The notes below the pieces were generated by a model. It was given only the letters and a program-made list of their open reading frames with translations, was not told where the DNA came from and did no database searches. From contig JANXYK010000064.1 in assembly GCA_025350055.1 (NCBI GenBank), positions 1 through 64,000 of the forward strand: a stretch of 64,000 nucleotides of DNA, written 5' to 3'. The number at the start of each line of letters is the position of its first letter. The first letter of the stretch is position 1. Position numbers and translations under genes: made by a program. Shown piece after piece: positions 1-64,000 of this stretch. Source of the DNA: Gammaproteobacteria bacterium (lineage in GTDB: Bacteria > Pseudomonadota > Gammaproteobacteria > Steroidobacterales > Steroidobacteraceae).

Positions 1-24
1 GGCCGCGCCATCCATGGCGCGGCC
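1..24. repeat. Perfect 11-bp hairpin at window edge
   Basis: The first 11 bases and bases 14-24 are exact reverse complements, giving a GC-rich hairpin with a two-base loop centred on CCATGG. A second CCATGG follows at about 33. It may be the end of a terminator or of an intergenic palindromic repeat whose remainder lies outside the window. There is no T-run after it. Confidence 0.5.
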
Positions 25-151
25 GGAGCCTCCATGGACGGATTCACGGCGTTCCCGACCCAAGCCCTTCACGATCGACGCCTCCCTTGGGCAACGTAGC
101 GCTCTTGATCCGTGCCCCATTCCAGTACGCGGCCCGTGTAACATTGTACGG

Positions 152-1573
152 ATGCCCACACCCGTAGTAACACGTTTTGCTCCCAGCCCCAGCGGTGAAC
201 TGCACCTGGGCAACGTGCGCACGGCGCTGTTCAGCCTGTTGCTGGCGCGACGGAGCGGGGGGCGTTTCCTGCTGCGCGTGGAAGATACCGATGCTGCCCG
301 CAGCAGCGAGCCGCATGTGCAGGCACTGGAGACCGACCTGCACTGGCTGGGGCTCGATTGGGATGAGGGACCAGGAAAGCCGGGCGCCACTGGGCCCTAC
401 CGTCAGTCCGAGCGAGCTGCCATCTACCAGCCCTTGCTGGCACAGCTCGAGCAGCAGGATCTGGCCTACCCCTGTTTTTGCAGCCCGCAGGAGCTGGATT
501 TGTCGCGCCGCGCGCAGCTGGGCGCGGGCCGGCCGCCGCGCTATGCGGGCACCTGCGCGAATCTCGACGCAGCGGCCCGTACGACGCGGCGTGCGGCGGG
601 CCTGCGACCCACATTGCGTTTTCGCGTGCCGGCCGAGCGTACGCTGCAGTTCGATGACCTGGTGCACGGTGCGCAGAGCTTCGATTGCGCGCATATCGGC
701 GACTTTCTGATCCGCCGCGAGGATGGTACGCCGGCGTTTTTCTATGCCAACGCCATCGACGATTCGCTGATGCAGGTGACGCAGGTGCTGCGTGGCGATG
801 ATCACCTGGCGAATACGCCGCGACAGATCCTGGTGCTCGAGGCGCTGCGCATGCGCGTGCCGGGTTACGGGCACCTGCCGCTGCTTACCGGCGAGGATGG
901 TGCACCGCTGTCCAAGCGCAACGGAGCGCGCTCGGTGCGAGACCTGCGCGAAGCCGGGTTTGCAGCCGCTGCGATTCTCAACCAGCTGTTCCGCCTAGGC
1001 CATTCGGGAGCCAGCACGGCATTGCTCAATCCTGAGGAAATGGCCGCACAGTTCAATCTGTCGCACCTGCAGCGCGCCAGCGCACACTTCGATGTCGCGC
1101 AGCTACGCCACTGGCAGGGCCAGTGGGTGCATGCGCTCAGCCCGGATGCGGCGCTGGCCTGGCTGGCCGAGCGCCTGCCACGCGATATCGATCCCTTGCG
1201 ACGCCAGGCCTTCGTGAGCGCCGTGCTGCCCAATCTCGTGGTGGCCAGCGATGTCGCCGAGTGGTTGCCCGTGGTGTTCGGTGGTGAGTTGCAGTTCGAG
1301 GATGCCGCGCGCGCGGCAGTGATCGCGGCGGGCAGCGGATTCTTCGCGGCCGCGGCTGCTGCCATACCCGATGCAGGTGCTGCCTCGGCGCCAGCGCCGG
1401 TGATCGATCTGGCGGCGCTGCGTGTCGCCACGGGTCGCAAGGGCGCGGAGTTCTTTGCGCCGCTCCGTGCAGCGCTCACTGGCCGATTGCATGGGCCGGA
1501 ACTCGCGCCGCTCCTGCGTGCGATGCCGCTGCCGCTGGTCAGGGACCGGCTGCAAAGCGCCGGGCGGAGCTGA
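152..1573 (+). CDS. gltX: Glutamyl-tRNA synthetase (class I)
   Basis: This 473-residue enzyme charges tRNA-Glu with glutamate in the cytoplasm. The class I signatures are visible: HLGN (residues 18-21, HIGH-type, after FAPSPSGEL) and PLSKR (252-256, KMSKS-type). The C-terminal anticodon-binding part ends with the usual RxALTGRxxGPEL pattern. The SWIM-type zinc knot reads C108-F-C110-x24-C135, but the usual fourth ligand, a His two residues after the last Cys, is Asn137. An in-frame ATG at 14 would add a 46-residue tail without family resemblance, so the start is set at the ATG just before the conserved VTRFAPSPSG. cysS follows after 3 bases, suggesting one transcript. A second GluRS elsewhere in the genome is possible. 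Confidence 0.93.
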   Translation: MPTPVVTRFAPSPSGELHLGNVRTALFSLLLARRSGGRFLLRVEDTDAARSSEPHVQALETDLHWLGLDWDEGPGKPGATGPYRQSERAAIYQPLLAQLEQQDLAYPCFCSPQELDLSRRAQLGAGRPPRYAGTCANLDAAARTTRRAAGLRPTLRFRVPAERTLQFDDLVHGAQSFDCAHIGDFLIRREDGTPAFFYANAIDDSLMQVTQVLRGDDHLANTPRQILVLEALRMRVPGYGHLPLLTGEDGAPLSKRNGARSVRDLREAGFAAAAILNQLFRLGHSGASTALLNPEEMAAQFNLSHLQRASAHFDVAQLRHWQGQWVHALSPDAALAWLAERLPRDIDPLRRQAFVSAVLPNLVVASDVAEWLPVVFGGELQFEDAARAAVIAAGSGFFAAAAAAIPDAGAASAPAPVIDLAALRVATGRKGAEFFAPLRAALTGRLHGPELAPLLRAMPLPLVRDRLQSAGRS

Positions 1574-1576
1574 GGC

Positions 1577-3028
1577 GTGCTGCAGATCCACAACTCGCTC
1601 AGCGGGCGCAAGGAAACCTTCAAGCCCATCGTTGCCGGCCAGGTCGGCATGTATGTCTGCGGTGTCACGGTCTACGACTACTGCCATGTCGGCCATGCGC
1701 GCTTCCTGGTGGTTTTCGACACGGTGCGACGCTACCTGCGTCATCGCGGCTACCAGGTGCGCTATGTGCGCAACATTACCGACATCGACGACAAGATCAT
1801 CAAGCGCGCCGCGGAGAATGGCGAACCCATCGATGCCCTGAGCGCGCGCTTCATCGAAGCGATGAACGAGGATTGCGCCACGCTCAACTGCGAAGCGCCG
1901 GATTTCGAGCCGCGCGCCACGGGTCATGTGCCCGACATCATCGCGCTTATCGAGCGGCTGGTGACGCGCGAGCTCGCCTATGTGGCGGCCGATGGCGATG
2001 TGATGTACGCGGTGGCGCGTTTTCCGGGCTACGGCAAGCTCTCGGGCAAGCGTCTGGCAGACCTGCGTGCCGGCGCGCGTGTCGAGGTCGATGGCGCGAA
2101 GCGCGATCCGCTCGATTTCGTGTTGTGGAAGCGCGCCAAGCCCGGTGAGCCCGCCTGGGATTCGCCCTGGGGCATGGGCCGTCCCGGCTGGCACATCGAG
2201 TGCTCGGCGATGTCGCAGGCGCTGCTGGGCGATCACTTCGACATCCACGGTGGCGGGAGCGACTTGAAATTTCCGCACCACGAGAACGAAATCGCACAGT
2301 CCTGCGGCGCGAGCGGCGCGGCCTTCGTGAACGTGTGGATGCACAACGGCTTCGTCAACGTCGACAACGTCAAGATGTCGAAGTCGCTGGGCAACTTCTT
2401 TACACTGCGCGAGGTACTGCCACGCCTGCGGCACCCGGAGGTCATGCGCATGTTCCTGCTGAGCAGCCACTACCGCGGGCCGATCAACTACAGCGCCGTG
2501 CAGCTCGAACAGGCCGATAGTGCGCTCACGCGCCTATACACGGCGCTGCGCGGTGTGGCCACGGCCGCTGGCGAGCTAGGCAGCGACCAGCCTGCTGCGG
2601 CGGAATATCTGCGCGCCGCCCGGCAACGCTTCGAGCAGGCGCTCGACGATGACTTCAACACGCCCGAGGCCATTGCCGTGCTGCAGGAGCTGGCTCGCGA
2701 ACTCAACTCGGCGCGGGCCGCGGGTCGTAATGCCGAGGCGGCCGCGCTCGCCACGGGCTTGAGGCAGTTGGCTGCGCTGCTGGGCGTACTCGGGCTCGAT
2801 CCGGAACTGTGGTTCAAGCTGGTCGTGCCGGGTTTCCAGGACGAGGCGGGTGCTGGCCCGGCGGTGCTCTGCGAAACCGAAATCGAAGCGCGCGTCGCGG
2901 CGCGCCTCGCGGCGCGCAAGGCGCGTGACTTCAAGGCCGCCGACCTGATCCGTGATGAGCTGGCGGCCGCTGGCGTCACGTTGGATGATCAACCGGGAGG
3001 CCGCACGCTCTGGCGGCGGGGTGCTTAG
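1577..3028 (+). CDS. cysS: Cysteinyl-tRNA synthetase
   Basis: This enzyme (483 residues, normal length) charges tRNA-Cys. The class I motifs are HVGH (37-40) and KMSKS (266-270). The catalytic-site zinc ligands are recognisable as C28 (YVCGVTVYD), C209 (HIECSAM) and the HHEN segment near 234-237. The C-terminal helical domain ends in [19 protein letters not shown], which is typical of the family. The start is GTG, three bases after the gltX stop. No other start fits the conserved N-terminus ([12 protein letters not shown]). In other gammaproteobacteria cysS often sits close to folD; here the CDP-sugar cluster separates the two. Confidence 0.96.
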
Positions 3029-3030
3029 TC

Positions 3031-3879
3031 ATGCCGCCGCTCAACCCAAAGCACTTTGTCGTGATTCCTGCTTGCCCGCTGTGCGCGGCCAGCGATGCTG
3101 CGCCCTACGCGCAATTCCCCGAGCTGCTGTGGGTCAAGTGCAAATGCGGCCTGGTCTACATGTACTCCGCGCTCGACACTGGCAATGCACCGCCAATGGG
3201 CGACTCAGTGAATCAGCGTTACGAGCAGCGCCTGCGCCGCCGCATCAGCAAGTCGCGCCACCAGATACTCGATGTGCTGAATGTCGTTGCGCCCGGCCCG
3301 TTCCTCGATATCGGCTGTTCGCTCGGATACACCATGAAGGCTGCCGTTGAACTTGGGCTTCCGTCACGCGGACTCGAGATCAGCGAGGCTGCGGCCAGCG
3401 TCTGCCGGGAGCAGGGGTACGATGTCAGCGTGGGCACGATGACAGCGATGCCGTATGAGTCCGGGCAATTGCAGATCATCACCATGAAGCACGTGCTCGA
3501 ACACACGCCGCAGCCGCGCGCCGCGCTGCGCGAGGTGCGGCGCGTCCTCAAGGAGGGCGGCGGCCTGTTCATCGCCGTGCCGCACGGGCGTTATCGCAAG
3601 GCCGTGCGTGACCCGCAGACCTGTCGCTTCTTCGTGCCCAGCGGTCATGGTCCGGTGGGTGGGCACTTCATCTACTACACGCCGGCAACACTCACGCGGC
3701 TGCTGCAGGAAGAGGGATTCACGGTCGCGAGCGTGCATCCGCGGCTCGTGCACCGTCGCGCGGCGCTGCCGCTGCGGTTGTTGCAGATCGTGGTTGCGCC
3801 ATTGCGCTGGTCGGTGCAGCGCCTGATCTATGGCCTGGGTCTGAAGAAGGAATTCTGGCTGGTGGCGGTCAAGCGATGA
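3031..3879 (+). CDS. Class I SAM-dependent methyltransferase with zinc-ribbon head
   Basis: This 282-residue protein starts with a CPLC...CKCG zinc-ribbon-like segment (residues 15-40). A Rossmann methyltransferase domain follows: FLDIGCSLGYTMKAA is SAM motif I, and KHVLEHTPQPRAALREVRRVLKEGG is the motif IV/V region of Methyltransf_11/23 proteins. Such proteins are common in surface-polysaccharide clusters, where they methylate sugars. It starts two bases after the cysS stop and its own stop overlaps the next ATG (ATGA), so it belongs with the CDP-sugar genes that follow. The substrate cannot be read from sequence; O-methylation of a sugar is the likeliest role. Confidence 0.8.
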   Translation: MPPLNPKHFVVIPACPLCAASDAAPYAQFPELLWVKCKCGLVYMYSALDTGNAPPMGDSVNQRYEQRLRRRISKSRHQILDVLNVVAPGPFLDIGCSLGYTMKAAVELGLPSRGLEISEAAASVCREQGYDVSVGTMTAMPYESGQLQIITMKHVLEHTPQPRAALREVRRVLKEGGGLFIAVPHGRYRKAVRDPQTCRFFVPSGHGPVGGHFIYYTPATLTRLLQEEGFTVASVHPRLVHRRAALPLRLLQIVVAPLRWSVQRLIYGLGLKKEFWLVAVKR

Positions 3880-4649
3880 AGGCAGTGATACTCGCGGGCG
3901 GCATGGGCACCAGGATCTCGGAAGAGACGCACCTGCGGCCCAAGCCCATGATCGAGATCGGCGGCAAGCCGATCCTCTGGCACATCATGAAAATCTACTC
4001 CACGCATGGCGTGAACGACTTCGTGATCTGTTGCGGCTATCGCGGTTACCTCATCAAGGAATATTTCGCGAACTACTTCCTGCACACCTCCGATGTCACC
4101 TTCGACGTGCAACGCAACGAGATGTTCGTGCATGAGCGCAAGGCCGAACCCTGGCGCGTGACGCTGGTGGACACGGGCGAGAGCACCATGACGGGTGGCC
4201 GGCTCGCGCGCGTGGCCGAACACGTGCGCACCGAGGATGCGTTCTGCTTCACCTATGGTGACGGCGTTGCGGACCTCGACATCACGCGGCTGCTGGCTTT
4301 CCACCAGGCTCATGGCAAGGCGGCGACGATCAGCGCCGTGCAACCCCCGGGTCGTTACGGCGTGCTTGATCTGGAAGGCCAACGCGTGCGGCGCTTCCGC
4401 GAGAAGATGCAGGAGGGCAGTGGCTGGATCAACGGTGGGTTCTTCGTGCTCTCGCCGCGCTGCCTCGACTATCTCGGTGACGATCAGTGCATCTGGGAGG
4501 CCGAGCCGCTCAGCGGGCTGGCGCAGGCCGGCGAATTGATGGCCTACCAGCATTCCGGCTTCTGGCAACCCATGGATACGCTGCGCGAGCGCAACCAGCT
4601 CGAACAACTCTGGGCCAGCGGCAAGGCGCCATGGAAAACCTGGGTCTGA
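3876..4649 (+). CDS. rfbF: Glucose-1-phosphate cytidylyltransferase
   Basis: It makes CDP-glucose from CTP and glucose-1-phosphate, the first step of CDP-deoxysugar synthesis. At 257 residues it has family length. The nucleotidyltransferase signature GGMGTRISEETHLRPKPMIE is at residues 8-27. Other family blocks are GGKPILWHIMKIYS, the acidic FTYGDGVADLD, and WINGGFFVLSPRCLDYL. The start overlaps the upstream methyltransferase stop (ATGA), and the 3' end overlaps the start of the CDP-glucose dehydratase by 19 bases, so these genes are surely one operon. Confidence 0.93.
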   Translation: MKAVILAGGMGTRISEETHLRPKPMIEIGGKPILWHIMKIYSTHGVNDFVICCGYRGYLIKEYFANYFLHTSDVTFDVQRNEMFVHERKAEPWRVTLVDTGESTMTGGRLARVAEHVRTEDAFCFTYGDGVADLDITRLLAFHQAHGKAATISAVQPPGRYGVLDLEGQRVRRFREKMQEGSGWINGGFFVLSPRCLDYLGDDQCIWEAEPLSGLAQAGELMAYQHSGFWQPMDTLRERNQLEQLWASGKAPWKTWV

Positions 4650-5716
4650 ACGCACAATTCTGGCGCGGCCGGCGCGTTTTCCTCACCGGCCACACGGGCT
4701 TTAAGGGCGGCTGGCTCAGCCTGTGGTTGCAGAGGCTGGGCGCGCGGGTCTACGGCTATGCGCTCGATCCGGCCACCGAGCCCAGTCTTTGCAGTGTCGC
4801 GCGCGTCGCTGCTGGCCTGTCCGGCGAGACGCGTGCCGATGTGCGCGACGCTGCGGCGCTCAGCAAGGCCTTGCACGCAGCTGATCCTGAAATCGTGCTG
4901 CACCTGGCGGCGCAGCCGCTGGTGCGCCAGTCCTATGTGGATCCGGTGGGCACTTACGCGACCAACCTGCTCGGCACGGTGCATCTGCTCGAGGCGGCCC
5001 GTCAATGTGCCTCGGTGCGCGCCATCGTCAACATTACCACCGACAAATGCTACGAGAACCGCGAATGGATCTGGGGCTATCGGGAGAATGAACGTCTCGG
5101 CGGCGTCGATCCCTATTCCAGCAGCAAGGCCTGCGCCGAGCTGGCCAGCGTTGCCTATCGCGAATCCTTTTTTCGCGCGCGTGGCGTGGGCCTCGCAACC
5201 GCGCGCGCCGGCAACGTGATTGGTGGCGGCGATTGGTCGGACGATCGCCTGGTGCCCGATTTCCTGCGCGCCTCGCAAGCGGGCAAGGCGCTGGTGGTGC
5301 GGCATCCCGATGCCACGCGTCCCTGGCAGCATGTGCTCGAGCCGCTGTACGGCTATCTGCTGCTGGCGCGGCAGCTCTACACGCAGGGCGAGGCCAGCGC
5401 CGGCGCTTGGAATTTCGGACCACGCGAGGCGGATTCCTGTGCGGTGCGTGAACTGCTCGAGCGCTTGACGCAGCTGCTCCCCGGTACGGCCTGGCAGCAC
5501 AATGGCAGTGCACAGCCGCACGAGGCGCACATGCTGCGGCTCGACAGCAGCAAGGCGGGCGCCGGACTCGGCTGGGTGCCGCGCTGGGATCTGACCCAGG
5601 CGCTGGCGCGCACCGTGGACTGGCATCAGGCCTGGTGTCAACAAAAGGACATGCACGAGTTCTGCAATTGGCAAATCGCCGCGTACGAAGCGGCACTCTC
5701 CGGGCCCGGGCGCTGA
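4631..5716 (+). CDS. rfbG: CDP-glucose 4,6-dehydratase
   Basis: This extended short-chain dehydrogenase (361 residues) converts CDP-glucose to CDP-4-keto-6-deoxyglucose. The NAD-binding motif is TGHTGFKGGW near residue 20, followed by HLAAQPLVRQSY, ITTDKCYENREW and YSSSKACAE (catalytic Tyr-x3-Lys). AGNVIGGGDW and the late CNWQI are strongly typical of RfbG. The ATG at 4631 lies inside rfbF and gives the correct N-terminus (FWRGRRVFLTGHTG); a longer frame from 4487 only reads rfbF out of frame. The stop overlaps the next ATG by one base. Confidence 0.93.
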   Translation: MENLGLNAQFWRGRRVFLTGHTGFKGGWLSLWLQRLGARVYGYALDPATEPSLCSVARVAAGLSGETRADVRDAAALSKALHAADPEIVLHLAAQPLVRQSYVDPVGTYATNLLGTVHLLEAARQCASVRAIVNITTDKCYENREWIWGYRENERLGGVDPYSSSKACAELASVAYRESFFRARGVGLATARAGNVIGGGDWSDDRLVPDFLRASQAGKALVVRHPDATRPWQHVLEPLYGYLLLARQLYTQGEASAGAWNFGPREADSCAVRELLERLTQLLPGTAWQHNGSAQPHEAHMLRLDSSKAGAGLGWVPRWDLTQALARTVDWHQAWCQQKDMHEFCNWQIAAYEAALSGPGR

Positions 5717-6276
5717 TGGCACGTTTTCAATTCAGTGCCACGCCAATGTCGGGACTGTGGTCAGTGCAGGGCACGCGCCTGGAGGACGAGCGCGGTTTCC
5801 TCGAACGCCTCTATTGCGCGGAGGAATTTTCCGCCGCTGGCTGGTGCGGGCCGATCGCGCAGCTCAATCACAGCTACACGCGCCGGCGCGGTACGGTGCG
5901 CGGCCTGCATTTCCAGCACGCACCCTGTGCCGAGGACAAGCTGGTGAGCTGCCTGCGTGGCGAAGTATTCGACGTGGCGGTTGACCTGCGCCATGGATCA
6001 CCGACCCTGCTGAAGTGGCATGCAGCAGTACTCTCGGCCAGCAACGGTCGTGCGTTGCTGATCCCTCGCGGATTTGCCCACGGCTTCCAGGCATTGAGCC
6101 AGGATTGCGAACTGCTGTACCTGCACTCGAGCCCCTACGCTGCGCAGGCCGAGGGTGCACTGAACGTGCGCGATCCGCGGCTCGCCATTGCCTGGCCGGA
6201 GCCCATCAGCGAACTCTCGCCGCGCGATGCCAATCACGCGCTGCTCGCCAGTGACTATGCCGGCATACAGGTCTGA
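5716..6276 (+). CDS. RmlC-like sugar 3,5-epimerase
   Basis: A 186-residue cupin of the dTDP-4-dehydrorhamnose 3,5-epimerase family. Visible blocks are DERGFLERLYCAEEF, NHSYTRRRGTVRGLHFQ, KLVSCLRGEVFDVAVDLR and IPRGFAHGFQAL; the His in RGLHFQ matches the family's catalytic base. Because the neighbours make a CDP-sugar and no dTDP-rhamnose genes (rmlA, rmlB, rmlD) are present, the substrate is probably CDP-4-keto-6-deoxyglucose, epimerised at C3 and/or C5. The start overlaps the rfbG stop (TGATG). I leave the symbol blank because rfbC/rmlC would imply rhamnose. Confidence 0.85.
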   Translation: MARFQFSATPMSGLWSVQGTRLEDERGFLERLYCAEEFSAAGWCGPIAQLNHSYTRRRGTVRGLHFQHAPCAEDKLVSCLRGEVFDVAVDLRHGSPTLLKWHAAVLSASNGRALLIPRGFAHGFQALSQDCELLYLHSSPYAAQAEGALNVRDPRLAIAWPEPISELSPRDANHALLASDYAGIQV

Positions 6277-6277
6277 G

Positions 6278-7504
6278 ATGCGCTGCCGTCATTGCCAGGC
6301 TCCGCTGGCCGAACAATTCGTGGACCTCGGCACTGCACCGCCATCCAATGCCTACCTGAAACCCGCCGACCTGCAGGCGCCGGAAAAATATTTCCCGTTG
6401 CGGATCCGGGTCTGTACGGCCTGCTGGCTGGTGCAGACCGAGGACTACGCGCGCCACGACGAATTGTTTGGCGCCGACTATGCCTATTTCAGTTCCTATT
6501 CCGAATCCTGGCTGGCGCATGCGCGCGACTATGTCGCTGCGATGGCCGAGCGCTTCGCGCTCGGCAGCAGTTCGCTGGTCATGGAGATCGCCGCCAATGA
6601 CGGATATCTGCTGCAGTACGTGCAGGCGCGCGGCATCCCTTGCCTCGGCATTGAACCCACGGCCAGCACTGCAGCCGCGGCCCGCCAGCGCGGGCTGCTC
6701 GTACGCGAAGAGTTCTTCGGCGTCGAGCTCGCACGGCGCCTGGTGGCCGAGCAGCAGTCCGCCGACCTGCTGATCGCCAACAATGTGCTGGCGCACGTGC
6801 CCGACATCAACGATTTCGTCGCCGGCTTTGCGGTAGCGCTGAACCCTGAGGGTGTGGCGACCTTCGAGTTTCCGCACCTGCTGCGCCTGGTAGAGCAGGT
6901 GCAGTTCGATACGATCTACCATGAGCACTACTCATACTTGTCGCTGCTCGCCGTGCAGAAAATCTTCGCGCACTGCGGGCTCGAGGTATTCGACGTGCAG
7001 GAACTGGGCACGCATGGCGGGAGCCTGCGCGTGTACGCGCAGCGCGCTGACAGCGGTTCACGACCAGCCAGCCCGGCAGTGCAGGCCATGCTCGAGCAGG
7101 AACGCGCCGCCGGCATGGCCAGCGTCGATTTCTATCGCGGCTTCCAGGCACGGGTGGCACGGGTGCGCGATGACTTCCTGGGTTTCCTGATCCAGGCACG
7201 AAAGACCGGCAAGCGCATTGCCGCCTACGGCGCTGCGGCCAAGGGCAACACTTTGCTCAACTTTGCTGGCGTGCGCGCCGATGCCATCGAGTTTGTGGTC
7301 GATCGCAATCCCGCCAAGCAGGATCACTTCCTGCCGGGCAGTCGCATACCGGTGATGCCCGAAGCCCAGTTGCGTGTTTCGCGACCCGACTACGTACTGA
7401 TACTGCCGTGGAACCTGCGCGCTGAGCTGAGCGTGCAGCTAGCCTATGCGCGCGAGTGGGGCGCGCGCCTGGTGGCAGCCGTCCCCAGGCTTGAAATATT
7501 CTGA
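6278..7504 (+). CDS. NDP-sugar C-methyltransferase (TylCIII type)
   Basis: This 408-residue protein has the three-part layout of sugar C-methyltransferases. First comes a zinc-binding head (C3-x2-C6 and CTACW near 46-50). A SAM domain follows (MEIAANDGYLLQYVQARG). The C-terminal domain (RIAAYGAAAKGNTLLNFAG, then FVVDRNPAKQDHFLPGSRIPV) is typical of Methyltransf_14. Relatives such as TylCIII and TcaB9 add a methyl to C3 of a 4-keto-deoxysugar nucleotide. In this operon the acceptor is probably the CDP-4-keto-6-deoxyhexose made by the preceding genes. The start is one base after the epimerase stop. Confidence 0.85.
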   Translation: MRCRHCQAPLAEQFVDLGTAPPSNAYLKPADLQAPEKYFPLRIRVCTACWLVQTEDYARHDELFGADYAYFSSYSESWLAHARDYVAAMAERFALGSSSLVMEIAANDGYLLQYVQARGIPCLGIEPTASTAAAARQRGLLVREEFFGVELARRLVAEQQSADLLIANNVLAHVPDINDFVAGFAVALNPEGVATFEFPHLLRLVEQVQFDTIYHEHYSYLSLLAVQKIFAHCGLEVFDVQELGTHGGSLRVYAQRADSGSRPASPAVQAMLEQERAAGMASVDFYRGFQARVARVRDDFLGFLIQARKTGKRIAAYGAAAKGNTLLNFAGVRADAIEFVVDRNPAKQDHFLPGSRIPVMPEAQLRVSRPDYVLILPWNLRAELSVQLAYAREWGARLVAAVPRLEIF

Positions 7505-7543
7505 TGCGCCGGCGTGCGGCAACCCGGCTCACGCGCGCCTGAC

Positions 7544-8425
7544 ATGCGCGTAGCGCTCACGGGTGCCAGCGGCTTCATCGGCCGGCACGTGCTGGCCGAG
7601 CTGGTGCGACGTCAGCAGACTGTAGTGGCCGTCGCGCGCGATAGCTCGCGCATTGCCACGGCACCGGGAGTGAGTGCTGTGTCGCTGGACCTCGCGGCAC
7701 CGCAGCGCGACTGCTTCGAGCGGCTGGGCCGACCCGAGGTGTTGATCCATCTGGCGTGGGAAGGTCTGCCCAACTATCGCTCCGCACGCCACACGGAAGT
7801 CGAGCTGCCGCGGCAACTGGCCTTCCTGCGCGCGCTCATCGATGCCGGCCTGCCGGCGCTGCTGGTGACCGGTACCTGCCTCGAATATGGCATGCAGTCC
7901 GGTGCGCTGCGCGAATCGCTCACGCCTGAGCCTGGCACGCACTACGCCATCGCCAAGGACCAGTTGCGCCGTGAACTCGAGGGCTTGCGTGCCAAGCAAC
8001 ACTTCGCGCTGACCTGGGCGCGCATGTTCTACAGCCACGGACCAGGCCAGGCAGCAGGCTCGTTGTTGCCGCAGCTCGCGGCCGCGGTAGCCAGTGGTGC
8101 CAAGCGCTTCGACATGTCCGGCGGCGAGCAGCTGCGCGACTATCTGCCGGTGGAAGAGGTGGCGCGCCTGTTGGTGGCACTGGCGCTGCAGCACTGCGAC
8201 GCCGGCGTGTTGAATGTCTGTTCGGGAAAGCCGCTGCGGGTGCTCGATGTGGTGCAGTCATGGCTCGCAGAGCACAAGGCCAGCATCCAGCTCAATCTGG
8301 GGCACTATCCGTATCCTGACTACGAGCCCATGGCCTTCTGGGGCGAGCGCACACGGCTCGATGAGCTGCTGGGCCACGAGGCCCGGGCGGGTGCCTTCGC
8401 GTACAATCAGCCCAACGCAGGGTGA
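7544..8425 (+). CDS. NAD(P)-dependent 4-keto-sugar reductase/epimerase
   Basis: An extended SDR of 293 residues. The Rossmann motif is TGASGFIGRHVL at the N-terminus, the HLAWEGLPN segment follows, and YAIAKDQLRRELE carries the Tyr-x3-Lys pair. Its place after a dehydratase, an epimerase and a C-methyltransferase fits the final 4-keto reduction that completes an NDP-deoxysugar, as CDP-abequose or CDP-paratose synthases do. The start is the ATG directly before RVALTGASG. An upstream GTG at 7514 would add ten unrelated residues. Confidence 0.8.
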   Translation: MRVALTGASGFIGRHVLAELVRRQQTVVAVARDSSRIATAPGVSAVSLDLAAPQRDCFERLGRPEVLIHLAWEGLPNYRSARHTEVELPRQLAFLRALIDAGLPALLVTGTCLEYGMQSGALRESLTPEPGTHYAIAKDQLRRELEGLRAKQHFALTWARMFYSHGPGQAAGSLLPQLAAAVASGAKRFDMSGGEQLRDYLPVEEVARLLVALALQHCDAGVLNVCSGKPLRVLDVVQSWLAEHKASIQLNLGHYPYPDYEPMAFWGERTRLDELLGHEARAGAFAYNQPNAG

Positions 8426-8437
8426 GGTGCAAGATCC

Positions 8438-9175
8438 ATGAGCTTTGACGACGAAGTGCGCCAGCGCATCGAGGCCAATGCCAAAGACCGCGCACTGTGC
8501 GAGGCCGCCTCGAAATTCATGCATGCCTCCACGCAGCCCAAGTATTCCTACAACTTTGCGTGGATGGGTCGCCCGCTCATCCAGTATCCGCAGGATATCG
8601 TGGCGATGCACGAGATCCTCTGGCGTACGCAGCCGGACCTGGTCATCGAAACCGGCATTGCCCACGGCGGCTCGCTGATTTTCTCGGCCTCGATGCTTGA
8701 GCTCAACGCCATATGCGGTGGCCCTGCCAATGCCCGTGTGCTGGGCATCGATATCGACATCCGCGCGCACAATCGCGCGGCGATCGAGGCGCATCCGATG
8801 GCGCGGCGCATCCACATGATGCAGGGCTCCAGCATCGCGGCCGAGACCATCGCGGCGGTGCGCCAGTTCGCTGCCGGCAGCCGCAATATCCTGGTGTGCC
8901 TCGATTCCAACCACACGCACGATCACGTACTGGCTGAGCTCGAGGCCTACGCACCGCTGACCAGCGTCGGCAATTACTGCGTGGTGTTCGATACCGTGGT
9001 GGAGGATCTGGCAGGGCAGAAGTGGGCTGACCGACCCTGGGGCCCGGGCAACAACCCGAAAACCGCGGTCTGGAAATATCTCGAGACCCATCCGGAATTC
9101 CAGATCGACAAGAGCGTGCACCAGAAGCTGCTCATCAGCGTGGCGCCGGATGGCTACCTGCTGCGCGTGAAGTAG
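8438..9175 (+). CDS. Cephalosporin hydroxylase family (CmcI-like) protein
   Basis: This 245-residue protein matches the CmcI/rhamnosyl O-methyltransferase family by its blocks: YNFAWMGRPLIQYPQDI, DLVIETGIAHGGSLIFSA (SAM-type motif I), LGIDIDIRAHNR, LVCLDSNHTHDHV and the hallmark WGPGNNPKTAVWKYL. Members are SAM-fold enzymes; some O-methylate sugars and the founding member acts in cephamycin synthesis. In a glycan operon, O-methylation or another SAM-dependent sugar modification is most likely. It sits 12 bases downstream of the reductase. Confidence 0.85.
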   Translation: MSFDDEVRQRIEANAKDRALCEAASKFMHASTQPKYSYNFAWMGRPLIQYPQDIVAMHEILWRTQPDLVIETGIAHGGSLIFSASMLELNAICGGPANARVLGIDIDIRAHNRAAIEAHPMARRIHMMQGSSIAAETIAAVRQFAAGSRNILVCLDSNHTHDHVLAELEAYAPLTSVGNYCVVFDTVVEDLAGQKWADRPWGPGNNPKTAVWKYLETHPEFQIDKSVHQKLLISVAPDGYLLRVK

Positions 9176-9199
9176 CCAGCGCCAGCGAGCGCCTCCCGC

Positions 9200-10390
9200 A
9201 TGCCGTTCTTCACCATCGTGCTACCGACCCGCAACCGGCCCAACCTGGTGCCGACGGCGGTGCAGAGCGTGCTCGAGCAGGATTGCACCGATTTCGAACT
9301 GATCATCTCCGACAACTCCGATGCGGAGCGGAGCGAGGAAACGCGCGCGGTGCTGAGCGCGGCGCTGGCCGATCCGCGCGTACGCTATCTGCGCCCGCCG
9401 CGCACGCTGGGGATGGTCGACCACTGGGAATGGGCCGTGCGCCAGGCGCAAGGCGACTACACTGGCGTACTCACCGACCGCATGGCCTACAAGCTCTACG
9501 CGCTCGGGATGATCAGGCGGGAGCTGCAGGCGCATCCAGCGGATCTGATCTCGATGCTGGCCGTTGGCATCCGGGGCGAGGCAGCGCCCTACAGCCTGCG
9601 ACATCGCGCGGCCAGCGATTGCGCCACGCCCGTGACCTCGGTTGCCGCGCTGGCCGAATGCGCGCGCGTGGAATTCTCCAGCCGCCTGCCGCGCATGCTC
9701 AATTCCTTCGTGCGTACCGCGCGCCTGCACGAGCTGGTGGCAAATTACGGCTCGATCTTCACCGGCATGGCGCCGGACTATTCCTTCTGCTTCCGCATCC
9801 TCGACTGCCTGGAGGGGTTCAGCCTGTTCGACAGTCGCCTGATGGTTACCGGAGGTGAATCGCAGAGCAACGGCCTGGCCTTCACCACCAATCGTCCGAA
9901 CGCCGACAGCCGCAGCTTCCTCGCGCTCGCGCACAAGCCGCTGGACTGGTTTCGCTACGCGCCGATCCACTCGCCGGTGACGATCAACAACAATTTCCTG
10001 CTGCTCGAGTACGAGCTCGCGCGCAGCCAGCAGAAGAGCGGGCGCTTCATGCCCTTTGATCGCGATGCATTCTATCGGCGCAGTGCGGCCGAGCTGCGCC
10101 ATCTCGCCGCCAAGGGTTACGACCTCAGTGCCGCGCAGCAGGCGCTCGAGACCTACCGCCGCGAGCAGCAGCTGGGCGGCGGCTGGTCGGCTGGCTATGC
10201 GCTGCGACGACTCCGTTGGCTCACCAAGCCCGCCGTTCGCTGGCAGCGGCTGAAATCCCTATGGCAACGTGCGGGCAGCAGGAGCGCGCATGCTCGCACG
10301 CGCCGCGCCCCGACGCGGGGTTTCGACACCGTGATCGAGGCGCTGCGCTTCGAGGCCGAAGTCGTACGCGCGCGTCAGCGCTTGCCGTAG
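9200..10390 (+). CDS. Family 2 glycosyltransferase
   Basis: A 396-residue GT-A type glycosyltransferase. [20 protein letters not shown] and [17 protein letters not shown] at the N-terminus form the nucleotide-sugar binding half. LTDRM (near 93) stands where the DxD-like motif is expected. The C-terminal 90 residues are rich in Arg/Trp, including the [10 protein letters not shown] and [11 protein letters not shown] segments, which may dock on the membrane. As the only glycosyltransferase in the cluster it probably transfers the CDP-sugar made here. Its 3' end overlaps the 3' end of the convergent folD by 16 bases. Confidence 0.82.
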
Positions 10391-11223
10391 GCCTCGAGCG
10401 TATTGTTCATCAGCATCGCCACCGTCATTGGCCCGACGCCGCCCGGTACCGGCGTGATCCACGAGGCGCGCTGCGCGGCCGGCGCATATTCCACATCGCC
10501 GACCAGCTTGCCGTTGGGCAGCCGGTTCATGCCGACATCGATCACGATCGCGCCGGGCTTGATCCACTCGCCGCGCACCATGTCGGGTTGACCGACGGCA
10601 GCGACCACGAGATCGGCGCGTGCGACCACAGCGCCGAGATCGCGTGTGCGGCTATGGCACACCGTAGTCGTGGCGCCAGCCAGCAACAGCTCGAGCGCCA
10701 TCGGGCGACCGACGATGTTCGATGCGCCGACGACTACGGCCTCGAGGCCCGCTACCTTGGTGCCGATGCTCTCGAACATGCGCATCACGCCATAGGGCGT
10801 GCAGGGGCGCAGCGTCGGTTCGCGCTGCGCAAGCCGGCCGAGGTTGTAGGGGTGAAAGCCATCGACGTCCTTCGCAGGATCGATCGCCTCGATGATCAGC
10901 CGCGAGCGGATCTGCGGGGGCAGGGGCAGTTGCACCAGGATGCCGTCGATCGCGCTGTCATTGTTGAGCAGCTTGATCAGGTCGAGCAGCTCGGCCTCGG
11001 AGGTGCTGGCCGGCAGATCGTGCGCGCTGGAGATGATGCCGGCCTGCACGCAGGAGCTGCGCTTGTTGCGCACGTAGACCTGCGAGGCCGCCGAGTCGCC
11101 CACCATGACCACCGCGAGCCCTGGACGGCGTTTGCCCGCCGCCGCGAGCTGGTCCGTGACCTGGCGCGTCTGCGCCTTGATTTGTTCCGCGATCCCCTTG
11201 CCGTCTATGATTCTGGCCGTCAT
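10375..11223 (-). CDS. folD: Methylenetetrahydrofolate dehydrogenase / cyclohydrolase
   Basis: A bifunctional one-carbon enzyme interconverting 5,10-methylene-, methenyl- and 10-formyl-tetrahydrofolate. At 282 residues it is of normal length. The catalytic Tyr-x3-Lys is in [12 protein letters not shown], and the NADP-site signature is [13 protein letters not shown] with CHSRT following. [16 protein letters not shown] closes the protein. The start is the ATG before [13 protein letters not shown]. The frame stays open upstream through the tRNA genes, but that part is antisense tRNA and not protein. A MetF-like reductase lies just beyond the tRNA array, so folate C1 genes flank it on both sides. 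Confidence 0.95.
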
Positions 11224-11252
11224 GCACTGATCCTGTGGGTTAAAAGGCGCTA

Positions 11253-11281
11253 TTGTCGCACGGGTGCGGGTTCCGTATGAT
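11253..11281 (+). promoter_or_regulatory. Probable sigma-70 promoter of the tRNA array
   Basis: A TTGTCG -35 box and a TATGAT -10 box (11276-11281) are separated by 17 bases. A GC-rich discriminator (GCGCGGCCCC) follows, as is usual for stringently controlled stable-RNA promoters. The first tRNA begins about 50 bases after the expected start site. Confidence 0.6.
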
Positions 11282-11338
11282 GCGCGGCCCCTGGCAGATC
11301 GACGAGTTTGGGGGGGCGGCCCGGAACTGGAATCGTGG

Positions 11339-11415
11339 CGGGGCATGGCGCAGTCTGGTAGCGCATCTGCTTTGGGAGCAGAGGGTCGCAGGTTCAAATC
11401 CTGCTGCCCCGACCA
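11339..11415 (+). tRNA. tRNA-Pro (anticodon TGG)
   Basis: A 77-base cloverleaf with acceptor arms CGGGGCA/TGCCCCG, anticodon loop TTTGGGA in a TCTGC/GCAGA stem, a GGTTCAAATC T-loop and an encoded CCA end. It is the first of four tRNAs in a row. Confidence 0.95.
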
Positions 11416-11430
11416 TCTCAGAATGACCGG

Positions 11431-11507
11431 GCGCCCGTAGCTCAGCTGGATAGAGCACCGGCCTTCTAAGCCGGTGGTCGCAGGTTCGAGTCCTGCCGGG
11501 CGCGCCA
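11431..11507 (+). tRNA. tRNA-Arg (anticodon TCT)
   Basis: A 77-base cloverleaf. The acceptor stem is GCGCCCG/CGGGCGC, the anticodon loop CTTCTAA sits in a CCGGC/GCCGG stem, the discriminator is G, and CCA is encoded. Confidence 0.95.
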
Positions 11508-11539
11508 TTGATTTGATCGGGCATTTAGATGACTTCGAC

Positions 11540-11616
11540 GGTGGACGTAGCTCAGTTGGTAGAGTCCCGGATTGTGATTCCGGCTGTCGCGGGTTCGAGT
11601 CCCGTCGTCCACCCCA
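11540..11616 (+). tRNA. tRNA-His (anticodon GTG)
   Basis: The acceptor stem is GTGGACG/CGTCCAC, with the His-specific extra G at -1 opposite C73. The anticodon loop is TTGTGAT and CCA is encoded. Confidence 0.95.
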
Positions 11617-11628
11617 TTTTCCAGGAAT

Positions 11629-11704
11629 GGGCCGTTAGCTCAGTTGGTAGAGCAGGAGACTCTTAATCTCTTGGTCGAAGGTTCGACTCCTTCACGGCCC
11701 ACCA
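11629..11704 (+). tRNA. tRNA-Lys (anticodon CTT)
   Basis: A 76-base cloverleaf. The acceptor stem is GGGCCGT/ACGGCCC, the anticodon loop CTCTTAA has a GGAGA/TCTCT stem, and CCA is encoded. It is the last tRNA of the array. Confidence 0.95.
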
Positions 11705-11817
11705 GATCCACCTGCAGCCCCGTCACCGCGCCTGCGGGCGACCCGCGCACCCTGCCGTTCCCGAGCGCGACGGCAAGGCAAAGAGCCTGATCATTGGCCG
11801 TGTGCTAATTTCGGTCG

Positions 11818-12693
11818 ATGAGCCTGCTAGAGCGTGCGATCGGCACCGGACAATTCGCGGTCACCACCGAGCTGACGCCGCCCAAGGGCACGGATCTTTC
11901 CGAGCTGTTCGCCAAGGCCGAGGCGCTCAAGGGCCATGTGCAGGCGATCAACCTGACCGAGTCGCATCGAGCGCGCATGTCCATGGAGCCCAAGGCGGTC
12001 GGGCGCCTGCTGCTCGAGCGCGGCATCGAACCACTGGTGCAGGTCACGGCACGCGATCGCAATCGCATCGCCATCCAGGCCGATCTGCTGGGCGCCGCGG
12101 TGCTCGGCATCGAGAACCTGGTATTCATGGGTGGCGATGCACCCAAGGGCGGCGATCATCCCGAGGCCAAGCCTGTGTTTGATCTCACCGCCGCCGACAT
12201 GCTGCGTGCTGCCGCGGGCTTGCGTGCCGGCCATGATCTCGCGGGCAACGAACTCAAGGGCGTGCCGAAGTATTTCATCGGTGCAGTCGCGAATCCGGCT
12301 GCGCCTGACTTCGATGGCGAGATCGCCAACACCCGACGCAAGATCGACGCCGGCGCGCAGTTCCTGCAGACGCAGGCGATCTACGATCCGTACCTGCTCG
12401 AGCGTTTCCTCGAGGCCGTGAAACCTGATGGCGTAGCGATACTCGCGGGCATCATTCCGCTGAAATCCGCAAAGATGGCGCGCTGGTTGCACGGCAATGT
12501 GCCAGGCATTGTGGTGCCCGAAGCCTTGTTCACCGAGCTCGCGGCCACGCCGCCCGATCAGGAAGTCGCCAAGGGCATCGAAATTGCCGGGCGACTGATC
12601 CGTACGTTGCGACCGTATTGTGCGGGTGTGCACCTGATGGCACTCGGCTGGGAGCAGTACATCGTGGCGATGCTGAAAGCCGGTGCAGGCTGA
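11818..12693 (+). CDS. Methylenetetrahydrofolate reductase family protein
   Basis: A 291-residue MetF-like TIM-barrel flavoprotein that would reduce 5,10-methylene- to 5-methyl-tetrahydrofolate. Visible landmarks are the VTTELTPPKGTD entry strand, INLTESHRARMS, GIENLVFMGGDAPKGGDHP (folate/FAD region), KYFIGAVANPAAPD and KIDAGAQFLQTQAIYD. It differs somewhat from classical E. coli MetF and is closer to the short MTHFR-like proteins without a regulatory domain. Its neighbourhood (folD across the tRNA array) supports a C1 role. Whether this is the cell's only MTHFR is not known. Confidence 0.85.
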   Translation: MSLLERAIGTGQFAVTTELTPPKGTDLSELFAKAEALKGHVQAINLTESHRARMSMEPKAVGRLLLERGIEPLVQVTARDRNRIAIQADLLGAAVLGIENLVFMGGDAPKGGDHPEAKPVFDLTAADMLRAAAGLRAGHDLAGNELKGVPKYFIGAVANPAAPDFDGEIANTRRKIDAGAQFLQTQAIYDPYLLERFLEAVKPDGVAILAGIIPLKSAKMARWLHGNVPGIVVPEALFTELAATPPDQEVAKGIEIAGRLIRTLRPYCAGVHLMALGWEQYIVAMLKAGAG

Positions 12694-12708
12694 CGCGGTG
12701 GCGGTTCC

Positions 12709-13644
12709 ATGAACGCTGCTTCGGCTGCAGATCGCATTGCACTGGGCACCAGCGGCCTCGAGGTCGCGCCGCTAGGCTGGGGCATGTGGCGCTTTGCCGG
12801 TGCGGACCTGGCCACAGCCCGCGCGCGCATCGACGCCGCGCTGTCGATCGGTTGCACGCTGTTCGATACCGCCGACATCTACGGACTCGGGCCCGCGGGT
12901 GGATTCGGTGCGGCCGAGGAGCTACTGGGCAAGGTGCTGCGCAGCGACCCCGCGCTGCGCCGGCAGTTCGTGCTCGCGACCAAGGCTGGCATCACGCCGC
13001 CCGCGCCCTACAACTCAAGCGCCAGCTACCTGGTGCAGGCCTGTGAGGCTTCGCTGCGGCGCCTGGGCGTGGAACAGGTGGATCTGCTGCAGGTGCACCG
13101 ACCCGATGTGCTGGCGCATCCGGCCGAGGTGGCCCGGGCCTTCGAGCTGCTGCAGCGCCAGGGAAAGGCGCGCGCGTTTGGCGTATCGAATTACAGCGCC
13201 GCGCAGACGCGCACGCTGCTGGCGCACCTGACCGTGCCGTTGGCTACGCTGCAACCGGAGTTTTCGCTGCTCGCCCGAGATGCGCTGGAGAATGGCATCC
13301 TCGATCTGGCGCTGGAGCGCGGCATCGCAGTGCTCGCCTGGTCGCCGCTGGCGCAGGGAAGGCTGGGTGCGCCGGGCGCCGGGCGCGCGGGCGCGGCGTT
13401 AGTGCAGGATGAGGCTGCCTCTCGCGTGGTAGCGCTACTCGATGTGCTGTCGGCCCGTACAGGTGTAGTGCGCGCAGCCTTGGCCTGCAGCTGGATCATG
13501 GCGCACCCGGCGCGGCCCATCCCCTTGATCGGCACGCAGGATCCGGAGCGCATCCGCGCTTTTGCCGCGGCCTACGGGGTGACCTGGACGCGTACCGACT
13601 GGTATGCGCTGCTGACGGCTGCGCGCGGCGTGCCGCTCCCCTGA
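12709..13644 (+). CDS. Aldo/keto reductase
   Basis: A 311-residue NADPH-dependent (alpha/beta)8-barrel oxidoreductase. The catalytic tetrad can be read: Asp and Tyr in FDTADIYGLG, Lys in VLATKAGI, His in LLQVHRPD. The cofactor-binding end shows PLIGTQDPERIRAFAAAYG. The start is an ATG 15 bases after the MTHFR-like stop, so co-transcription is likely. The substrate is unknown; many relatives reduce aldehydes or sugar derivatives. Confidence 0.88.
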   Translation: MNAASAADRIALGTSGLEVAPLGWGMWRFAGADLATARARIDAALSIGCTLFDTADIYGLGPAGGFGAAEELLGKVLRSDPALRRQFVLATKAGITPPAPYNSSASYLVQACEASLRRLGVEQVDLLQVHRPDVLAHPAEVARAFELLQRQGKARAFGVSNYSAAQTRTLLAHLTVPLATLQPEFSLLARDALENGILDLALERGIAVLAWSPLAQGRLGAPGAGRAGAALVQDEAASRVVALLDVLSARTGVVRAALACSWIMAHPARPIPLIGTQDPERIRAFAAAYGVTWTRTDWYALLTAARGVPLP

Positions 13645-13651
13645 AGCGCTC

Positions 13652-13999
13652 TCAGCCGCGTGGCGGCGCACCCTGGCGCAGCACCACCCGCGGGAGGCCA
13701 GGCAGGCGTGAGCGATCCAGTCGCGCCCGTTCGGTGGTCGAATCGGTGCGATAGACGAGGTCGGGGTGCGAGAGGGCGAAGCGCGCCCGCAGCTCGTTTT
13801 CGAACTCGGTCACCGACAGGGGCAGATGCAGGTCGCCCTGGACTGTGGCCGGGTCCACGCCCAGCAGCTCGCAGGCGCAGCGCACCACCAGGCGGGCGCG
13901 CCGCTCGCTGACCAGCACGCGTGGCGTGCGCAGGGCATTGCGGGCGCTACGGCGGCCGCGTGCGGGATCGGCCGTGTGCAGTTCTTCGATCTGGTCCAC
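13652..13999 (-). CDS. Unknown protein, 115 residues
   Basis: I do not recognise this family. The reading frame is charged and Arg-rich. LRTPRVLVSERRARLVVRCACELLG and LPLSVTEFENELRARFALSHPDLVY look like folded, soluble segments, with no signal peptide or membrane helix. The GTG start is preferred because AGGAG lies ten bases before it; a longer frame from an ATG at 14047 lacks a ribosome-binding site. It is convergent with the aldo/keto reductase (7-base gap) and divergent from tRNA-Leu. It could be a lineage-specific gene. Confidence 0.5.
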   Translation of the reverse strand: MDQIEELHTADPARGRRSARNALRTPRVLVSERRARLVVRCACELLGVDPATVQGDLHLPLSVTEFENELRARFALSHPDLVYRTDSTTERARLDRSRLPGLPRVVLRQGAPPRG

Positions 14000-14090
14000 T
14001 TGGGGCTTACTCCTGTACGGCCCCCGGGCGGTCCCCGGTGAAGCCATTAAATCAACTCAACCTGAACCGACCCTGAATCGGCCCCTACGC

Positions 14091-14096
14091 TATAAT
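14091..14096 (+). promoter_or_regulatory. -10 box of the tRNA-Leu promoter
   Basis: A perfect TATAAT lies 19 bases before tRNA-Leu. No convincing -35 hexamer is seen at the right spacing; CTGAAC/CTGAAT copies lie at 14062 and 14073. The discriminator is GC-rich, as in other tRNA promoters. Confidence 0.55.
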
Positions 14097-14115
14097 CATG
14101 GGCTGCCAGCGAGGG

Positions 14116-14200
14116 GCGAAAGTGGCGGAACTGGTAGACGCGCTGGCCTTAGGAGCCAGTGGGGTAACCCTTGAGAGTTCGAGTCTCTCCTTTCGCACCA
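14116..14200 (+). tRNA. tRNA-Leu (anticodon TAG)
   Basis: An 85-base class II tRNA with a long variable arm. The acceptor stem is GCGAAAG/CTTTCGC, the anticodon loop CTTAGGA sits in a CTGGC/GCCAG stem, and CCA is encoded. It lies 40 bases before the trigger factor gene. Confidence 0.95.
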
Positions 14201-14240
14201 GTCCGCTTTGAGTGCTACGGGATTTGCAGGAAGACAGGTC

Positions 14241-15545
14241 ATGGAGACTTCATTGACATCAACCAGTGGATTGGAGCGACGCCTCGAGGTCACCGTGCCT
14301 GGCGAGGTGCTCGCGAGCCGCATCGACGAGCGTCTCAAGGCGCTGGCGCGCACGGCGCGCCTCAAGGGTTTTCGCCCGGGCAAGGTGCCGCTTGCGGTCG
14401 TGACCAAGCAGTACGGCGGGCAGGTGCGCAGCGAAGCCGTGAACGACCTGGTGCAGGCCAGTTTCGCCGAGGCCGTGAATCGCGAAAAACTGCGCCCGGC
14501 CGGCGACCCGCGCATCGAGCCGCTGCCGCCGGTGGCGGGCGAGGCGATCCGCTATGCGGCGGTCTTTGAAGTTCTGCCGGAGATCGTGATTCAGCCGCTG
14601 GAGCAGCTGAGCGTTGAGGTCCCGGTGGCCACCATCGGTGACGCCGATATTGACGCCATGATCGAGAGCATGCGCCGCCAGAAGCCGGTGTACACCGAAG
14701 TGCAGCGCGCGGCCGACAAAGCCGATCGTGTCAGCATCGAATTCGAGGGCCGCATCGACGGCGAGCTGTTCCCGGGTGGCAAGGGGGAAGACCTGGCCGT
14801 GGTGCTGGGCGCGGGCACGATCCTGGGCGAGCTCGATGCCGCATTGCATGGCATGAGCGTCGGCGATCACAAGGATGTGCCGGCAAGTTTCCCTGATGAC
14901 TACGGCGCCAAGGCGGTGGCCGGCAAGCAGGCGCAGTTTTCGATCAAGGTGAAGAGCGTCAACCAGGTGAGCCTCCCGCAGATCGACGAGGCCTTCGTGC
15001 GCAGCTTTGGCCTGGCCGAGGGCGGCGTCGATGAGTTCCGCGTGCAGGTGCGCGCGACCATGGAGCGTGAGGTGGCCGAAGTCAGCCGCCAGCGGGTGCG
15101 TGAGCAGCTGCTCGATGCGCTCTACAAGGCCAATCCGCTCGATGTGCCCAAGGTCATGGTCGATGAACAGGTGCGCGAGCTCCAGGTGCAGATGCTGCGG
15201 CGCATGGGCGTGCAGAAGGTTGAACAGCTGCCGCCGCGCGAGCCCTACGAAGAGCCCGCCCGCAAGCGCGTGGCCCTGGGCCTGATCATCGGCGAGCTGG
15301 TACGGAGCAACGGCATCCGCATCGATCGCGCCCGCGTCGAGGAGCGCCTCAACTCAGTGGCGGCTTCCTATCCCGATGCCGAAGGCGTGCGTCGCCAGTA
15401 CCTGCAGAGCCGTGATGCCATGGCACAGATCGAGTCGGCAGTTCTGGAAGATCAGGCGCTCGACTGGGTTCAGTCGCGTGTGCAGCGGGTCGATAAGCCG
15501 GCAAGCTTCGCCGAACTGACGGGTTTTGACAGCAGCAAGGGGTAA
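14241..15545 (+). CDS. tig: Trigger factor, ribosome-bound chaperone
   Basis: This 434-residue chaperone and peptidyl-prolyl isomerase meets nascent chains at the ribosome exit tunnel. The N-terminal ribosome-docking signature is KGFRPGKVPLAVV (near residue 46). The FKBP-type domain starts around KADRVSIEFEGRIDGELFPGG, and the helical C-terminal domain ends with a SRVQRVDKPASFAEL segment. The ATG before ETSLTSTSGLERRLEVTVP is preceded by CAGGAAGACAGG. A longer frame from 14208 adds eleven unlikely residues. First protein gene of the tig-clpP-clpX-lon protein-quality block. Confidence 0.95.
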   Translation: METSLTSTSGLERRLEVTVPGEVLASRIDERLKALARTARLKGFRPGKVPLAVVTKQYGGQVRSEAVNDLVQASFAEAVNREKLRPAGDPRIEPLPPVAGEAIRYAAVFEVLPEIVIQPLEQLSVEVPVATIGDADIDAMIESMRRQKPVYTEVQRAADKADRVSIEFEGRIDGELFPGGKGEDLAVVLGAGTILGELDAALHGMSVGDHKDVPASFPDDYGAKAVAGKQAQFSIKVKSVNQVSLPQIDEAFVRSFGLAEGGVDEFRVQVRATMEREVAEVSRQRVREQLLDALYKANPLDVPKVMVDEQVRELQVQMLRRMGVQKVEQLPPREPYEEPARKRVALGLIIGELVRSNGIRIDRARVEERLNSVAASYPDAEGVRRQYLQSRDAMAQIESAVLEDQALDWVQSRVQRVDKPASFAELTGFDSSKG

Positions 15546-15551
15546 GTGCAG

Positions 15552-16184
15552 ATGAATGAGCGTGGACTGAATCTGGTGCCGATCGTCGTCGAGCAGACCG
15601 CGCGCGGCGAGCGCTCCTATGACATCTACTCGCGGCTGCTCAAGGAGCGGGTGATTTTCGTGGTCGGCCCGGTCGAGGACTACATGGCCAATGTGGTGGT
15701 CGCGCAGCTGCTGTTCCTGGAATCTGACAACCCGGACAAGGACATCGCGATCTACATCAATTCCCCGGGCGGCTCGGTGAGCGCGGGGCTCGCCATCTAC
15801 GACACGATGCAGTTCGTCAAGCCGGATGTCAGCACCATTTGCATCGGCCTGGCCGCCTCGATGGGCGCGCTGCTGCTGGGCGGTGGGGCCAAGGGCAAGC
15901 GCTTTTCGCTGCCCAATTCCAAGATCATGATCCACCAGCCTTCGGGCGGCTTCCAGGGCCAGGCCTCCGATATCGACATCCATGCCCGTGACGTCATGGA
16001 TACCAAGGACCGCCTCAATCGCATCCTGGCGCACCACACGGGCCATACGGTCGAGCAGGTCAAGGCCGACAGTGACCGCGACAACTTCATGAGCGCCGAG
16101 GCGGCCCGGGCTTACGGCCTGATCGACCGGGTGCTCGAAAAGCGTGAAGTGGCCCCAGCTCAAGACCCGAAAGGGCCGGCCTGA
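15552..16184 (+). CDS. clpP: ATP-dependent Clp protease proteolytic subunit
   Basis: The 14-mer serine peptidase partner of ClpX, 210 residues. The catalytic triad is S103 (GLAASMGAL), H128 ([10 protein letters not shown]) and D177 (DSDRDNF). [19 protein letters not shown] is the oxyanion and substrate strand. The ATG is preferred over a GTG six bases upstream because AAGGGG lies at a good distance. It follows tig by six bases. Confidence 0.96.
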
Positions 16185-16252
16185 ACTGGCATAAGTGCCC
16201 ACCAATAGCGCAAAAAGCAAGGATTACAAGGTCTTAGATGGTACGCAGTTCT

Positions 16253-16282
16253 TTGCGCCCTCCGCTTTGGGCATGCTATATA
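16253..16282 (+). promoter_or_regulatory. Possible sigma-70 promoter for clpX
   Basis: TTGCGC and TATATA (16277-16282) are separated by 18 bases in the 160-base gap between clpP and clpX. The fit to consensus is moderate and no other promoter-like pair stands out in the gap. Confidence 0.35.
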
Positions 16283-16344
16283 AGGCCCGTGATGTCCGAA
16301 TTATGCCCTTCGACGCCTGTCCAAATGGCCAGAGGTGAGTTGCA

Positions 16345-17661
<1,317 letters not shown>

Positions 17662-17664
17662 GTC

Positions 17665-17691
17665 CTTGAAAACGCCGCCGGGCGCCCCCAT
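17665..17691 (+). promoter_or_regulatory. Heat-shock (sigma-32) promoter of lon
   Basis: CTTGAA (17665-17670) and CCCCAT (17686-17691) are separated by 15 bases, which matches the RpoH consensus (CTTGAA-N13/15-CCCCAT) and its usual spacing. The boxes begin right after the clpX stop and end about 50 bases before the lon GTG. Heat-shock control of lon is established in E. coli. Confidence 0.75.
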
Positions 17692-17740
17692 CGATTGCGG
17701 CAGGGGCTCTTCTGGCCCTCATCATCGTGGGTACCCATAA

Positions 17741-20266
17741 GTGAACGACATCACCGAAGCCGCAACCACCCCGTCAGCCGAGCGCATTCCGGTATTGCCG
17801 CTGCGCGATGTCGTGGTCTACCCGCACATGGTGATCCCGCTGTTCGTCGGCCGGGAAAAATCGATCCTGGCGCTCGATGCCGCGATGCGCACCGACAAGC
17901 GCATCATGCTGGTGGCGCAGAAGCAGGCCGACATCGACGATCCCAAACTCGAAGACCTGCACGGCTTCGGCACCTCGGCCACGATCCTGCAATTGCTCAA
18001 GCTCCCCGATGGCACCGTGAAGGTGCTGGTCGAGGGTATCGAGCGTGCGCGTGTGGTGCAGCTGCAGCTGGCGCTGCCGGCCAGTGCCGATGCCGCGCAC
18101 AATTTCTACTGCGCTGAAATCGCGGTCGAGGCCGACCTCGACCAGTACGAAGAGCGCGAGATGGACGTCCTGGTGCGCTCCGTGGTCTCGCAGTTCGAAC
18201 AGTACGTGAAGCTCAACAAGAAGGTGCCGCCCGAGGTGCTGACCGCACTGGCCGGCATCGAGCAGCCCGGGCGCCTGGCCGACACGGTCGCGGCGCACAT
18301 GTCGCTCAAGCTCTCCGAGAAGCAGAAGGTGCTCGAGATCCTCGATGTGCGCAAGCGCCTCGAGCACGTGCTGGTCGCCATCGAAGGCGAGATGGACGTG
18401 CTGCAGATCGAGAAGCGCATCCGCGGCCGCGTCAAATCGCAGATGGAGAAAAGCCAGCGCGAGTACTACCTGAATGAGCAGATGAAGGCCATCCAGAAGG
18501 AACTTGGCGACATGGAGGACGGCAGCAACGAGCTGGCCGAAATCGAACAGAAGGTCGCCAAGGCCGGCATGAGCAAGGAGGCCCGTGAAAAGGCCACCGC
18601 CGAGATCAACAAGCTGAAGATGATGTCACCGATGTCGGCCGAAGCCACCGTGGTGCGCAACTACGTCGATTGGCTGGTCAAGGTGCCGTGGAAGAAGCGC
18701 ACGCGCCTGCACAAGAACATCGCCAACGCTCAGAATGTGCTTGATACCGATCACTATGGGCTCGAGAAGGTCAAGGAGCGCATCGTCGAGTACCTCGCGG
18801 TGCTGCAGCGGGTCGAGAAGATCAAGGGTCCGATCCTGTGCCTGGTGGGGCCACCGGGCGTGGGCAAGACTTCGCTCGGCCAGAGCATGGCACGCGCCAC
18901 CAACCGCAAGTTCGTGCGCATGTCGCTCGGCGGCGTGCGCGATGAGGCCGAGATCCGCGGTCACCGGCGCACCTACATCGGTTCGATGCCGGGCAAGATC
19001 ATCCAGAACCTGGCCAAGAGCGGCGTGCACAATCCCCTGTTCCTGCTCGACGAAGTCGACAAGATGGCGATGGATTTCCGTGGCGATCCTTCCTCGGCGC
19101 TGCTCGAAGTGCTTGATCCCGAGCAGAATGCGGCTTTCTCCGATCATTACCTCGAGGTCGACTTCGATCTCTCCGAGGTGATGTTCGTGTGCACGGCCAA
19201 CTCGCTCAATATCCCGGCGCCCTTACTCGATCGCATGGAAGTGATCCGGCTGCCCGGTTACACGGAAGATGAAAAACTGAACATCGGCCGCCGCTACCTG
19301 GTGCCGAAGCAAACCAAGCAGAACGGACTCAGGGATGGCGAGCTGAAGATCGCCGACACCGCGCTGCTCGACATCGTGCGTTACTACACGCGCGAAGCCG
19401 GCGTGCGCAACCTCGAACGCGAGGTTGCCAAGATCAGCCGCAAGGCGGTCAAGCATCTGTTGCTCGACAAGGGCGGCGAGAAGGATAAATCCAAGGACAA
19501 GTTGAAGGACAAGTCCAAGGACAAGTCCAAGGACAAGTCGAAAAGGATCGCGGTCACGCCGCGCAATCTCGACAAGTATCTGGGCGTGCGCCGCTATCGT
19601 TATGGCAAGGCCGAGGACCAGAACCGCGTTGGCCAGGTCACGGGCCTCGCCTGGACGGAAGTCGGCGGCGAGCTGCTGACCATCGAAGCGGCCGTGGTGC
19701 CGGGCAAGGGCAAGCTGCAGCACACCGGGCAACTGGGCGAAGTGATGCAGGAATCCATCCAGGCCGCGATGTCGGTGGTACGCAGTCGCGCCGATGTGCT
19801 GGGGCTCGAGTCAGACTTCTACCAGAAGAACGACGTGCACCTGCACATGCCAGAAGGCGCGACCCCCAAGGACGGCCCGAGTGCCGGTATCGGCATGTGC
19901 ACGGCGCTGGTCTCCGCGCTGACGCGTATTCCGGTGCGCTCGGATGTCGCCATGACCGGCGAGATCACGCTGCGCGGCGAAGTGCTGCCAATCGGCGGCC
20001 TCAAGGAAAAACTGCTGGCGGCGCAGCGCGGCGGCATCGCCGTGGTGCTGATCCCGGAAGAGAACAAGAAGGATCTGGTCGAGATACCCGACAACATCAA
20101 GGGCAAGCTCGACATCCGTACCGTGCGCTGGATCGACGAAGTGCTGGAAATCGCGCTGACAGCGCGGCCGACGCCGCTGGTTCGTGCCAGTACCGCTGCC
20201 GTCACCGCGAAGCCGGCGACCCGCCGGACGCGCACTCGCGGCGTCAAAGGTGTACAGGCGCATTGA
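17741..20266 (+). CDS. lon: ATP-dependent protease Lon
   Basis: This 841-residue homohexameric AAA+ protease degrades misfolded and regulatory proteins. It has the N-terminal substrate domain ([20 protein letters not shown]), a Walker A (GPPGVGKTS, near 370) and the Ser-Lys dyad S714 (DGPSAGIGM) and K757 (GGLKEKLL). The GTG start leaves the conserved N-terminus complete. Between the ATPase lid and the protease domain, residues 581-600 are five KDKS-type tetrapeptides encoded by a 12-base tandem repeat, an insertion not found in E. coli Lon. The gene is expected to be heat-induced from the sigma-32 promoter just upstream. Confidence 0.96.
19481..19540 (+). repeat. 12-base tandem repeat inside lon (five units)
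   Basis: Five consecutive copies of a unit close to AAGGACAAGTCC encode Lys-Asp-Lys-Ser/Leu. Copies 3 and 4 are identical; the others differ by one to three bases. The repeat is in frame and adds a highly charged linker, so it can change length without disrupting the gene. Confidence 0.9.
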
Positions 20267-20299
20267 TCGCCTGACCGCGTCCGGGAATAATACTCAAGC

Positions 20300-20362
20300 G
20301 GGTGCTTAGCTCAGCTGGTAGAGCGTCGCCCTTACAAGGCGAATGTCGGGGGTTCGATCCCC

Positions 20363-20375
<13 letters not shown>
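20300..20375 (+). tRNA. tRNA-Val (anticodon TAC)
   Basis: A 76-base cloverleaf. The acceptor stem is GGGTGCT/AGCACCC, the anticodon loop CTTACAA sits in TCGCC/GGCGA, and CCA is encoded. TTGATC (20263) and AATAAT (20286) at 17-base spacing just before it could be its promoter. Its last 13 bases overlap, on the other strand, the 3' end of the AraC-type gene. Confidence 0.95.
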
Positions 20376-21274
<899 letters not shown>

Positions 21275-21492
21275 GGCGTGGCGCGAATCAACGTCGGCCG
21301 TCGACCAACGCTGCGCCCATGAGCCGAAGTCCCCGCCTGGTCAGCCTGTTGTCCATAATGGCCCAGGCCTGTGGTTGGCAATAGTGCGCTGCCTGAATCG
21401 CACCCGGCAAGCCAGCAGGCAAGCGCCCGGTAGCTGTGTTAACGTAGGCGGTTATGAGGTCATTTACGTGATCTCACACCCACCATCACAGT

Positions 21493-21569
21493 GGAGCGGT
21501 AGTTCAGTTGGTTAGAATACCGGCCTGTCACGCCGGGGGTCGCGGGTTCGAGTCCCGTCCGCTCCGCCA
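21493..21569 (+). tRNA. tRNA-Asp (anticodon GTC)
   Basis: A 77-base cloverleaf. The acceptor stem is GGAGCGG/CCGCTCC, the anticodon loop CTGTCAC sits in a CCGGC/GCCGG stem, and CCA is encoded. ppiD starts 12 bases later. Confidence 0.95.
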
Positions 21570-21581
21570 CTTAGTGAAGTT

Positions 21582-23498
21582 ATGCTGCAAAACATTGGCG
21601 ACATGCTCAAGGGCCAGAAATGGCTGGCGTTCCTGCTGCTGGGATTGCTGATACTGGTATTCGCGCTGTGGGGCGCTTACGGCCTCGTCGACCTGAGTGT
21701 GGGCGCGCCCAAGTATGGTCTCAAGGTCAACGGCGAGGAAATCCCGGTAAGCACGCTGCAGAACGCCTGGCAGGAGCGCCAGTCGCAGTACCAGCAGCAG
21801 CTCAAGGCCGAGATTCCCGCTGACGTGCGTGCGCGCATGCAGGATCAGCTGCTCGATCAGTACACGCGTACCACACTACTGCAGCAGCGCGCGCAAGAGC
21901 GCGGCTTTCGGGTCAGCGAGAGCGCACTGGTGAACGCCTACCATCACGAGTCCTCGTTCCTGATCGAGGGCCAGTTCAACGAGATCGCCGCCAAGTCCGT
22001 GCTCGCGCAGTTGGGCATGTCGATCCCGATGTACGAGCGGCAGCTGCGCAACTCCTTCCAGGTCGGACAGCTGGAGCAGAGCCTGAAGCTCGGCGATTTC
22101 ATGACCGAATCGGAGATCAAGCGCGCCTTCGCGCTCGAGAATGAACAGCGCGAGATCCGCTATGCGCTGCTGCCGCTGGCGCGTTTCAGTGCGGCGGTGA
22201 AGCTCGACGATGCGCTGCTGCAGCACTGGTACCAGGCGCACACCGATGATTACCTGAGCAAGGAATCGGTGCGCCTGCAGTATGCGCAGTTGCGACTCGA
22301 TACGGTGGCCGCCGCGGTGGAAGTGAACCCGACAGATCTCGAGGCCTGGTACAAACAGAACCTCGCGCGTTATGTCGAAGCGGAGAAGCGGCGGGCACGA
22401 CACATCCTCATCACGGTGGCGGCGCCCAAGGATGCCGCGGCCGAAGCGGCTGCGCTGAAAAAGGCACAGTCAGTGCTGGCCGAAGCGCGCGCTGGCGGGG
22501 ACTTTTCCGCACTGGCCCGCAAGTATTCCCAGGATCCGGGTTCTGCGCGGCAAGGCGGAGACCTGGGTTTCGCGCTGCGCAGCGCCTATGTGCAGCCCTT
22601 TGCCGACCCGCTGTTTTCGATGAAGGCCGGCGAGATCAGCGAACCGGTCAAGACGCAGTTTGGCTATCACATCATCAAGCTTGATGAGATCCAGGCTGAA
22701 CACGCTCGTACCCTGGCTGATGATCATGCGCGCATCGATGCCGACTTCCGGCGCGATCGCGCGGCCGAGCTGTACGGCAATCGCCAGGAAAGCCTGCAGC
22801 AGAAGCTCGAGACCACCTCGGGCAGCGACCTGGCCGCACTCGCAAAGGAATTCGGCCTCACCGTGGGCGAGGTGCCGGAGTACACGCGCGGCGGCGGTGG
22901 CACGCTGGGCGTCAATGCCGAACTCAGTGGCGTGGTATTCAGCGATAACGTGCTCAAGGATCAGCGCATCGGCGGGCCGGTCGGCCTGGCTGACGATCGC
23001 ATGGTCATCGTCAAGGTGCTCGAACACCGCCTGCCCAAGGCGCGGCCGCTGGCCGAAGTACGCAGCGAAGTCGAAGCTGCGGTGCGCAAGGATGAAGGCA
23101 CGCGCGCCGCACGCGCGGCCGCCGACGCGGCCGTCAAGCAGCTGAAGGCCGGTGTGGCACTGGATGTCCTCGCCAAGGGCCTCGGAGTCACCGTGGCGCC
23201 CGCGGCGCTGATCGGACGCGGCGATCCCCAGCCCCCGGCCCAGGTGCGCGACGCTGCATTCGCCGCGCCAATGCCCGAGGGCAAACCGGTCTATCAGGCA
23301 CTGGCGATGGACGAGGGCGGCGCCGCCATTCTCGCCGTGCTGTCAACGAAGCCAGGAACCCCGGGCGCGAACCCGGCCAACGACCAGCAGTTGATAACAC
23401 GGGCCATCGAGCGGATTCGCGACGCGGATTTTGCGGCGTATTTGGGTGAAGTTCAGCGGCGGGCCTCGGTCAAGAAAAACCCGGCGGTGTTCAACTAA
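21582..23498 (+). CDS. ppiD: Periplasmic folding chaperone PpiD
   Basis: An inner-membrane-anchored SurA-like chaperone with a parvulin domain, 638 residues. A single N-terminal membrane helix (about 14-34, WLAFLLLGLLILVFALWGAY) places the rest in the periplasm, where it helps exported proteins leave the Sec translocon. The SurA-type N-domain follows (GLKVNGEEIPVSTLQNAWQ). The PpiC domain lies near 265-365 (RRARHILI, ARKYSQDPGSARQGGDLG, FGYHIIKL). In related genomes ppiD follows lon and hupB; here hupB is missing and two tRNAs and an AraC-type gene take its place. Confidence 0.92.
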   Translation: MLQNIGDMLKGQKWLAFLLLGLLILVFALWGAYGLVDLSVGAPKYGLKVNGEEIPVSTLQNAWQERQSQYQQQLKAEIPADVRARMQDQLLDQYTRTTLLQQRAQERGFRVSESALVNAYHHESSFLIEGQFNEIAAKSVLAQLGMSIPMYERQLRNSFQVGQLEQSLKLGDFMTESEIKRAFALENEQREIRYALLPLARFSAAVKLDDALLQHWYQAHTDDYLSKESVRLQYAQLRLDTVAAAVEVNPTDLEAWYKQNLARYVEAEKRRARHILITVAAPKDAAAEAAALKKAQSVLAEARAGGDFSALARKYSQDPGSARQGGDLGFALRSAYVQPFADPLFSMKAGEISEPVKTQFGYHIIKLDEIQAEHARTLADDHARIDADFRRDRAAELYGNRQESLQQKLETTSGSDLAALAKEFGLTVGEVPEYTRGGGGTLGVNAELSGVVFSDNVLKDQRIGGPVGLADDRMVIVKVLEHRLPKARPLAEVRSEVEAAVRKDEGTRAARAAADAAVKQLKAGVALDVLAKGLGVTVAPAALIGRGDPQPPAQVRDAAFAAPMPEGKPVYQALAMDEGGAAILAVLSTKPGTPGANPANDQQLITRAIERIRDADFAAYLGEVQRRASVKKNPAVFN

Positions 23499-23518
23499 TA
23501 GATATGGGCGCGGGCGAC

Positions 23519-23591
23519 GGGCGGGGCCGGAAAGGTGCCCGCTGTGGCTCCCCGATACACGCTTTGGGCGGGCACCTTTCCGGCCCCACCC
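23519..23591. repeat. Long inverted repeat between ppiD and aroQ
   Basis: Two 24-base arms (23519-23542 and 23568-23591) are reverse complements with a single mismatch, and enclose a 25-base loop that can itself pair weakly (TGTG/CACG). The stem is very GC-rich and has no T-run after it. It could act as a bidirectional transcription end between the convergent ppiD and aroQ genes. The length and near-perfect symmetry also fit a dispersed REP-like or miniature element. The rest of the 214-base gap shows nothing recognisable. Confidence 0.7.
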
Positions 23592-23712
23592 GCCACCCGC
23601 TCGCAGTTACTTGAACGCAGCCGGATTTGTTGACCGGGGATAGCGCTGCCTTTCGCCTGCGCTGATCATCGGCGCACCCCAGATCGCAGCGCTCCAGATC
23701 CTATGATTGTTC

Positions 23713-24162
23713 TTACGTGGCCGGAGTATCAAGCAGCGTAGCAATGCGCTGCAACGCCAACTGATATCCCTGCGTCCCACACCCCACAATCACACCCGAC
23801 GCCACGCTTGAGACATGCGAGTGATGCCGGAAGGCCTCGCGCTTGTGGATGTTTGAGATATGCACCTCGATCACCGGGATGGCGCAGGCGGCCAGCGCAT
23901 CGTGGATGCCGACCGAAGTGTGTGACAGCGCGGCGGCGTTGATCACGATGGCGGCCGCACGCTCACGCGCTTCCTGGATCCAGTCGATCAGCTGGTGCTC
24001 GGCATTGCTCTGGTGGAATTCGATCTGGAGCTTGAACTGCGCGGCAACCCGCCGGCATTCGGCTTCCACGTCGGCGAGCGTCCGGTGACCATAGATATGC
24101 GGCTCGCGCTGGCCGAGCAGATTCAGGTTTGGACCGTTGATCACATAGACGCTGCGGCTCAT
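23713..24162 (-). CDS. aroQ: 3-Dehydroquinate dehydratase, type II
   Basis: The third shikimate-pathway step, 3-dehydroquinate to 3-dehydroshikimate. The protein has 149 residues, typical of the dodecameric type II enzyme. Visible motifs are [18 protein letters not shown] (active-site loop with the catalytic Tyr), [26 protein letters not shown] and [17 protein letters not shown]. The start is the ATG before [11 protein letters not shown]; a longer frame from 24249 adds 29 unrelated residues. It is 113 bases downstream of the subtilase gene on the same strand and is probably transcribed separately. Confidence 0.95.
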
Positions 24163-24275
24163 GTCGAGGATTCTCCCGGCGAATCCTGAATGAGAGCCAA
24201 TTTGTGCGGGACTGTCAATGTGCCGCTGCGCGGTGCGCGTGCTGCGCAACGCAGGTGCAACTCAGGGTGTGCGCC

Positions 24276-25586
24276 TCAGTGCGTGCGCGCGGTCAAGGCA
24301 GCACAGTCGGCGCCCGCCACCAGCGATGCCACGGCCTGGCAGGCATTCACCGAGCGATTGGGCCCACTGCTGGTGTCTCTCGAATCGCTGGCATCCTGCA
24401 GCAGGCGCTGCAGGCGCGCGGCATCGAGACGCGCATCGCGCGCGAGCAGGAGCGCGGCAACACCCGAGATTTCCGCGGTTGATATCGAGCTGCCGGAGGA
24501 GAAGCCGTACTGGCCGCCGGGCGCCAGTGTCAGTACATCGCGCCCCGGCGCCTGCAGCAGGCCAGAGGCGACATCATGGTCTTCCGAGCGCGCCACGCTC
24601 AGCACCTGGGCCATGCCACCCGGGAAGGAGGGCGTGGCGGCGGCCGGGCCCACGATCACGATACCCTTGCGCATTGCCTGTTGCGCCAGCGCCGCCAGCA
24701 AGGGGTCGGGCGGGCCCGTCAGGCTCAGGTTGATGATCTGCGCGCGCAGGTCGACGGCGCTCGCCAGTGCCTGCGCCAGCGTGAAGGAATTGCAGCGCGC
24801 TTCGTCGCGCCCCTGTTGCAGCTGCCAGCAGGCCTTGAGCGCCAGCAGTTGCGCCTCGGGCGCTACCCCGACGACACCCTTGCCACCGCCGGCATTGGCG
24901 GCGAGCACGCCAGCGATCGCCGTGCCATGACGGTCGCGCTGGAACTGCTGCTGATCGTTGTCGACGAAATTGCGCTGTGCCTCGATGCGACCACGCAGGT
25001 CGGGATGGCTGCTATCCAGGCCGGTGTCGATCACTGCAATGCGGATGCCGCGCCCGGTGGAAAGCCGATGCGCGGCGCTGATCGACATGCGCTCGTTGCC
25101 CGCCTGTAGCCCGACATTTGCGTCCTCAGCGGTCTGCAACTCATAGGTGTTCAGGGGTTCGACCAGCCAGACGCGTGGATCCGCTTGCAGTTGCGCCAGC
25201 AGCTGCTCGCGCGTGGCGCCTTCCGGAATCGCAAACACGGCGCAATGCATGCGCAGCAGCGCGATGGGCCAGGCGGATACCTGCTGCAGCCGGTATTGCC
25301 TCGCCAGTGCCTTGAGCCCCCGACGCGCGGCATCGCTGACCGCATAGCCGCTGCCGCCACCGTAGGTGCGGGGCGTGCCGCCGCTGCGCAACAGTGTGGT
25401 CACTGGCTCATTGGCCACCGCCACCACGATGAAGCGCGAGTCGTCGCTACGCGTCGCGGCCAGCAGCTCAGCGCTGCTCCCCGCTGCCGCTGCCGGCACG
25501 AGCGCTGGCAATGCCGCGAACGCCAGCAACGCGGCGGCCAGTGCTGAGCAGTACCAACGCTGAACTTGCCGGTAACGCCAACTCAT
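24276..25586 (-). CDS. Secreted subtilase encoded in a sigma/anti-sigma operon
   Basis: A 436-residue S8 serine peptidase with an N-terminal signal peptide (about 1-36, ending AAAA) and so periplasmic or secreted. The catalytic triad residues are present: D187 (VIDTGLD), H220 (RDRHGTAIAGV) and S367 (SSGSSISTAEISG in place of GTSMAxP). A propeptide-like segment (about 90-145) ends in LAQLQADPRVWLVEP. The oxyanion-hole Asn normally seen as GND before GPAA is not visible (GIVIVGPAAATPSFPG), so activity may be reduced or atypical. The ATG overlaps the anti-sigma stop by one base (TGATG); the TTG three bases earlier is less likely. Its partner is probably the anti-sigma factor or its targets. Confidence 0.85.
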   Translation of the reverse strand: MSWRYRQVQRWYCSALAAALLAFAALPALVPAAAAGSSAELLAATRSDDSRFIVVAVANEPVTTLLRSGGTPRTYGGGSGYAVSDAARRGLKALARQYRLQQVSAWPIALLRMHCAVFAIPEGATREQLLAQLQADPRVWLVEPLNTYELQTAEDANVGLQAGNERMSISAAHRLSTGRGIRIAVIDTGLDSSHPDLRGRIEAQRNFVDNDQQQFQRDRHGTAIAGVLAANAGGGKGVVGVAPEAQLLALKACWQLQQGRDEARCNSFTLAQALASAVDLRAQIINLSLTGPPDPLLAALAQQAMRKGIVIVGPAAATPSFPGGMAQVLSVARSEDHDVASGLLQAPGRDVLTLAPGGQYGFSSGSSISTAEISGVAALLLARDARLDAARLQRLLQDASDSRDTSSGPNRSVNACQAVASLVAGADCAALTARTH

Positions 25587-26266
25587 CAATGGCCCAGTGA
25601 TTCGGCCGGCTCGCGCGGCGTCAATTCGGCGAAGCGCACCCGCGGGTCGGCACGCAGGCGCGTCAGCGCCGCGTGTGCTGCGGCACTGGAGCTGCTCTCG
25701 GCGCCGATCAGCGTGTACACGCCCGCGGCATTGGGGCCGCTGCTGATCAGCAGGTTGGTGCCAGCCAGTATTTCCTTCACATCGGCGAGGCGCACTTGAT
25801 CAGCGAAGATCGCCTTGATCTCGTCCACCGGTGCGCCGGCGCCCGGCTGCCCGGTCACCGTGCGATAGTCGGGCGTTACCTGAAATTGCTGCCGCTGCCA
25901 TAGCGCCGCACCCAGCAGCACGATACCCGCGGCCTGTGCAGCCACCAACAGATGCAGCCAGCGTGAGCCGCCGCGCGCAGGTACTTTCGCGCTGGCGACA
26001 GTACCGCCTGCGTCGGCGGCGTGCGGGTTGTCGAGGCTGGCATCGGACTCGATCTGCTTCCACAGGCGATTAAAGGATGCCTGCGGCGCGAATTCGACCA
26101 CCGGCTGCGAGGCCACGGCGTCGCGGATGCGTCGCTGCACGCGCTGTTCGGCACGGCAGTGTGCGCAGCTCTCGAGATGAGCGCTGAGCCAGGTCAGATC
26201 GTCGCCACTGAGGCGACCGATCACCTGCCAGGTGAGCAGCTCGGCGGCGCGTTCATGATCAGTCAC
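25586..26266 (-). CDS. Zinc-finger anti-sigma factor with propeptide-like periplasmic domain
   Basis: This 226-residue, single-span membrane protein has a cytoplasmic zinc-type anti-sigma domain with H30-x3-C34-x2-C37 (HLESCAHC), a membrane helix at about 103-123, and a periplasmic C-terminus. The last 70 residues (VKEILAGTNLLISSGP, GVYTLIG, LTRLRADPRVRFAELTP) read like a subtilase propeptide. The LxADPRVxxxE end is shared with the subtilase gene directly downstream. It starts at a GTG that overlaps the sigma stop (GTGA). It should hold the neighbouring ECF sigma factor inactive; the propeptide likeness is my reading and needs structural comparison. Confidence 0.82.
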   Translation of the reverse strand: MTDHERAAELLTWQVIGRLSGDDLTWLSAHLESCAHCRAEQRVQRRIRDAVASQPVVEFAPQASFNRLWKQIESDASLDNPHAADAGGTVASAKVPARGGSRWLHLLVAAQAAGIVLLGAALWQRQQFQVTPDYRTVTGQPGAGAPVDEIKAIFADQVRLADVKEILAGTNLLISSGPNAAGVYTLIGAESSSSAAAHAALTRLRADPRVRFAELTPREPAESLGH

Positions 26267-26853
26267 GGCGGAACCTCCACGCCAGCCAGGCCTGGCAATG
26301 CAGCGCGCAGTTTTTCGCGGGCGTGAAACAGTCGCGTCTTCACAGTGTTGACCGGGCAATCCATGATCAGCGCGATCTCTTCGCAGGAGTGCCCATAGCC
26401 ATAGGCGAACTCGACTGCGAGCCGTTGTTCGGCGGGCAGCTGCTGCATGGCGAGCAGGATCCACTCGCCCATTTCGGCCTCGCCCAGTTCATCAGGCGCC
26501 ACCAGCGGTTCGTTCTCGATCGGCACGGTGACGAGCGCCTGGTTGCCACGGCTGCGCAGTGTCTTGAGCGCGCGCCGGTAGGCAATGCCCATGATCCAGG
26601 TGGAGACACGCGAGTCGCCACGGAAGTCGGCGGCCTTGCGCCATACCACCCAGAGCGTGTCGTTGATGATTTCCTCGGCCAGCTCATAGCGGCGCGTGAG
26701 GCGCACCAGGAAGCGCGCCAGGCGGCGGTGGTAGATGATGTAAAGCTCGCGGAAGGCCTCGCGATCGCGCGCAGCGACCTTCACCAGCAACCGGCGGTCG
26801 CCGTCTTCACGTTGCTGTTGCAGCAGACTGATGGGTGCTGTCATGTGGGCCAT
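26263..26853 (-). CDS. ECF-type RNA polymerase sigma factor
   Basis: A 196-residue RpoE-like sigma factor. Region 2 lies at about 30-100 (FRELYIIYHRRLARFL, AEEIINDTLWVVWRKA, DSRVSTWIMGIAYRRAL) and region 4 at about 135-185 (LPAEQRLAVEFAYGYGHSCEEIA, CPVNTVKTRLFHAREKLR). There is no region 1 or 3, as expected for ECF factors. It is followed by a translationally coupled anti-sigma factor and a subtilase. A GAACC-N16-GTACT pair lies 20-45 bases upstream and may be its own promoter, partly inside the end of the TorF-type gene. A start at the second Met (26844) is also possible. Confidence 0.92.
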   Translation of the reverse strand: MAHMTAPISLLQQQREDGDRRLLVKVAARDREAFRELYIIYHRRLARFLVRLTRRYELAEEIINDTLWVVWRKAADFRGDSRVSTWIMGIAYRRALKTLRSRGNQALVTVPIENEPLVAPDELGEAEMGEWILLAMQQLPAEQRLAVEFAYGYGHSCEEIALIMDCPVNTVKTRLFHAREKLRAALPGLAGVEVPP

Positions 26854-26872
26854 ATTGGGCAGTTCAACGGTA

Positions 26873-26898
26873 AGTACCCGCGAAACAGCGCACGGTTC
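26873..26898 (-). promoter_or_regulatory. Candidate ECF promoter of the sigma operon
   Basis: On the minus strand GAACC (26898-26894) and GTACT (26877-26873) are separated by 16 bases, the spacing typical of ECF promoters. The same boxes with the same spacing occur before the haem-porin gene. This suggests that the sigma factor drives its own operon. Confidence 0.5.
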
Positions 26899-27661
26899 AG
26901 GGCGGCTCCTGGAAGCTCCAGCTTAAGGTCAGCGTCAGCGGGCCGCCCGCCTTGCCCTGGTTGAACCAGCGGTGAGCGGCGTTTTGGACTGCGATCCAGC
27001 TGAGGTCGGCACGCCACTTTGCATAATGCCAGACCAGTGAGGCGCTGCCGTAGGCGTAGGAGGCGTAGTCGATGTCACGCGGTCCGTAGAAGCCCACGCC
27101 TGCCAGCGCGTCCAGGTGCGCGCACAGGCTCCGGTGGGCTGCCAGCTCGAAGGTGTAGACGCGCTTGTCACGTTCAACTGTGTATCCATAGGTGGTGAAC
27201 AGGTTCACGGAGGGCGCATAGGCGACCGTGGCGTAGAGCTGGTCGCGCCAGGAGAGTGCCGCGGTGAATTCGTTGTAGTCGTAGTTGATGGGTCGTGAGT
27301 CGTGCGGGTAGGCGTAGTGCGTGCCACTCAGGGCCAGGTTGAAATCGCTCCCCAGCGGATGCGTCCATTGCAGGTAGCTGTCGAGTTCCACGCTGTGCCG
27401 GTGCGGCAGCAACTGCACCTGTGAACCCCAGAAGCCGAAGGACCAGCCTGGCGTGAACTGCAGGTGCAGATCACCCTGCAGCGCTGGGTCGCCGCGATTC
27501 TGCGAGATGCCGCGCAGCACGTAGTCGCTCGAGACGCCGATCGAACCGGCGACACTTGCACCCGCGGTCGCGGTGCCGGGCAGCGCGCTGATCAGGGCCA
27601 CCACCAGCGCGCCCAGCGCGCATCGACGCCATCCGTGGCTCAGCATTTGTGTCCGTTCCAT
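26897..27661 (-). CDS. TorF-family outer-membrane protein
   Basis: A 254-residue protein with a signal peptide (cleavage probably after ATA near residue 33) and a beta-rich body. The start of the mature part, GSIGVSSDYVLRGISQNRGDPALQG, is typical of the TorF / Gcw_chp family of outer-membrane proteins of unknown function. Alternating strands (YLQWTHPLGSDFNLALSGTHY, FTAALSWRDQLYATVAYAP) end in LTLTLSWSF, an outer-membrane C-terminal pattern. An ATG at 27646 is an alternative start. The gene lies 42 bases after the haem-porin gene and 43 bases before the sigma gene, all on one strand. The function of the family is not established. Confidence 0.78.
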   Translation of the reverse strand: MERTQMLSHGWRRCALGALVVALISALPGTATAGASVAGSIGVSSDYVLRGISQNRGDPALQGDLHLQFTPGWSFGFWGSQVQLLPHRHSVELDSYLQWTHPLGSDFNLALSGTHYAYPHDSRPINYDYNEFTAALSWRDQLYATVAYAPSVNLFTTYGYTVERDKRVYTFELAAHRSLCAHLDALAGVGFYGPRDIDYASYAYGSASLVWHYAKWRADLSWIAVQNAAHRWFNQGKAGGPLTLTLSWSFQEPP

Positions 27662-27703
27662 GTTGCGGCGAATTGTAAACGACCCACCGCTGGGGCACAC
27701 ACT

Positions 27704-28813
27704 TCATAGGTAGGCGTGCAACTCGACGAAGGCCAGGCGTGTAGCGGCAACGCTGTTCTGCGCAGCGCTGGTGTTGCGCGCGCCGGCACGCAGCTGCACG
27801 TAGGGAAGGGGCGTGTACTCGAGCACCACGCTGTGTCGCTGCTGCAGATCATCGGGGCGGTGTCGATCCGGATCCAGCCACTCGGTGGTCAGTTTCAGGT
27901 TCAGGCCTGTGGCCATGCGCCAATTGCACTCGAGCAGCGCCGCGGCGAACTGCGCGTCGCTGGCGTTGCTGCGCGTCGCCTGCACCAGGTCTGCCTCGGC
28001 CAGCCAGGCCAGAGGTCCGGTGCGCACACCAGCGAACAGCGCTGCCGAACGGCTGCGCGCCGCGGCATTGTCATTGCGATCGACGCCTGCGCCAATGCGC
28101 CAGCGACTGGCTACCCGCGTGAGCTGGAGACCATATTGCAGGCCGCTGCTCGCTGAACTGCCGCCTGCGAGGCCACCGCTGAGCGCGAACTGCGCTTCCC
28201 AGCGGCCTTGTTGCCAGCCCAGCTCGAAGGCGTTGTCCGGCGTATCCATGTTGATGCCGCTGAGCTGGCGCGTGTAGGCCTGCTGATCCTGCAGGCGCAG
28301 GCCAAAGGGCAGATACATGCGGCCCGCCTTGGCGTACCAATGTGCAGCACTGGCGCGATACAACACCCAGGCTTCACGGTTCATGGCGCTGTCAGGCGCG
28401 AGCTGCTCATCGACGTAGAACAACAGGCGCTCGGGCACCACTGATATGGCGAGATAGGCGCGCAACTGTTCGAGCTCGAGATTGCTGCGCGCGTCGCTGC
28501 CATCGAGATGCTGCCAGCTGGCCGCGGCCCGCAGGTCGGCACCGGCGGCGAACCATTGATTCACGCTGCCGTTCCAGGCCGGTGCGCTTTCCGGCAGCGC
28601 CCGCGCAGCCAGTTGCGTCTGTGCAATCGCATTGCCGAGCGCATTGCGGGCACCACCTCCCGTGGGATTCACGTGGCACTGCGCGCAGGCGAGCCCTTGT
28701 TGTACGGCGATGTAGGGCTCGGCAAGTGCACGCGTAGCTGGCAACGCAAGCCATGCAATGGCCAACAACATCGTCGGCGTGCGCGCCGCGCGGTGTTCGC
28801 GAATCCTGATCAT
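27704..28813 (-). CDS. Outer-membrane porin-like protein with N-terminal haem motif
   Basis: A 369-residue protein with a signal peptide (RALA near residue 31) followed at once by LACAQCHVNPTGGG, a CxxCH haem-attachment motif at 43-47. The remainder is a run of short amphipathic strands (GLQYGLQLTRVASRWRIGAG, LEYTPLPYVQLRAGARN) ending in LAFVELHAYL, consistent with a beta-barrel. One haem at the mouth of a barrel recalls Cyc2-type porin-cytochromes, but I cannot show common ancestry. It is divergent from a cytochrome-containing lipoprotein and upstream of the TorF-type, sigma and anti-sigma genes. Electron transfer across the outer membrane is a guess. Confidence 0.65.
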   Translation of the reverse strand: MIRIREHRAARTPTMLLAIAWLALPATRALAEPYIAVQQGLACAQCHVNPTGGGARNALGNAIAQTQLAARALPESAPAWNGSVNQWFAAGADLRAAASWQHLDGSDARSNLELEQLRAYLAISVVPERLLFYVDEQLAPDSAMNREAWVLYRASAAHWYAKAGRMYLPFGLRLQDQQAYTRQLSGINMDTPDNAFELGWQQGRWEAQFALSGGLAGGSSASSGLQYGLQLTRVASRWRIGAGVDRNDNAAARSRSAALFAGVRTGPLAWLAEADLVQATRSNASDAQFAAALLECNWRMATGLNLKLTTEWLDPDRHRPDDLQQRHSVVLEYTPLPYVQLRAGARNTSAAQNSVAATRLAFVELHAYL

Positions 28814-28820
28814 GCGCTTG

Positions 28821-28846
28821 AGTACCGAGTCCAGCGTGTTTGGTTC
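28821..28846 (-). promoter_or_regulatory. Candidate ECF promoter of the haem-porin gene
   Basis: On the minus strand GAACC (28846-28842), 16 bases and GTACT (28825-28821) exactly repeat the boxes before the sigma gene. The -10 box ends only eight bases before the ATG, so the transcript would be nearly leaderless. The -35 box overlaps GTTCTCAGAAC, a short palindrome whose other half (GAACT, 28850-28854) points toward the divergent gene, with GCACT 17 bases further on at 28872. Confidence 0.5.
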
Positions 28847-28922
28847 TCAGAACTTTTGCGGCCAGCGCGTGGCACTCATCCACGCAGCAGAGCGCGCTGT
28901 GTACTGGCAGTGGGGATCAACA

Positions 28923-30368
28923 ATGAATTTGTACATCGTGAGAACAACGGCGCCGCTGCGGCATCTGCTGGTGTCGTTGTGCGCGGCGTTGACGATCGCA
29001 GCCTGTGGTGGCGGCTATGGCGGTGGCTCGTCCATGGGTGGTGGTTGCGGCGGGTACAGTTCCTGTATACCCACCGTAACGCTAAGCGCACCTGCGGCCA
29101 GCAGTACGGTGAGTGGTACGGTCACGCTGAGTGCAACGGCAACGGCCGGCGGCAGCTATACCGTGAGCAGCGTGCAGTTCAAGGTGGATGGCACCGCGGT
29201 GGGCACTGCCGATACCACTGCGCCCTACAGCTATGACTGGGATTCCACCAGCGTCGCTGATGGCGCCCACCAGATCAGCGCGATGATCACCGACTCTGCC
29301 GGCCAGAGCGCAAACTCGGCCAATGTCAGCGTCACGGTCGCGAACAACGGCAGCTTCGCGCTCACGCTGGTGCCAGACCAGTTATTCCCTGTGCCGGCAT
29401 CGACTGCCACGGGCGGTGGCACGCTCAGCTTCAACAGCACCACCGGGCAGGGAGGCGGACACATCACATTGGGCGGCATGACGGCCACGGCGGTTGAGCT
29501 CGGCGATGCCTATGCGGGTTCGAGCAGCACGGCGATAGCCACGCTGGCCTTGAATGCAGGCAACGCCAACCAGTATGACCTTGCCAACCCGACGCTGAGC
29601 GCGCAGCAGCGCAGCGATCTGCAGGCCGGCAAGCTTTACGTGGTAGCGAAATCGGCCGCATTTCCTGGTGGCGAATTGCGTGCGCAGCTGTTGCCCCCTG
29701 GATTCAGCCTGCAGATTGCGGGCCTGTTCGGTGCAGTGGAAGTGCCCGCGGTGAGCAGTGGCGGGTCAGGTCAGGTTGCCCTTACAGTGGATGCCACCGG
29801 ACTGAAGGCCGCCGTGCATGTAATCGTCGCAGGACTCACGCCCAACGGGGCTGAACTGGACGGCGGCGCGCCAGGCACCAATGGCGCAACCCTGGCCACG
29901 CTGGCGGTGGACGCAACCAACAGCCATCACTACTTCAACGAATCCGTGACGCTGGTGGCGGCCGAGATCACCAACATCAACGCGGGCAACTGGTACGCCA
30001 ACGTGTTCAGCGCAGCGCATGCCACCGGAGAACTGCGAGGTCCGGCGGCCACACTGACGATGCTGCAGGGTTCGATCTTCACGACGCGCTGCTCAGGTTG
30101 CCATACGGGTACAGGGGCTTCATTGCCTGGCGTGCAGAATCTCACGGCCGGCAACACCTATGCCAACATCGTCGGCGTCGCGAGCATTGAACAACCGGCG
30201 TTCATGCGGATCGCTCCGGGCGATCCGGACAACAGCTACCTGGTGCTCAAGGTGCAGGGCAGCGCGGGTATCACTGGCGCGCAGATGCCCCTCAGCGGCG
30301 CGCACCTGACACAGACCGAGATTGATCTGCTGCGCGGCTGGGTCGTGGCCGGAGCGCACAACAACTAG
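28923..30368 (+). CDS. Lipoprotein with Ig-like, two CHRD and cytochrome-c-like domains
   Basis: A 481-residue protein with a lipobox (TIAAC, Cys28) and a Gly-rich linker. Domain order: Ig-like (about 50-135, VQFKVDGTAVGTADTTAPYS); CHRD 1 (about 140-255, ending GELRAQLLP); CHRD 2 (about 260-375, ending GELRGPA); and a C-terminal cytochrome-c-like domain with CSGCH (390-394) and a likely axial Met in AQMPLSG (455). It would sit on the outer membrane and bind one haem. The ATG is chosen for its lipoprotein signal and upstream GGGG; the longer frame from 28758 overlaps the divergent gene. Its partner is probably the haem-porin, from which 109 bases separate it. Confidence 0.82.
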   Translation: MNLYIVRTTAPLRHLLVSLCAALTIAACGGGYGGGSSMGGGCGGYSSCIPTVTLSAPAASSTVSGTVTLSATATAGGSYTVSSVQFKVDGTAVGTADTTAPYSYDWDSTSVADGAHQISAMITDSAGQSANSANVSVTVANNGSFALTLVPDQLFPVPASTATGGGTLSFNSTTGQGGGHITLGGMTATAVELGDAYAGSSSTAIATLALNAGNANQYDLANPTLSAQQRSDLQAGKLYVVAKSAAFPGGELRAQLLPPGFSLQIAGLFGAVEVPAVSSGGSGQVALTVDATGLKAAVHVIVAGLTPNGAELDGGAPGTNGATLATLAVDATNSHHYFNESVTLVAAEITNINAGNWYANVFSAAHATGELRGPAATLTMLQGSIFTTRCSGCHTGTGASLPGVQNLTAGNTYANIVGVASIEQPAFMRIAPGDPDNSYLVLKVQGSAGITGAQMPLSGAHLTQTEIDLLRGWVVAGAHNN

Positions 30369-30385
30369 CTGCGCAGAAAATGGTG

Positions 30386-30423
30386 GCGAGGCGGGCACAG
30401 CCCTGGGGCATGCTCGCCCTCGC
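30386..30423. terminator. Hairpin between convergent genes
   Basis: GCGAGGCGGGCA and TGCTCGCCCTCGC form an imperfect 12-base-pair stem around a 13-base loop. It lies in the 70-base gap between the convergent CHRD lipoprotein and fabI genes. There is no clear T-run on either side, so intrinsic termination is only possible. Confidence 0.4.
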
Positions 30424-30438
30424 TCCACGCTATCCGGC

Positions 30439-31236
30439 TTACTCGGCTTCGGCCTCCGGAAAGGCCATGCCGACGGTGCTGAAGCCATTGTCGACGTAGA
30501 GCACTTCGCCGGTCACGCCGCGAGCCAGGTCGGAACACAGGAACATGGCCGCATTGCCGACATCTTCAGTGCTGACATTGCGCCGCAACGGCGCGATACG
30601 GGCCACTTGCCCGAGCATCTTGCGAAAGCCGCCCACGCCCGCGGCCGCGAGGGTCTTGATCGGCCCTGCGGAGATGGCATTCACACGGATGCCCTGCGGG
30701 CCCAGGTCGGCGGCGAGGAAGCGCACATTGGCCTCGAGGCTGGCCTTGGCGAGACCCATCACGTTGTAGCTGGGAATCGAGCGCACGGCGCCGAGGTAGG
30801 AAAGTGTGAGCATGGCGCCCTGGCGGCCTGCCATCAGCGGCAGCGCGGCACGCGCCAAGGCAGTGAAGCTGTAGCTCGAGACATCGTGCGCGATGCGAAA
30901 GGCTTCACGCGTGGTGTTGGCCACGAAGCTGCCCTCGATGGCCTCGCGCGGCGCGAAGGCGACGGCGTGCACGAGGATGTCGAGCGAATCCCAGCTGCCC
31001 TTGAGCGCGGCGAAGGCTGATTCGATCTGCTGGTCCTCGCTGACATCGAGCGGCAGCACGATCTTCGAGCCGATCGAGTGCGCCAGTGGCTCCACCCGTT
31101 CACGGAATTTGTCGCCGGCGTAGGTGAAGGCCAGTTCGGCGCCTTGCGCGTGCAGCGCCTGCGCAATGCCCCAGGCGATCGAGCGATCAGTGGCAACGCC
31201 CACGATCAGGGCGCGTTTGCCCGGCAGCATGCCCAT
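30439..31236 (-). CDS. fabI: Enoyl-ACP reductase (NADH)
   Basis: The last reduction of each fatty-acid elongation cycle. The protein has 265 residues. [20 protein letters not shown] is the FabI nucleotide-binding start, and the active-site Tyr-x6-Lys is in [33 protein letters not shown] and [15 protein letters not shown] complete the family picture. GGGGGA lies seven bases before the ATG at 31236. mltD ends 24 bases upstream on the same strand, so the two may be co-transcribed. Confidence 0.95.
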
Positions 31237-31260
31237 GCAGAATCCCCCTAAGTTGTTCAG

Positions 31261-32946
31261 CTAACCGCGCGAGGCAACGAAGGCCACGAGCTTCTGGCCG
31301 GGGCGCAGCGCGCTGGCGGTGATCGTGGTGTTCCAGCCGAGCAGGTCACGCACCGTGACCTGCAGCAGACGGGCGATGCCATAGAGCGTATCGCCGGGTC
31401 GCACGGTGTAGCTGATCTGGCGACCGACGCCAGGCGCACTGGCGCGCGAGCTGCTGCTGCCGCCACTGCGGCCCGCGCGGCTCGAGACCACCAGGTGCTG
31501 GCCGGCATGGATGGTGTCGCCGATCTCCATGTTGTTGAGGCGCGCGAGCGTGTGCACATCGGTGCCCATGCGGTGCGCGATGCTGTAGAGCGTGTCGCCG
31601 CGACGGACCACGTGCACGCCGGTGCGCGAGCCACGGCGGCCGCCGATGCGGCCGGGGCGGTCAACCAGCGCAGCAGCACGCGCCGCTTTCTCAGGCAGGG
31701 CGACGCTGGCCGAGGGAACACGCAGCGCCGAGCCGATCACCGGCTTGTCGTTGCTGCGCATGCCGTTCAGCTCGCGTACCACTGCAGGCGTGGTGGAAAA
31801 GCGTGTCGCGATCGAGGCGACGGTGTCGCCGCGGCGCACGTCGTAGGAAGTGACGCGCAGGCGCTGTTCGGGTGTGAGGCCCAGCAGTGTCTGTTCGAGG
31901 CCATCCGCGAATTCCATGGGCACCAGCAGCACGTGCGGGCCGGTCGGATCCGTGGCGAAGCGGTGGAAGGCCGGGTTCAGCTCGTAGAGTTCGTCCTTGG
32001 GGAGCCCCGCGATCTCGGCAGCTACCGCCATGTCGATCTGCCCGCCAGTTGCTACCTGCGCAAAGTACGGCTCGTCCGGTATCTGGCTGAACTCCAGCCC
32101 GAAAGTCGCCGGATCCGCAACGATGCGACGCATCGCGAGGAGCTTGGGTACGTAGGCACGTGTCTCGGTCGGGAGCTTCAAATGCCAGAAGTCGATCGGC
32201 CGCCCCTGGCGCTGGTTGCGCGACACCGCACGCTGCACGTTGCCGGCGCCGCAGTTGTAGGCCGCAATGGCCAGCAGCCAGTCGCCATCGAACTGATCGT
32301 GGAGCGATTGCAGGTAGTCGAGCGCTGCGCGCGTCGAGGCGACGACATCGCGCCGTCCGTCATACCACCAGTTCTGCTTCAGGCCGTAGCTCGTGCCGGT
32401 GCCGGGGATAAACTGCCACAGCCCCGAGGCCCGCGCGCGCGAATAGGCGTAGGGCTCGAAGGCGCTCTCGACCACCGGCAGCAGCGCCAGTTCGAGCGGC
32501 ATCGAACGCTGGTTGAGTTCGCCGACGATGTAATGCAGGTACAGGCCCGCGCGGCCCCAGACCCGTTCGAGATAGTCGGGATGGTTGGCGTACCAGTTGA
32601 GCTCACGATCGACCGCGTTTTCATCGGCGTCCTCCAGCTTGAAGCCCGCGCGCAGGCGGACGAACAGGTCGGGGGGCGGTGGGGCGACCAGGCCGTGATC
32701 GCCAAGGGTAGTGGCAGCACTGGCTGCCGGCGTGCTGTCTGCCAGGGCATCGGCCGCAGTTGCAGGCGCCTCGGGTGCCGAGACCGCAACCACTGTTACA
32801 ACGGGCGGAACTGCTGCGACCGGGTAGGCGAGGTGGGCTGTGGCGGGCCGATGGGCGCAGCCACCCATGCTCAGCATCACCGGCAGGGCCAGCGACAGGG
32901 ACAGGGTCAATGGGAGCGATCTGAGGGTACCGTTCGGCTTAGCCAA
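31261..32946 (-). CDS. mltD: Membrane-bound lytic transglycosylase D with LysM repeats
   Basis: A 561-residue outer-membrane lipoprotein that cleaves peptidoglycan glycan strands to 1,6-anhydro ends. The lipobox is LSMGGC (Cys30). The SLT domain has the catalytic Glu at about 160 (LLPVVESAFEPYAYSRA, then ASGLWQFIPGTG). Three LysM domains follow (about 370-415, 440-485 and 510-555; for example VRRGDTLYSIAHRMGTD and VRPGDTLYGIARLLQV). The start is a TTG; no ATG or GTG fits before the lipoprotein signal, and GGGG lies ten bases upstream. A yafS-like methyltransferase, rnhA and dnaQ are divergent, as around E. coli mltD. Confidence 0.93.
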   Translation of the reverse strand: MAKPNGTLRSLPLTLSLSLALPVMLSMGGCAHRPATAHLAYPVAAVPPVVTVVAVSAPEAPATAADALADSTPAASAATTLGDHGLVAPPPPDLFVRLRAGFKLEDADENAVDRELNWYANHPDYLERVWGRAGLYLHYIVGELNQRSMPLELALLPVVESAFEPYAYSRARASGLWQFIPGTGTSYGLKQNWWYDGRRDVVASTRAALDYLQSLHDQFDGDWLLAIAAYNCGAGNVQRAVSRNQRQGRPIDFWHLKLPTETRAYVPKLLAMRRIVADPATFGLEFSQIPDEPYFAQVATGGQIDMAVAAEIAGLPKDELYELNPAFHRFATDPTGPHVLLVPMEFADGLEQTLLGLTPEQRLRVTSYDVRRGDTVASIATRFSTTPAVVRELNGMRSNDKPVIGSALRVPSASVALPEKAARAAALVDRPGRIGGRRGSRTGVHVVRRGDTLYSIAHRMGTDVHTLARLNNMEIGDTIHAGQHLVVSSRAGRSGGSSSSRASAPGVGRQISYTVRPGDTLYGIARLLQVTVRDLLGWNTTITASALRPGQKLVAFVASRG

Positions 32947-33098
32947 ATTGTTCCATCCCCGTTCCGGGCTGTTTACATGTTACGGTATGGGCGCTGGATC
33001 TTAGCTTAAGCCAGCGTCCCCATTTAACATGCAAGTTCACAAAATTGCTACCTTTTTGGGCAGCGGCCCGCTTGCTGCGGCGCAGGCACCGAGGAGCC

Positions 33099-33821
33099 AT
33101 GAGCGGCCATATTCCAGATCTTAAGGCCTGGCAGCAGGGGGTGTTGGGGCGCGCTGTAATCGCCGCCGAGGCCCGCCTGCTCGAGGGCGCCATGGACGAC
33201 GTATTCGGCCTGGAGCTGCTCCAGCTGGGCGCATGGGGGTCGGGGCGGGGACTGCTCAGCGGCAGCCGCACGCGCCATCAGTCGGTGGTCTGTGGCGGGA
33301 TCTCCTTCCCGGGCGAGGCCGACCTGCTGGCCGACCCCGCTATGCTGCCCGTGGCCACCGGTAGTGTCGATGCTGTGCTATTGCCGCATACGCTTGAAAT
33401 TGCCGCGGATCCGCAGGCGGTGCTGCGCGAGGCCGATCGCGTGCTGGCAGGTCAGGGGCACCTGGTCGTGCTGGGCTTTCGGCCGCTGAGCCTGTGGGGG
33501 CTGCGCTCGGCGGCCAGCCGCAGTGGATTTCCGCCCGGCTTCACGCGCCTGATCGCGGAGCACCGCCTGCTCGACTGGTTGATACTGCTGGGCTATGAGA
33601 TCACCCTCGCGCGCCACTATCTATATTTCGTTCCGAGCGAATCCGGCGCACAGGCCGGTTTACAGGGGCAGGGCGCGCTACGCCGCGGGTTGTTCAATCC
33701 GCTGCCGGCCGGCGCCTATCTGCTCAAGGCGCGCAAGCGCACCTATACACTCACGCCCATCCGCCTGCGCCGGCGCGAGCGTGCACCGATGCTCGGCGGC
33801 CTCGTGAACCCGACCGTATGA
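33099..33821 (+). CDS. SAM-dependent methyltransferase, YafS-like
   Basis: A 240-residue protein with a degenerate methyltransferase fold: [14 protein letters not shown] stands at motif [19 protein letters not shown] at motif IV, and [15 protein letters not shown] after it. The same kind of gene sits between mltD and rnhA in other gammaproteobacteria (yafS in E. coli). The substrate is unknown. The ATG at 33099 has GAGGAG directly upstream; a frame from 33045 adds an Arg-rich stretch without support. The 152-base gap to mltD holds an inverted repeat (CGCTGG/CCAGCG near 32992 and 33011) but no clear promoter. Confidence 0.75.
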
Positions 33822-33831
33822 ACGCGACTCC

Positions 33832-34284
33832 ATGAATCCAGGCGAGGTGGTCGATATCTATACCGATGGCGCCTGCCGCGGCAATCCCGGGCCCGGCGGC
33901 TGGGCTGCGTTGCTACTCAAGGGCAGTGCCGAGCGCGAGCTCTCGGGCGCCGTGGGCGAGACCACCAACAATCGCATGGAACTGCAGGCGGTGATCGAAG
34001 CGCTGCAGGCGCTCAAGCGCGCGGTGCGCGCGCGTATCTACACCGATTCGCAGTACGTGCGCCTCGGGATCACCGAGTGGCTTTCCGGCTGGAAGGCGCG
34101 CGGCTGGAAGACCAGCGATCGCAAGCCCGTGAAGAACCAGGATCTGTGGATGCAGCTCGACACGCTGGTCGTCGGGCACGAACTCGAGTGGCACTGGGTC
34201 AAGGGACATTCGGGTGTGCCCGGCAACGAGCGCGTCGATGCGCTGGCGAATGCGGCGATCGATGCGCTGCTTGGAGTAAAATAG
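33832..34284 (+). CDS. rnhA: Ribonuclease HI
   Basis: Cleaves RNA in RNA-DNA hybrids. It has 150 residues, the family length. Catalytic acids can be placed: Asp in [15 protein letters not shown], Glu in [13 protein letters not shown], Asp in [13 protein letters not shown], and the late His/Asp in [18 protein letters not shown]. The [17 protein letters not shown] basic region is present. The start lies ten bases after the methyltransferase stop, and dnaQ follows after four bases. Confidence 0.96.
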
Positions 34285-34288
34285 CGCG

Positions 34289-35011
34289 ATGCGACAAATC
34301 GTACTGGATACCGAAACTACCGGACTCGAAGTCTCGCAGGGCCATCGCGTCATCGAGATCGGCTGCGTCGAGCTGCACAATCGCCGCCCCACGGGCCGGC
34401 ACCTGCATCACTACCTGAATCCGGAGCGCGAGGTTGATGCCGGCGCGCGTGCCGTGCACGGCCTGTCGCTCGAGGCCTTGAGGGACAAACCGCGCTTCGC
34501 GGCGATCGCCGAAGAGTTCGTGCAGTTCGTCAGCGGCGCACAACTGGTGATCCACAACGCCAGCTTCGATGTGGGCTTCCTTGACGCCGAGTTCGCGCGC
34601 CTCGATGCGGCGGCACCACGCACGCTGGCCTCGATGTGCGAGGTGCTCGATACGCTGTCGCTGGCGCGCAGCATGCATCCGGGGCAGCGCAACAGCCTCG
34701 ATGCGCTGTGCAAGCGCTACGGCATCGACAATTCCAACCGTGAGTTGCACGGTGCGCTGCTCGATGCGCGCATTCTGGCCGACGTGTATCTGGCGATGAC
34801 GGGTGGCCAGAGCGCACTGGCGCTCGATGAGGCGCCGCGGCGTAGCGCGCGTCGCTTGCACGCGGCGGAGACGCCGGCCGCTGCGGTGGTGTCGCTGCCG
34901 CTGCGTGTCACCCGTGCCAGCGCCGCCGAGCGTGAAGCGCATGAGCGTCTGCAGGAGCTGCTGCAGAAAGAAAGCAGCGGCCGCTGCCTGTGGCGCGGCA
35001 AGGCATCATGA
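34289..35011 (+). CDS. dnaQ: DNA polymerase III epsilon subunit (proofreading)
   Basis: The 3'-5' exonuclease of the replicative polymerase, 240 residues. The Exo motifs are [10 protein letters not shown] (I), [15 protein letters not shown] (II) and [17 protein letters not shown] (III, with the catalytic His-x4-Asp). The C-terminal tail ([15 protein letters not shown]) would bind the polymerase alpha subunit. rnhA-dnaQ adjacency is typical of gammaproteobacteria, though E. coli has them divergent. Its stop overlaps the next ATG (ATGA), an unexpected coupling with a sugar epimerase. Confidence 0.95.
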
Positions 35012-36018
35012 AAATACTGGTCACCGGCGCGGCCGGGTTCATTGGCTCCTTTGCCTCGTTGCGCTTCCTGGCGCGCGGCGATGAGGTGGTGGGCCTCGAC
35101 AATCTCAACGACTATTACGATGTGAACCTGAAGCTGGCGCGCCTGGCGCGCCTGACCTGTCAGGGCAACTTCCGCTTCGAGAAAATGGATCTCGCCGACC
35201 AGCAGGGCATGAGCGCGCTGTTTGCGCGCGAGCGCTTCGAGCGTGTGGTGCACCTGGGCGCGCAGGCTGGCGTGCGCCATTCGCTCATCGATCCGCACAG
35301 CTATATTTCCGCCAATGTCGTCGGCACGCTCAATGTACTCGAGGGTTGCCGGCATAACGGCGTTGGCCACCTGGTCTATGCCTCGACCAGCTCGGTCTAT
35401 GGCGCCAGCACGAAGATGCCTTTCACGGTGCACGAACCGGCCTCGCATCCCCTCTCGCTCTACGCCGCCAGCAAGCGCGCTACTGAGCTCATGGCGCACA
35501 ATTACTCGGCGCTGTTTGGCGTGCCGACCACAGGGCTGCGTTTCTTCACGGTCTATGGTCCCTGGGGCCGGCCCGACATGGCGCTGTTCCTGTTCGCGCG
35601 CGCGATCATAGACGGCAAGCCGATCGAGGTGTTCAACAACGGCAATCACAAGCGTGATTTCACGTACGTGGAAGACATCGTCGAGGGCGTGGTGCGTGCC
35701 ACCGATCGCCCGGCGAGCCCCAATCCGCACTGGGACAGCAACAACCCCGACCCGGCCAGCAGTCGCGTGCCCTACCGGCTGTACAACATTGGCAGCAACC
35801 GGCCGATCGAGCTGCTGCGCTACATTGAGGTGCTGGAGCAGTGCCTGGGCCGCAAGGCGCAGCGCGTGATGAAGCCCTTGCAGCTGGGCGATGTGCCCGA
35901 TACCTACGCCGATGTCACCGAGCTGGTCAGCGATGTGGGCTACCAGCCAGACACGCCCATCGAAGTCGGCGTGCGCAATTTCGTCGACTGGTTCCGCGGT
36001 TACTACCGGCTGGATTAA
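35008..36018 (+). CDS. UDP-glucuronate 4-epimerase (LspL/Cap1J type)
   Basis: An extended SDR of 336 residues that interconverts UDP-glucuronate and UDP-galacturonate for surface polysaccharides. The Rossmann motif is [32 protein letters not shown], the catalytic [25 protein letters not shown] and [15 protein letters not shown] are all characteristic. The ATG at 35008 overlaps the dnaQ stop by four bases. pgi follows after seven bases, and the two share the sugar-nucleotide precursor supply. Confidence 0.9.
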
Positions 36019-36025
36019 GGCGCCG

Positions 36026-37687
36026 ATGTCAGCCAACCCACCCGCCGGCGCCGATTGCACTGCCTGGCAACAGCTGCAGGCCGCCGCGCCCGCCCTGCGC
36101 GCACGCTCGCTGCGCGAGTTGTTCGCAGTGGAGGCGGAGCGCTTCGCGCATTGTTCGGTCAGCGCCTGCGGGCTGCTGTTCGACTACTCGCGCCAGCGCG
36201 TGGATGCCGGGGTGCTCGACAGTTTCAAGGTACTGGCGGACCAGCTGCAGTTGCGCGAACGCATTGCGGCGCAGTTTTGCGGCGAGCGCATCAACATCAC
36301 CGAGGATCGCTCGGTGCTGCACACGGCACTGCGCCGTGCTGACGGTGCGACGCCGCCACTGGTGGTCGGCGGCCAGGACATCGATGGGCTGGTGCGCTCC
36401 GAGCGCGAGCGGGTGCTCGATTTTGCCGAGCGCGTGCGCAGTGGCGCGATCAGCGGCAGCCAGGGTGCGGCCTTCAATCTGGTAGTGAACATCGGCATTG
36501 GCGGCTCCGATCTCGGGCCGGCCATGGCAGTCGAGGCCCTGCGCGAATTCTCGGCCGGCGCGCCACGCGTGGCCTTTGCTTCCAACGTCGATGGCTGTCA
36601 GCTGGTCGATATCCTGGCGGGCGCCGATCCCGGGCGCACGCTGTTCATCATCTGTTCCAAGACCTTCACCACGCAGGAGACGCGCAGCAATGCGCTGGCC
36701 GCGCGCGAGTGGTTGCGCGGCAAGCTCGGTGCGGCGGCCGTGCCCCGACATTTTGCTGCGGTTTCGGTGAACGCGGCGGCGATGGACGAATTCGGCGTCA
36801 ACGCCGACTACCGTTTCGCGATGTGGGACTGGGTAGGCGGGCGCTATTCGATCTGGTCGTCGATCGGCGTGTCGCTCGCCATTGCGATCGGCGCGCAGAA
36901 TTTCAGGGCCTTTCTGGCCGGCGCGGCCGAGCTGGACCAGCATTTTCAGGAAGCACCGTGGCGCGCCAATCTGCCGGTGCTGAGCGCGCTGCTCGGCATC
37001 TGGAACAGCAACTTCCTCGAGCTGCCTACGCTCGCGGTGTTGCCCTACGACCAGCGCCTGGCGCGATTGCCGGCCTACCTGCAGCAGCTCGAAATGGAGA
37101 GCAACGGCAAGTCGGTGCGCCTCGACGGCCAGCCGGTCACGCAAAGTACCTGCCCTGTGATCTGGGGCGAGCCGGGCAACAACGCCCAGCATTCCTTCTT
37201 CCAGCTGCTGCACCAGGGCAGCGCACGGGCGGCGCTCGATTTCCTGCTGCCAGCGCGCTCATCCAGTGGCAGCCAGGCGCACCAGGACCTGGCGATTGCC
37301 AATTGCCTGGCGCAGGCCGAGGCCTTCGCCTTCGGCCAGGATGCGACGCAAGTTGAAGCTGACCTGCGCCGCCAGGATCTGCCGCCGGCACGCGTCGCGG
37401 CCTTGCTCCCGCACAAAGTGCATCAGGGGAATCGTCCTGCAACGCTGATCATGTTCCCGCGTCTCGATCCGGCGACGCTTGGCCGGCTGATCGCGCTCTA
37501 CGAGCACAAGGTGTTCGTGCAGAGCGTGGTGTGGGGCATCAACGCCTTCGACCAGTGGGGTGTGGAGCTGGGCAAGAAGATGTGCGAGAGCATCGTGCCG
37601 TTGGTGCGCGAGCCCGTGCTCGCGCAGGGAGCGAGCAGTTCACTGCGCGGCGCCTTGCAGTACCTGGCCCGCGAGCGCGCATCATGA
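36026..37687 (+). CDS. pgi: Glucose-6-phosphate isomerase
   Basis: Interconverts glucose-6-phosphate and fructose-6-phosphate. It has 553 residues, close to E. coli Pgi. The family blocks are NITEDRSVLHTALR, NIGIGGSDLGPAMAVEAL, SKTFTTQETRSNA, WDWVGGRYSIWSSIGVSLAIAIG (signature), GEPGNNAQHSFFQLLHQG and the late VELGKKMCESI with the catalytic Lys. The ATG at 36026 follows the epimerase by seven bases. Its stop overlaps the start of the SDR gene (ATGA). Confidence 0.95.
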   Translation: MSANPPAGADCTAWQQLQAAAPALRARSLRELFAVEAERFAHCSVSACGLLFDYSRQRVDAGVLDSFKVLADQLQLRERIAAQFCGERINITEDRSVLHTALRRADGATPPLVVGGQDIDGLVRSERERVLDFAERVRSGAISGSQGAAFNLVVNIGIGGSDLGPAMAVEALREFSAGAPRVAFASNVDGCQLVDILAGADPGRTLFIICSKTFTTQETRSNALAAREWLRGKLGAAAVPRHFAAVSVNAAAMDEFGVNADYRFAMWDWVGGRYSIWSSIGVSLAIAIGAQNFRAFLAGAAELDQHFQEAPWRANLPVLSALLGIWNSNFLELPTLAVLPYDQRLARLPAYLQQLEMESNGKSVRLDGQPVTQSTCPVIWGEPGNNAQHSFFQLLHQGSARAALDFLLPARSSSGSQAHQDLAIANCLAQAEAFAFGQDATQVEADLRRQDLPPARVAALLPHKVHQGNRPATLIMFPRLDPATLGRLIALYEHKVFVQSVVWGINAFDQWGVELGKKMCESIVPLVREPVLAQGASSSLRGALQYLARERAS

Positions 37688-38430
37688 GTGGACGACACGC
37701 AGGCCGTGTGGCGGTGATCACGGGAGGCAGTTCCGGCATCGGCCAGGCCATCGTGCTGCGCCTCGTCCAGGAGGGTGCACGCGTGGCGATCCTCGATATC
37801 GCCGACAGTACGGAAACCCTGGCGCTGGTGAAGAGTGCCGGCGGCACAGCAGTCGGCTGCAAGTGCGATATCAGCAGCAGCGAGGCTGTGGCTGCGCAGG
37901 CCGCGCGCGTGCGCGAGGCGCTGGCTGATCCGCTGATCGTGATCCACTGTGCGGCGATGCAGTTCATGAAGCCTTTCGCCGAGCTGAGCGCGCAGGAATG
38001 GCGCGCCACGCAAGCCGTCAATGTCGATGGCGGATTCCATATGGCCAAGGCCTTCATGAGCGCGATGCAGGCGGCGCGCTGGGGCCGCATCATCATGGTG
38101 GCCTCCTCGAGTTTCTTCGCGCCGCCGCCGCGCATGAGCCACTACATCGCCAGCAAGGGCGCGTTGATTGGCTTGGTGCGCGGCCTGGCCGCGGAGCTGG
38201 GCGAGTTTGGCATCACGGTGAACGCGCTGGCGCCGGGCCTGACGCGCACGCGCGCGGCGATCGCCGGTGTGCCGCAGGCGCATTTCGACTTCGTGAAGAG
38301 CCGCCAGTCCGTGAAACGCAATGGCGAGCCCGAGGACCAGGCTGCCGCCTGCTCGTTCCTGGCATCCGAGGATGCAGCCTTCATGAGCGGACAGACCCTG
38401 CTGATGGATGGCGGCGAGGGCCACGTCTGA
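37684..38430 (+). CDS. Short-chain dehydrogenase/reductase
   Basis: A 248-residue classical SDR. The cofactor motif is TGGSSGIGQAI, the Asp in AILDIAD suggests NAD preference, the catalytic Ser is in ASSSFFAP and the YxxxK is YIASKGALIGL. The tail (FMSGQTLLMDGGEGHV) is typical. Coupled to pgi by ATGA, and to the FAH-family gene by a CTGA overlap. Together with the next two genes it may oxidise a hydroxy- or sugar acid. The substrate is unknown. Confidence 0.88.
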   Translation: MSGRHAGRVAVITGGSSGIGQAIVLRLVQEGARVAILDIADSTETLALVKSAGGTAVGCKCDISSSEAVAAQAARVREALADPLIVIHCAAMQFMKPFAELSAQEWRATQAVNVDGGFHMAKAFMSAMQAARWGRIIMVASSSFFAPPPRMSHYIASKGALIGLVRGLAAELGEFGITVNALAPGLTRTRAAIAGVPQAHFDFVKSRQSVKRNGEPEDQAAACSFLASEDAAFMSGQTLLMDGGEGHV

Positions 38431-39428
38431 AACTCGCGACGCTCAAGAATGGCGAGCCCGATGGCGCGCTGCTGGTGGTGTCGCGCGATCTGGCGCGCGC
38501 CGTGGCCGCAAAAGGCATCGCTCCGAACCTGCTGGATGCCATTGCCCGCTGGCCACAGTGCGAGCCGCGCCTGCAGGCGTTGTACGCGAGTCTCAACGCA
38601 GGCGAGGCCGTCGGTAGTTTCGCGCTCGATACGCGCCAGTTCCATGCACCGCTGCCGCGCAGCTGGCAGTGGCTCGATGCTTCCGCGTACCACAGCCACG
38701 GCGATCTGCTGGAAAAAGTCTTCGGCAGGGAGCCGCCGCCGGAAAAGCGCACGGTGCCGCTGGTCTACCAGGGCGCGAGCGATGACTTCTTGGGGCCGCG
38801 CGATGATATGCCACTGCCCAGCGAGGCACACGGCATGGATTTCGAAGGCGAGGTGGCGATCATCATCGATCGCGTGCCGATGGGCACTCGCGCCGCGCAG
38901 GCGGCCGCGCACATCAAGCTGCTGATGATCGTCAATGATGCGAGCCTCAGGGTGCTGGCCGGCAAGGAAGTGAAGACGGGCTTCGGTTTCGGGCAGTGCA
39001 AGCCCGCCACCAGCTTCGGTCCGGTGGCAGTGACGCCAGATGAGCTTGGCCCCGAGGGCTGGCGCGACGGGCGGGTGCAGTATCCGCTGAAGGTGTACTG
39101 GAACGGCCGCGAGTTTGGCCATCCGCATTGCGGTGCGATGGGCTTCTCCTTCGGGCAGCTGATCGAACACAATTGCCAGACGCGCACCTTAAGCGCTGGC
39201 ACGATCATCGGCTCAGGCACGGTGTCGAACGAGAATTTCCGCGAGGTGGGCTCGGCCTGCATCGCCGAGCGGCGCGGTATCGAACTCGCGGATCATGGCA
39301 AGGCGGTCACGGAATTCATGAAGTTCGGCGACAGCGTACGCATCGAGATGCTGGATGCGGCGGGCCGGTCGATCTTTGGTGCGATCGACCAGCGCTACGT
39401 GCGGTCCGTGCCGCCCGCGGGAGTCTGA
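38427..39428 (+). CDS. Fumarylacetoacetate hydrolase family protein, probable CTG start
   Basis: A 333-residue FAH-fold enzyme. Metal-ligand acids lie in HGMDFEGEVAIIID. Other blocks are LLMIVNDASLR, GFGFGQCKPATSFGPVA, LIEHNCQTRTLSAGTIIGSGTVSN and FGDSVRIEMLD. Family members begin Met-Lys-Leu-Ala-Thr-Leu-Lys; here the frame reads KLATLKNGEPDG preceded exactly by CTG at 38427. There is no ATG, GTG or TTG nearby in frame, and GAGGG lies eight bases upstream. A CTG start overlapping the SDR stop (CTGA) is the best reading. It probably hydrolyses or decarboxylates a 2,4-diketo acid. Confidence 0.85.
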   Translation: MKLATLKNGEPDGALLVVSRDLARAVAAKGIAPNLLDAIARWPQCEPRLQALYASLNAGEAVGSFALDTRQFHAPLPRSWQWLDASAYHSHGDLLEKVFGREPPPEKRTVPLVYQGASDDFLGPRDDMPLPSEAHGMDFEGEVAIIIDRVPMGTRAAQAAAHIKLLMIVNDASLRVLAGKEVKTGFGFGQCKPATSFGPVAVTPDELGPEGWRDGRVQYPLKVYWNGREFGHPHCGAMGFSFGQLIEHNCQTRTLSAGTIIGSGTVSNENFREVGSACIAERRGIELADHGKAVTEFMKFGDSVRIEMLDAAGRSIFGAIDQRYVRSVPPAGV

Positions 39429-39430
39429 AC

Positions 39431-40381
39431 ATGCGCGTGGTGGTCATCGGCTCGGAAGGATTCATCGGCCAGGCACTGGTGGCGCGACTGCTGCGCGATG
39501 CGCCGCTGGGCGAGCGCGGTCTGCCCGCGAGTCTCGTGACGCGGCTCGATGCGCACATGGGTGCCGCCAGTACCTCCTCGCGCGTACGTTGCGTCGAGGG
39601 CGATATCGGCGATCGCGCCGTACTGGCGCGCGCCTTCGAGGGCGGCGTCGACTGCGTATTCCATCTGGCCAGCATTTTGAGCGGCAGCGCCGAGCAGAAT
39701 TTCGCGCTCGGCCTGCGCGTGAACCTGCAGGCCACCATCGACATGCTGGAAACGCTGCGCAGCAGCGGAATGAAGCCGCAGTTCATCTTCGCCAGCACCA
39801 TCGGCGTCTATGGCGTGCCGATGCCGTCCGTGATCGATGAACAGACCATCCCCGCGCCTACGCTCAGCTACGGCGCGCACAAATACATGGGTGAGCTGCT
39901 GGTCGCCGACTACGGGCGTCGCGGTTACATCGACGGCCGTTCGGTGCGCGTGCCTGGCATCGTGGCGCGTCCGCCGAGCGAGGGCATGTACTCGATCTTC
40001 CTCAGCAACCTGATCCGCGAGCTCTCGGCTGGCCAGAATTTCATCTGTCCGGTGGCCGCGAATGCGCCTTCCTGGTGGATGAGCCGGCCCTGCGTGGTCG
40101 ACAACCTGTTGCATGCGACCATCTTGCCGGCGCGCGTGGTGGCGAAGCAGCGCACCTTCCTGCTGCCGGTGCTGCGACTCACGATCAGCGAAGTCGTGCA
40201 GGCGCTGGCAGCGGTGCACGGGCCCGAGGTCTCAGGGCGTATCAGCTACCAGCCCGATACCACGCTGCAGGCGCAGTTCGCGAACTACCCGCCGCTGCAC
40301 TGCCCGTACTCGGAGTTCGTGGGCTTCCGGCACGATGGCGATGCCGTGGCATTGGTGCGGCGCGCGCTCGATCCGGCCTGA
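39431..40381 (+). CDS. NAD-dependent epimerase/dehydratase, DenD-like
   Basis: A 316-residue extended SDR (VVVIGSEGFIGQALV at the N-terminus, LASTIGVYG-like FASTIGVYGVP, YGAHKYMGELLVADY with Tyr-x3-Lys, and VRVPGIVARPPSEGMYSIFLSNL). The last block and SWWMSRPCVVDNLLHA resemble D-erythronate dehydrogenase (DenD). It follows the FAH-family stop by two bases. SDR, FAH and DenD-like genes in one operon suggest catabolism of a sugar acid or similar compound. Confidence 0.8.
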   Translation: MRVVVIGSEGFIGQALVARLLRDAPLGERGLPASLVTRLDAHMGAASTSSRVRCVEGDIGDRAVLARAFEGGVDCVFHLASILSGSAEQNFALGLRVNLQATIDMLETLRSSGMKPQFIFASTIGVYGVPMPSVIDEQTIPAPTLSYGAHKYMGELLVADYGRRGYIDGRSVRVPGIVARPPSEGMYSIFLSNLIRELSAGQNFICPVAANAPSWWMSRPCVVDNLLHATILPARVVAKQRTFLLPVLRLTISEVVQALAAVHGPEVSGRISYQPDTTLQAQFANYPPLHCPYSEFVGFRHDGDAVALVRRALDPA

Positions 40382-40386
40382 ACCGC

Positions 40387-42390
40387 CTATTTCCCGTACC
40401 ACTCCACGGTGCCGCTGCGCGAGATCGTGCCAAAGCGCATGGCGCGCACGCGATCCGGCGCCACCTGGTAGACCACAAATATCGCGGAGCCTAGGCCCGT
40501 AATGCTGACGGTGCCGAGGCCCCGGCCGGTGGCCGCATCCATCGCGTAGTAGCCGCTGCCCTGTGAGGCCGAGAAGGTGCCGCCGGAGAAATGCACCGCC
40601 GGCAACAGCACCATGGGGCCGGCGTCCTGCCCAAACTGCGTACCGCCGATGAACAGGCCAGGGATGGTGCTGTTGTAGGGCCCGGCCACCTGCGCCTCGA
40701 GCAATCCGGCTGCGCCATTGCTGCCGCCCGCTTCCAGCAGGTAGCCATTCGAGGCGCCATCGAGATAGCCCACGAATTGGCGCGTGGTGGTGCCCGCGAC
40801 CAGCGTGAGCGTGAAGCGGCCGTCGGGGTCTACGGCGTAATGCGCACCGGTGTAAGCATTCGCCAGTGCACCGGTGGCATGTTCGGCGCGATCGATGCTG
40901 AAGTCGGCGGTGCCGGCCGCGGTGTTGGCATTGGCCATGCGGCCCATTTCCAGTACCGCGGTGGGGATGCCCGGGGCGGCGCCCCACAACGTCAGCACGG
41001 CGGGATTCGCCAGCGAAGTCGCGTCGAAGGTGCCGCTACGTCGCGTCATGAAGCCGGCGAGCCGTGGCGCGGTGTTGTCATCGACACTCACCAGGAACAG
41101 CTTGTCGGCGTCGACCACGTAGGCCGCGAATTTGTAGACCTGTGCCCCTGCGCTCAGCTGCAGCGTGGCGCGGCCGTTGGCATCAGGTACGCCCAGTGTG
41201 CCCACGAGTGCGGCGGCGGTCTGCGCCGTGGCGCCGTTGGCATCGAGGCGGCCCGCGGTCACCGTGCCGGTGGCATCGAGCGACAGCGTGCCGAGCACGC
41301 CCATGCGCGCGCCATTGGTGGCGGCACCCAGCGCCTCGAAGGCGTAGTCGCCCGCCAACGCGGCCTGATTGAAGGCACTGACATTCTGCACCAGGAACTG
41401 GCCCGTGCCTGAATCCTTGTCACCGCCATTTTCGAGCTGGACGCGGCCACTGGCCAGGCTGATCGGCGTGGCGTAATCGTAGTTGGGTGAATGCAGCGCG
41501 CCGACCAGCTTGAGTTCACCGTTGTTCGAGGTGCGCGTCGTGCAGGCGCCCGTCACGGTTTCGCCCACGGTGGCATTGGCCGTCTTGTAATCCTGGATGC
41601 CGGTGATCGTGCCGGTAGGCGTGACGGTCAGCGCGCCTGCACCCACGGTGGGGATGTTGCTGCTGAAGCCGGTGAACAGCAGCGCATAGTGACCGTTGAG
41701 CAGGCAGGCTTCGGCCGCGTGGATCTCGAGCGTCAGATCGACCGTGGCCGCATTCGCGTTCTTGTCGACCGCCTTGACCTGGAAGTTGTAGGGGCCAATG
41801 GCGGTGGGTGTGCCCGAGATGGAAACGAAGGAAGTGGTCGAGGTGGTGCCGAGCGTGATGCCGGCGGGCAGGGCCCCGGAGTTGAGCGTCCAGGTGAAGG
41901 GCGCGAGGCCGCCCGAGAGCACGACACCGGCGCCATAGGGTATCGACACGTTGCCAGGAAAGAAGGTGATCGGTTGTTCGATGATGGGCAGCCCGTTCAC
42001 GACCAGTGTAGCCGTAGCCGACTTGGTGGTGTCGTGGATGGACGTGGCCGTCAGCAGCGGCGTGCTCGCGCCAGTAATGCCGGTGGGCGCCGTATAGGTG
42101 ACGGTGGTGGAAGTCACGTTGCTGAGCGCGCCGCCGCCCACGAGAGCCCAGGTCACACCCGCATTGTTCACATCGTTGGTGACGGTGGCGGTGACGACAA
42201 AATTCGCGCCCTGCTGGATCTGGGCCGTGCCGGTCGAGGTGCTGAGCGCGACACCCGTGGTGGTGCCGATCGTGCCGGTGGGGATGGTGCGCGAACTGCC
42301 GCCACCGCAGGCGGAAAGTATCAGTGCCAGAGCCAGGGGGCAGGAGCCGTGCAACAGGCGCCGCAGCGGCGCGCGATCATGAAAGCTCAA
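40387..42390 (-). CDS. Large lipoprotein with Ig-like/putative-Ig repeats
   Basis: A 667-residue Thr/Ala/Gly-rich surface or periplasmic lipoprotein with the lipobox LSAC after a hydrophobic stretch. Residues about 30-125 form a Big-type Ig domain (VTWALVGGGALSNVTSTTVTYTAP), and 150-220 a He_PIG-like domain (LSGGLAPFTWTLNSGALPAGITL). The rest consists of repeated beta-strand modules (NGHYALLFTGF, LAGDYAFEALGA, TGAHYAVDPDGRFTLTL) of unknown function. The start is taken as TTG because AGGAG lies seven bases before it; an ATG at 42453 has no such site. It lies 93 bases downstream of a secreted subtilase gene and may be co-transcribed with it. Confidence 0.72.
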   Translation of the reverse strand: MSFHDRAPLRRLLHGSCPLALALILSACGGGSSRTIPTGTIGTTTGVALSTSTGTAQIQQGANFVVTATVTNDVNNAGVTWALVGGGALSNVTSTTVTYTAPTGITGASTPLLTATSIHDTTKSATATLVVNGLPIIEQPITFFPGNVSIPYGAGVVLSGGLAPFTWTLNSGALPAGITLGTTSTTSFVSISGTPTAIGPYNFQVKAVDKNANAATVDLTLEIHAAEACLLNGHYALLFTGFSSNIPTVGAGALTVTPTGTITGIQDYKTANATVGETVTGACTTRTSNNGELKLVGALHSPNYDYATPISLASGRVQLENGGDKDSGTGQFLVQNVSAFNQAALAGDYAFEALGAATNGARMGVLGTLSLDATGTVTAGRLDANGATAQTAAALVGTLGVPDANGRATLQLSAGAQVYKFAAYVVDADKLFLVSVDDNTAPRLAGFMTRRSGTFDATSLANPAVLTLWGAAPGIPTAVLEMGRMANANTAAGTADFSIDRAEHATGALANAYTGAHYAVDPDGRFTLTLVAGTTTRQFVGYLDGASNGYLLEAGGSNGAAGLLEAQVAGPYNSTIPGLFIGGTQFGQDAGPMVLLPAVHFSGGTFSASQGSGYYAMDAATGRGLGTVSITGLGSAIFVVYQVAPDRVRAMRFGTISRSGTVEWYGK

Positions 42391-42483
42391 ATCACATCTC
42401 CTGGAATCGGCGCTGGCGCGCAAGGCTTGGGGTCTACGGTATGCCAGCCGCATAGCATAGCGACAGTCGCCGAGGGATTCAGT

Positions 42484-44652
42484 TCAAACTGTTGTGGCTT
42501 GCCGGCGACGCCGGCTCGTGATAGCGAGCAGGCAGGCGCCGGCCAGGCAGGCCAGCACAGCCAGGTCCACGCTGCCACTGCCGCTGCTGGATGGCGACTC
42601 GGTGCCGGCGATGGTCTTGGAGGCCTGCGCCTGCCGACCGGCATCGTCAGTCACGGTGAGCGTGACGGTCAGCGGCCGCAAGGCCGGGAATACCAGCGAG
42701 GCCGACGCCGTGGCGGCATTCGCAATCGAGACCGCGGGGTCGGCGCTCCACTGGTAGCTGGCAACGGTGTAGCCGCGCGCGGCGCTGCTGCCGGTTCCGT
42801 CCAGCGTGACGGTTTGACCGACCGTGGCCTTGTCCGTCGAGGTCACGATACTGGCGTTGGGCAGTAGCGCGGCCGCCACGGCGGCGGCGGCGTTGACCAT
42901 GCCGGCCCCGCAGGTGGCGGTCGTGCACTGGCATTCATCGGCATTCTGCACATCGGTGAATTTGCCGTTGGCATCTTTCGTGAGCGAGGCCACGTGGCAG
43001 ACGCCGCCGGTGGGTGGCGTTGCAGGCACCGGGAAGGGCGTGGCCGATGACTGCATGCGGGCGATGAGTTCGCTGGCGGTGAGCTTGTCATTAGCCTGCA
43101 CCATCAGCGCAGCGACGCCAGCAACGATGGGTGCCGCGAAACTGGTGCCCAGCGTGCCCTCGTTCTCGTAGTTGACGCCGCTCCCCTGGTTGAGGATCGA
43201 ATAGGTGTAAGTGGGGCTCGCTGGTGAGGTCAAGCCGGCATTGCTGGTGGTCTCAATCGAAAACTGGCAGGGCAGGGTCCAGGGACGGTTGCCGACCACG
43301 TTGAAGCAGTTGCCCGCGGGTGCGCCGATGCTGATGGCCGCGGCGGTACTGCTGACATTGCTGTAGCCGACCTTGGTGCCGACATGGCGCAGGCCTGCCA
43401 CCGACAGCACGCCCTTGCAGTTCGCCGGAGCGCCGACCGGGCCGCCGTCGTTCCCCGAAGCCGCCACGATCAGGTGACCATCCTGGTTGATGGCGGTCAC
43501 GGCATCCTGTTCGGTCTGCGTGCAGCTGTCGCTGGCGCCGAGGCTGAGATTGAGGATGTGCGCCGGCGTGGGATTGCTGGCCACGCCGGTGATCGGCGAG
43601 TACGTGAGCCCTGCCGCCCAATACATGCCGGCCACGATGTCGGAGATGTAGCCGCCGCATTTGCCGATCACGCGCACGGGCTGGATGAGCGCACCTGGCG
43701 CCACGCCCGCGATGCCAGTGCCATTGTTGGTGATCGCAGCGGCGATGCCAGCCACACGCGTGCCATGCCAGCTGCTGTCGATGTGATGATCGGTATTGTT
43801 GGGGTCTGAATAGTCGCCGCAGCCCGGAAAGTTCCCGCTCTGCACGTCGGTGGCACTGATCCAGTCGCCAGGATCGGTGGCATCGGCATCCCAGCCATCC
43901 CCATCGTTGGCAACCAGGAAGGTGTGGCTCGCCGCCATCGACAGGCAGTCGGTGCCCGAATCGTTGCAGATGAAATCGCGGCCCGGCAGCAACGTGCCGG
44001 TGCCGCCTGGCGTATACACGCCGAGATCCGGGTGCGTGTAATCCACGCCGGTATCGATCACGGCGATGATGAGCCCGGTGCCGAGGATCGGCGCGGCCGG
44101 TACGCCGGCGCGGATCTTCCAGGCGCTGGTGGCACTGATCGCCGAGAGCGTGTCGCCATAAGTGGCATCGCTCACGGGCGTCTGCAGGTACCACTGGCCG
44201 CGCCAGTCGCCGTTGGCATCGCTGCCGGCGGTGAAGCGCGGATCGTTGGGCGGGTCATCCGGAAAGGCGAGGATGTAGCGGCGCGCATCGGCCTCGACGT
44301 ATTCCACCGTGGGGTCATTGCGCAGGCGCGACAGCGTCTGGCGCAACGCTTCGCCCCGCTGCGGCGACTCGAGGCGTATCACATCCAGCCGGTCACGGAT
44401 CGCGTGCAACGCGGTCAGCTTCAGTCCGCTCATCTGGCTCAAGGCAGCGGCGCGCGCGCTCGGATCCTGGATATGCGAGGCGGCCACGCCGCTGCTGCGC
44501 CACTTGACGATGACCCGATCGGTGGAGCCGCGCTGTGACACATGGCCGCGCCATGGCGCGGCCTGCGCCGCCGTCGCCAGCGCTGTTGCCAGCAGCAGCG
44601 TCAGCAGGTGCCGGAGGCAAGCGTGGCGCGGCGGCTTTGACAGGGGATCCAT
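42484..44652 (-). CDS. Secreted S8 subtilase with GlyGly-CTERM-like tail
   Basis: A 722-residue protein with a signal peptide (ATAAQA near 31) and an I9-like propeptide (about 45-122, LSRLRNDPTVEYVEAD). The catalytic domain has D200 (VIDTGVDYTHPD), H296 (SWHGTRVAG), oxyanion N401 (AASGNDGG) and S504 (GTSFAAPIVAG). A PKD-like domain lies at about 595-680. The tail is a Ser/Gly stretch, a membrane helix (VDLAVLACLAGACLLAI) and RRRR, resembling GlyGly-CTERM sorting signals cut by rhombosortase. Several Cys pairs suggest disulfides. It is complete, unlike the atypical subtilase near the sigma operon. Confidence 0.9.
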   Translation of the reverse strand: MDPLSKPPRHACLRHLLTLLLATALATAAQAAPWRGHVSQRGSTDRVIVKWRSSGVAASHIQDPSARAAALSQMSGLKLTALHAIRDRLDVIRLESPQRGEALRQTLSRLRNDPTVEYVEADARRYILAFPDDPPNDPRFTAGSDANGDWRGQWYLQTPVSDATYGDTLSAISATSAWKIRAGVPAAPILGTGLIIAVIDTGVDYTHPDLGVYTPGGTGTLLPGRDFICNDSGTDCLSMAASHTFLVANDGDGWDADATDPGDWISATDVQSGNFPGCGDYSDPNNTDHHIDSSWHGTRVAGIAAAITNNGTGIAGVAPGALIQPVRVIGKCGGYISDIVAGMYWAAGLTYSPITGVASNPTPAHILNLSLGASDSCTQTEQDAVTAINQDGHLIVAASGNDGGPVGAPANCKGVLSVAGLRHVGTKVGYSNVSSTAAAISIGAPAGNCFNVVGNRPWTLPCQFSIETTSNAGLTSPASPTYTYSILNQGSGVNYENEGTLGTSFAAPIVAGVAALMVQANDKLTASELIARMQSSATPFPVPATPPTGGVCHVASLTKDANGKFTDVQNADECQCTTATCGAGMVNAAAAVAAALLPNASIVTSTDKATVGQTVTLDGTGSSAARGYTVASYQWSADPAVSIANAATASASLVFPALRPLTVTLTVTDDAGRQAQASKTIAGTESPSSSGSGSVDLAVLACLAGACLLAITSRRRRQATTV

Positions 44653-44842
44653 GGGTCCAAGTTAGCCTGTTCCTTCCCGCACCGGCAAGAGCGCCCGGCG
44701 CCAATGGGGGCATTTGGGCGCCACAGAGACTCTTCCGCGGCCGGCGCGCTCGCCACTGCACGCACGTGCCAGCGTGGTCATGCAAAGCGACCTGTGGGTG
44801 GCGTCATTGGCATCGAGGTAGCCGGCTACCTGCGGCCCGCCT

Positions 44843-45865
44843 ATGATTTGGCGCATGTTGCTGCGTGTATGTTTCATTCCGGCGTGCCTGCGGGGCGCCT
44901 CTCAGCTGGCCGTCGTCCTGCTGGCGATTGCGCTGCTGCCCGCCTGTACCCGCGAGGGCGGCGCGCCGGCCGTCGGCACGATTGAGCGCCACCGCTATGA
45001 AGTCGCTGCCACGGCTGCCGAACAGATTGTCGCGCTGCCAGTGCAGGAGGGGCGGGCAGTGCGCGCCGGCGAGCTGGTGGCGCAGCTTGACGATCGCCTG
45101 TTGAATGCCAATCGTGCCGCCGCCGCCGCGCAGGTCGAACAGTCACGCCAGCGACTGGAAGAACTGCGCCACGGCGCGCGACGCGAACAGCTGGCCGAAG
45201 CGCAGGCGCAGTTGGCCGCGGCTACTGCGCAGCGCGATCAGGCCAACAAGGACTACACCCGCGCCGCGCAGCTGCTCGAACGTGGCCTGATCGCCCAATC
45301 GCAGGTCGATCAGCAACTGCAGCTGCGCGATTCGAGTGCCGCGAACGTGCGGGCCGCGCAATCGGCGCTCGACCTGCTGAACGCCGGCACGCGCAGCGAA
45401 CAGCTGGCGCAAGCCGCCGCTGCCTTGCGCGCCGCCACCGAAGAGCTGCGCCAGCAGGACGTGCTGCTCGAGCGACTCAAGCTGCGCGCACCTGTGGACG
45501 GTGTGGTCGAGGCCTTGCCCTATCGGCTGGGCGAGCGTCCGCCGCTCGGTGCGCCGGTCGTGATCATGCTGGCCAGTGGCGTGCCCTATGCGCGCGTCTA
45601 CGTGTCCGAGCCGCAACGCGCGGGGCTGCGCGCCGGCGCACAGCTGCAGGTGCGGGTCGATGGCATCAGCAAGCCCTATGCAGGAGAGCTGCGCTACATC
45701 GCAGGCGAGGCGAGCTTCACACCGTACTACTCGCTGACGCAGCGTGATCGCAGTCGCCTCGCCTATGTAGCCGAAATCGATTTGCCCGAGTCCGCGGCGC
45801 GCGATTTGCCAGTGGGCGTGCCCGTGGAAGTGCCCCTGCCCGCGGCTGCGGGCAAAGGTCAATGA
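44843..45865 (+). CDS. HlyD-family membrane fusion lipoprotein
   Basis: A 340-residue periplasmic adaptor of an ABC exporter, resembling YhiI/YbhG. It has a lipobox (LLPAC, Cys35), a lipoyl-like half (VALPVQEGRAVRAGELVAQLDD), a long coiled-coil hairpin (about 75-200, rich in Ala/Gln/Glu) and the second lipoyl half (LRAPVDGVVEALPYRLGERP). It couples the inner-membrane transporter to an outer-membrane channel, which is not encoded here. Its stop overlaps the ATPase start by four bases. The 190-base gap to the divergent subtilase shows no clear promoter. Confidence 0.88.
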   Translation: MIWRMLLRVCFIPACLRGASQLAVVLLAIALLPACTREGGAPAVGTIERHRYEVAATAAEQIVALPVQEGRAVRAGELVAQLDDRLLNANRAAAAAQVEQSRQRLEELRHGARREQLAEAQAQLAAATAQRDQANKDYTRAAQLLERGLIAQSQVDQQLQLRDSSAANVRAAQSALDLLNAGTRSEQLAQAAAALRAATEELRQQDVLLERLKLRAPVDGVVEALPYRLGERPPLGAPVVIMLASGVPYARVYVSEPQRAGLRAGAQLQVRVDGISKPYAGELRYIAGEASFTPYYSLTQRDRSRLAYVAEIDLPESAARDLPVGVPVEVPLPAAAGKGQ

Positions 45866-46851
45866 GCGGCGAGGAGCTGGCGATCGAGGCGCGCGGCCTG
45901 ACGCGCCGCTTCGGCAGCCTGGTTGCAGTCAACGGCATCGAGCTGCACATTCCGCGTGGCCGCATCTACGGCTTCCTGGGGCCGAACGGCTCGGGCAAGT
46001 CGACCACCATCCGCATGTTGTGCGGTCTGATCAAGCCCAGTGGTGGCACCATCCGCGTGCTGGGCCTCGACATTCCGCAGCAATCCGAATTGCTACGGCG
46101 GCGCGTGGGTTACATGACGCAACGCTTTTCCCTCTGGGAAGACCTCAGCGCGCGCGAGAACCTGAACTTTATGGCCAGCATCTACACCCTCGAGCCGCGG
46201 CACGCCACGCAGCGCATCGAGGCGGCAGTGCGCGAGTATCGCCTCCAGGAATTCCTCGACCGGCCGGCCGGCACGCTGAGCGGCGGGCAGAAGCAGCGTC
46301 TGGCGCTGGCGGCGGCTACGCTGCACGAACCGCAACTGCTGCTGCTCGATGAACCCACCAGCGCCGTGGACCCGCAGAGCCGGCGCGATTTCTGGGAAAG
46401 CCTGTTCGCGCTCACTGCCGCCGGCACCACCATCCTGGTCTCCACCCATTACATGGATGAGGCCGAACGCTGCCACGGGCTGGCGATCCTGGATCAGGGG
46501 AATGTCGTCGCCAGCGGGGCGCCGGCACAGCTGATGCACGATCTGCCGCTGGAGGTAGTCGAGATCGAAGCGGCCGATACCAGCGCGGTGCGCGTGGCGC
46601 TGCGCGGCCTGGCATCGCTGCGTTCGCTCGCGCAGCTTGGTCTGCGCCTGCATGCGCTGCTCGCGCCGCGTGCCACTAGAGCCGCCACCAGTGTCGGCGC
46701 TGGCGTTGCGCCACCAGCGACCGATGGTGTCGAGCAAGTGCGCGCCTTGCTGGCGAAGGCAGGGGTGAGCGCCACAGTACGTCGCGCCGCTGCCAGTCTC
46801 GAAGACGTGTTCGTCGGCGCTACGCTGCCACCCGAACGGGATCCGCACTGA
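45862..46851 (+). CDS. ABC exporter ATP-binding protein
   Basis: A 329-residue ATPase. Walker A is GPNGSGKSTTIR, the Q-loop is YMTQRFSLW, the signature is LSGGQKQRLALA, Walker B is LLLLDEPTSAVDP and the H-loop is STHYMDEAERC. The C-terminal 90 residues, after the ATPase core, are a variable region ending in ASLEDVFVGAT. The closest type is the YbhF/YhiH multidrug-export ATPase, but with one nucleotide-binding domain. The stop and the permease ATG overlap by one base. Confidence 0.93.
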   Translation: MSGEELAIEARGLTRRFGSLVAVNGIELHIPRGRIYGFLGPNGSGKSTTIRMLCGLIKPSGGTIRVLGLDIPQQSELLRRRVGYMTQRFSLWEDLSARENLNFMASIYTLEPRHATQRIEAAVREYRLQEFLDRPAGTLSGGQKQRLALAAATLHEPQLLLLDEPTSAVDPQSRRDFWESLFALTAAGTTILVSTHYMDEAERCHGLAILDQGNVVASGAPAQLMHDLPLEVVEIEAADTSAVRVALRGLASLRSLAQLGLRLHALLAPRATRAATSVGAGVAPPATDGVEQVRALLAKAGVSATVRRAAASLEDVFVGATLPPERDPH

Positions 46852-47954
46852 TGCTGCCCGCCAGCCTGCGACGCATCGGCGCGATCGCCGTGAAGGAGCT
46901 GCGGCAGATGTCGCGCGATCGCTTGACGCTCGGCATGGTGATTGGCATTCCGCTGATGCAGATGCTGATCTTCGGCTTCGGCATCAACAACGACGTGCGC
47001 CACGTGCATGCAGGTGTCGTCGATCTGGCCAATACGCAGGCCTCGCGCACGCTGATCGCCGATATCGGTGCCAGCCAGGTGATCGATTTCGTGGTGCGAC
47101 CCACGGGCATTGAAGCGCTACGCAAACTGGTCGTCAGTGGCCAGATCCAGGCGGGCCTTTATATTCCGCCGGATTTCGAGCGGCGGCGCCTCGATGCGAC
47201 GCGGCCCGTGGCGCAGGTGATCGTCGATGGCACACACCCAGGCGTCGATATCGCGGTGCGTGCGATCGCCACTGCGCCATTGCCGGTGCGCAGTGGCCAG
47301 CTGCAGCGCCAGCAGCCCGCGTTCGAGGTACTGACGGAATTCAATCCCGAGCGGCGCACCGCGGTGCAGGTGGTGCCGGCGCTGATCGGCGTGATCCTGA
47401 ACATGACCATGGTGATCTTCACCGCGATCGCGCTGGTGCGCGAGCGCGAGCGCGGCAACCTGGAGCTGCTGATCATGACGCCGGTGCGTTCCAGCGAGCT
47501 AATGGTCGGCAAGCTACTGCCCTACGTGGCGGTGGGCTTGATCCAGACCACGATCGTGCTGCTGACCGCAATCCTGGTCTTCGATGTGCCGGTGGTCGGC
47601 AGCCTGCTGGAGCTGTACCTGGGAGCCGGGCTGTTCATTGCCGCGACGCTGGGGCTGGGGCTGGTGATCTCGACACTGGCCACCACGCAGTTCCAGGCCA
47701 TGCAGTTGGGCTTTTTCACCATGCTGCCCTCGATCCTGCTGTCCGGTTTTGCCTTTCCCTATGAAGGTATGCCGCGGGCGGTGCAATACCTGGCGCAGGG
47801 GCTGCCGCTCACGCATTTTGTCGAGATCCTGCGGGGCGTGATCCTCAGGGGCGCGACGCTGGCGAACCTGTGGCAGCCGGTGGCGAAATTGTCCGTGTTT
47901 CTGCTGGTGGCGATGGCGCTGGCGGCAGCCCGCTTTCGTAAGCGCCTGGACTAG
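46851..47954 (+). CDS. ABC-2 type exporter permease
   Basis: A 367-residue membrane subunit of the YbhS/YhhJ type. An N-terminal helix (LTLGMVIGIPLMQMLIFGFGI) is followed by a large periplasmic loop and five C-terminal helices, including VLNMTMVIF-like VILNMTMVIFTAIAL and FFTMLPSILLSGFAFPYEGMP, the ABC-2 signature. RERERGNLELLIMTPV is the coupling region. With the adaptor and ATPase it forms a three-gene exporter operon. The substrate is unknown. Confidence 0.92.
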   Translation: MLPASLRRIGAIAVKELRQMSRDRLTLGMVIGIPLMQMLIFGFGINNDVRHVHAGVVDLANTQASRTLIADIGASQVIDFVVRPTGIEALRKLVVSGQIQAGLYIPPDFERRRLDATRPVAQVIVDGTHPGVDIAVRAIATAPLPVRSGQLQRQQPAFEVLTEFNPERRTAVQVVPALIGVILNMTMVIFTAIALVRERERGNLELLIMTPVRSSELMVGKLLPYVAVGLIQTTIVLLTAILVFDVPVVGSLLELYLGAGLFIAATLGLGLVISTLATTQFQAMQLGFFTMLPSILLSGFAFPYEGMPRAVQYLAQGLPLTHFVEILRGVILRGATLANLWQPVAKLSVFLLVAMALAAARFRKRLD

Positions 47955-47988
47955 TCCCAAGGCATCGATACAGCGCATCAATTCATGG

Positions 47989-48051
47989 CTCTACTACCCG
48001 CTTTGCCGCCTTGCGGGAAGGGCAGGCGGCCAGTAGAGTGCTGCGGTTTTT
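47989..48051 (+). promoter_or_regulatory. Structured leader before thrA
   Basis: CTCTACT (47989-47995) pairs with AGTAGAG (48032-48038), enclosing a second stem GCCGCCT/AGGCGGC (48005-48011 and 48024-48030). Eight bases later there is a TTTTT run (48047-48051). This could be an attenuator or terminator for the thr operon. A 25-codon frame from 47985 spans it, but contains no Thr or Ile codons, so it is not a classical thr leader peptide. Confidence 0.4.
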
Positions 48052-48072
48052 GCTTACAGTAGTGCCTTGCCG

Positions 48073-50556
48073 ATGAGCGCCCCTGACCCGGCATTCTGGG
48101 TCGTCCATAAATTTGGTGGTTCCAGTGTCGCGGACGCAGCCTGCTTCGCGCGGGTGGCCGCTATTGTCGAGGCCCAGGCGGGCCAGAAACAGGCGGTGGT
48201 GCTCTCCGCCTGCAAGGGCGTCACCGACGCACTGCTGCAGCTGGTGCACAGCGCCGAGCGACAGGGCGAGGCCTGGCGCAGCGGGCTCACGGCACTGCGC
48301 GAACGCCATGCCGGCATCGCCGGTGAACTGTTGCCCGTCGCCCAGGTGCAGGAGTACCTGGCCGAATTCGACCGCGATGCCGCCGACCTCGAGACCGTGC
48401 TGCGCACCACGCAGGTGATGCGCACCGCCGGCCAGCATGTGCGCGATCGGGTTTCCGGGTACGGCGAGATCTGGTCGACGCGCCTCTTCAGCCGCTACCT
48501 CGCGCTGCGCGCCACGCGCCGCGGGCTCTACTGGATTGATGCGCGCGCCTGCGTGGTGGTCACCTGGGGTCCGCTGGGCCCGTCGATCCACTGGGAGCTT
48601 TCGACCCAGCGGTTGCAGGAGCTGTTGCCCAAGGATGCAGCCACGCTGGTCATCACCGGGTACATCGCCAGCGATGCCGATGGCATCCAGACCACGCTGG
48701 GTCGCAACGGCAGCGACTTCTCGGCTTCGATCTTCGGCGCGCTGCTCTCGGCGGCCGAAATCCACATCTGGACCGACGTCGATGGCGTGCTGTCGGCCGA
48801 TCCGCGTCGCGTGCCCGATGCACGCGTGATCGATGCGCTTTCGTACAACGAGGCCATGGAGCTGGCGTATTTCGGCGCCAAGGTGATCCACCCGCAGACC
48901 ATGGCGCCGGCCGTGGGGCGCGGTATTCCGATCCGGATCCGCAACAGCTTCGCGCCCGGGAAGCCAGGCACCTTGATCTGCGCCAAGCCGCAATCGGATC
49001 AGCCGGTGAAGGGCATCACCAGCATCGACGAAGTGGCACTGGTGAATATCGAAGGCGCCGGCATGATCGGCGTGCCCGGCACGGCGCATCGCCTGTTCGG
49101 CGCGCTGCGCGAGGAAGACATCTCGGTAATCCTGATTTCGCAGGGCAGTTCCGAGCATTCGATCTGCTGCGCGATCCCGGCCCGCCAGGCCGCACGCGCC
49201 ACTTCGGTGCTGCAGCGTGCCTTCGAGCGCGAACTGGCGGATGGACAGATCCAGAGCGTCGAGGTGACAGGGAATCTGGCCATCCTGGCGGTCGTGGGCG
49301 ATGGCATGGCGGGCATGCCGGGCGTCGCCGGCAAGGTGTTCAACGCCCTCGGCACCGCCAACGTCAATGTGCGTGCGATCGCGCAGGGCGCCTCGGAGCG
49401 CAATATTTCGGTGGTAGTCGAAGGCAGTCACGCGACCCGCGCGCTGCGCGCGGTGCACGCCGGATTCTATCTCTCACCGCATACGCTCTCGATCGGCATC
49501 ATTGGTCCTGGCACCGTGGGCCAGGTGCTGCTCGATCAGCTCAACAGCCAGAGTGCGCGGCTGGCCAGCGAATTCAACATCAACCTGCGCGTGCGCGGCA
49601 TCATGAGTTCGAAGCGCATGGCGCTGGCCCCGACCGCCATTGAACTGGATCGCTGGCGCGAGCAGGTGCAGCAGTCCTCGGAAGCTGCCGACTATGAACG
49701 TTTCCTGGCGCACGTGCGCGTCGACTACCTGCCGCACACCCTGATCATCGATTGCACGGCCGACGAGTCGGTGGCGCGTCGCTATCACGACTGGCTGAGC
49801 GCGGGCGTGCATGTGATCACGCCCAACAAGAAAGCCAACAGTGGCGATCTGGGTTACTACCGCAGCCTGCAAACGGCGCGGCGGGCGAGCGGTGCTCACT
49901 ATCTCTACGAAGCTACAGTGGGCGCTGGGCTGCCGGTGATCCAGACCGTGCGCGACCTGCGCGAGACGGGCGATGACATCAGCAGCATCGAGGGCATTTT
50001 CTCGGGCACGCTGGCCTATCTTTTCAATGTGTACGACGGCTCGACGCCGTTCTCGGCGATCGTGCGCGATGCCAAGCAGCGCGGCTACACCGAGCCCGAT
50101 CCACGTGACGACCTGTCGGGCAAGGATGTCGCACGCAAGCTCATCATCCTCGGCCGCGAGATGGGCCTGGGGCTCGAGATGAGCGACGTGAAAGTGGAGA
50201 GCCTGGTACCCGGCGGCCTCGAGACTGGCAGCAGCGAGGGCTTCCTCGAGCAGCTGCCGCGCTACGATGGTGAGATGCAGCAACGCTACGAAGCAGCCAA
50301 GGCGCGCGGTCGCGTATTGCGCTACGTCGGCCGCGTGACTGCGGCGGGCGAGGCGACTGTCGGCCTGATGGAACTCGACCTGCGCCATGCCTTCGCCAAC
50401 ATCGCGCTGACCGACAACGTGGTTCGATATGCCACATCACGTTATTGCGACAACCCATTGATTGTACAAGGACCTGGAGCCGGCCCGGCGGTCACCGCTG
50501 GCGGTGTGTTCGCGGATCTGCTGCGCCTCGCCACCTTTCTGGGAGCACGCCTGTGA
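48073..50556 (+). CDS. thrA: Bifunctional aspartokinase / homoserine dehydrogenase
   Basis: An 827-residue fusion for the first and third steps toward threonine. The aspartokinase half starts with VVHKFGGSSVADAA and contains GRNGSDFSASIFGALL and YFGAKVIHPQTM. ACT domains follow (VNIEGAGMIGVPGTAHRLF, NVRAIAQGASERNISVVVE). The homoserine dehydrogenase half begins near 475 (SIGIIGPGTVGQVLLDQL) and includes VITPNKKANS and YEATVGAGLPVI. A TTG six bases upstream is an alternative start. ThrA, ThrB and ThrC form an overlapping operon as in E. coli. Feedback inhibition by threonine is expected from the ACT domains. Confidence 0.95.
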   Translation: MSAPDPAFWVVHKFGGSSVADAACFARVAAIVEAQAGQKQAVVLSACKGVTDALLQLVHSAERQGEAWRSGLTALRERHAGIAGELLPVAQVQEYLAEFDRDAADLETVLRTTQVMRTAGQHVRDRVSGYGEIWSTRLFSRYLALRATRRGLYWIDARACVVVTWGPLGPSIHWELSTQRLQELLPKDAATLVITGYIASDADGIQTTLGRNGSDFSASIFGALLSAAEIHIWTDVDGVLSADPRRVPDARVIDALSYNEAMELAYFGAKVIHPQTMAPAVGRGIPIRIRNSFAPGKPGTLICAKPQSDQPVKGITSIDEVALVNIEGAGMIGVPGTAHRLFGALREEDISVILISQGSSEHSICCAIPARQAARATSVLQRAFERELADGQIQSVEVTGNLAILAVVGDGMAGMPGVAGKVFNALGTANVNVRAIAQGASERNISVVVEGSHATRALRAVHAGFYLSPHTLSIGIIGPGTVGQVLLDQLNSQSARLASEFNINLRVRGIMSSKRMALAPTAIELDRWREQVQQSSEAADYERFLAHVRVDYLPHTLIIDCTADESVARRYHDWLSAGVHVITPNKKANSGDLGYYRSLQTARRASGAHYLYEATVGAGLPVIQTVRDLRETGDDISSIEGIFSGTLAYLFNVYDGSTPFSAIVRDAKQRGYTEPDPRDDLSGKDVARKLIILGREMGLGLEMSDVKVESLVPGGLETGSSEGFLEQLPRYDGEMQQRYEAAKARGRVLRYVGRVTAAGEATVGLMELDLRHAFANIALTDNVVRYATSRYCDNPLIVQGPGAGPAVTAGGVFADLLRLATFLGARL

Positions 50557-51491
50557 ATGAGCCGCACAAGGTCGCCAGCGCATTTGCGCCAGCCTCGGTG
50601 GGCAATGTCGCCATCGGATTCGACATCCTCGGCTTCTCGGTGGGCGCCATTGGCGATCGCGCCACGGTGCGCATGATCCCAGAGCCCGATGTGCGCGTGA
50701 AGGCCATACGCGGCGTGGTGGCCGACCTGCCGACCGAAGCCGCGAAGAACACCGCTGGCCGCGCACTGCAGGCCATGCGCGAAGCATTGGCGCTGCCTTT
50801 CGGCCTGGAGCTCGAACTCGACAAGGGCATACCGCTGGCCTCGGGTCTCGGCGGTTCGGCGGCTTCGGCCGTGGCGGCAGTGGTTGCCGCCAATGCAGTG
50901 CTGCCGCAGCCCTGCAGTAAGCTCGAGCTGCTGAAATTCGCGATGCAAGGCGAGGCCGTGGCCAGTGGCTCGCTGCACGTCGACAACATCGCGCCCTCGC
51001 TCTACGGCGGTCTGGTGCTCACCGTCGGCATCGACCAGCCGCGCGTGAAGCAGATCCCGGTGCCCGCGGCAGTGCGCGCGGTGATCGTGCATCCACACAT
51101 GTTCCTCTCAACGCGCCAGGCGCGCGCGATCCTCAAGGGCAGTGTCGAGATGAAGGATTTCGTCTGGCAGACGGCCAATCTGGCCGGCTTCATTTCCGGT
51201 TGCTACACCGATGACATCGACCTGTTGCGCGAATCTTTCGAAGACGTAGTGATCGAACCGCAGCGCGCGGCCCTGATCCCGGGCTTCCGCGAGGTGCGGC
51301 GCGCAGCCATCTCTGCCGGTGCACTCGGCTGCTCGATCTCGGGCGCGGGGCCGACGTTGTTCGCCTGGTGCCTGGAGAGTCATGCGCTGGCGGTGCGCGA
51401 AGCCATGGTGGTCGAGTTCTCCCACCACGGCCTGGCGAGCGATCACTGGACCACGCCGATCGAGGCGCTGGGCGCGCGCGTGATCGACTGA
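50553..51491 (+). CDS. thrB: Homoserine kinase
   Basis: A GHMP kinase (312 residues) that phosphorylates homoserine. Visible blocks are ASAFAPASVGNVAIGFDILGF, the ATP loop PLASGLGGSAASAVAA and the late GCSISGAGPTLFAW. The start is a GTG overlapping the thrA stop (GTGA), with GGGAGC eight bases before. A longer frame reading into thrA was discarded. Confidence 0.95.
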   Translation: MNEPHKVASAFAPASVGNVAIGFDILGFSVGAIGDRATVRMIPEPDVRVKAIRGVVADLPTEAAKNTAGRALQAMREALALPFGLELELDKGIPLASGLGGSAASAVAAVVAANAVLPQPCSKLELLKFAMQGEAVASGSLHVDNIAPSLYGGLVLTVGIDQPRVKQIPVPAAVRAVIVHPHMFLSTRQARAILKGSVEMKDFVWQTANLAGFISGCYTDDIDLLRESFEDVVIEPQRAALIPGFREVRRAAISAGALGCSISGAGPTLFAWCLESHALAVREAMVVEFSHHGLASDHWTTPIEALGARVID

Positions 51492-52792
51492 TGCAATTCG
51501 TCAGCACCCGCGGCAAGGAGCAGGTTTCGCTGAGCACTGCGATCACGCAGGGGCTCGCGGCCGATGGGGGCCTGTTCGTGCCGGTGACCTGGCCCGCCGC
51601 GGCGGTGGCGCAGCTGCCAGCCGGTGACAATTTGGCACAGGTGGCCGAGAAGTTCCTCGAACCCTTCGCGCGTGGCGATGCGCTCGCGCCGCACCTGGCG
51701 GCGATCACTGCCGAAGCGTTCAATTTTCCGGCGCCGCTCCTGCCGCTGCGTGACGAGGCGCGGCTCTCGGTACTCGAGCTGTTCCACGGCCCGACCGCAG
51801 CGTTCAAGGATTTCGGTGCGCGCTTTCTGGCGGCGGCACTCACGCGCTTGCGCGCTGGCCTGCAGCGACCGTTGCGCATCCTGGTGGCCACTTCGGGCGA
51901 CACGGGTGGCGCGGTGGCGGCCGCTTTTCACCGCCGCCCCGGCGTGCAGGTGACGGTACTGTTTCCCAAGGGCCTGGTCTCACCCACGCAGCAGCAGCAG
52001 CTGACCTGCTGGGGTGACAACGTGCAGAGCCTGGCGGTGCGCGGTTCCTTCGATGACTGCCAGGCGCTGGTGAAGCAGGCCTTCCTCGATCCCGCGCTGC
52101 GTAGCGAGTTCGAGCTCTCTTCTGCCAACAGCATCAATCTCGGGCGGTTGTTGCCGCAGGCCGCATATTACGTGGCGGCCAGTCTGACCGTGCAGCGCCA
52201 GACCGGCGCGCCTGCATCGTTCGTGATCCCCAGTGGGAATCTTGGCAATTCGACCGCCTGCGTGTGGGCGCGGCGGCTCGGTGCGCCGATCGAGGAGATC
52301 GTGCTGGCGCACAATGCCAATCGCACCGTGCCCGATTATCTCAGCGAAGGCGTGCTGCGCATGCGCGCCAGTGTGCCGACGCTGGCCTCGGCCATGGACG
52401 TGGGCAGCCCGAGCAATCTCGAGCGCCTGTCGGCGCTGTATCCGGATGCCGTGTCGCTGGGCGCTGCGGTGAGCGCGGTATCCGTCGAAGACAATGCGAT
52501 CCGTGCGCGCATTCGCGCCGATCACGATCGCTATGGCGTGATCTGGTGCCCGCACACGGCGACCGCGGCAGAAGCCTGGGCACGACTGCCGGCGGCGCGA
52601 CGCGAGCGCGGGCCCTGGGTGCTGGTGGCGACCGCGCATCCGGCGAAATTCCGCGAGATCGTCGAGCCACTGATCGGCCGGCCCGTGCCGGTGCCGGTCA
52701 ATCTGGCACGGCTGTTCGAGCTGCCGGCGCAGTATGCCGAGATCGATCCAACGCTGGCCGCGCTGCGCGGGCGACTTGCGGAGGCCGCATGA
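51491..52792 (+). CDS. thrC: Threonine synthase
   Basis: The PLP enzyme that converts O-phosphohomoserine to threonine, 433 residues. The PLP Lys is in HGPTAAFKDFGARF; ATSGDTGGAVAAAF and VIPSGNLGNSTACVWARRLG bind the cofactor phosphate. The start overlaps the thrB stop by one base (TGATG). The 3' end overlaps the next gene by four bases, so the NERD protein is translated from the same message. Confidence 0.95.
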   Translation: MQFVSTRGKEQVSLSTAITQGLAADGGLFVPVTWPAAAVAQLPAGDNLAQVAEKFLEPFARGDALAPHLAAITAEAFNFPAPLLPLRDEARLSVLELFHGPTAAFKDFGARFLAAALTRLRAGLQRPLRILVATSGDTGGAVAAAFHRRPGVQVTVLFPKGLVSPTQQQQLTCWGDNVQSLAVRGSFDDCQALVKQAFLDPALRSEFELSSANSINLGRLLPQAAYYVAASLTVQRQTGAPASFVIPSGNLGNSTACVWARRLGAPIEEIVLAHNANRTVPDYLSEGVLRMRASVPTLASAMDVGSPSNLERLSALYPDAVSLGAAVSAVSVEDNAIRARIRADHDRYGVIWCPHTATAAEAWARLPAARRERGPWVLVATAHPAKFREIVEPLIGRPVPVPVNLARLFELPAQYAEIDPTLAALRGRLAEAA

Positions 52793-53412
52793 ACGGTTGG
52801 GGCAGCAGGATCAGCATTCCGCAGGTCGACAGCCGCACGCTGCTGAGTATTGGCGGCGCCGCGTTGCTGGTTGCCGTGCTGCTGCTGTTCTGGGGTTGGT
52901 ATCGCCGCCGGCGCGCACGCTCCGCGCAACTGGCCGCAGTGGTGGGTTCAGCCTTCGAATACCGGCGCGACGTGCTGGTGTCCGACGGGCAGGGCGGCTG
53001 GGTGCATATCGATTTCCTGCTGCTCACCTCACGCGGCTGCGTGGTGATCGACCTGCGCAACATAGCCGGCAATATCTTCGGCGGCGACCAGATGAACGAC
53101 TGGACCGTCATGCACCGCGCGCAACGCTACACCTTCACCAATCCGCAGACTGCGCTTTACGATCGCATCGCGGTGGTGCGGGCGCTGGTCAGCGAATTGC
53201 CGGTAGAAGGGCGCGTGATCTTCACGCCGCGCGGGCGCTTTCCCAAAGGCCTGCCGCGCCACACGCTGATGCTGGGTTCGCTGATCAGCGAGTTCCCGCG
53301 CGTCGATTCACAGTTGCCCGCACAGCTGCCGGCGCCGTGGCGCGATGAGTGGCAGCAGCTGGTGGCGGTCTGCAAACCCAGCAGCCTGGTCGAACCCAAG
53401 CGCGCGATTTAG
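52789..53412 (+). CDS. Membrane-anchored NERD-domain protein
   Basis: A 207-residue protein with one N-terminal membrane helix (about 19-37, LSIGGAALLVAVLLLFWGWY) and a basic stop (RRRRAR). A nuclease-related (NERD-type) domain follows (VGSAFEYRRDVLV, VHIDFLLLTSRGCVVIDLRNIAGNIFGGD, NPQTALYDRIAVVRAL). The Asp and the following IDLRN stand where related nucleases have their DxxxE/QxK-type acids, with Arg-Asn instead of the usual Lys. Whether it cuts DNA is unclear. It is coupled to thrC (ATGA). Its end overlaps the convergent tatD by four bases. Confidence 0.72.
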   Translation: MNGWGSRISIPQVDSRTLLSIGGAALLVAVLLLFWGWYRRRRARSAQLAAVVGSAFEYRRDVLVSDGQGGWVHIDFLLLTSRGCVVIDLRNIAGNIFGGDQMNDWTVMHRAQRYTFTNPQTALYDRIAVVRALVSELPVEGRVIFTPRGRFPKGLPRHTLMLGSLISEFPRVDSQLPAQLPAPWRDEWQQLVAVCKPSSLVEPKRAI

Positions 53413-54203
53413 CGCGGCGGCGGCAATCCGAACAGCGCCCGCGCCGCGGCGCTACTGTGGGCCGCGCAATCCTCCACGCTCTCAGCGCGCAGTCGTGCCA
53501 CCACGGCCGCAATATGCGGCAGGTAACGCGGTTCATTGCGGCGTGAAGCGGGCTTGGGGATCAGATCGCGAGGCAACAGGTACGGGCCATCGGACTCCAG
53601 CAACAGGCGCCCGCGCGGTATGCGCGGCACCAGTTGCGCCAGATGAGCGCCGCGCCGTTCATCGCAGACCCAGCCGGTGATGCCGATGTGCAGGCCGAGT
53701 GCCAGGTAGGCTTCGAGTTCCTCCTGCCCGCCGGTAAAGCAGTGCGCCACACCGACCAGCGGCCGGCCCAGCGCTTTCAGTGCGGCATGGAAATCGCGGT
53801 GCGCGTCGCGCTGGTGCAGGAACAGCGGCTTGCCATATTCGAGCGCCAGCTCGAGCTGCGCGCTGAAGGCTTGCCGCTGCACTTCATAGGGCGAGAAATT
53901 GCGGAAATAGTCGAGACCGCATTCGCCCGCTGCGACTACCCCGGGCTGCTGCAACAGTGCGCGCAGCTCGGGCAGGCGCGCACTCTGCAGTTCGGTGGCG
54001 TGATGCGGATGCACGCCAGCGGTGGCAAACAGCGCGCCCGGATGCGCCTGCGCCAGCTCCAGCGCCGCCGCGCTGCCGGCAAGCGTGGCGCCGGTGACGA
54101 TGAGTTGCGACACGCCGCTGGCGCGCGCGCGGTCGATCACTGCATTGCAGTCGTCGCGGAAATTCTCGTGCGTGAGATTGATGCCGATGTCGATCAGGTC
54201 CAT
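53409..54203 (-). CDS. tatD: TatD-family metal-dependent deoxyribonuclease
   Basis: A 264-residue TIM-barrel hydrolase with 3'-5' exonuclease activity in known members. Landmarks are LIDIGINLTHENF (here a Gly-Ile-Asn in place of the metal-binding HxH seen in most TatD paralogues, as in E. coli TatD), AGVHPHHA, GECGLDYFRNFSP, PLFLHQRDAH, AHCFTGGQEELEAY and LLLESDGPYLLPRDL. The ATG at 54203 gives the full N-terminus. Confidence 0.92.
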   Translation of the reverse strand: MDLIDIGINLTHENFRDDCNAVIDRARASGVSQLIVTGATLAGSAAALELAQAHPGALFATAGVHPHHATELQSARLPELRALLQQPGVVAAGECGLDYFRNFSPYEVQRQAFSAQLELALEYGKPLFLHQRDAHRDFHAALKALGRPLVGVAHCFTGGQEELEAYLALGLHIGITGWVCDERRGAHLAQLVPRIPRGRLLLESDGPYLLPRDLIPKPASRRNEPRYLPHIAAVVARLRAESVEDCAAHSSAAARALFGLPPPR

Positions 54204-54259
54204 GCGCGCGGCAGTTTACACCGCCGTCCACTGGTCCATGCCTGATATCATGGGACCCT

Positions 54260-54949
54260 ATGGCGGGAACACGTGTACGCATGAGCAGCGCGGCTCCGCG
54301 GCAGTTGCCGTTGCTGGCCGATCCGGCTGTCGAAGCACAGTGGCGGGTGAGGCGCAGTGTGCGAGCCCGCCGCCTGTCGGTGCGCGTGTTCCGTGATGGT
54401 GCGGTAGAGATCGTCGCTCCGCCACGCGCGAGCCCGCCGCAAATCGGCGCCTTCGTCGCGCGCCATCGGCCGTGGATCGAGCGGCAATTGCGGCGCACGC
54501 CGCCGGTGGATTGCAGCTTACCGCCCGAATTCCTGGAGCTGCGCGCCACTGGCGAGCGCTGGGTCTGCGAACCCGGAGTCGAGCGCGCGCGGCTGTTCGA
54601 GCGCCTGCGCACGCATGCGTTCAGGGTGCTGGCGCCACAGCTCGCGCTGCTGGCCGATCACATGGGCCTGCGCCGGCCGCGCGTGCAGATCCGCCGCCAG
54701 CGTACGCGTTGGGGCAGCTGTTCGAGCCGCGGCACGATCAGCCTGAACTGCTGCCTGTTGTTCCAGCGGCCGCCGGTCGTGCGCTACCTGCTGGTGCACG
54801 AGCTCACGCATCTGCGCCACATGAATCACGGCGAACATTTCTGGTCCGAGGTCGAGCGCCACGAGCCCGAGTGGCGCGCGCTCGATCGCGAACTGACACA
54901 GGGCTGGACGCAGGTGCCGGCCTGGCTGATGACGCGGAGCGCGCAATGA
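54260..54949 (+). CDS. YgjP-like metallopeptidase-fold protein
   Basis: A 229-residue protein of the YgjP/WLM group. The first half (VRRSVRARRLSVRVFRDGAVEIVAPP, then HRPWIERQLRR) and RTRWGSCSSRGTISLN are characteristic. The zinc motif is VHELTHLRHMNHGEHFW (HExxH plus a distal His). Its role is not well established. The ATG at 54281 is another possible start. The stop overlaps the start of kynA (ATGA), which is probably packing rather than function. Confidence 0.85.
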   Translation: MAGTRVRMSSAAPRQLPLLADPAVEAQWRVRRSVRARRLSVRVFRDGAVEIVAPPRASPPQIGAFVARHRPWIERQLRRTPPVDCSLPPEFLELRATGERWVCEPGVERARLFERLRTHAFRVLAPQLALLADHMGLRRPRVQIRRQRTRWGSCSSRGTISLNCCLLFQRPPVVRYLLVHELTHLRHMNHGEHFWSEVERHEPEWRALDRELTQGWTQVPAWLMTRSAQ

Positions 54950-55821
54950 GCGACAAGCCACCACTGCAACCGCCGCCGCTCGAACATGCCGGCAGTGTCG
55001 ATCTCAGCGATGAGAAGGTGCACTGGGACCTGGGCAGCTCGCAGTCCTACGGCGAATACCTGCACCTTGACCTGCTGCTGGCCGCGCAGCAGCCGCTCAC
55101 CGCGGAACACAGCGAAATGCTGTTCATCGTCGTGCACCAGGTCTCTGAGCTGTGGATGCGGCTGCTGCGTCACGAGCTGGCCGGCGTGATGAACTGCGTG
55201 CGGCGCGATGATCTCGACCCCTCGTTCAAGATGCTGGGCCGCATCGCCCGGGTGCAGACCCAGTTGCAGGCCGTGTGGGAAGTGCTCTCGACCATGACGC
55301 CCTTCGACTACTCGGCGTTTCGCAATGCGCTGGGTCGCTCGTCGGGATTCCAGTCCTACCAGTACCGCCTGATCGAATTCCTGCTCGGCAACAAGACCGC
55401 GGCGCTGATCGAAGTGCACAAGCGCGACCCGAAGATCTACGACGAGCTCAAGCGCACGCTGGATGCACCCGGTCTCTACGATGAGGTGTTGCGGTTGCTG
55501 TCACGTCGTGGGTACGGGGTGCCGCAGGAGCTGCTGACGCGCGATTTCTCATTGCCCTACGTGGCCAGCAAGCAGGTCACTGGCGCCTGGCTCGGCGTAT
55601 ATCACAATGCCGAGAAAGACTGGGACCTGTACGAGCTGGCAGAGCGGCTGGTCGATCTCGATCATCGCTTCCAGCTGTGGCGCTTCCAGCACATGAAGAC
55701 CGTGGAGCGCATCATCGGCTACAAGCCGGGCACCGGCGGCACGGCCGGCGTTTCCTATCTGGCCAAGGCGCTGCGGCTTAGGCTGTTCCCGGAGCTGTGG
55801 GAGATGCGGACCTCGATGTAG
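54946..55821 (+). CDS. kynA: Tryptophan 2,3-dioxygenase
   Basis: A haem enzyme that opens the tryptophan indole ring to N-formylkynurenine, 291 residues. YGEYLHLDLLLAAQ, EMLFIVVHQVSELWMRLL, GFQSYQYRLIEFLLGN and the C-terminal QHMKTVERIIGYKPGTGGTAG (haem-binding His and substrate loop) define it. No other kynurenine-pathway gene is adjacent. Its last 44 bases overlap the 3' end of msrQ on the other strand. Confidence 0.95.
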   Translation: MSDKPPLQPPPLEHAGSVDLSDEKVHWDLGSSQSYGEYLHLDLLLAAQQPLTAEHSEMLFIVVHQVSELWMRLLRHELAGVMNCVRRDDLDPSFKMLGRIARVQTQLQAVWEVLSTMTPFDYSAFRNALGRSSGFQSYQYRLIEFLLGNKTAALIEVHKRDPKIYDELKRTLDAPGLYDEVLRLLSRRGYGVPQELLTRDFSLPYVASKQVTGAWLGVYHNAEKDWDLYELAERLVDLDHRFQLWRFQHMKTVERIIGYKPGTGGTAGVSYLAKALRLRLFPELWEMRTSM

Positions 55822-56443
55822 CACGCTGCCGGCGCCACAGCCGCCAGCCCAGCAGTGCTGCGAGCAGCACGGCATAGATCAGCGGCTCGCGGATGTCCTT
55901 CTTGACCTGCCACCAGTAGTGCCACACGCCCAGTATCGCGATCGGATAGATCAGCCGATGCAGGCTCTGCCAGCGGCGTTTCAGCCGCCGCATCATGCCG
56001 TTGGTGGAAGTGATCGCCAGCGGCAGCAGCAGCAGCAGCGCGGCAAAGCCGATCGTGATGTAGGGGCGCTTGTAGATGTCCTTCAGGATCAGGCTCCCGC
56101 TGAAGCCCTGGATCGCGCCCACATAGTTGATGAAATGCAGCAGCGCATAAGTGAAGGCGAACACGCCGAGCATGCGCCGCAGCCGCAGCAGATGGGCGTT
56201 GCCGCTGAGCTGACGGAGCGGTGTTACGGCCAGCGTGATCAGCAGCAGGTTGAGCGCTGTGTGTCCGAGTATGCCCAGCACCTTGCGCGGCGGGTCCACG
56301 CCCAGCGCAGGCACCGGCAGACCCAGCGCGCCGCTGATACACCAGGCCAATGGCACCAGGCAGGCGATGAACAGCAGCGGTTTATAGATGAAGCGGTAGC
56401 GTCGCTCGGTGCTGCCGGGCAGTCGTGAGCTGGCGTTGCTCAT
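55778..56443 (-). CDS. msrQ: MsrQ haem-binding membrane subunit
   Basis: A 221-residue b-type cytochrome of the ferric-reductase-like family with about six membrane helices. It passes electrons to MsrP to repair methionine sulfoxide in periplasmic proteins. Haem-ligand His residues lie in GHTALNLLLI, TYALLHFINYVG and LHRLIYPIAILGVWHYWW. The ATG overlaps the msrP stop by one base. The last 15 residues are Arg/Ser-rich and encoded over the kynA 3' end. Confidence 0.92.
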   Translation of the reverse strand: MSNASSRLPGSTERRYRFIYKPLLFIACLVPLAWCISGALGLPVPALGVDPPRKVLGILGHTALNLLLITLAVTPLRQLSGNAHLLRLRRMLGVFAFTYALLHFINYVGAIQGFSGSLILKDIYKRPYITIGFAALLLLLPLAITSTNGMMRRLKRRWQSLHRLIYPIAILGVWHYWWQVKKDIREPLIYAVLLAALLGWRLWRRQRATSRSASPTAPGTA

Positions 56444-57402
56444 CAGAAATTGCGGCGCAGATCCATGCCCTTGTAGAGGCCAGCGACCTGTTCCGCGTAG
56501 CCATTGAACATCAGCGTGGGTTGTCGTGCGGCGAAGAAGCCGCCACCGATGTGCCGCTCGCTGGCCTGGCTCCAGCGCGGATGATCGACCTCGGGGTTCA
56601 CGTTGGCATAGAAGCCGTATTCCCCAGGTGCCGAGAGCGCCCAGGTGTTGGCCGGCTGGCGTTCGCTGAAGCGGATCTTGACGATCGACTTCGCGCTCTT
56701 GAAGCCGTACTTCCAGGGCAGGTGCAGGCGCAACGGCGCGCCGTTCTGGTTGGGCAAATCGCGTCCGTACACGCCGACCACCATCAACGCCAGCGGATTC
56801 ATCGCCTCGTCAATGCGTAGCGCCTCGACGTAGGGCCAATCGAGCACGCCGCGGCGCTGGCCCGGCATCTGCTTAGGATCCAGCAGGGTCGTGAACTCGA
56901 CGAACTTGGCGCGCGAGGTCGGCTTGAACCGTTGCAGCAGATCGGCCAGCGGAAAGCCCACCCAGGGAATCACCATCGACCAGGCTTCCACGCACCGATG
57001 CCGGTAGATGCGCTCCTCAAGTGGGTGAGGCTTGAGAATGTCCTCGATCGTGAACGTGCCGGTGACCGACGCTTCACCCGCGATCGTCACGCTCCACGGC
57101 CGCGTATGCAACGATCCGGCATTGGCAGCCGGATCAGATTTGTCGAGGCCGAACTCATAGAAATTGTTGTAGCCGCTGATGTCTTCGAAAGTATTGGGCT
57201 TGTCGGTGACCGAGTAGCGGGCATTGCGGGTGTACTTGAGCGTGGCGAGCGGCGCGGCCGGCGCGTTGGCGCTGGCCCGTGCAGGCAGCAGTGCGGACGC
57301 GCTCAGGCCCAGCGCGCCCGCCAGCAGGTCGCGCCGCATATGGAAATAGCGCTCGGCCGTGATTTCCGAAGGTCGGATGGCGGCTGGTCGTGGCATCCGC
57401 AT
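56443..57402 (-). CDS. msrP: Periplasmic methionine sulfoxide reductase, molybdopterin subunit
   Basis: A 319-residue molybdoenzyme exported by Tat. The twin Arg lies at 23-24 ([12 protein letters not shown]), after an N-terminal segment ([10 protein letters not shown]) that parallels E. coli MsrP, which supports this start. The Mo-ligating Cys is C137 in [49 protein letters not shown] is the family core. It precedes and overlaps msrQ. A HAD phosphatase gene ends 21 bases upstream on the same strand. Confidence 0.94.
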
Positions 57403-57423
57403 GGCGTGTGCTCCGCAGTGGAT

Positions 57424-58149
57424 TCAGGGTTGAGTATGAGCGCGCGACGGGCTCGGCGCCACAGCCGGTGTGCACCAGCGTACAACCCGGATGTTGGCGC
57501 TACCATCCAGGTCCTGCGCTGAACCATTCACGTAGACGCCCTCACTTACCAGCCGCAGGTGTGGCAGGTCAGCGCGTGAGTTGCCGTAGGCAATGCTCGT
57601 CACTGCAACGCGCGAGGTCGCAGCATCGGTGGTTGCCGCGTGCCGCTGCAGCAGTGCGCGCACGCAGCGGACTTTCTCCTCGCCACGGCGATTGGCGGAG
57701 GCGAGCGCGCCCTCTAGCCCGCCGTCGGCACGCCAGCGCATTTCTGTGCATATGACTTCATCGAAGCCGAGCGCGGCGCCGATTGCCGGCACATAGAGGT
57801 CAGGGCTTGCCGAGAGCAGCACCAGGTGCGCGCCGGCGCTGCGCTGCGCGTCGATCTGCTGCAGCGCTTCGGCAAACACGCCGCCGTTCAGCAGGCGTGC
57901 CACGAAAATGCGATTCCAGTCTTCCAGCTCGGCACGCGGCAGGCCGCCAAGCACCAGCCGGATGACACCGCTCTTGAGTGGGCCGCGATCAGCACCGTCG
58001 ACGCAGAAGCGCAGCAGCGGCAGCAGCAGCAGGGGAACTCGCCACAGCCGCGCAGGTCGCCGTCGCAGCAGGTAACCCGCAATGTAGTGCTGCAGCGTAT
58101 CGCTGCGCGTGATCGTGCCATCAAGATCAAAGATGGCGAGTGCGGGCAC
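57424..58149 (-). CDS. HAD-IB family phosphatase
   Basis: A 241-residue HAD hydrolase of the SerB-like IB subfamily. Motif I is FDLDGTITRSD with the nucleophile Asp and the acid Asp. Motif II is VLLSASPD (catalytic Ser/Thr), and motif III/IV is YGNSRADLPHLR. The cap has a hydrophobic patch (LWRVPLLLLPLLRFCV) that might associate with a membrane. The ATG directly follows the acnA stop. The substrate is unknown. Confidence 0.85.
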   Translation of the reverse strand: MPALAIFDLDGTITRSDTLQHYIAGYLLRRRPARLWRVPLLLLPLLRFCVDGADRGPLKSGVIRLVLGGLPRAELEDWNRIFVARLLNGGVFAEALQQIDAQRSAGAHLVLLSASPDLYVPAIGAALGFDEVICTEMRWRADGGLEGALASANRRGEEKVRCVRALLQRHAATTDAATSRVAVTSIAYGNSRADLPHLRLVSEGVYVNGSAQDLDGSANIRVVRWCTPAVAPSPSRAHTQP

Positions 58150-60852
58150 TCAGGCTGCCTTGCTGCCACCCGCCAGTTGCCGCAGCACATAGTGCAGGAT
58201 GCCGCCGTGCCGGAAGTACTCGCGTTCCTTCGGCGTATCGATGCGCACCCGCGCCTCGAAGCGGATCGCTGCGCCACTATCCGGAGTCGCCACTACCGTG
58301 ACGCCGGTGGCGCTGCCGCCGGCCAGGCCCTGGATCTCGAAGCGCTCGCGGCCCGTGAGTTTCAGACTCTGCGCGTTCTGGCCGTCCTTGAACTGCAGCG
58401 GCAACACGCCCATGCCGATCAGGTTGGAGCGATGGATGCGCTCGAAACTTTCGGCGATCACAGCGCGTACGCCCAGCAGCATGGTGCCCTTGGCTGCCCA
58501 GTCACGTGAGGAACCGGTGCCGTATTCCTTGCCGGCCAGGATGATCAGCGGCGTCTGCTCCGTCTGGTAACGCATCGCCGCGTCGAAGATGCTCAGCTGT
58601 TCGCCGCTGGGAATGTGCACGGTGATGCCACCCTCGGTGCCCGGCAGCAGCAGGTTCTTCAGCCGGATGTTGGCGAAGGTGCCGCGCACCATCACCTCAT
58701 GATTGCCACGACGCGCGCCGTACTGGTTGAAGTCGACCGGCTGCACGCCCTGCGCCATCAGGTATTGCGCCGCCGGGCTGCTCTTGGCGATGTTGCCGGC
58801 GGGCGAAATGTGATCGGTGGTAACCGAGTCGCCGAGCAACGCGAGCGCACGCGCACCGCTGATTTCACCTACGGCCTTCGGCTGCATGCCCATACCGTCG
58901 AAGTAGGGCGGGTTCTTCACGTAAGTGGACTTTGGATCCCAGGCATAGCTCTTGCCGGCTGGCACCTTGATGCCCTGCCAACGCTCATCGCCCTTGAACA
59001 CGCCAGCGTAGCTGTTGCGGAACATCGCCGAGCCGATGTTCTGGTGCACGCAGTCGGCGACTTCGCGTGAGGAGGGCCAGATATCCTTCAGGAACACCGG
59101 GCGGCCGTCACTGCCGGTGCCCAGCGGTTCGGTGTTGAGATCGAGGTCGAGCGTGCCGGCCAGCGCATAGGCCACGACCAGCGGCGGCGAAGCCAGGAAA
59201 TTCATCTTCACTTCCGGGTGCACGCGCCCATCGAAATTGCGGTTGCCCGAAAGCACCGCGCAGCCAATGACATCGCCGGCTTTCACCGCAGCCGAGATTT
59301 CGGGCTTGAGCGGGCCAGAGTTGCCTATGCAAGTCGTGCAACCGTATCCCACCAGGTCGAAGCCGATGCCGGCCAGCTCATCGAGCAGCTTGGCGCTGCT
59401 GAGATAGTCAGACACGACGCGCGAGCCTGGCGCCAGGCTGGTCTTCACCCAGGGTTTCGAGTTCAGCCCGCGCTGGCGTGCATTGCGGGCCACGAGGCCC
59501 GCGGCAATCATCACGTAGGGATTCGAAGTGTTGGTGCAGCTGGTGATCGCGGCGATCAGCACGGCACCGTCGGCCACTTCATAGTTCTGTTTGCCGCTGG
59601 TGGCCTGCGCCTTGCCAGTGGCCGAGGGATTTTTCTTGCTGCGCTCGGCTGCCATGCGAGCGTGATGCGTGCGGAAGGTGTCTTTCGCCACGCGCAGCGG
59701 CACGCGATCCTGCGGCCGGCTCGGGCCCGCGAGGCTGGGCTCGACGGTGCCGAGGTCGAGCTCGAGCACGTCGGTGTACTGCGCATCGGCTACGCCGTTC
59801 ACGCGCCACAGGCCCAGCGTCTTGGCATAGGCCTCGACCAGTGCCACCTGTGCCGGCGGCCGACCCGAGAGCTCGAGATAGCGGATGGTCTCTTCATCGA
59901 TCGGAAATATCGCGCAGGTGCTGCCGAATTCGGGCGACATGTTGCCGATGGTGGCGCGATCGGCGAGCGGCAGATTGGCAAGGCCGTCGCCGAAGAACTC
60001 GACGAACTTGTCGACCACGCCTTGCTTGCGCAGAATCTCGGTGACCGTGAGCACCAGGTCGGTCGCGGTCGCGCCGGCCGGCAGGCTCCCTTTGAGCTTG
60101 AAGCCGATCACCTGCGGAATCAGCATCGTCACCGGTTGGCCCAGCATCGCGGCTTCGGCTTCGATGCCGCCCACGCCCCAGCCGAGTACGCCCAGGCCGT
60201 TGATCATCGTGGTGTGCGAGTCGGTGCCGACCACGGTATCGGGATAGGCCTGGCGCACGGCGGCGCCCTGACTGTCATCGTGACCGAACACCACGCGCCC
60301 GAGGAACTCGAGATTCACCTGGTGCACGATGCCGGTGTTGGGCGGTACCACCTTGAAGTTGCGGAACGCGCTCTGGCCCCAGCGCAGGAAGGCGTAGCGT
60401 TCGCCATTGCGGCCGAACTCGATCCGGTTGTTGTCAGCCAGTGCCTGGGCGGTGCCGTATTCGTCGACCTGCACCGAGTGATCGATCACGAGTTCTGCGG
60501 GCGCCAGCGGGTTCACCTTGTCGGCGTCGCCACCGAGTCGCGTGATCGCCTCGCGCATCGCGGCGAGGTCGACGACGCAAGGCACGCCCGTGAAGTCCTG
60601 CATGATCACGCGCGCGGGTGTGAACGAGATTTCGTAGGAGGGTTGAGCCTTGGGATCCCAGTTGAGCAGTGCCTCGATATCCTTGCGCGTGACATTGACG
60701 CCATCCTCGAAGCGCAGCAGGTTCTCGAGCAGGATCTTGAGCGAATAGGGGAGGCGCGCAACGCGCTCTGCACCCAGTGCCTTGATGTTGTGGATCTGGT
60801 AGGTGGCGTCGCCCGATCTGAGTGTAGTGCGTGCCTGGTAGCTGTCAGTCAT
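58150..60852 (-). CDS. acnA: Aconitate hydratase A
   Basis: The [4Fe-4S] TCA-cycle enzyme that interconverts citrate and isocitrate, 900 residues. [49 protein letters not shown] and [14 protein letters not shown] (cluster Cys in the last two), [17 protein letters not shown] and [11 protein letters not shown] are all diagnostic of the AcnA/IRP type. The start is fixed by GGAGG four bases before the ATG at 60852. The frame stays open further upstream, but there it is antisense to mnmA. mnmA ends 49 bases upstream. Confidence 0.96.
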
Positions 60853-60901
60853 GTGTCCTCCAAATCGGCAGCGGGCAAGGCGCCCGGCCGCAACCTGCTC
60901 A

Positions 60902-61987
60902 TTATAAGGTTTCCTCGATGACGCCGCCGCCCAGGCAGCGTTCACCGACATACAGCGCCGCAGTCTGGCCGGGTGTCGCGGCCCACTGCGGGCTTTCCAT
61001 GTGCAGCAGTGGACCGTGATCGGGTTGCAATTCCACCCTGGCAGCTTGATCGGCCTGGCGATAGCGCAGCTTGACGCCAGCATCGAATACTGTGACGGGC
61101 GGCTCGCACAGCCAGTTGATGGCGCCGGTGCGCACCATGCCCACGGCCAGCGCGGCGCGCTCGGCCCCCTGCACGACCTGCAGCGCATTGCGGGCCGGGA
61201 TCTTGCGCGCCACGTACCAGGGTTCAGCGGCACTGCCGCGCACGCCGCCGATCTCGAGACCGCCGCGCTGACCCAGCGTATAGAAGGGCAAGCCGCGATG
61301 CTGCCCCAGTGCGCGGCCGTCGAGCGTCTCGATGGGGCCCGGCGTCTGGGGCAGGTAGTGCGCCAGGAACTGCGCGAAGGGGCGCTCGCCGATGAAGCAG
61401 ATGCCGGTGCTGTCGGCCTTGTCATGCACCGGCAGGCCGGCGCGCAGTGCGCGCTCGCGCACCTCGGTTTTGTGCAGATCACCAAGCGGGAACAGCACCT
61501 GGGCGAATCGCGCGCGCTCCACGCCACAGAGAAAATACGACTGGTCCTTGCTGCTGTCACGGGCGCGCAGCAGTGCCGGGCCGTCCTCAGCCTGCTCGAG
61601 GCGCGCGTAGTGACCGGTGGCGAAGGCGCTGGCGCCGAGTCGCTGCGCGTAGCGCAGGCAGGCGCCGAACTTGATCTCGCGATTGCATAGCACATCCGGA
61701 TTGGGGGTGCGGCCGCGCCGGTATTCGGCCAGGAATTCCTCGAACACCAGCCGGCGATAGTCGTCGGCAAAACTCACGCGATGCAGGACAATGCCCAGCT
61801 CGCGTGCCACCGCGCGCGCATCCTGGTAATCCTGTGCATCGGTGCAGTAGTTATCCTGGTCCTCCCAGTTGCTCATGTACAGGCCGTGCACCTCGAAGCC
61901 GCGCTCGAGCAGCAGCAGCGCTGCGACCGCGGAATCCACGCCGCCCGACAGACCTGCCACCACACGCGCGCCGCGCTGCGCGCTCAC
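60902..61987 (-). CDS. mnmA: tRNA-specific 2-thiouridylase
   Basis: Makes s2U34 in tRNA-Lys, -Glu and -Gln. It has 361 residues. The PP-loop is [15 protein letters not shown]. The catalytic Cys pair lies in [13 protein letters not shown] and [14 protein letters not shown], and YYTLGQR-like [14 protein letters not shown] is present. The start is a GTG. nudJ ends 24 bases upstream, the same order as in E. coli, but hflD, which follows mnmA there, is replaced by acnA. Confidence 0.96.
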
Positions 61988-62011
61988 CTGGCAGCGCTCA
62001 CGTAGTGCCGC

Positions 62012-62458
62012 TCATGAATTCGCAGCGCTCATCACCGTGTTCAAGGGCAGCCGCGCGCCAGCCAGGTAGTCATCGATGCATTGCATGACCATCGGTGTGC
62101 GTGCCGGCAGTGCCAGCAGCTGCGTGCGCGTCAGCCAGTGCGCGGCGACCACCGGCGTATCGAGCGCGCGCCCGGGCTCGTGATCGCGGACGCTCCCGGC
62201 GTAAGCAAATCGCAAGGTGCTGCGCGGCTTTCCCGGGGCATGCCAGCGGTACACGCCCAGTAGCCACTTGGGCTCGAAGTGCCAGGCGGTTTCCTCCAGC
62301 GTTTCGCGGCGCACGGCCTGCAGGAAATCCTCGCCCGCCTCGACGTGTCCGGCAGGCTGGTTGTAGACCAGCCGATTGGCGATGCGCTCCTCCACGACCA
62401 GGAAGTGACCGTCGCGCTCGACGACCGCGGCCACGGTGATATCAGGCTTCCAACTCAT
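62012..62458 (-). CDS. nudJ: NUDIX hydrolase, NudJ type
   Basis: A 148-residue pyrophosphatase. E. coli NudJ acts on nucleoside di/triphosphates and HMP-PP. The Nudix box reads GHVEAGEDFLQAVRRETLEETAW, with the Gly normally before the final hydrophobic residue replaced by Ala. PDITVAAVVERDGHFLVVEER is the N-terminal strand. The position directly before mnmA is conserved in gammaproteobacteria and supports the name. Confidence 0.88.
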   Translation of the reverse strand: MSWKPDITVAAVVERDGHFLVVEERIANRLVYNQPAGHVEAGEDFLQAVRRETLEETAWHFEPKWLLGVYRWHAPGKPRSTLRFAYAGSVRDHEPGRALDTPVVAAHWLTRTQLLALPARTPMVMQCIDDYLAGARLPLNTVMSAANS

Positions 62459-62529
62459 GGCGCCAGTATACGGTTCGGGACGACCGGTAGTGCCGGTCAG
62501 GCGCGGCCAGGTGGCAGCGCCGGTGCTGC

Positions 62530-63114
62530 CTACATGTTGGCGGAACGGCGCAGGAAGTGTGCGCCGCTGGCCTGCCAGGCGATGTCGAACTCTTGCAGGT
62601 ACTGGCGCGCCAGCGGCGGACTGTTGACGGCGGCGATGCCTTCCCAGCGCTCGGCATTCAGCCGGTAGACGATGCCGCGATCATCGGCGATGCAATAAGA
62701 AGAGGTGTAGTGGTAATGCTCGGGCAGCAGGATGCGGATCTCGAGATAACTGGTCAGGCGCTTGGCCATCGACATGAAGCGGTTGCTCGAGCCGGAATGA
62801 CGGGTGTGATCGCGCACCAGGATGCGCACCTTCGCGAAGCTGTGGCTGAGCACGAAGCGCTTGAGCACTTCGATCACCTGCGGATTGTCGTACAGCGGTG
62901 GCTCGAGGTCCGGCGTGAAGATCGAGATCAGGCGCTGGCCCGTAGCGGCGACCGCTGCGGTGGACTGGCACACTTCGGCCAGCGTGCTGAGCACCCGCAG
63001 TTCATCGGCGGCCGGCATCGGCAATGGAATTGTCAACGGCGGCGCTACGCGCTCGGCCGCGGCCATGCTTTCCAGCCAGGTTTCGGTGGTCGTGTTGTGC
63101 TTGTCTGCGCCCAC
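62530..63114 (-). CDS. Conserved protein of unknown function (194 residues)
   Basis: I recognise no named function. The body has a regular alternation of helices and strands (LSTLAEVCQSTAAVAATGQRLI, VLKRFVLSHSFAKVRILVRDH, YLEIRILLPEHYHYTSSYCIADDRG). There is no signal peptide or membrane helix. The FVLSHSFAKVRILVRD and YLEIRILLPEHYH strands resemble the core of phospholipase-D-like domains, but no HxKxxxxD motif is seen. It lies between purB and nudJ, facing the same way. Confidence 0.7.
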   Translation of the reverse strand: MGADKHNTTTETWLESMAAAERVAPPLTIPLPMPAADELRVLSTLAEVCQSTAAVAATGQRLISIFTPDLEPPLYDNPQVIEVLKRFVLSHSFAKVRILVRDHTRHSGSSNRFMSMAKRLTSYLEIRILLPEHYHYTSSYCIADDRGIVYRLNAERWEGIAAVNSPPLARQYLQEFDIAWQASGAHFLRRSANM

Positions 63115-63230
63115 GCCATTTGCCTAAATACGCACCAGATCGGCGTCTGATCATGGTAGGCAGGGGCGGGCCGGCTACCGGCCGAACGGATCACGCTTGC
63201 GCCGCGGCGGAATGTGACGCGCGCCGCAGA

Positions 63231-64000
<770 letters not shown>

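Follow-up and report, generated by a model that had tools for sequence, protein, structure and literature searches.

Among alternative sigma factors, those of the ECF type are the most numerous group, and a known signal and sensor can be given for only a minority of them. In the window, that is, the whole stretch of 64,000 nucleotides analysed here (a member of the Steroidobacteraceae; GenBank assembly GCA_025350055.1, contig JANXYK010000064.1), the gene for an ECF sigma factor is followed by those for a membrane anti-sigma factor and a subtilase of family S8. An earlier reading, made from the letters of this DNA, had suggested that the periplasmic end of the anti-sigma factor resembles a subtilase propeptide, which is normally a disposable folding aid and an inhibitor of its subtilase, and that the neighbouring subtilase may dock there, either cutting the anti-sigma factor or being held inactive by it. 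The locus raises the question of whether the sensor of this anti-sigma factor is a protease propeptide by descent, and what the subtilase does beside it. The three genes were assigned as follows.

26263..26853, minus strand: ECF sigma factor, 196 aa, with regions 2 and 4 (PF04542, PF08281, PF04545 and TIGR02937 above cut-off)
25586..26266, minus strand: membrane anti-sigma factor, 226 aa, GTG start, with HxxxCxxC and a single hydrophobic segment
24276..25586, minus strand: S8 subtilase, 436 aa, with its own N-terminal prodomain (PF00082, 105.8 bits)

The coupling of the three genes described by the sequence-only reading was recovered in position and overlap: the sigma stop and the anti-sigma start share GTGA (26263-26266), and the anti-sigma stop and the S8 start share TGATG (25584-25588). 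Exact too were the peptides that it had set side by side, namely LTRLRADPRVRFAELTP in the anti-sigma factor (residues 201-217), LAQLQADPRVWLVEPLN in the neighbouring S8 (residues 130-146) and LSRLRNDPTVEYVEAD in the second subtilase of the window (42484-44652; residues 107-122). In Pfam the trio matched Sigma70_r2/r4 and Peptidase_S8, and a weak match to zf-HC2 stayed below its cut-off. The plasmid search gave no match.

The zinc motif HxxxCxxC lies in the cytoplasmic domain of the anti-sigma factor, and H30, C34 and C37 were invariant in the 25-row family alignment, the cysteines being lost in some distant members. An overlapping ECF sigma gene adjoins it, and a sigma gene was adjacent in the relatives examined too, as is expected of the zinc type (ZAS). 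Judging by its family, the protein probably binds and inhibits its sigma factor. Its periplasmic part comprises about 100 residues. The parts of the anti-sigma factor and the S8 prodomain that were compared are the following.

25898..25960, minus strand: putative transmembrane segment of the anti-sigma factor, residues 103-123, WLHLLVAAQAAGIVLLGAALW, read from the sequence
25853..25867, minus strand: juxtamembrane motif Y-x-T-[LV]-[ST] (YRTVT, residues 134-138), conserved in subfamily A
25589..25822, minus strand: propeptide (I9)-like periplasmic domain of the anti-sigma factor, residue 149 to the C-terminus (hhalign, AlphaFold, profile matches)
25155..25433, minus strand: S8 prodomain, residues 52-144, beta-alpha-beta-beta-alpha-beta (predicted secondary structure)

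The propeptide-like domain was recognised neither by Pfam nor by NCBIfam, and Inhibitor_I9 (Pfam) gave no match at E up to 1 with the anti-sigma factor or either subtilase of the window. Profile comparison by hhalign detected the relationship: the anti-sigma domain (25-row profile) matched the S8 prodomain (27-row profile) with a probability of 91.5% and E 8.8e-7, and the reverse direction gave 92.5% and E 4.9e-7. The controls failed, with 1.4% for the anti-sigma domain against the S8 catalytic domain and 0.3% for the anti-sigma cytoplasmic part against the S8 prodomain. When the domain profile was run against the 13,196 ORFs of all loci, nearly all matches outside anti-sigma-like proteins were S8 propeptides, and S8 ORFs made up just 171 (1.3%) of this set. 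These matches fell in the last part of the propeptide, in most cases strand 3, helix 2 and strand 4. Across 399 genomes of the phylum, a 60-sequence domain profile found mainly anti-sigma genes; the two weakest among the matches listed (G806 and G811) fell in S8 proteins of very large size, on the N-terminal side of the catalytic domain. A single anti-sigma sequence used as query also matched the propeptide of a further S8 in another genome (G006). The PDB sequence search returned weak matches, the top three including Sb3 (7mp7, E 0.12), which we take to be a designed derivative of the subtilisin prodomain, and 8c4z (E 0.56), a chain named extracellular serine proteinase.

The predicted structures agreed with this result. 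AlphaFold placed the elements of the anti-sigma domain at E21-26, H32-42, E44-48, E55-60, H66-78 and E82-88 (domain numbering of the model; core pLDDT about 90) and those of the S8 prodomain at E52-58, H85-97, E101-108, E113-119, H126-135 and E139-144, so that both were predicted to form the same beta-alpha-beta-beta-alpha-beta plait and not unrelated folds. The PDB fold search matched the anti-sigma domain to numerous alpha/beta plaits. Pro-subtilisin came at rank 2, and no target-normalised TM-score among the 50 matches listed exceeded the 0.65 of the free propeptides 3cnq_P and 1scj_B. Ribosomal protein S6, BLUF and ACT domains scored about as well as the propeptides. The resemblance might for this reason, and given the absent I9 match in Pfam, be attributed to the coincidence of a common ferredoxin-like fold with a short helix-strand motif, LxxLRxDPRVxxxE. 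Taken by itself, the fold search is indeed unspecific, and the specificity of the propeptide assignment comes from sequence: the profile-profile E value of 8.8e-7 was reached with clean controls, and the matches beyond anti-sigma factors were S8 propeptides and no other ferredoxin-like proteins. Chance similarity was largely refuted by hhalign with its controls and the ORF-wide search, and such a coincidence is now very improbable. Homology of the anti-sigma periplasmic domain to S8 propeptides, including that of its neighbour, can be proposed from these comparisons with high confidence.

Either Glu or Gln was found at one equivalent strand-4 position in both families, in 50 of 60 anti-sigma domains and in 51 of 56 S8 prodomains; in the pro-subtilisin BPN' complex, the Glu at this position caps a protease helix. 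The anti-sigma chain usually ended 4-10 residues past this Glu, which would put its C-terminus about where a cleaved propeptide ends. A common plait, profile-level homology and a similar chain end are shared with I9-type propeptides, yeast proteinase B inhibitor 2 and Pleurotus POIA1. Unlike I9-type and free-standing inhibitors, the domain described here forms the sensor end of an anti-sigma factor, which anchors it to the inner membrane, and it has no Pfam I9 match.

The association of the domain with a subtilase gene was then evaluated. Sigma, anti-sigma and S8 genes occurred together in all 27 loci of the window's order that were not cut by a contig end; the class-wide sample contained 16 loci with S8 and 5 without, and the phylum-wide sample 23 with and 2 without. 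At one locus cut at a contig end (L097), the propeptide-like domain was visible upstream. Altogether, S8 was adjacent to 66 of the 73 anti-sigma factors with a propeptide-like domain, by our own tally, in which related genomes are not independent and from which the low-scoring matches L219, L220 and L222, not callable as anti-sigma factors, were left out. By comparison, among 35 control loci of the same class, chosen because the anti-sigma factor matched in the cytoplasmic part only, S8 lay within about 4 kb in one (L244), and the anti-sigma factor of that locus was seen by eye to have a divergent version of the domain. The trio was found in about two dozen families of Pseudomonadota and in Acidobacteriota. 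A search from the other side, using the S8 alignment, reached Luteibacter, Dyella, Rhodanobacter, Xanthomonas, Nevskia, Steroidobacteraceae, Spongiibacteraceae, Massilia, Duganella, Paucibacter, Rubrivivax and Acidobacteriota, and the S8 family members it found adjoined a sigma/anti-sigma pair.

The sequence-only reading had named homologous pairs lacking any nearby subtilase as evidence against itself, and such pairs exist as a minority of 7 in 73. Five have no protease gene instead: within 5-7 kb, S8 is absent around the orphan pairs G408, G187 and G308:C54, and also around G395 and G817, all five of which retain the domain. G408, G187 and the second G308 locus belong to one family, and in G408 and G187 the S8 profile used gave no match anywhere in the genome. 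In the other two (G344 and G689), a caspase-family (C14) gene stands directly downstream in place of S8. The domain is consequently tied to S8 strongly but not strictly. No natural anti-sigma/S8 fusion was seen among the loci. Taken together, S8 and the anti-sigma factor are very probably functional partners.

A fourth gene shares the neighbourhood.

26897..27700, minus strand: TorF family putative porin (TIGR02001/PF09694), conserved fourth partner

The neighbourhood of the sigma gene contained a TorF porin gene at 41 of 45 subfamily-A loci, in most of them immediately upstream and in the same orientation, compared with 0 of the 35 control loci; the other types of pair that were examined had none.

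Physical contact between the two partners was addressed by co-variation of distances for five domains in 54 loci. For the anti-sigma C-domain, partial correlation peaked at 0.34 (bootstrap 95% range 0.09-0.50), reached with the catalytic domain of S8; the value for sigma was 0.10 and that for the anti-sigma factor's own cytoplasmic part -0.10. The co-variation proposed as a check on the sequence-only reading thus had the expected direction with a weak signal. The S8 AlphaFold model (pLDDT 86.9) had unprocessed pro-subtilisin E (3whi, E 5.5e-22) as its best PDB match, and, the model being closest to an uncleaved pro-subtilisin, the prodomain-binding face appears intact. Direct docking of S8 on the anti-sigma domain seems somewhat more probable than its absence, as far as alignments and models can tell.

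The active site of the subtilase bears on what docking would achieve. D187, H220 and S367 are present in the window S8 and invariant across the S8 alignment, and the following region differs from the usual pattern.

24633..24650, minus strand: oxyanion-hole region GPAAAT of S8, residues 313-318, without the usual Asn (S8 alignment)

The oxyanion Asn was missing in every aligned member of the window's S8 subfamily (about 50 sequences). Without it, turnover of subtilisin falls by orders of magnitude, and the retention of Asp, His and Ser without Asn is more in keeping with a binding role than with catalytic turnover. The window S8 is likely to work slowly, to turn over once, or to serve as a binder that has processed itself; that it cuts the anti-sigma factor efficiently is less likely. 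The Asn (AGN/GN) is kept in L074, L171, L172, L174 and L176, the last four being TIG-type S8s with long N-termini that adjoin related anti-sigma factors, and a non-catalytic role cannot hold for all members because the TIG-type S8s keep the catalytic Asn.

These observations bear directly on the possibility that the subtilase is a site-1 protease, which would dock on the propeptide-like domain and slowly cut the anti-sigma factor, with site-2 proteolysis then freeing the sigma factor. Such cutting would parallel what mature subtilases do in trans to their own propeptides, which they degrade slowly. Asp, His and Ser are retained in the aligned S8s, in the TIG-type and L074-type partners the active site is complete down to the Asn, a protease-type gene (C14) occupies the same place in two lineages, and the anti-sigma factor exposes a conserved juxtamembrane segment. 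The strict form of that segment, Y-x-T-[LV]-[ST], was found in 41 of 50 subfamily-A anti-sigma factors, in 0 of 4 without S8 and in 0 of 6 of the TIG-type subfamily. Against site-1 cleavage, the oxyanion Asn is absent from the window's whole S8 subfamily, and a protease induced by the sigma factor that it frees would make a runaway loop unless braked. Site-1 cleavage by the window S8 is unlikely on this balance. Of the earlier interpretation, the propeptide-like nature of the domain and its tight link with S8 stood, and the cutting arm was weakened by the absent oxyanion Asn.

The reading that we prefer, with a probability of about 0.4, is that of an envelope-signalling operon in which S8 serves as a bound, co-anti-sigma-like gate on the propeptide-like domain; for the window's subfamily, the lost Asn and the co-transcription speak in its favour. 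Mature S8 would bind the membrane-tethered domain with the face used for its own propeptide, so that anti-sigma factor and subtilase would together form a gate in the periplasm. S8 of the window's subfamily would be a weak enzyme that processes itself and then remains mainly a bound regulator, much as RseB/MucB serves as a co-anti-sigma factor, or as PCSK9 binds once it has processed itself. Occupancy of the anti-sigma domain by S8 would respond to a signal, which may be the condition of the envelope or of the porin encoded alongside; the altered occupancy would open the anti-sigma factor to regulated proteolysis, and the sigma factor would be freed.

This gate would resemble RseA-RseB-DegS and MucA-MucB in its ECF sigma factor, membrane anti-sigma factor, co-transcribed periplasmic regulator and presumed proteolytic control. 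It differs from RseA-RseB and MucA-MucB in that the periplasmic partner is a subtilase and not RseB, the sensor is propeptide-like and the anti-sigma factor is of the zinc type (HxxxCxxC). PCSK9 and the germination pseudoproteases CspC/CspA of C. difficile likewise use a subtilase fold mainly for binding or signalling; unlike these, the window S8 has intact Asp, His and Ser with only the oxyanion Asn lost, and its partner is an anti-sigma factor. By gene context, the nearest described case is the ECF54 sigma group, which has subtilase, carboxypeptidase or CHAT genes in its context (PMC8999054, section 3.3) and is described as regulated without an anti-sigma factor (PMC8999054). Subtilase or caspase-like genes near an ECF sigma gene are common to both, and an anti-sigma factor with a propeptide-like domain is present in the window and the trio loci, unlike in ECF54. 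The sequence-only reading knew of no described system of this type, and no account of an anti-sigma/S8 propeptide system was found in the literature searched; a bare mention of S8 genes near some ECF group in the 2021 ECF re-classification is possible.

A wider form of this proposal, which we hold tentatively, is that a protease propeptide was recruited as the anti-sigma sensor. Depending on whether the exported subtilase occupies a membrane-tethered copy of its own propeptide, the cell may read how much of it there is or how far it has matured, and thereby the state of the envelope or of a partner TorF porin; in the window's subfamily the subtilase would itself be a nearly inactive sensor that processes itself. 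The result would be a general two-part receptor found across Pseudomonadota and Acidobacteriota, with caspase-like proteins taking the place of the subtilase in some lineages. If true, this would be an unusual case of a propeptide turned signal receiver. It becomes possible to trace the sensor domain of a whole anti-sigma family to proteins whose binding partner is well understood and, here, is encoded by the adjoining gene. Binding between S8 and the anti-sigma domain is a testable hypothesis that follows, together with a fourth component, the TorF porin, and a predicted promoter motif for the regulon.

The motif was found at two places in the window.

26871..26899, minus strand: ECF-type promoter motif TGAACC-N16-GTACTTA, putative and autoregulatory, upstream of sigma
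28819..28846, minus strand: second copy, GAACC-N16-GTACTCA, just upstream of gene 27704-28813

With a fairly strict pattern, [GC]AACC-N16-G[TC]ACT[CT]A was detected ahead of the sigma gene at 26 of 51 loci, compared with 0.015 expected per 250 nt, and the spacer was 16 in 22 of the 26 motif-bearing loci. The sigma gene is presumably autoregulated through this conserved motif. Scans of the window's own genome recovered the copy upstream of sigma, and the strict pattern matched five sites there, the copy at 28819-28846 among them, versus 3 for a reversed control pattern; since this count was close to the control, the other sites were not interpreted.

The motif also bears on a further possibility, that the domain arose from a propeptide long ago and now senses independently, no longer touching the protease, S8 and the TorF porin being mere outputs of the sigma factor that travel with it. 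The domain is kept in the orphan pairs without S8 and in the pairs with caspases, and the motif stands upstream of the neighbouring gene 27704-28813 as well. Against this, in many families the domain and S8 go together far more often than sigma/anti-sigma pairs in general would lead one to expect, and the proposal leaves unexplained why the domain derives from that very protease family. We consider it improbable, and retain the bound S8 gate as the preferred reading. In a rearranged Acidobacteriota locus (L091), a motif copy was located directly before S8; with a sigma-promoter copy of its own, S8 is likely to belong at least to the regulon. The motif positions suggest that S8 and outer-membrane proteins may belong to the regulon.

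The neighbourhood of the sigma, anti-sigma and subtilase trio and the motifs and domains of its proteins were compared across loci, and the following features of the window were considered.

25853-25867, minus strand: conserved juxtamembrane motif Y-x-T-[LV]-[ST] of the anti-sigma
26897-27700, minus strand: TorF family putative porin gene, neighbour of the trio
28819-28846, minus strand: second perfect GAACC-N16-GTACTCA site, directly upstream of gene 27704-28813
42484-44652, minus strand: other subtilase of the window; its propeptide is of the same type, and it also contains a PKD domain

Of the 45 window-type trio loci, represented by the window and by loci within the ranges L035-L054, L086-L106 and L177-L182, 41 had a gene for a TorF family putative porin nearby. 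None was found at the other pair types examined or at the 35 control loci. Gene 27704-28813 encodes a product of 369 aa, which contained a CxxCH motif and weakly matched the siderophore porin LbtU. The second perfect promoter site lies directly upstream, and this gene is likely a member of the sigma regulon.

In alignment A5, the juxtamembrane motif followed the membrane segment and preceded the propeptide-like domain in anti-sigmas of the window's subfamily, and was not seen in those of pairs without S8. It may serve as a cleavage or contact site.

A second trio subfamily (L169-L176 and L183) was also detected. Its S8 proteins had long N-terminal regions, which in some of them contained IPT/TIG-like parts, and their catalytic site was complete, with the Asn present. 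The G006 S8 matched directly by the anti-sigma sequence resembled the other subtilase of the window.

A strong propeptide-like domain was retained in the anti-sigmas of a single family of orphan pairs (L165 in G408, L166 in G187 and L181 in G308:C54), near which no S8 gene was found; in G408 and G187 the pair adjoined dapB- and carA-like genes. The same kind of domain was carried by the anti-sigmas of L167 (G344) and L221 (G689), where a caspase-family (Peptidase_C14) gene occupied the S8 position directly downstream. Additionally, proteins outside any assigned family at L219, L220 and L222 showed a propeptide-like domain with a GP motif, two of them in tandem downstream of a sigma-like gene at L222, and two on opposite strands adjoining a sigma-like gene at L220.
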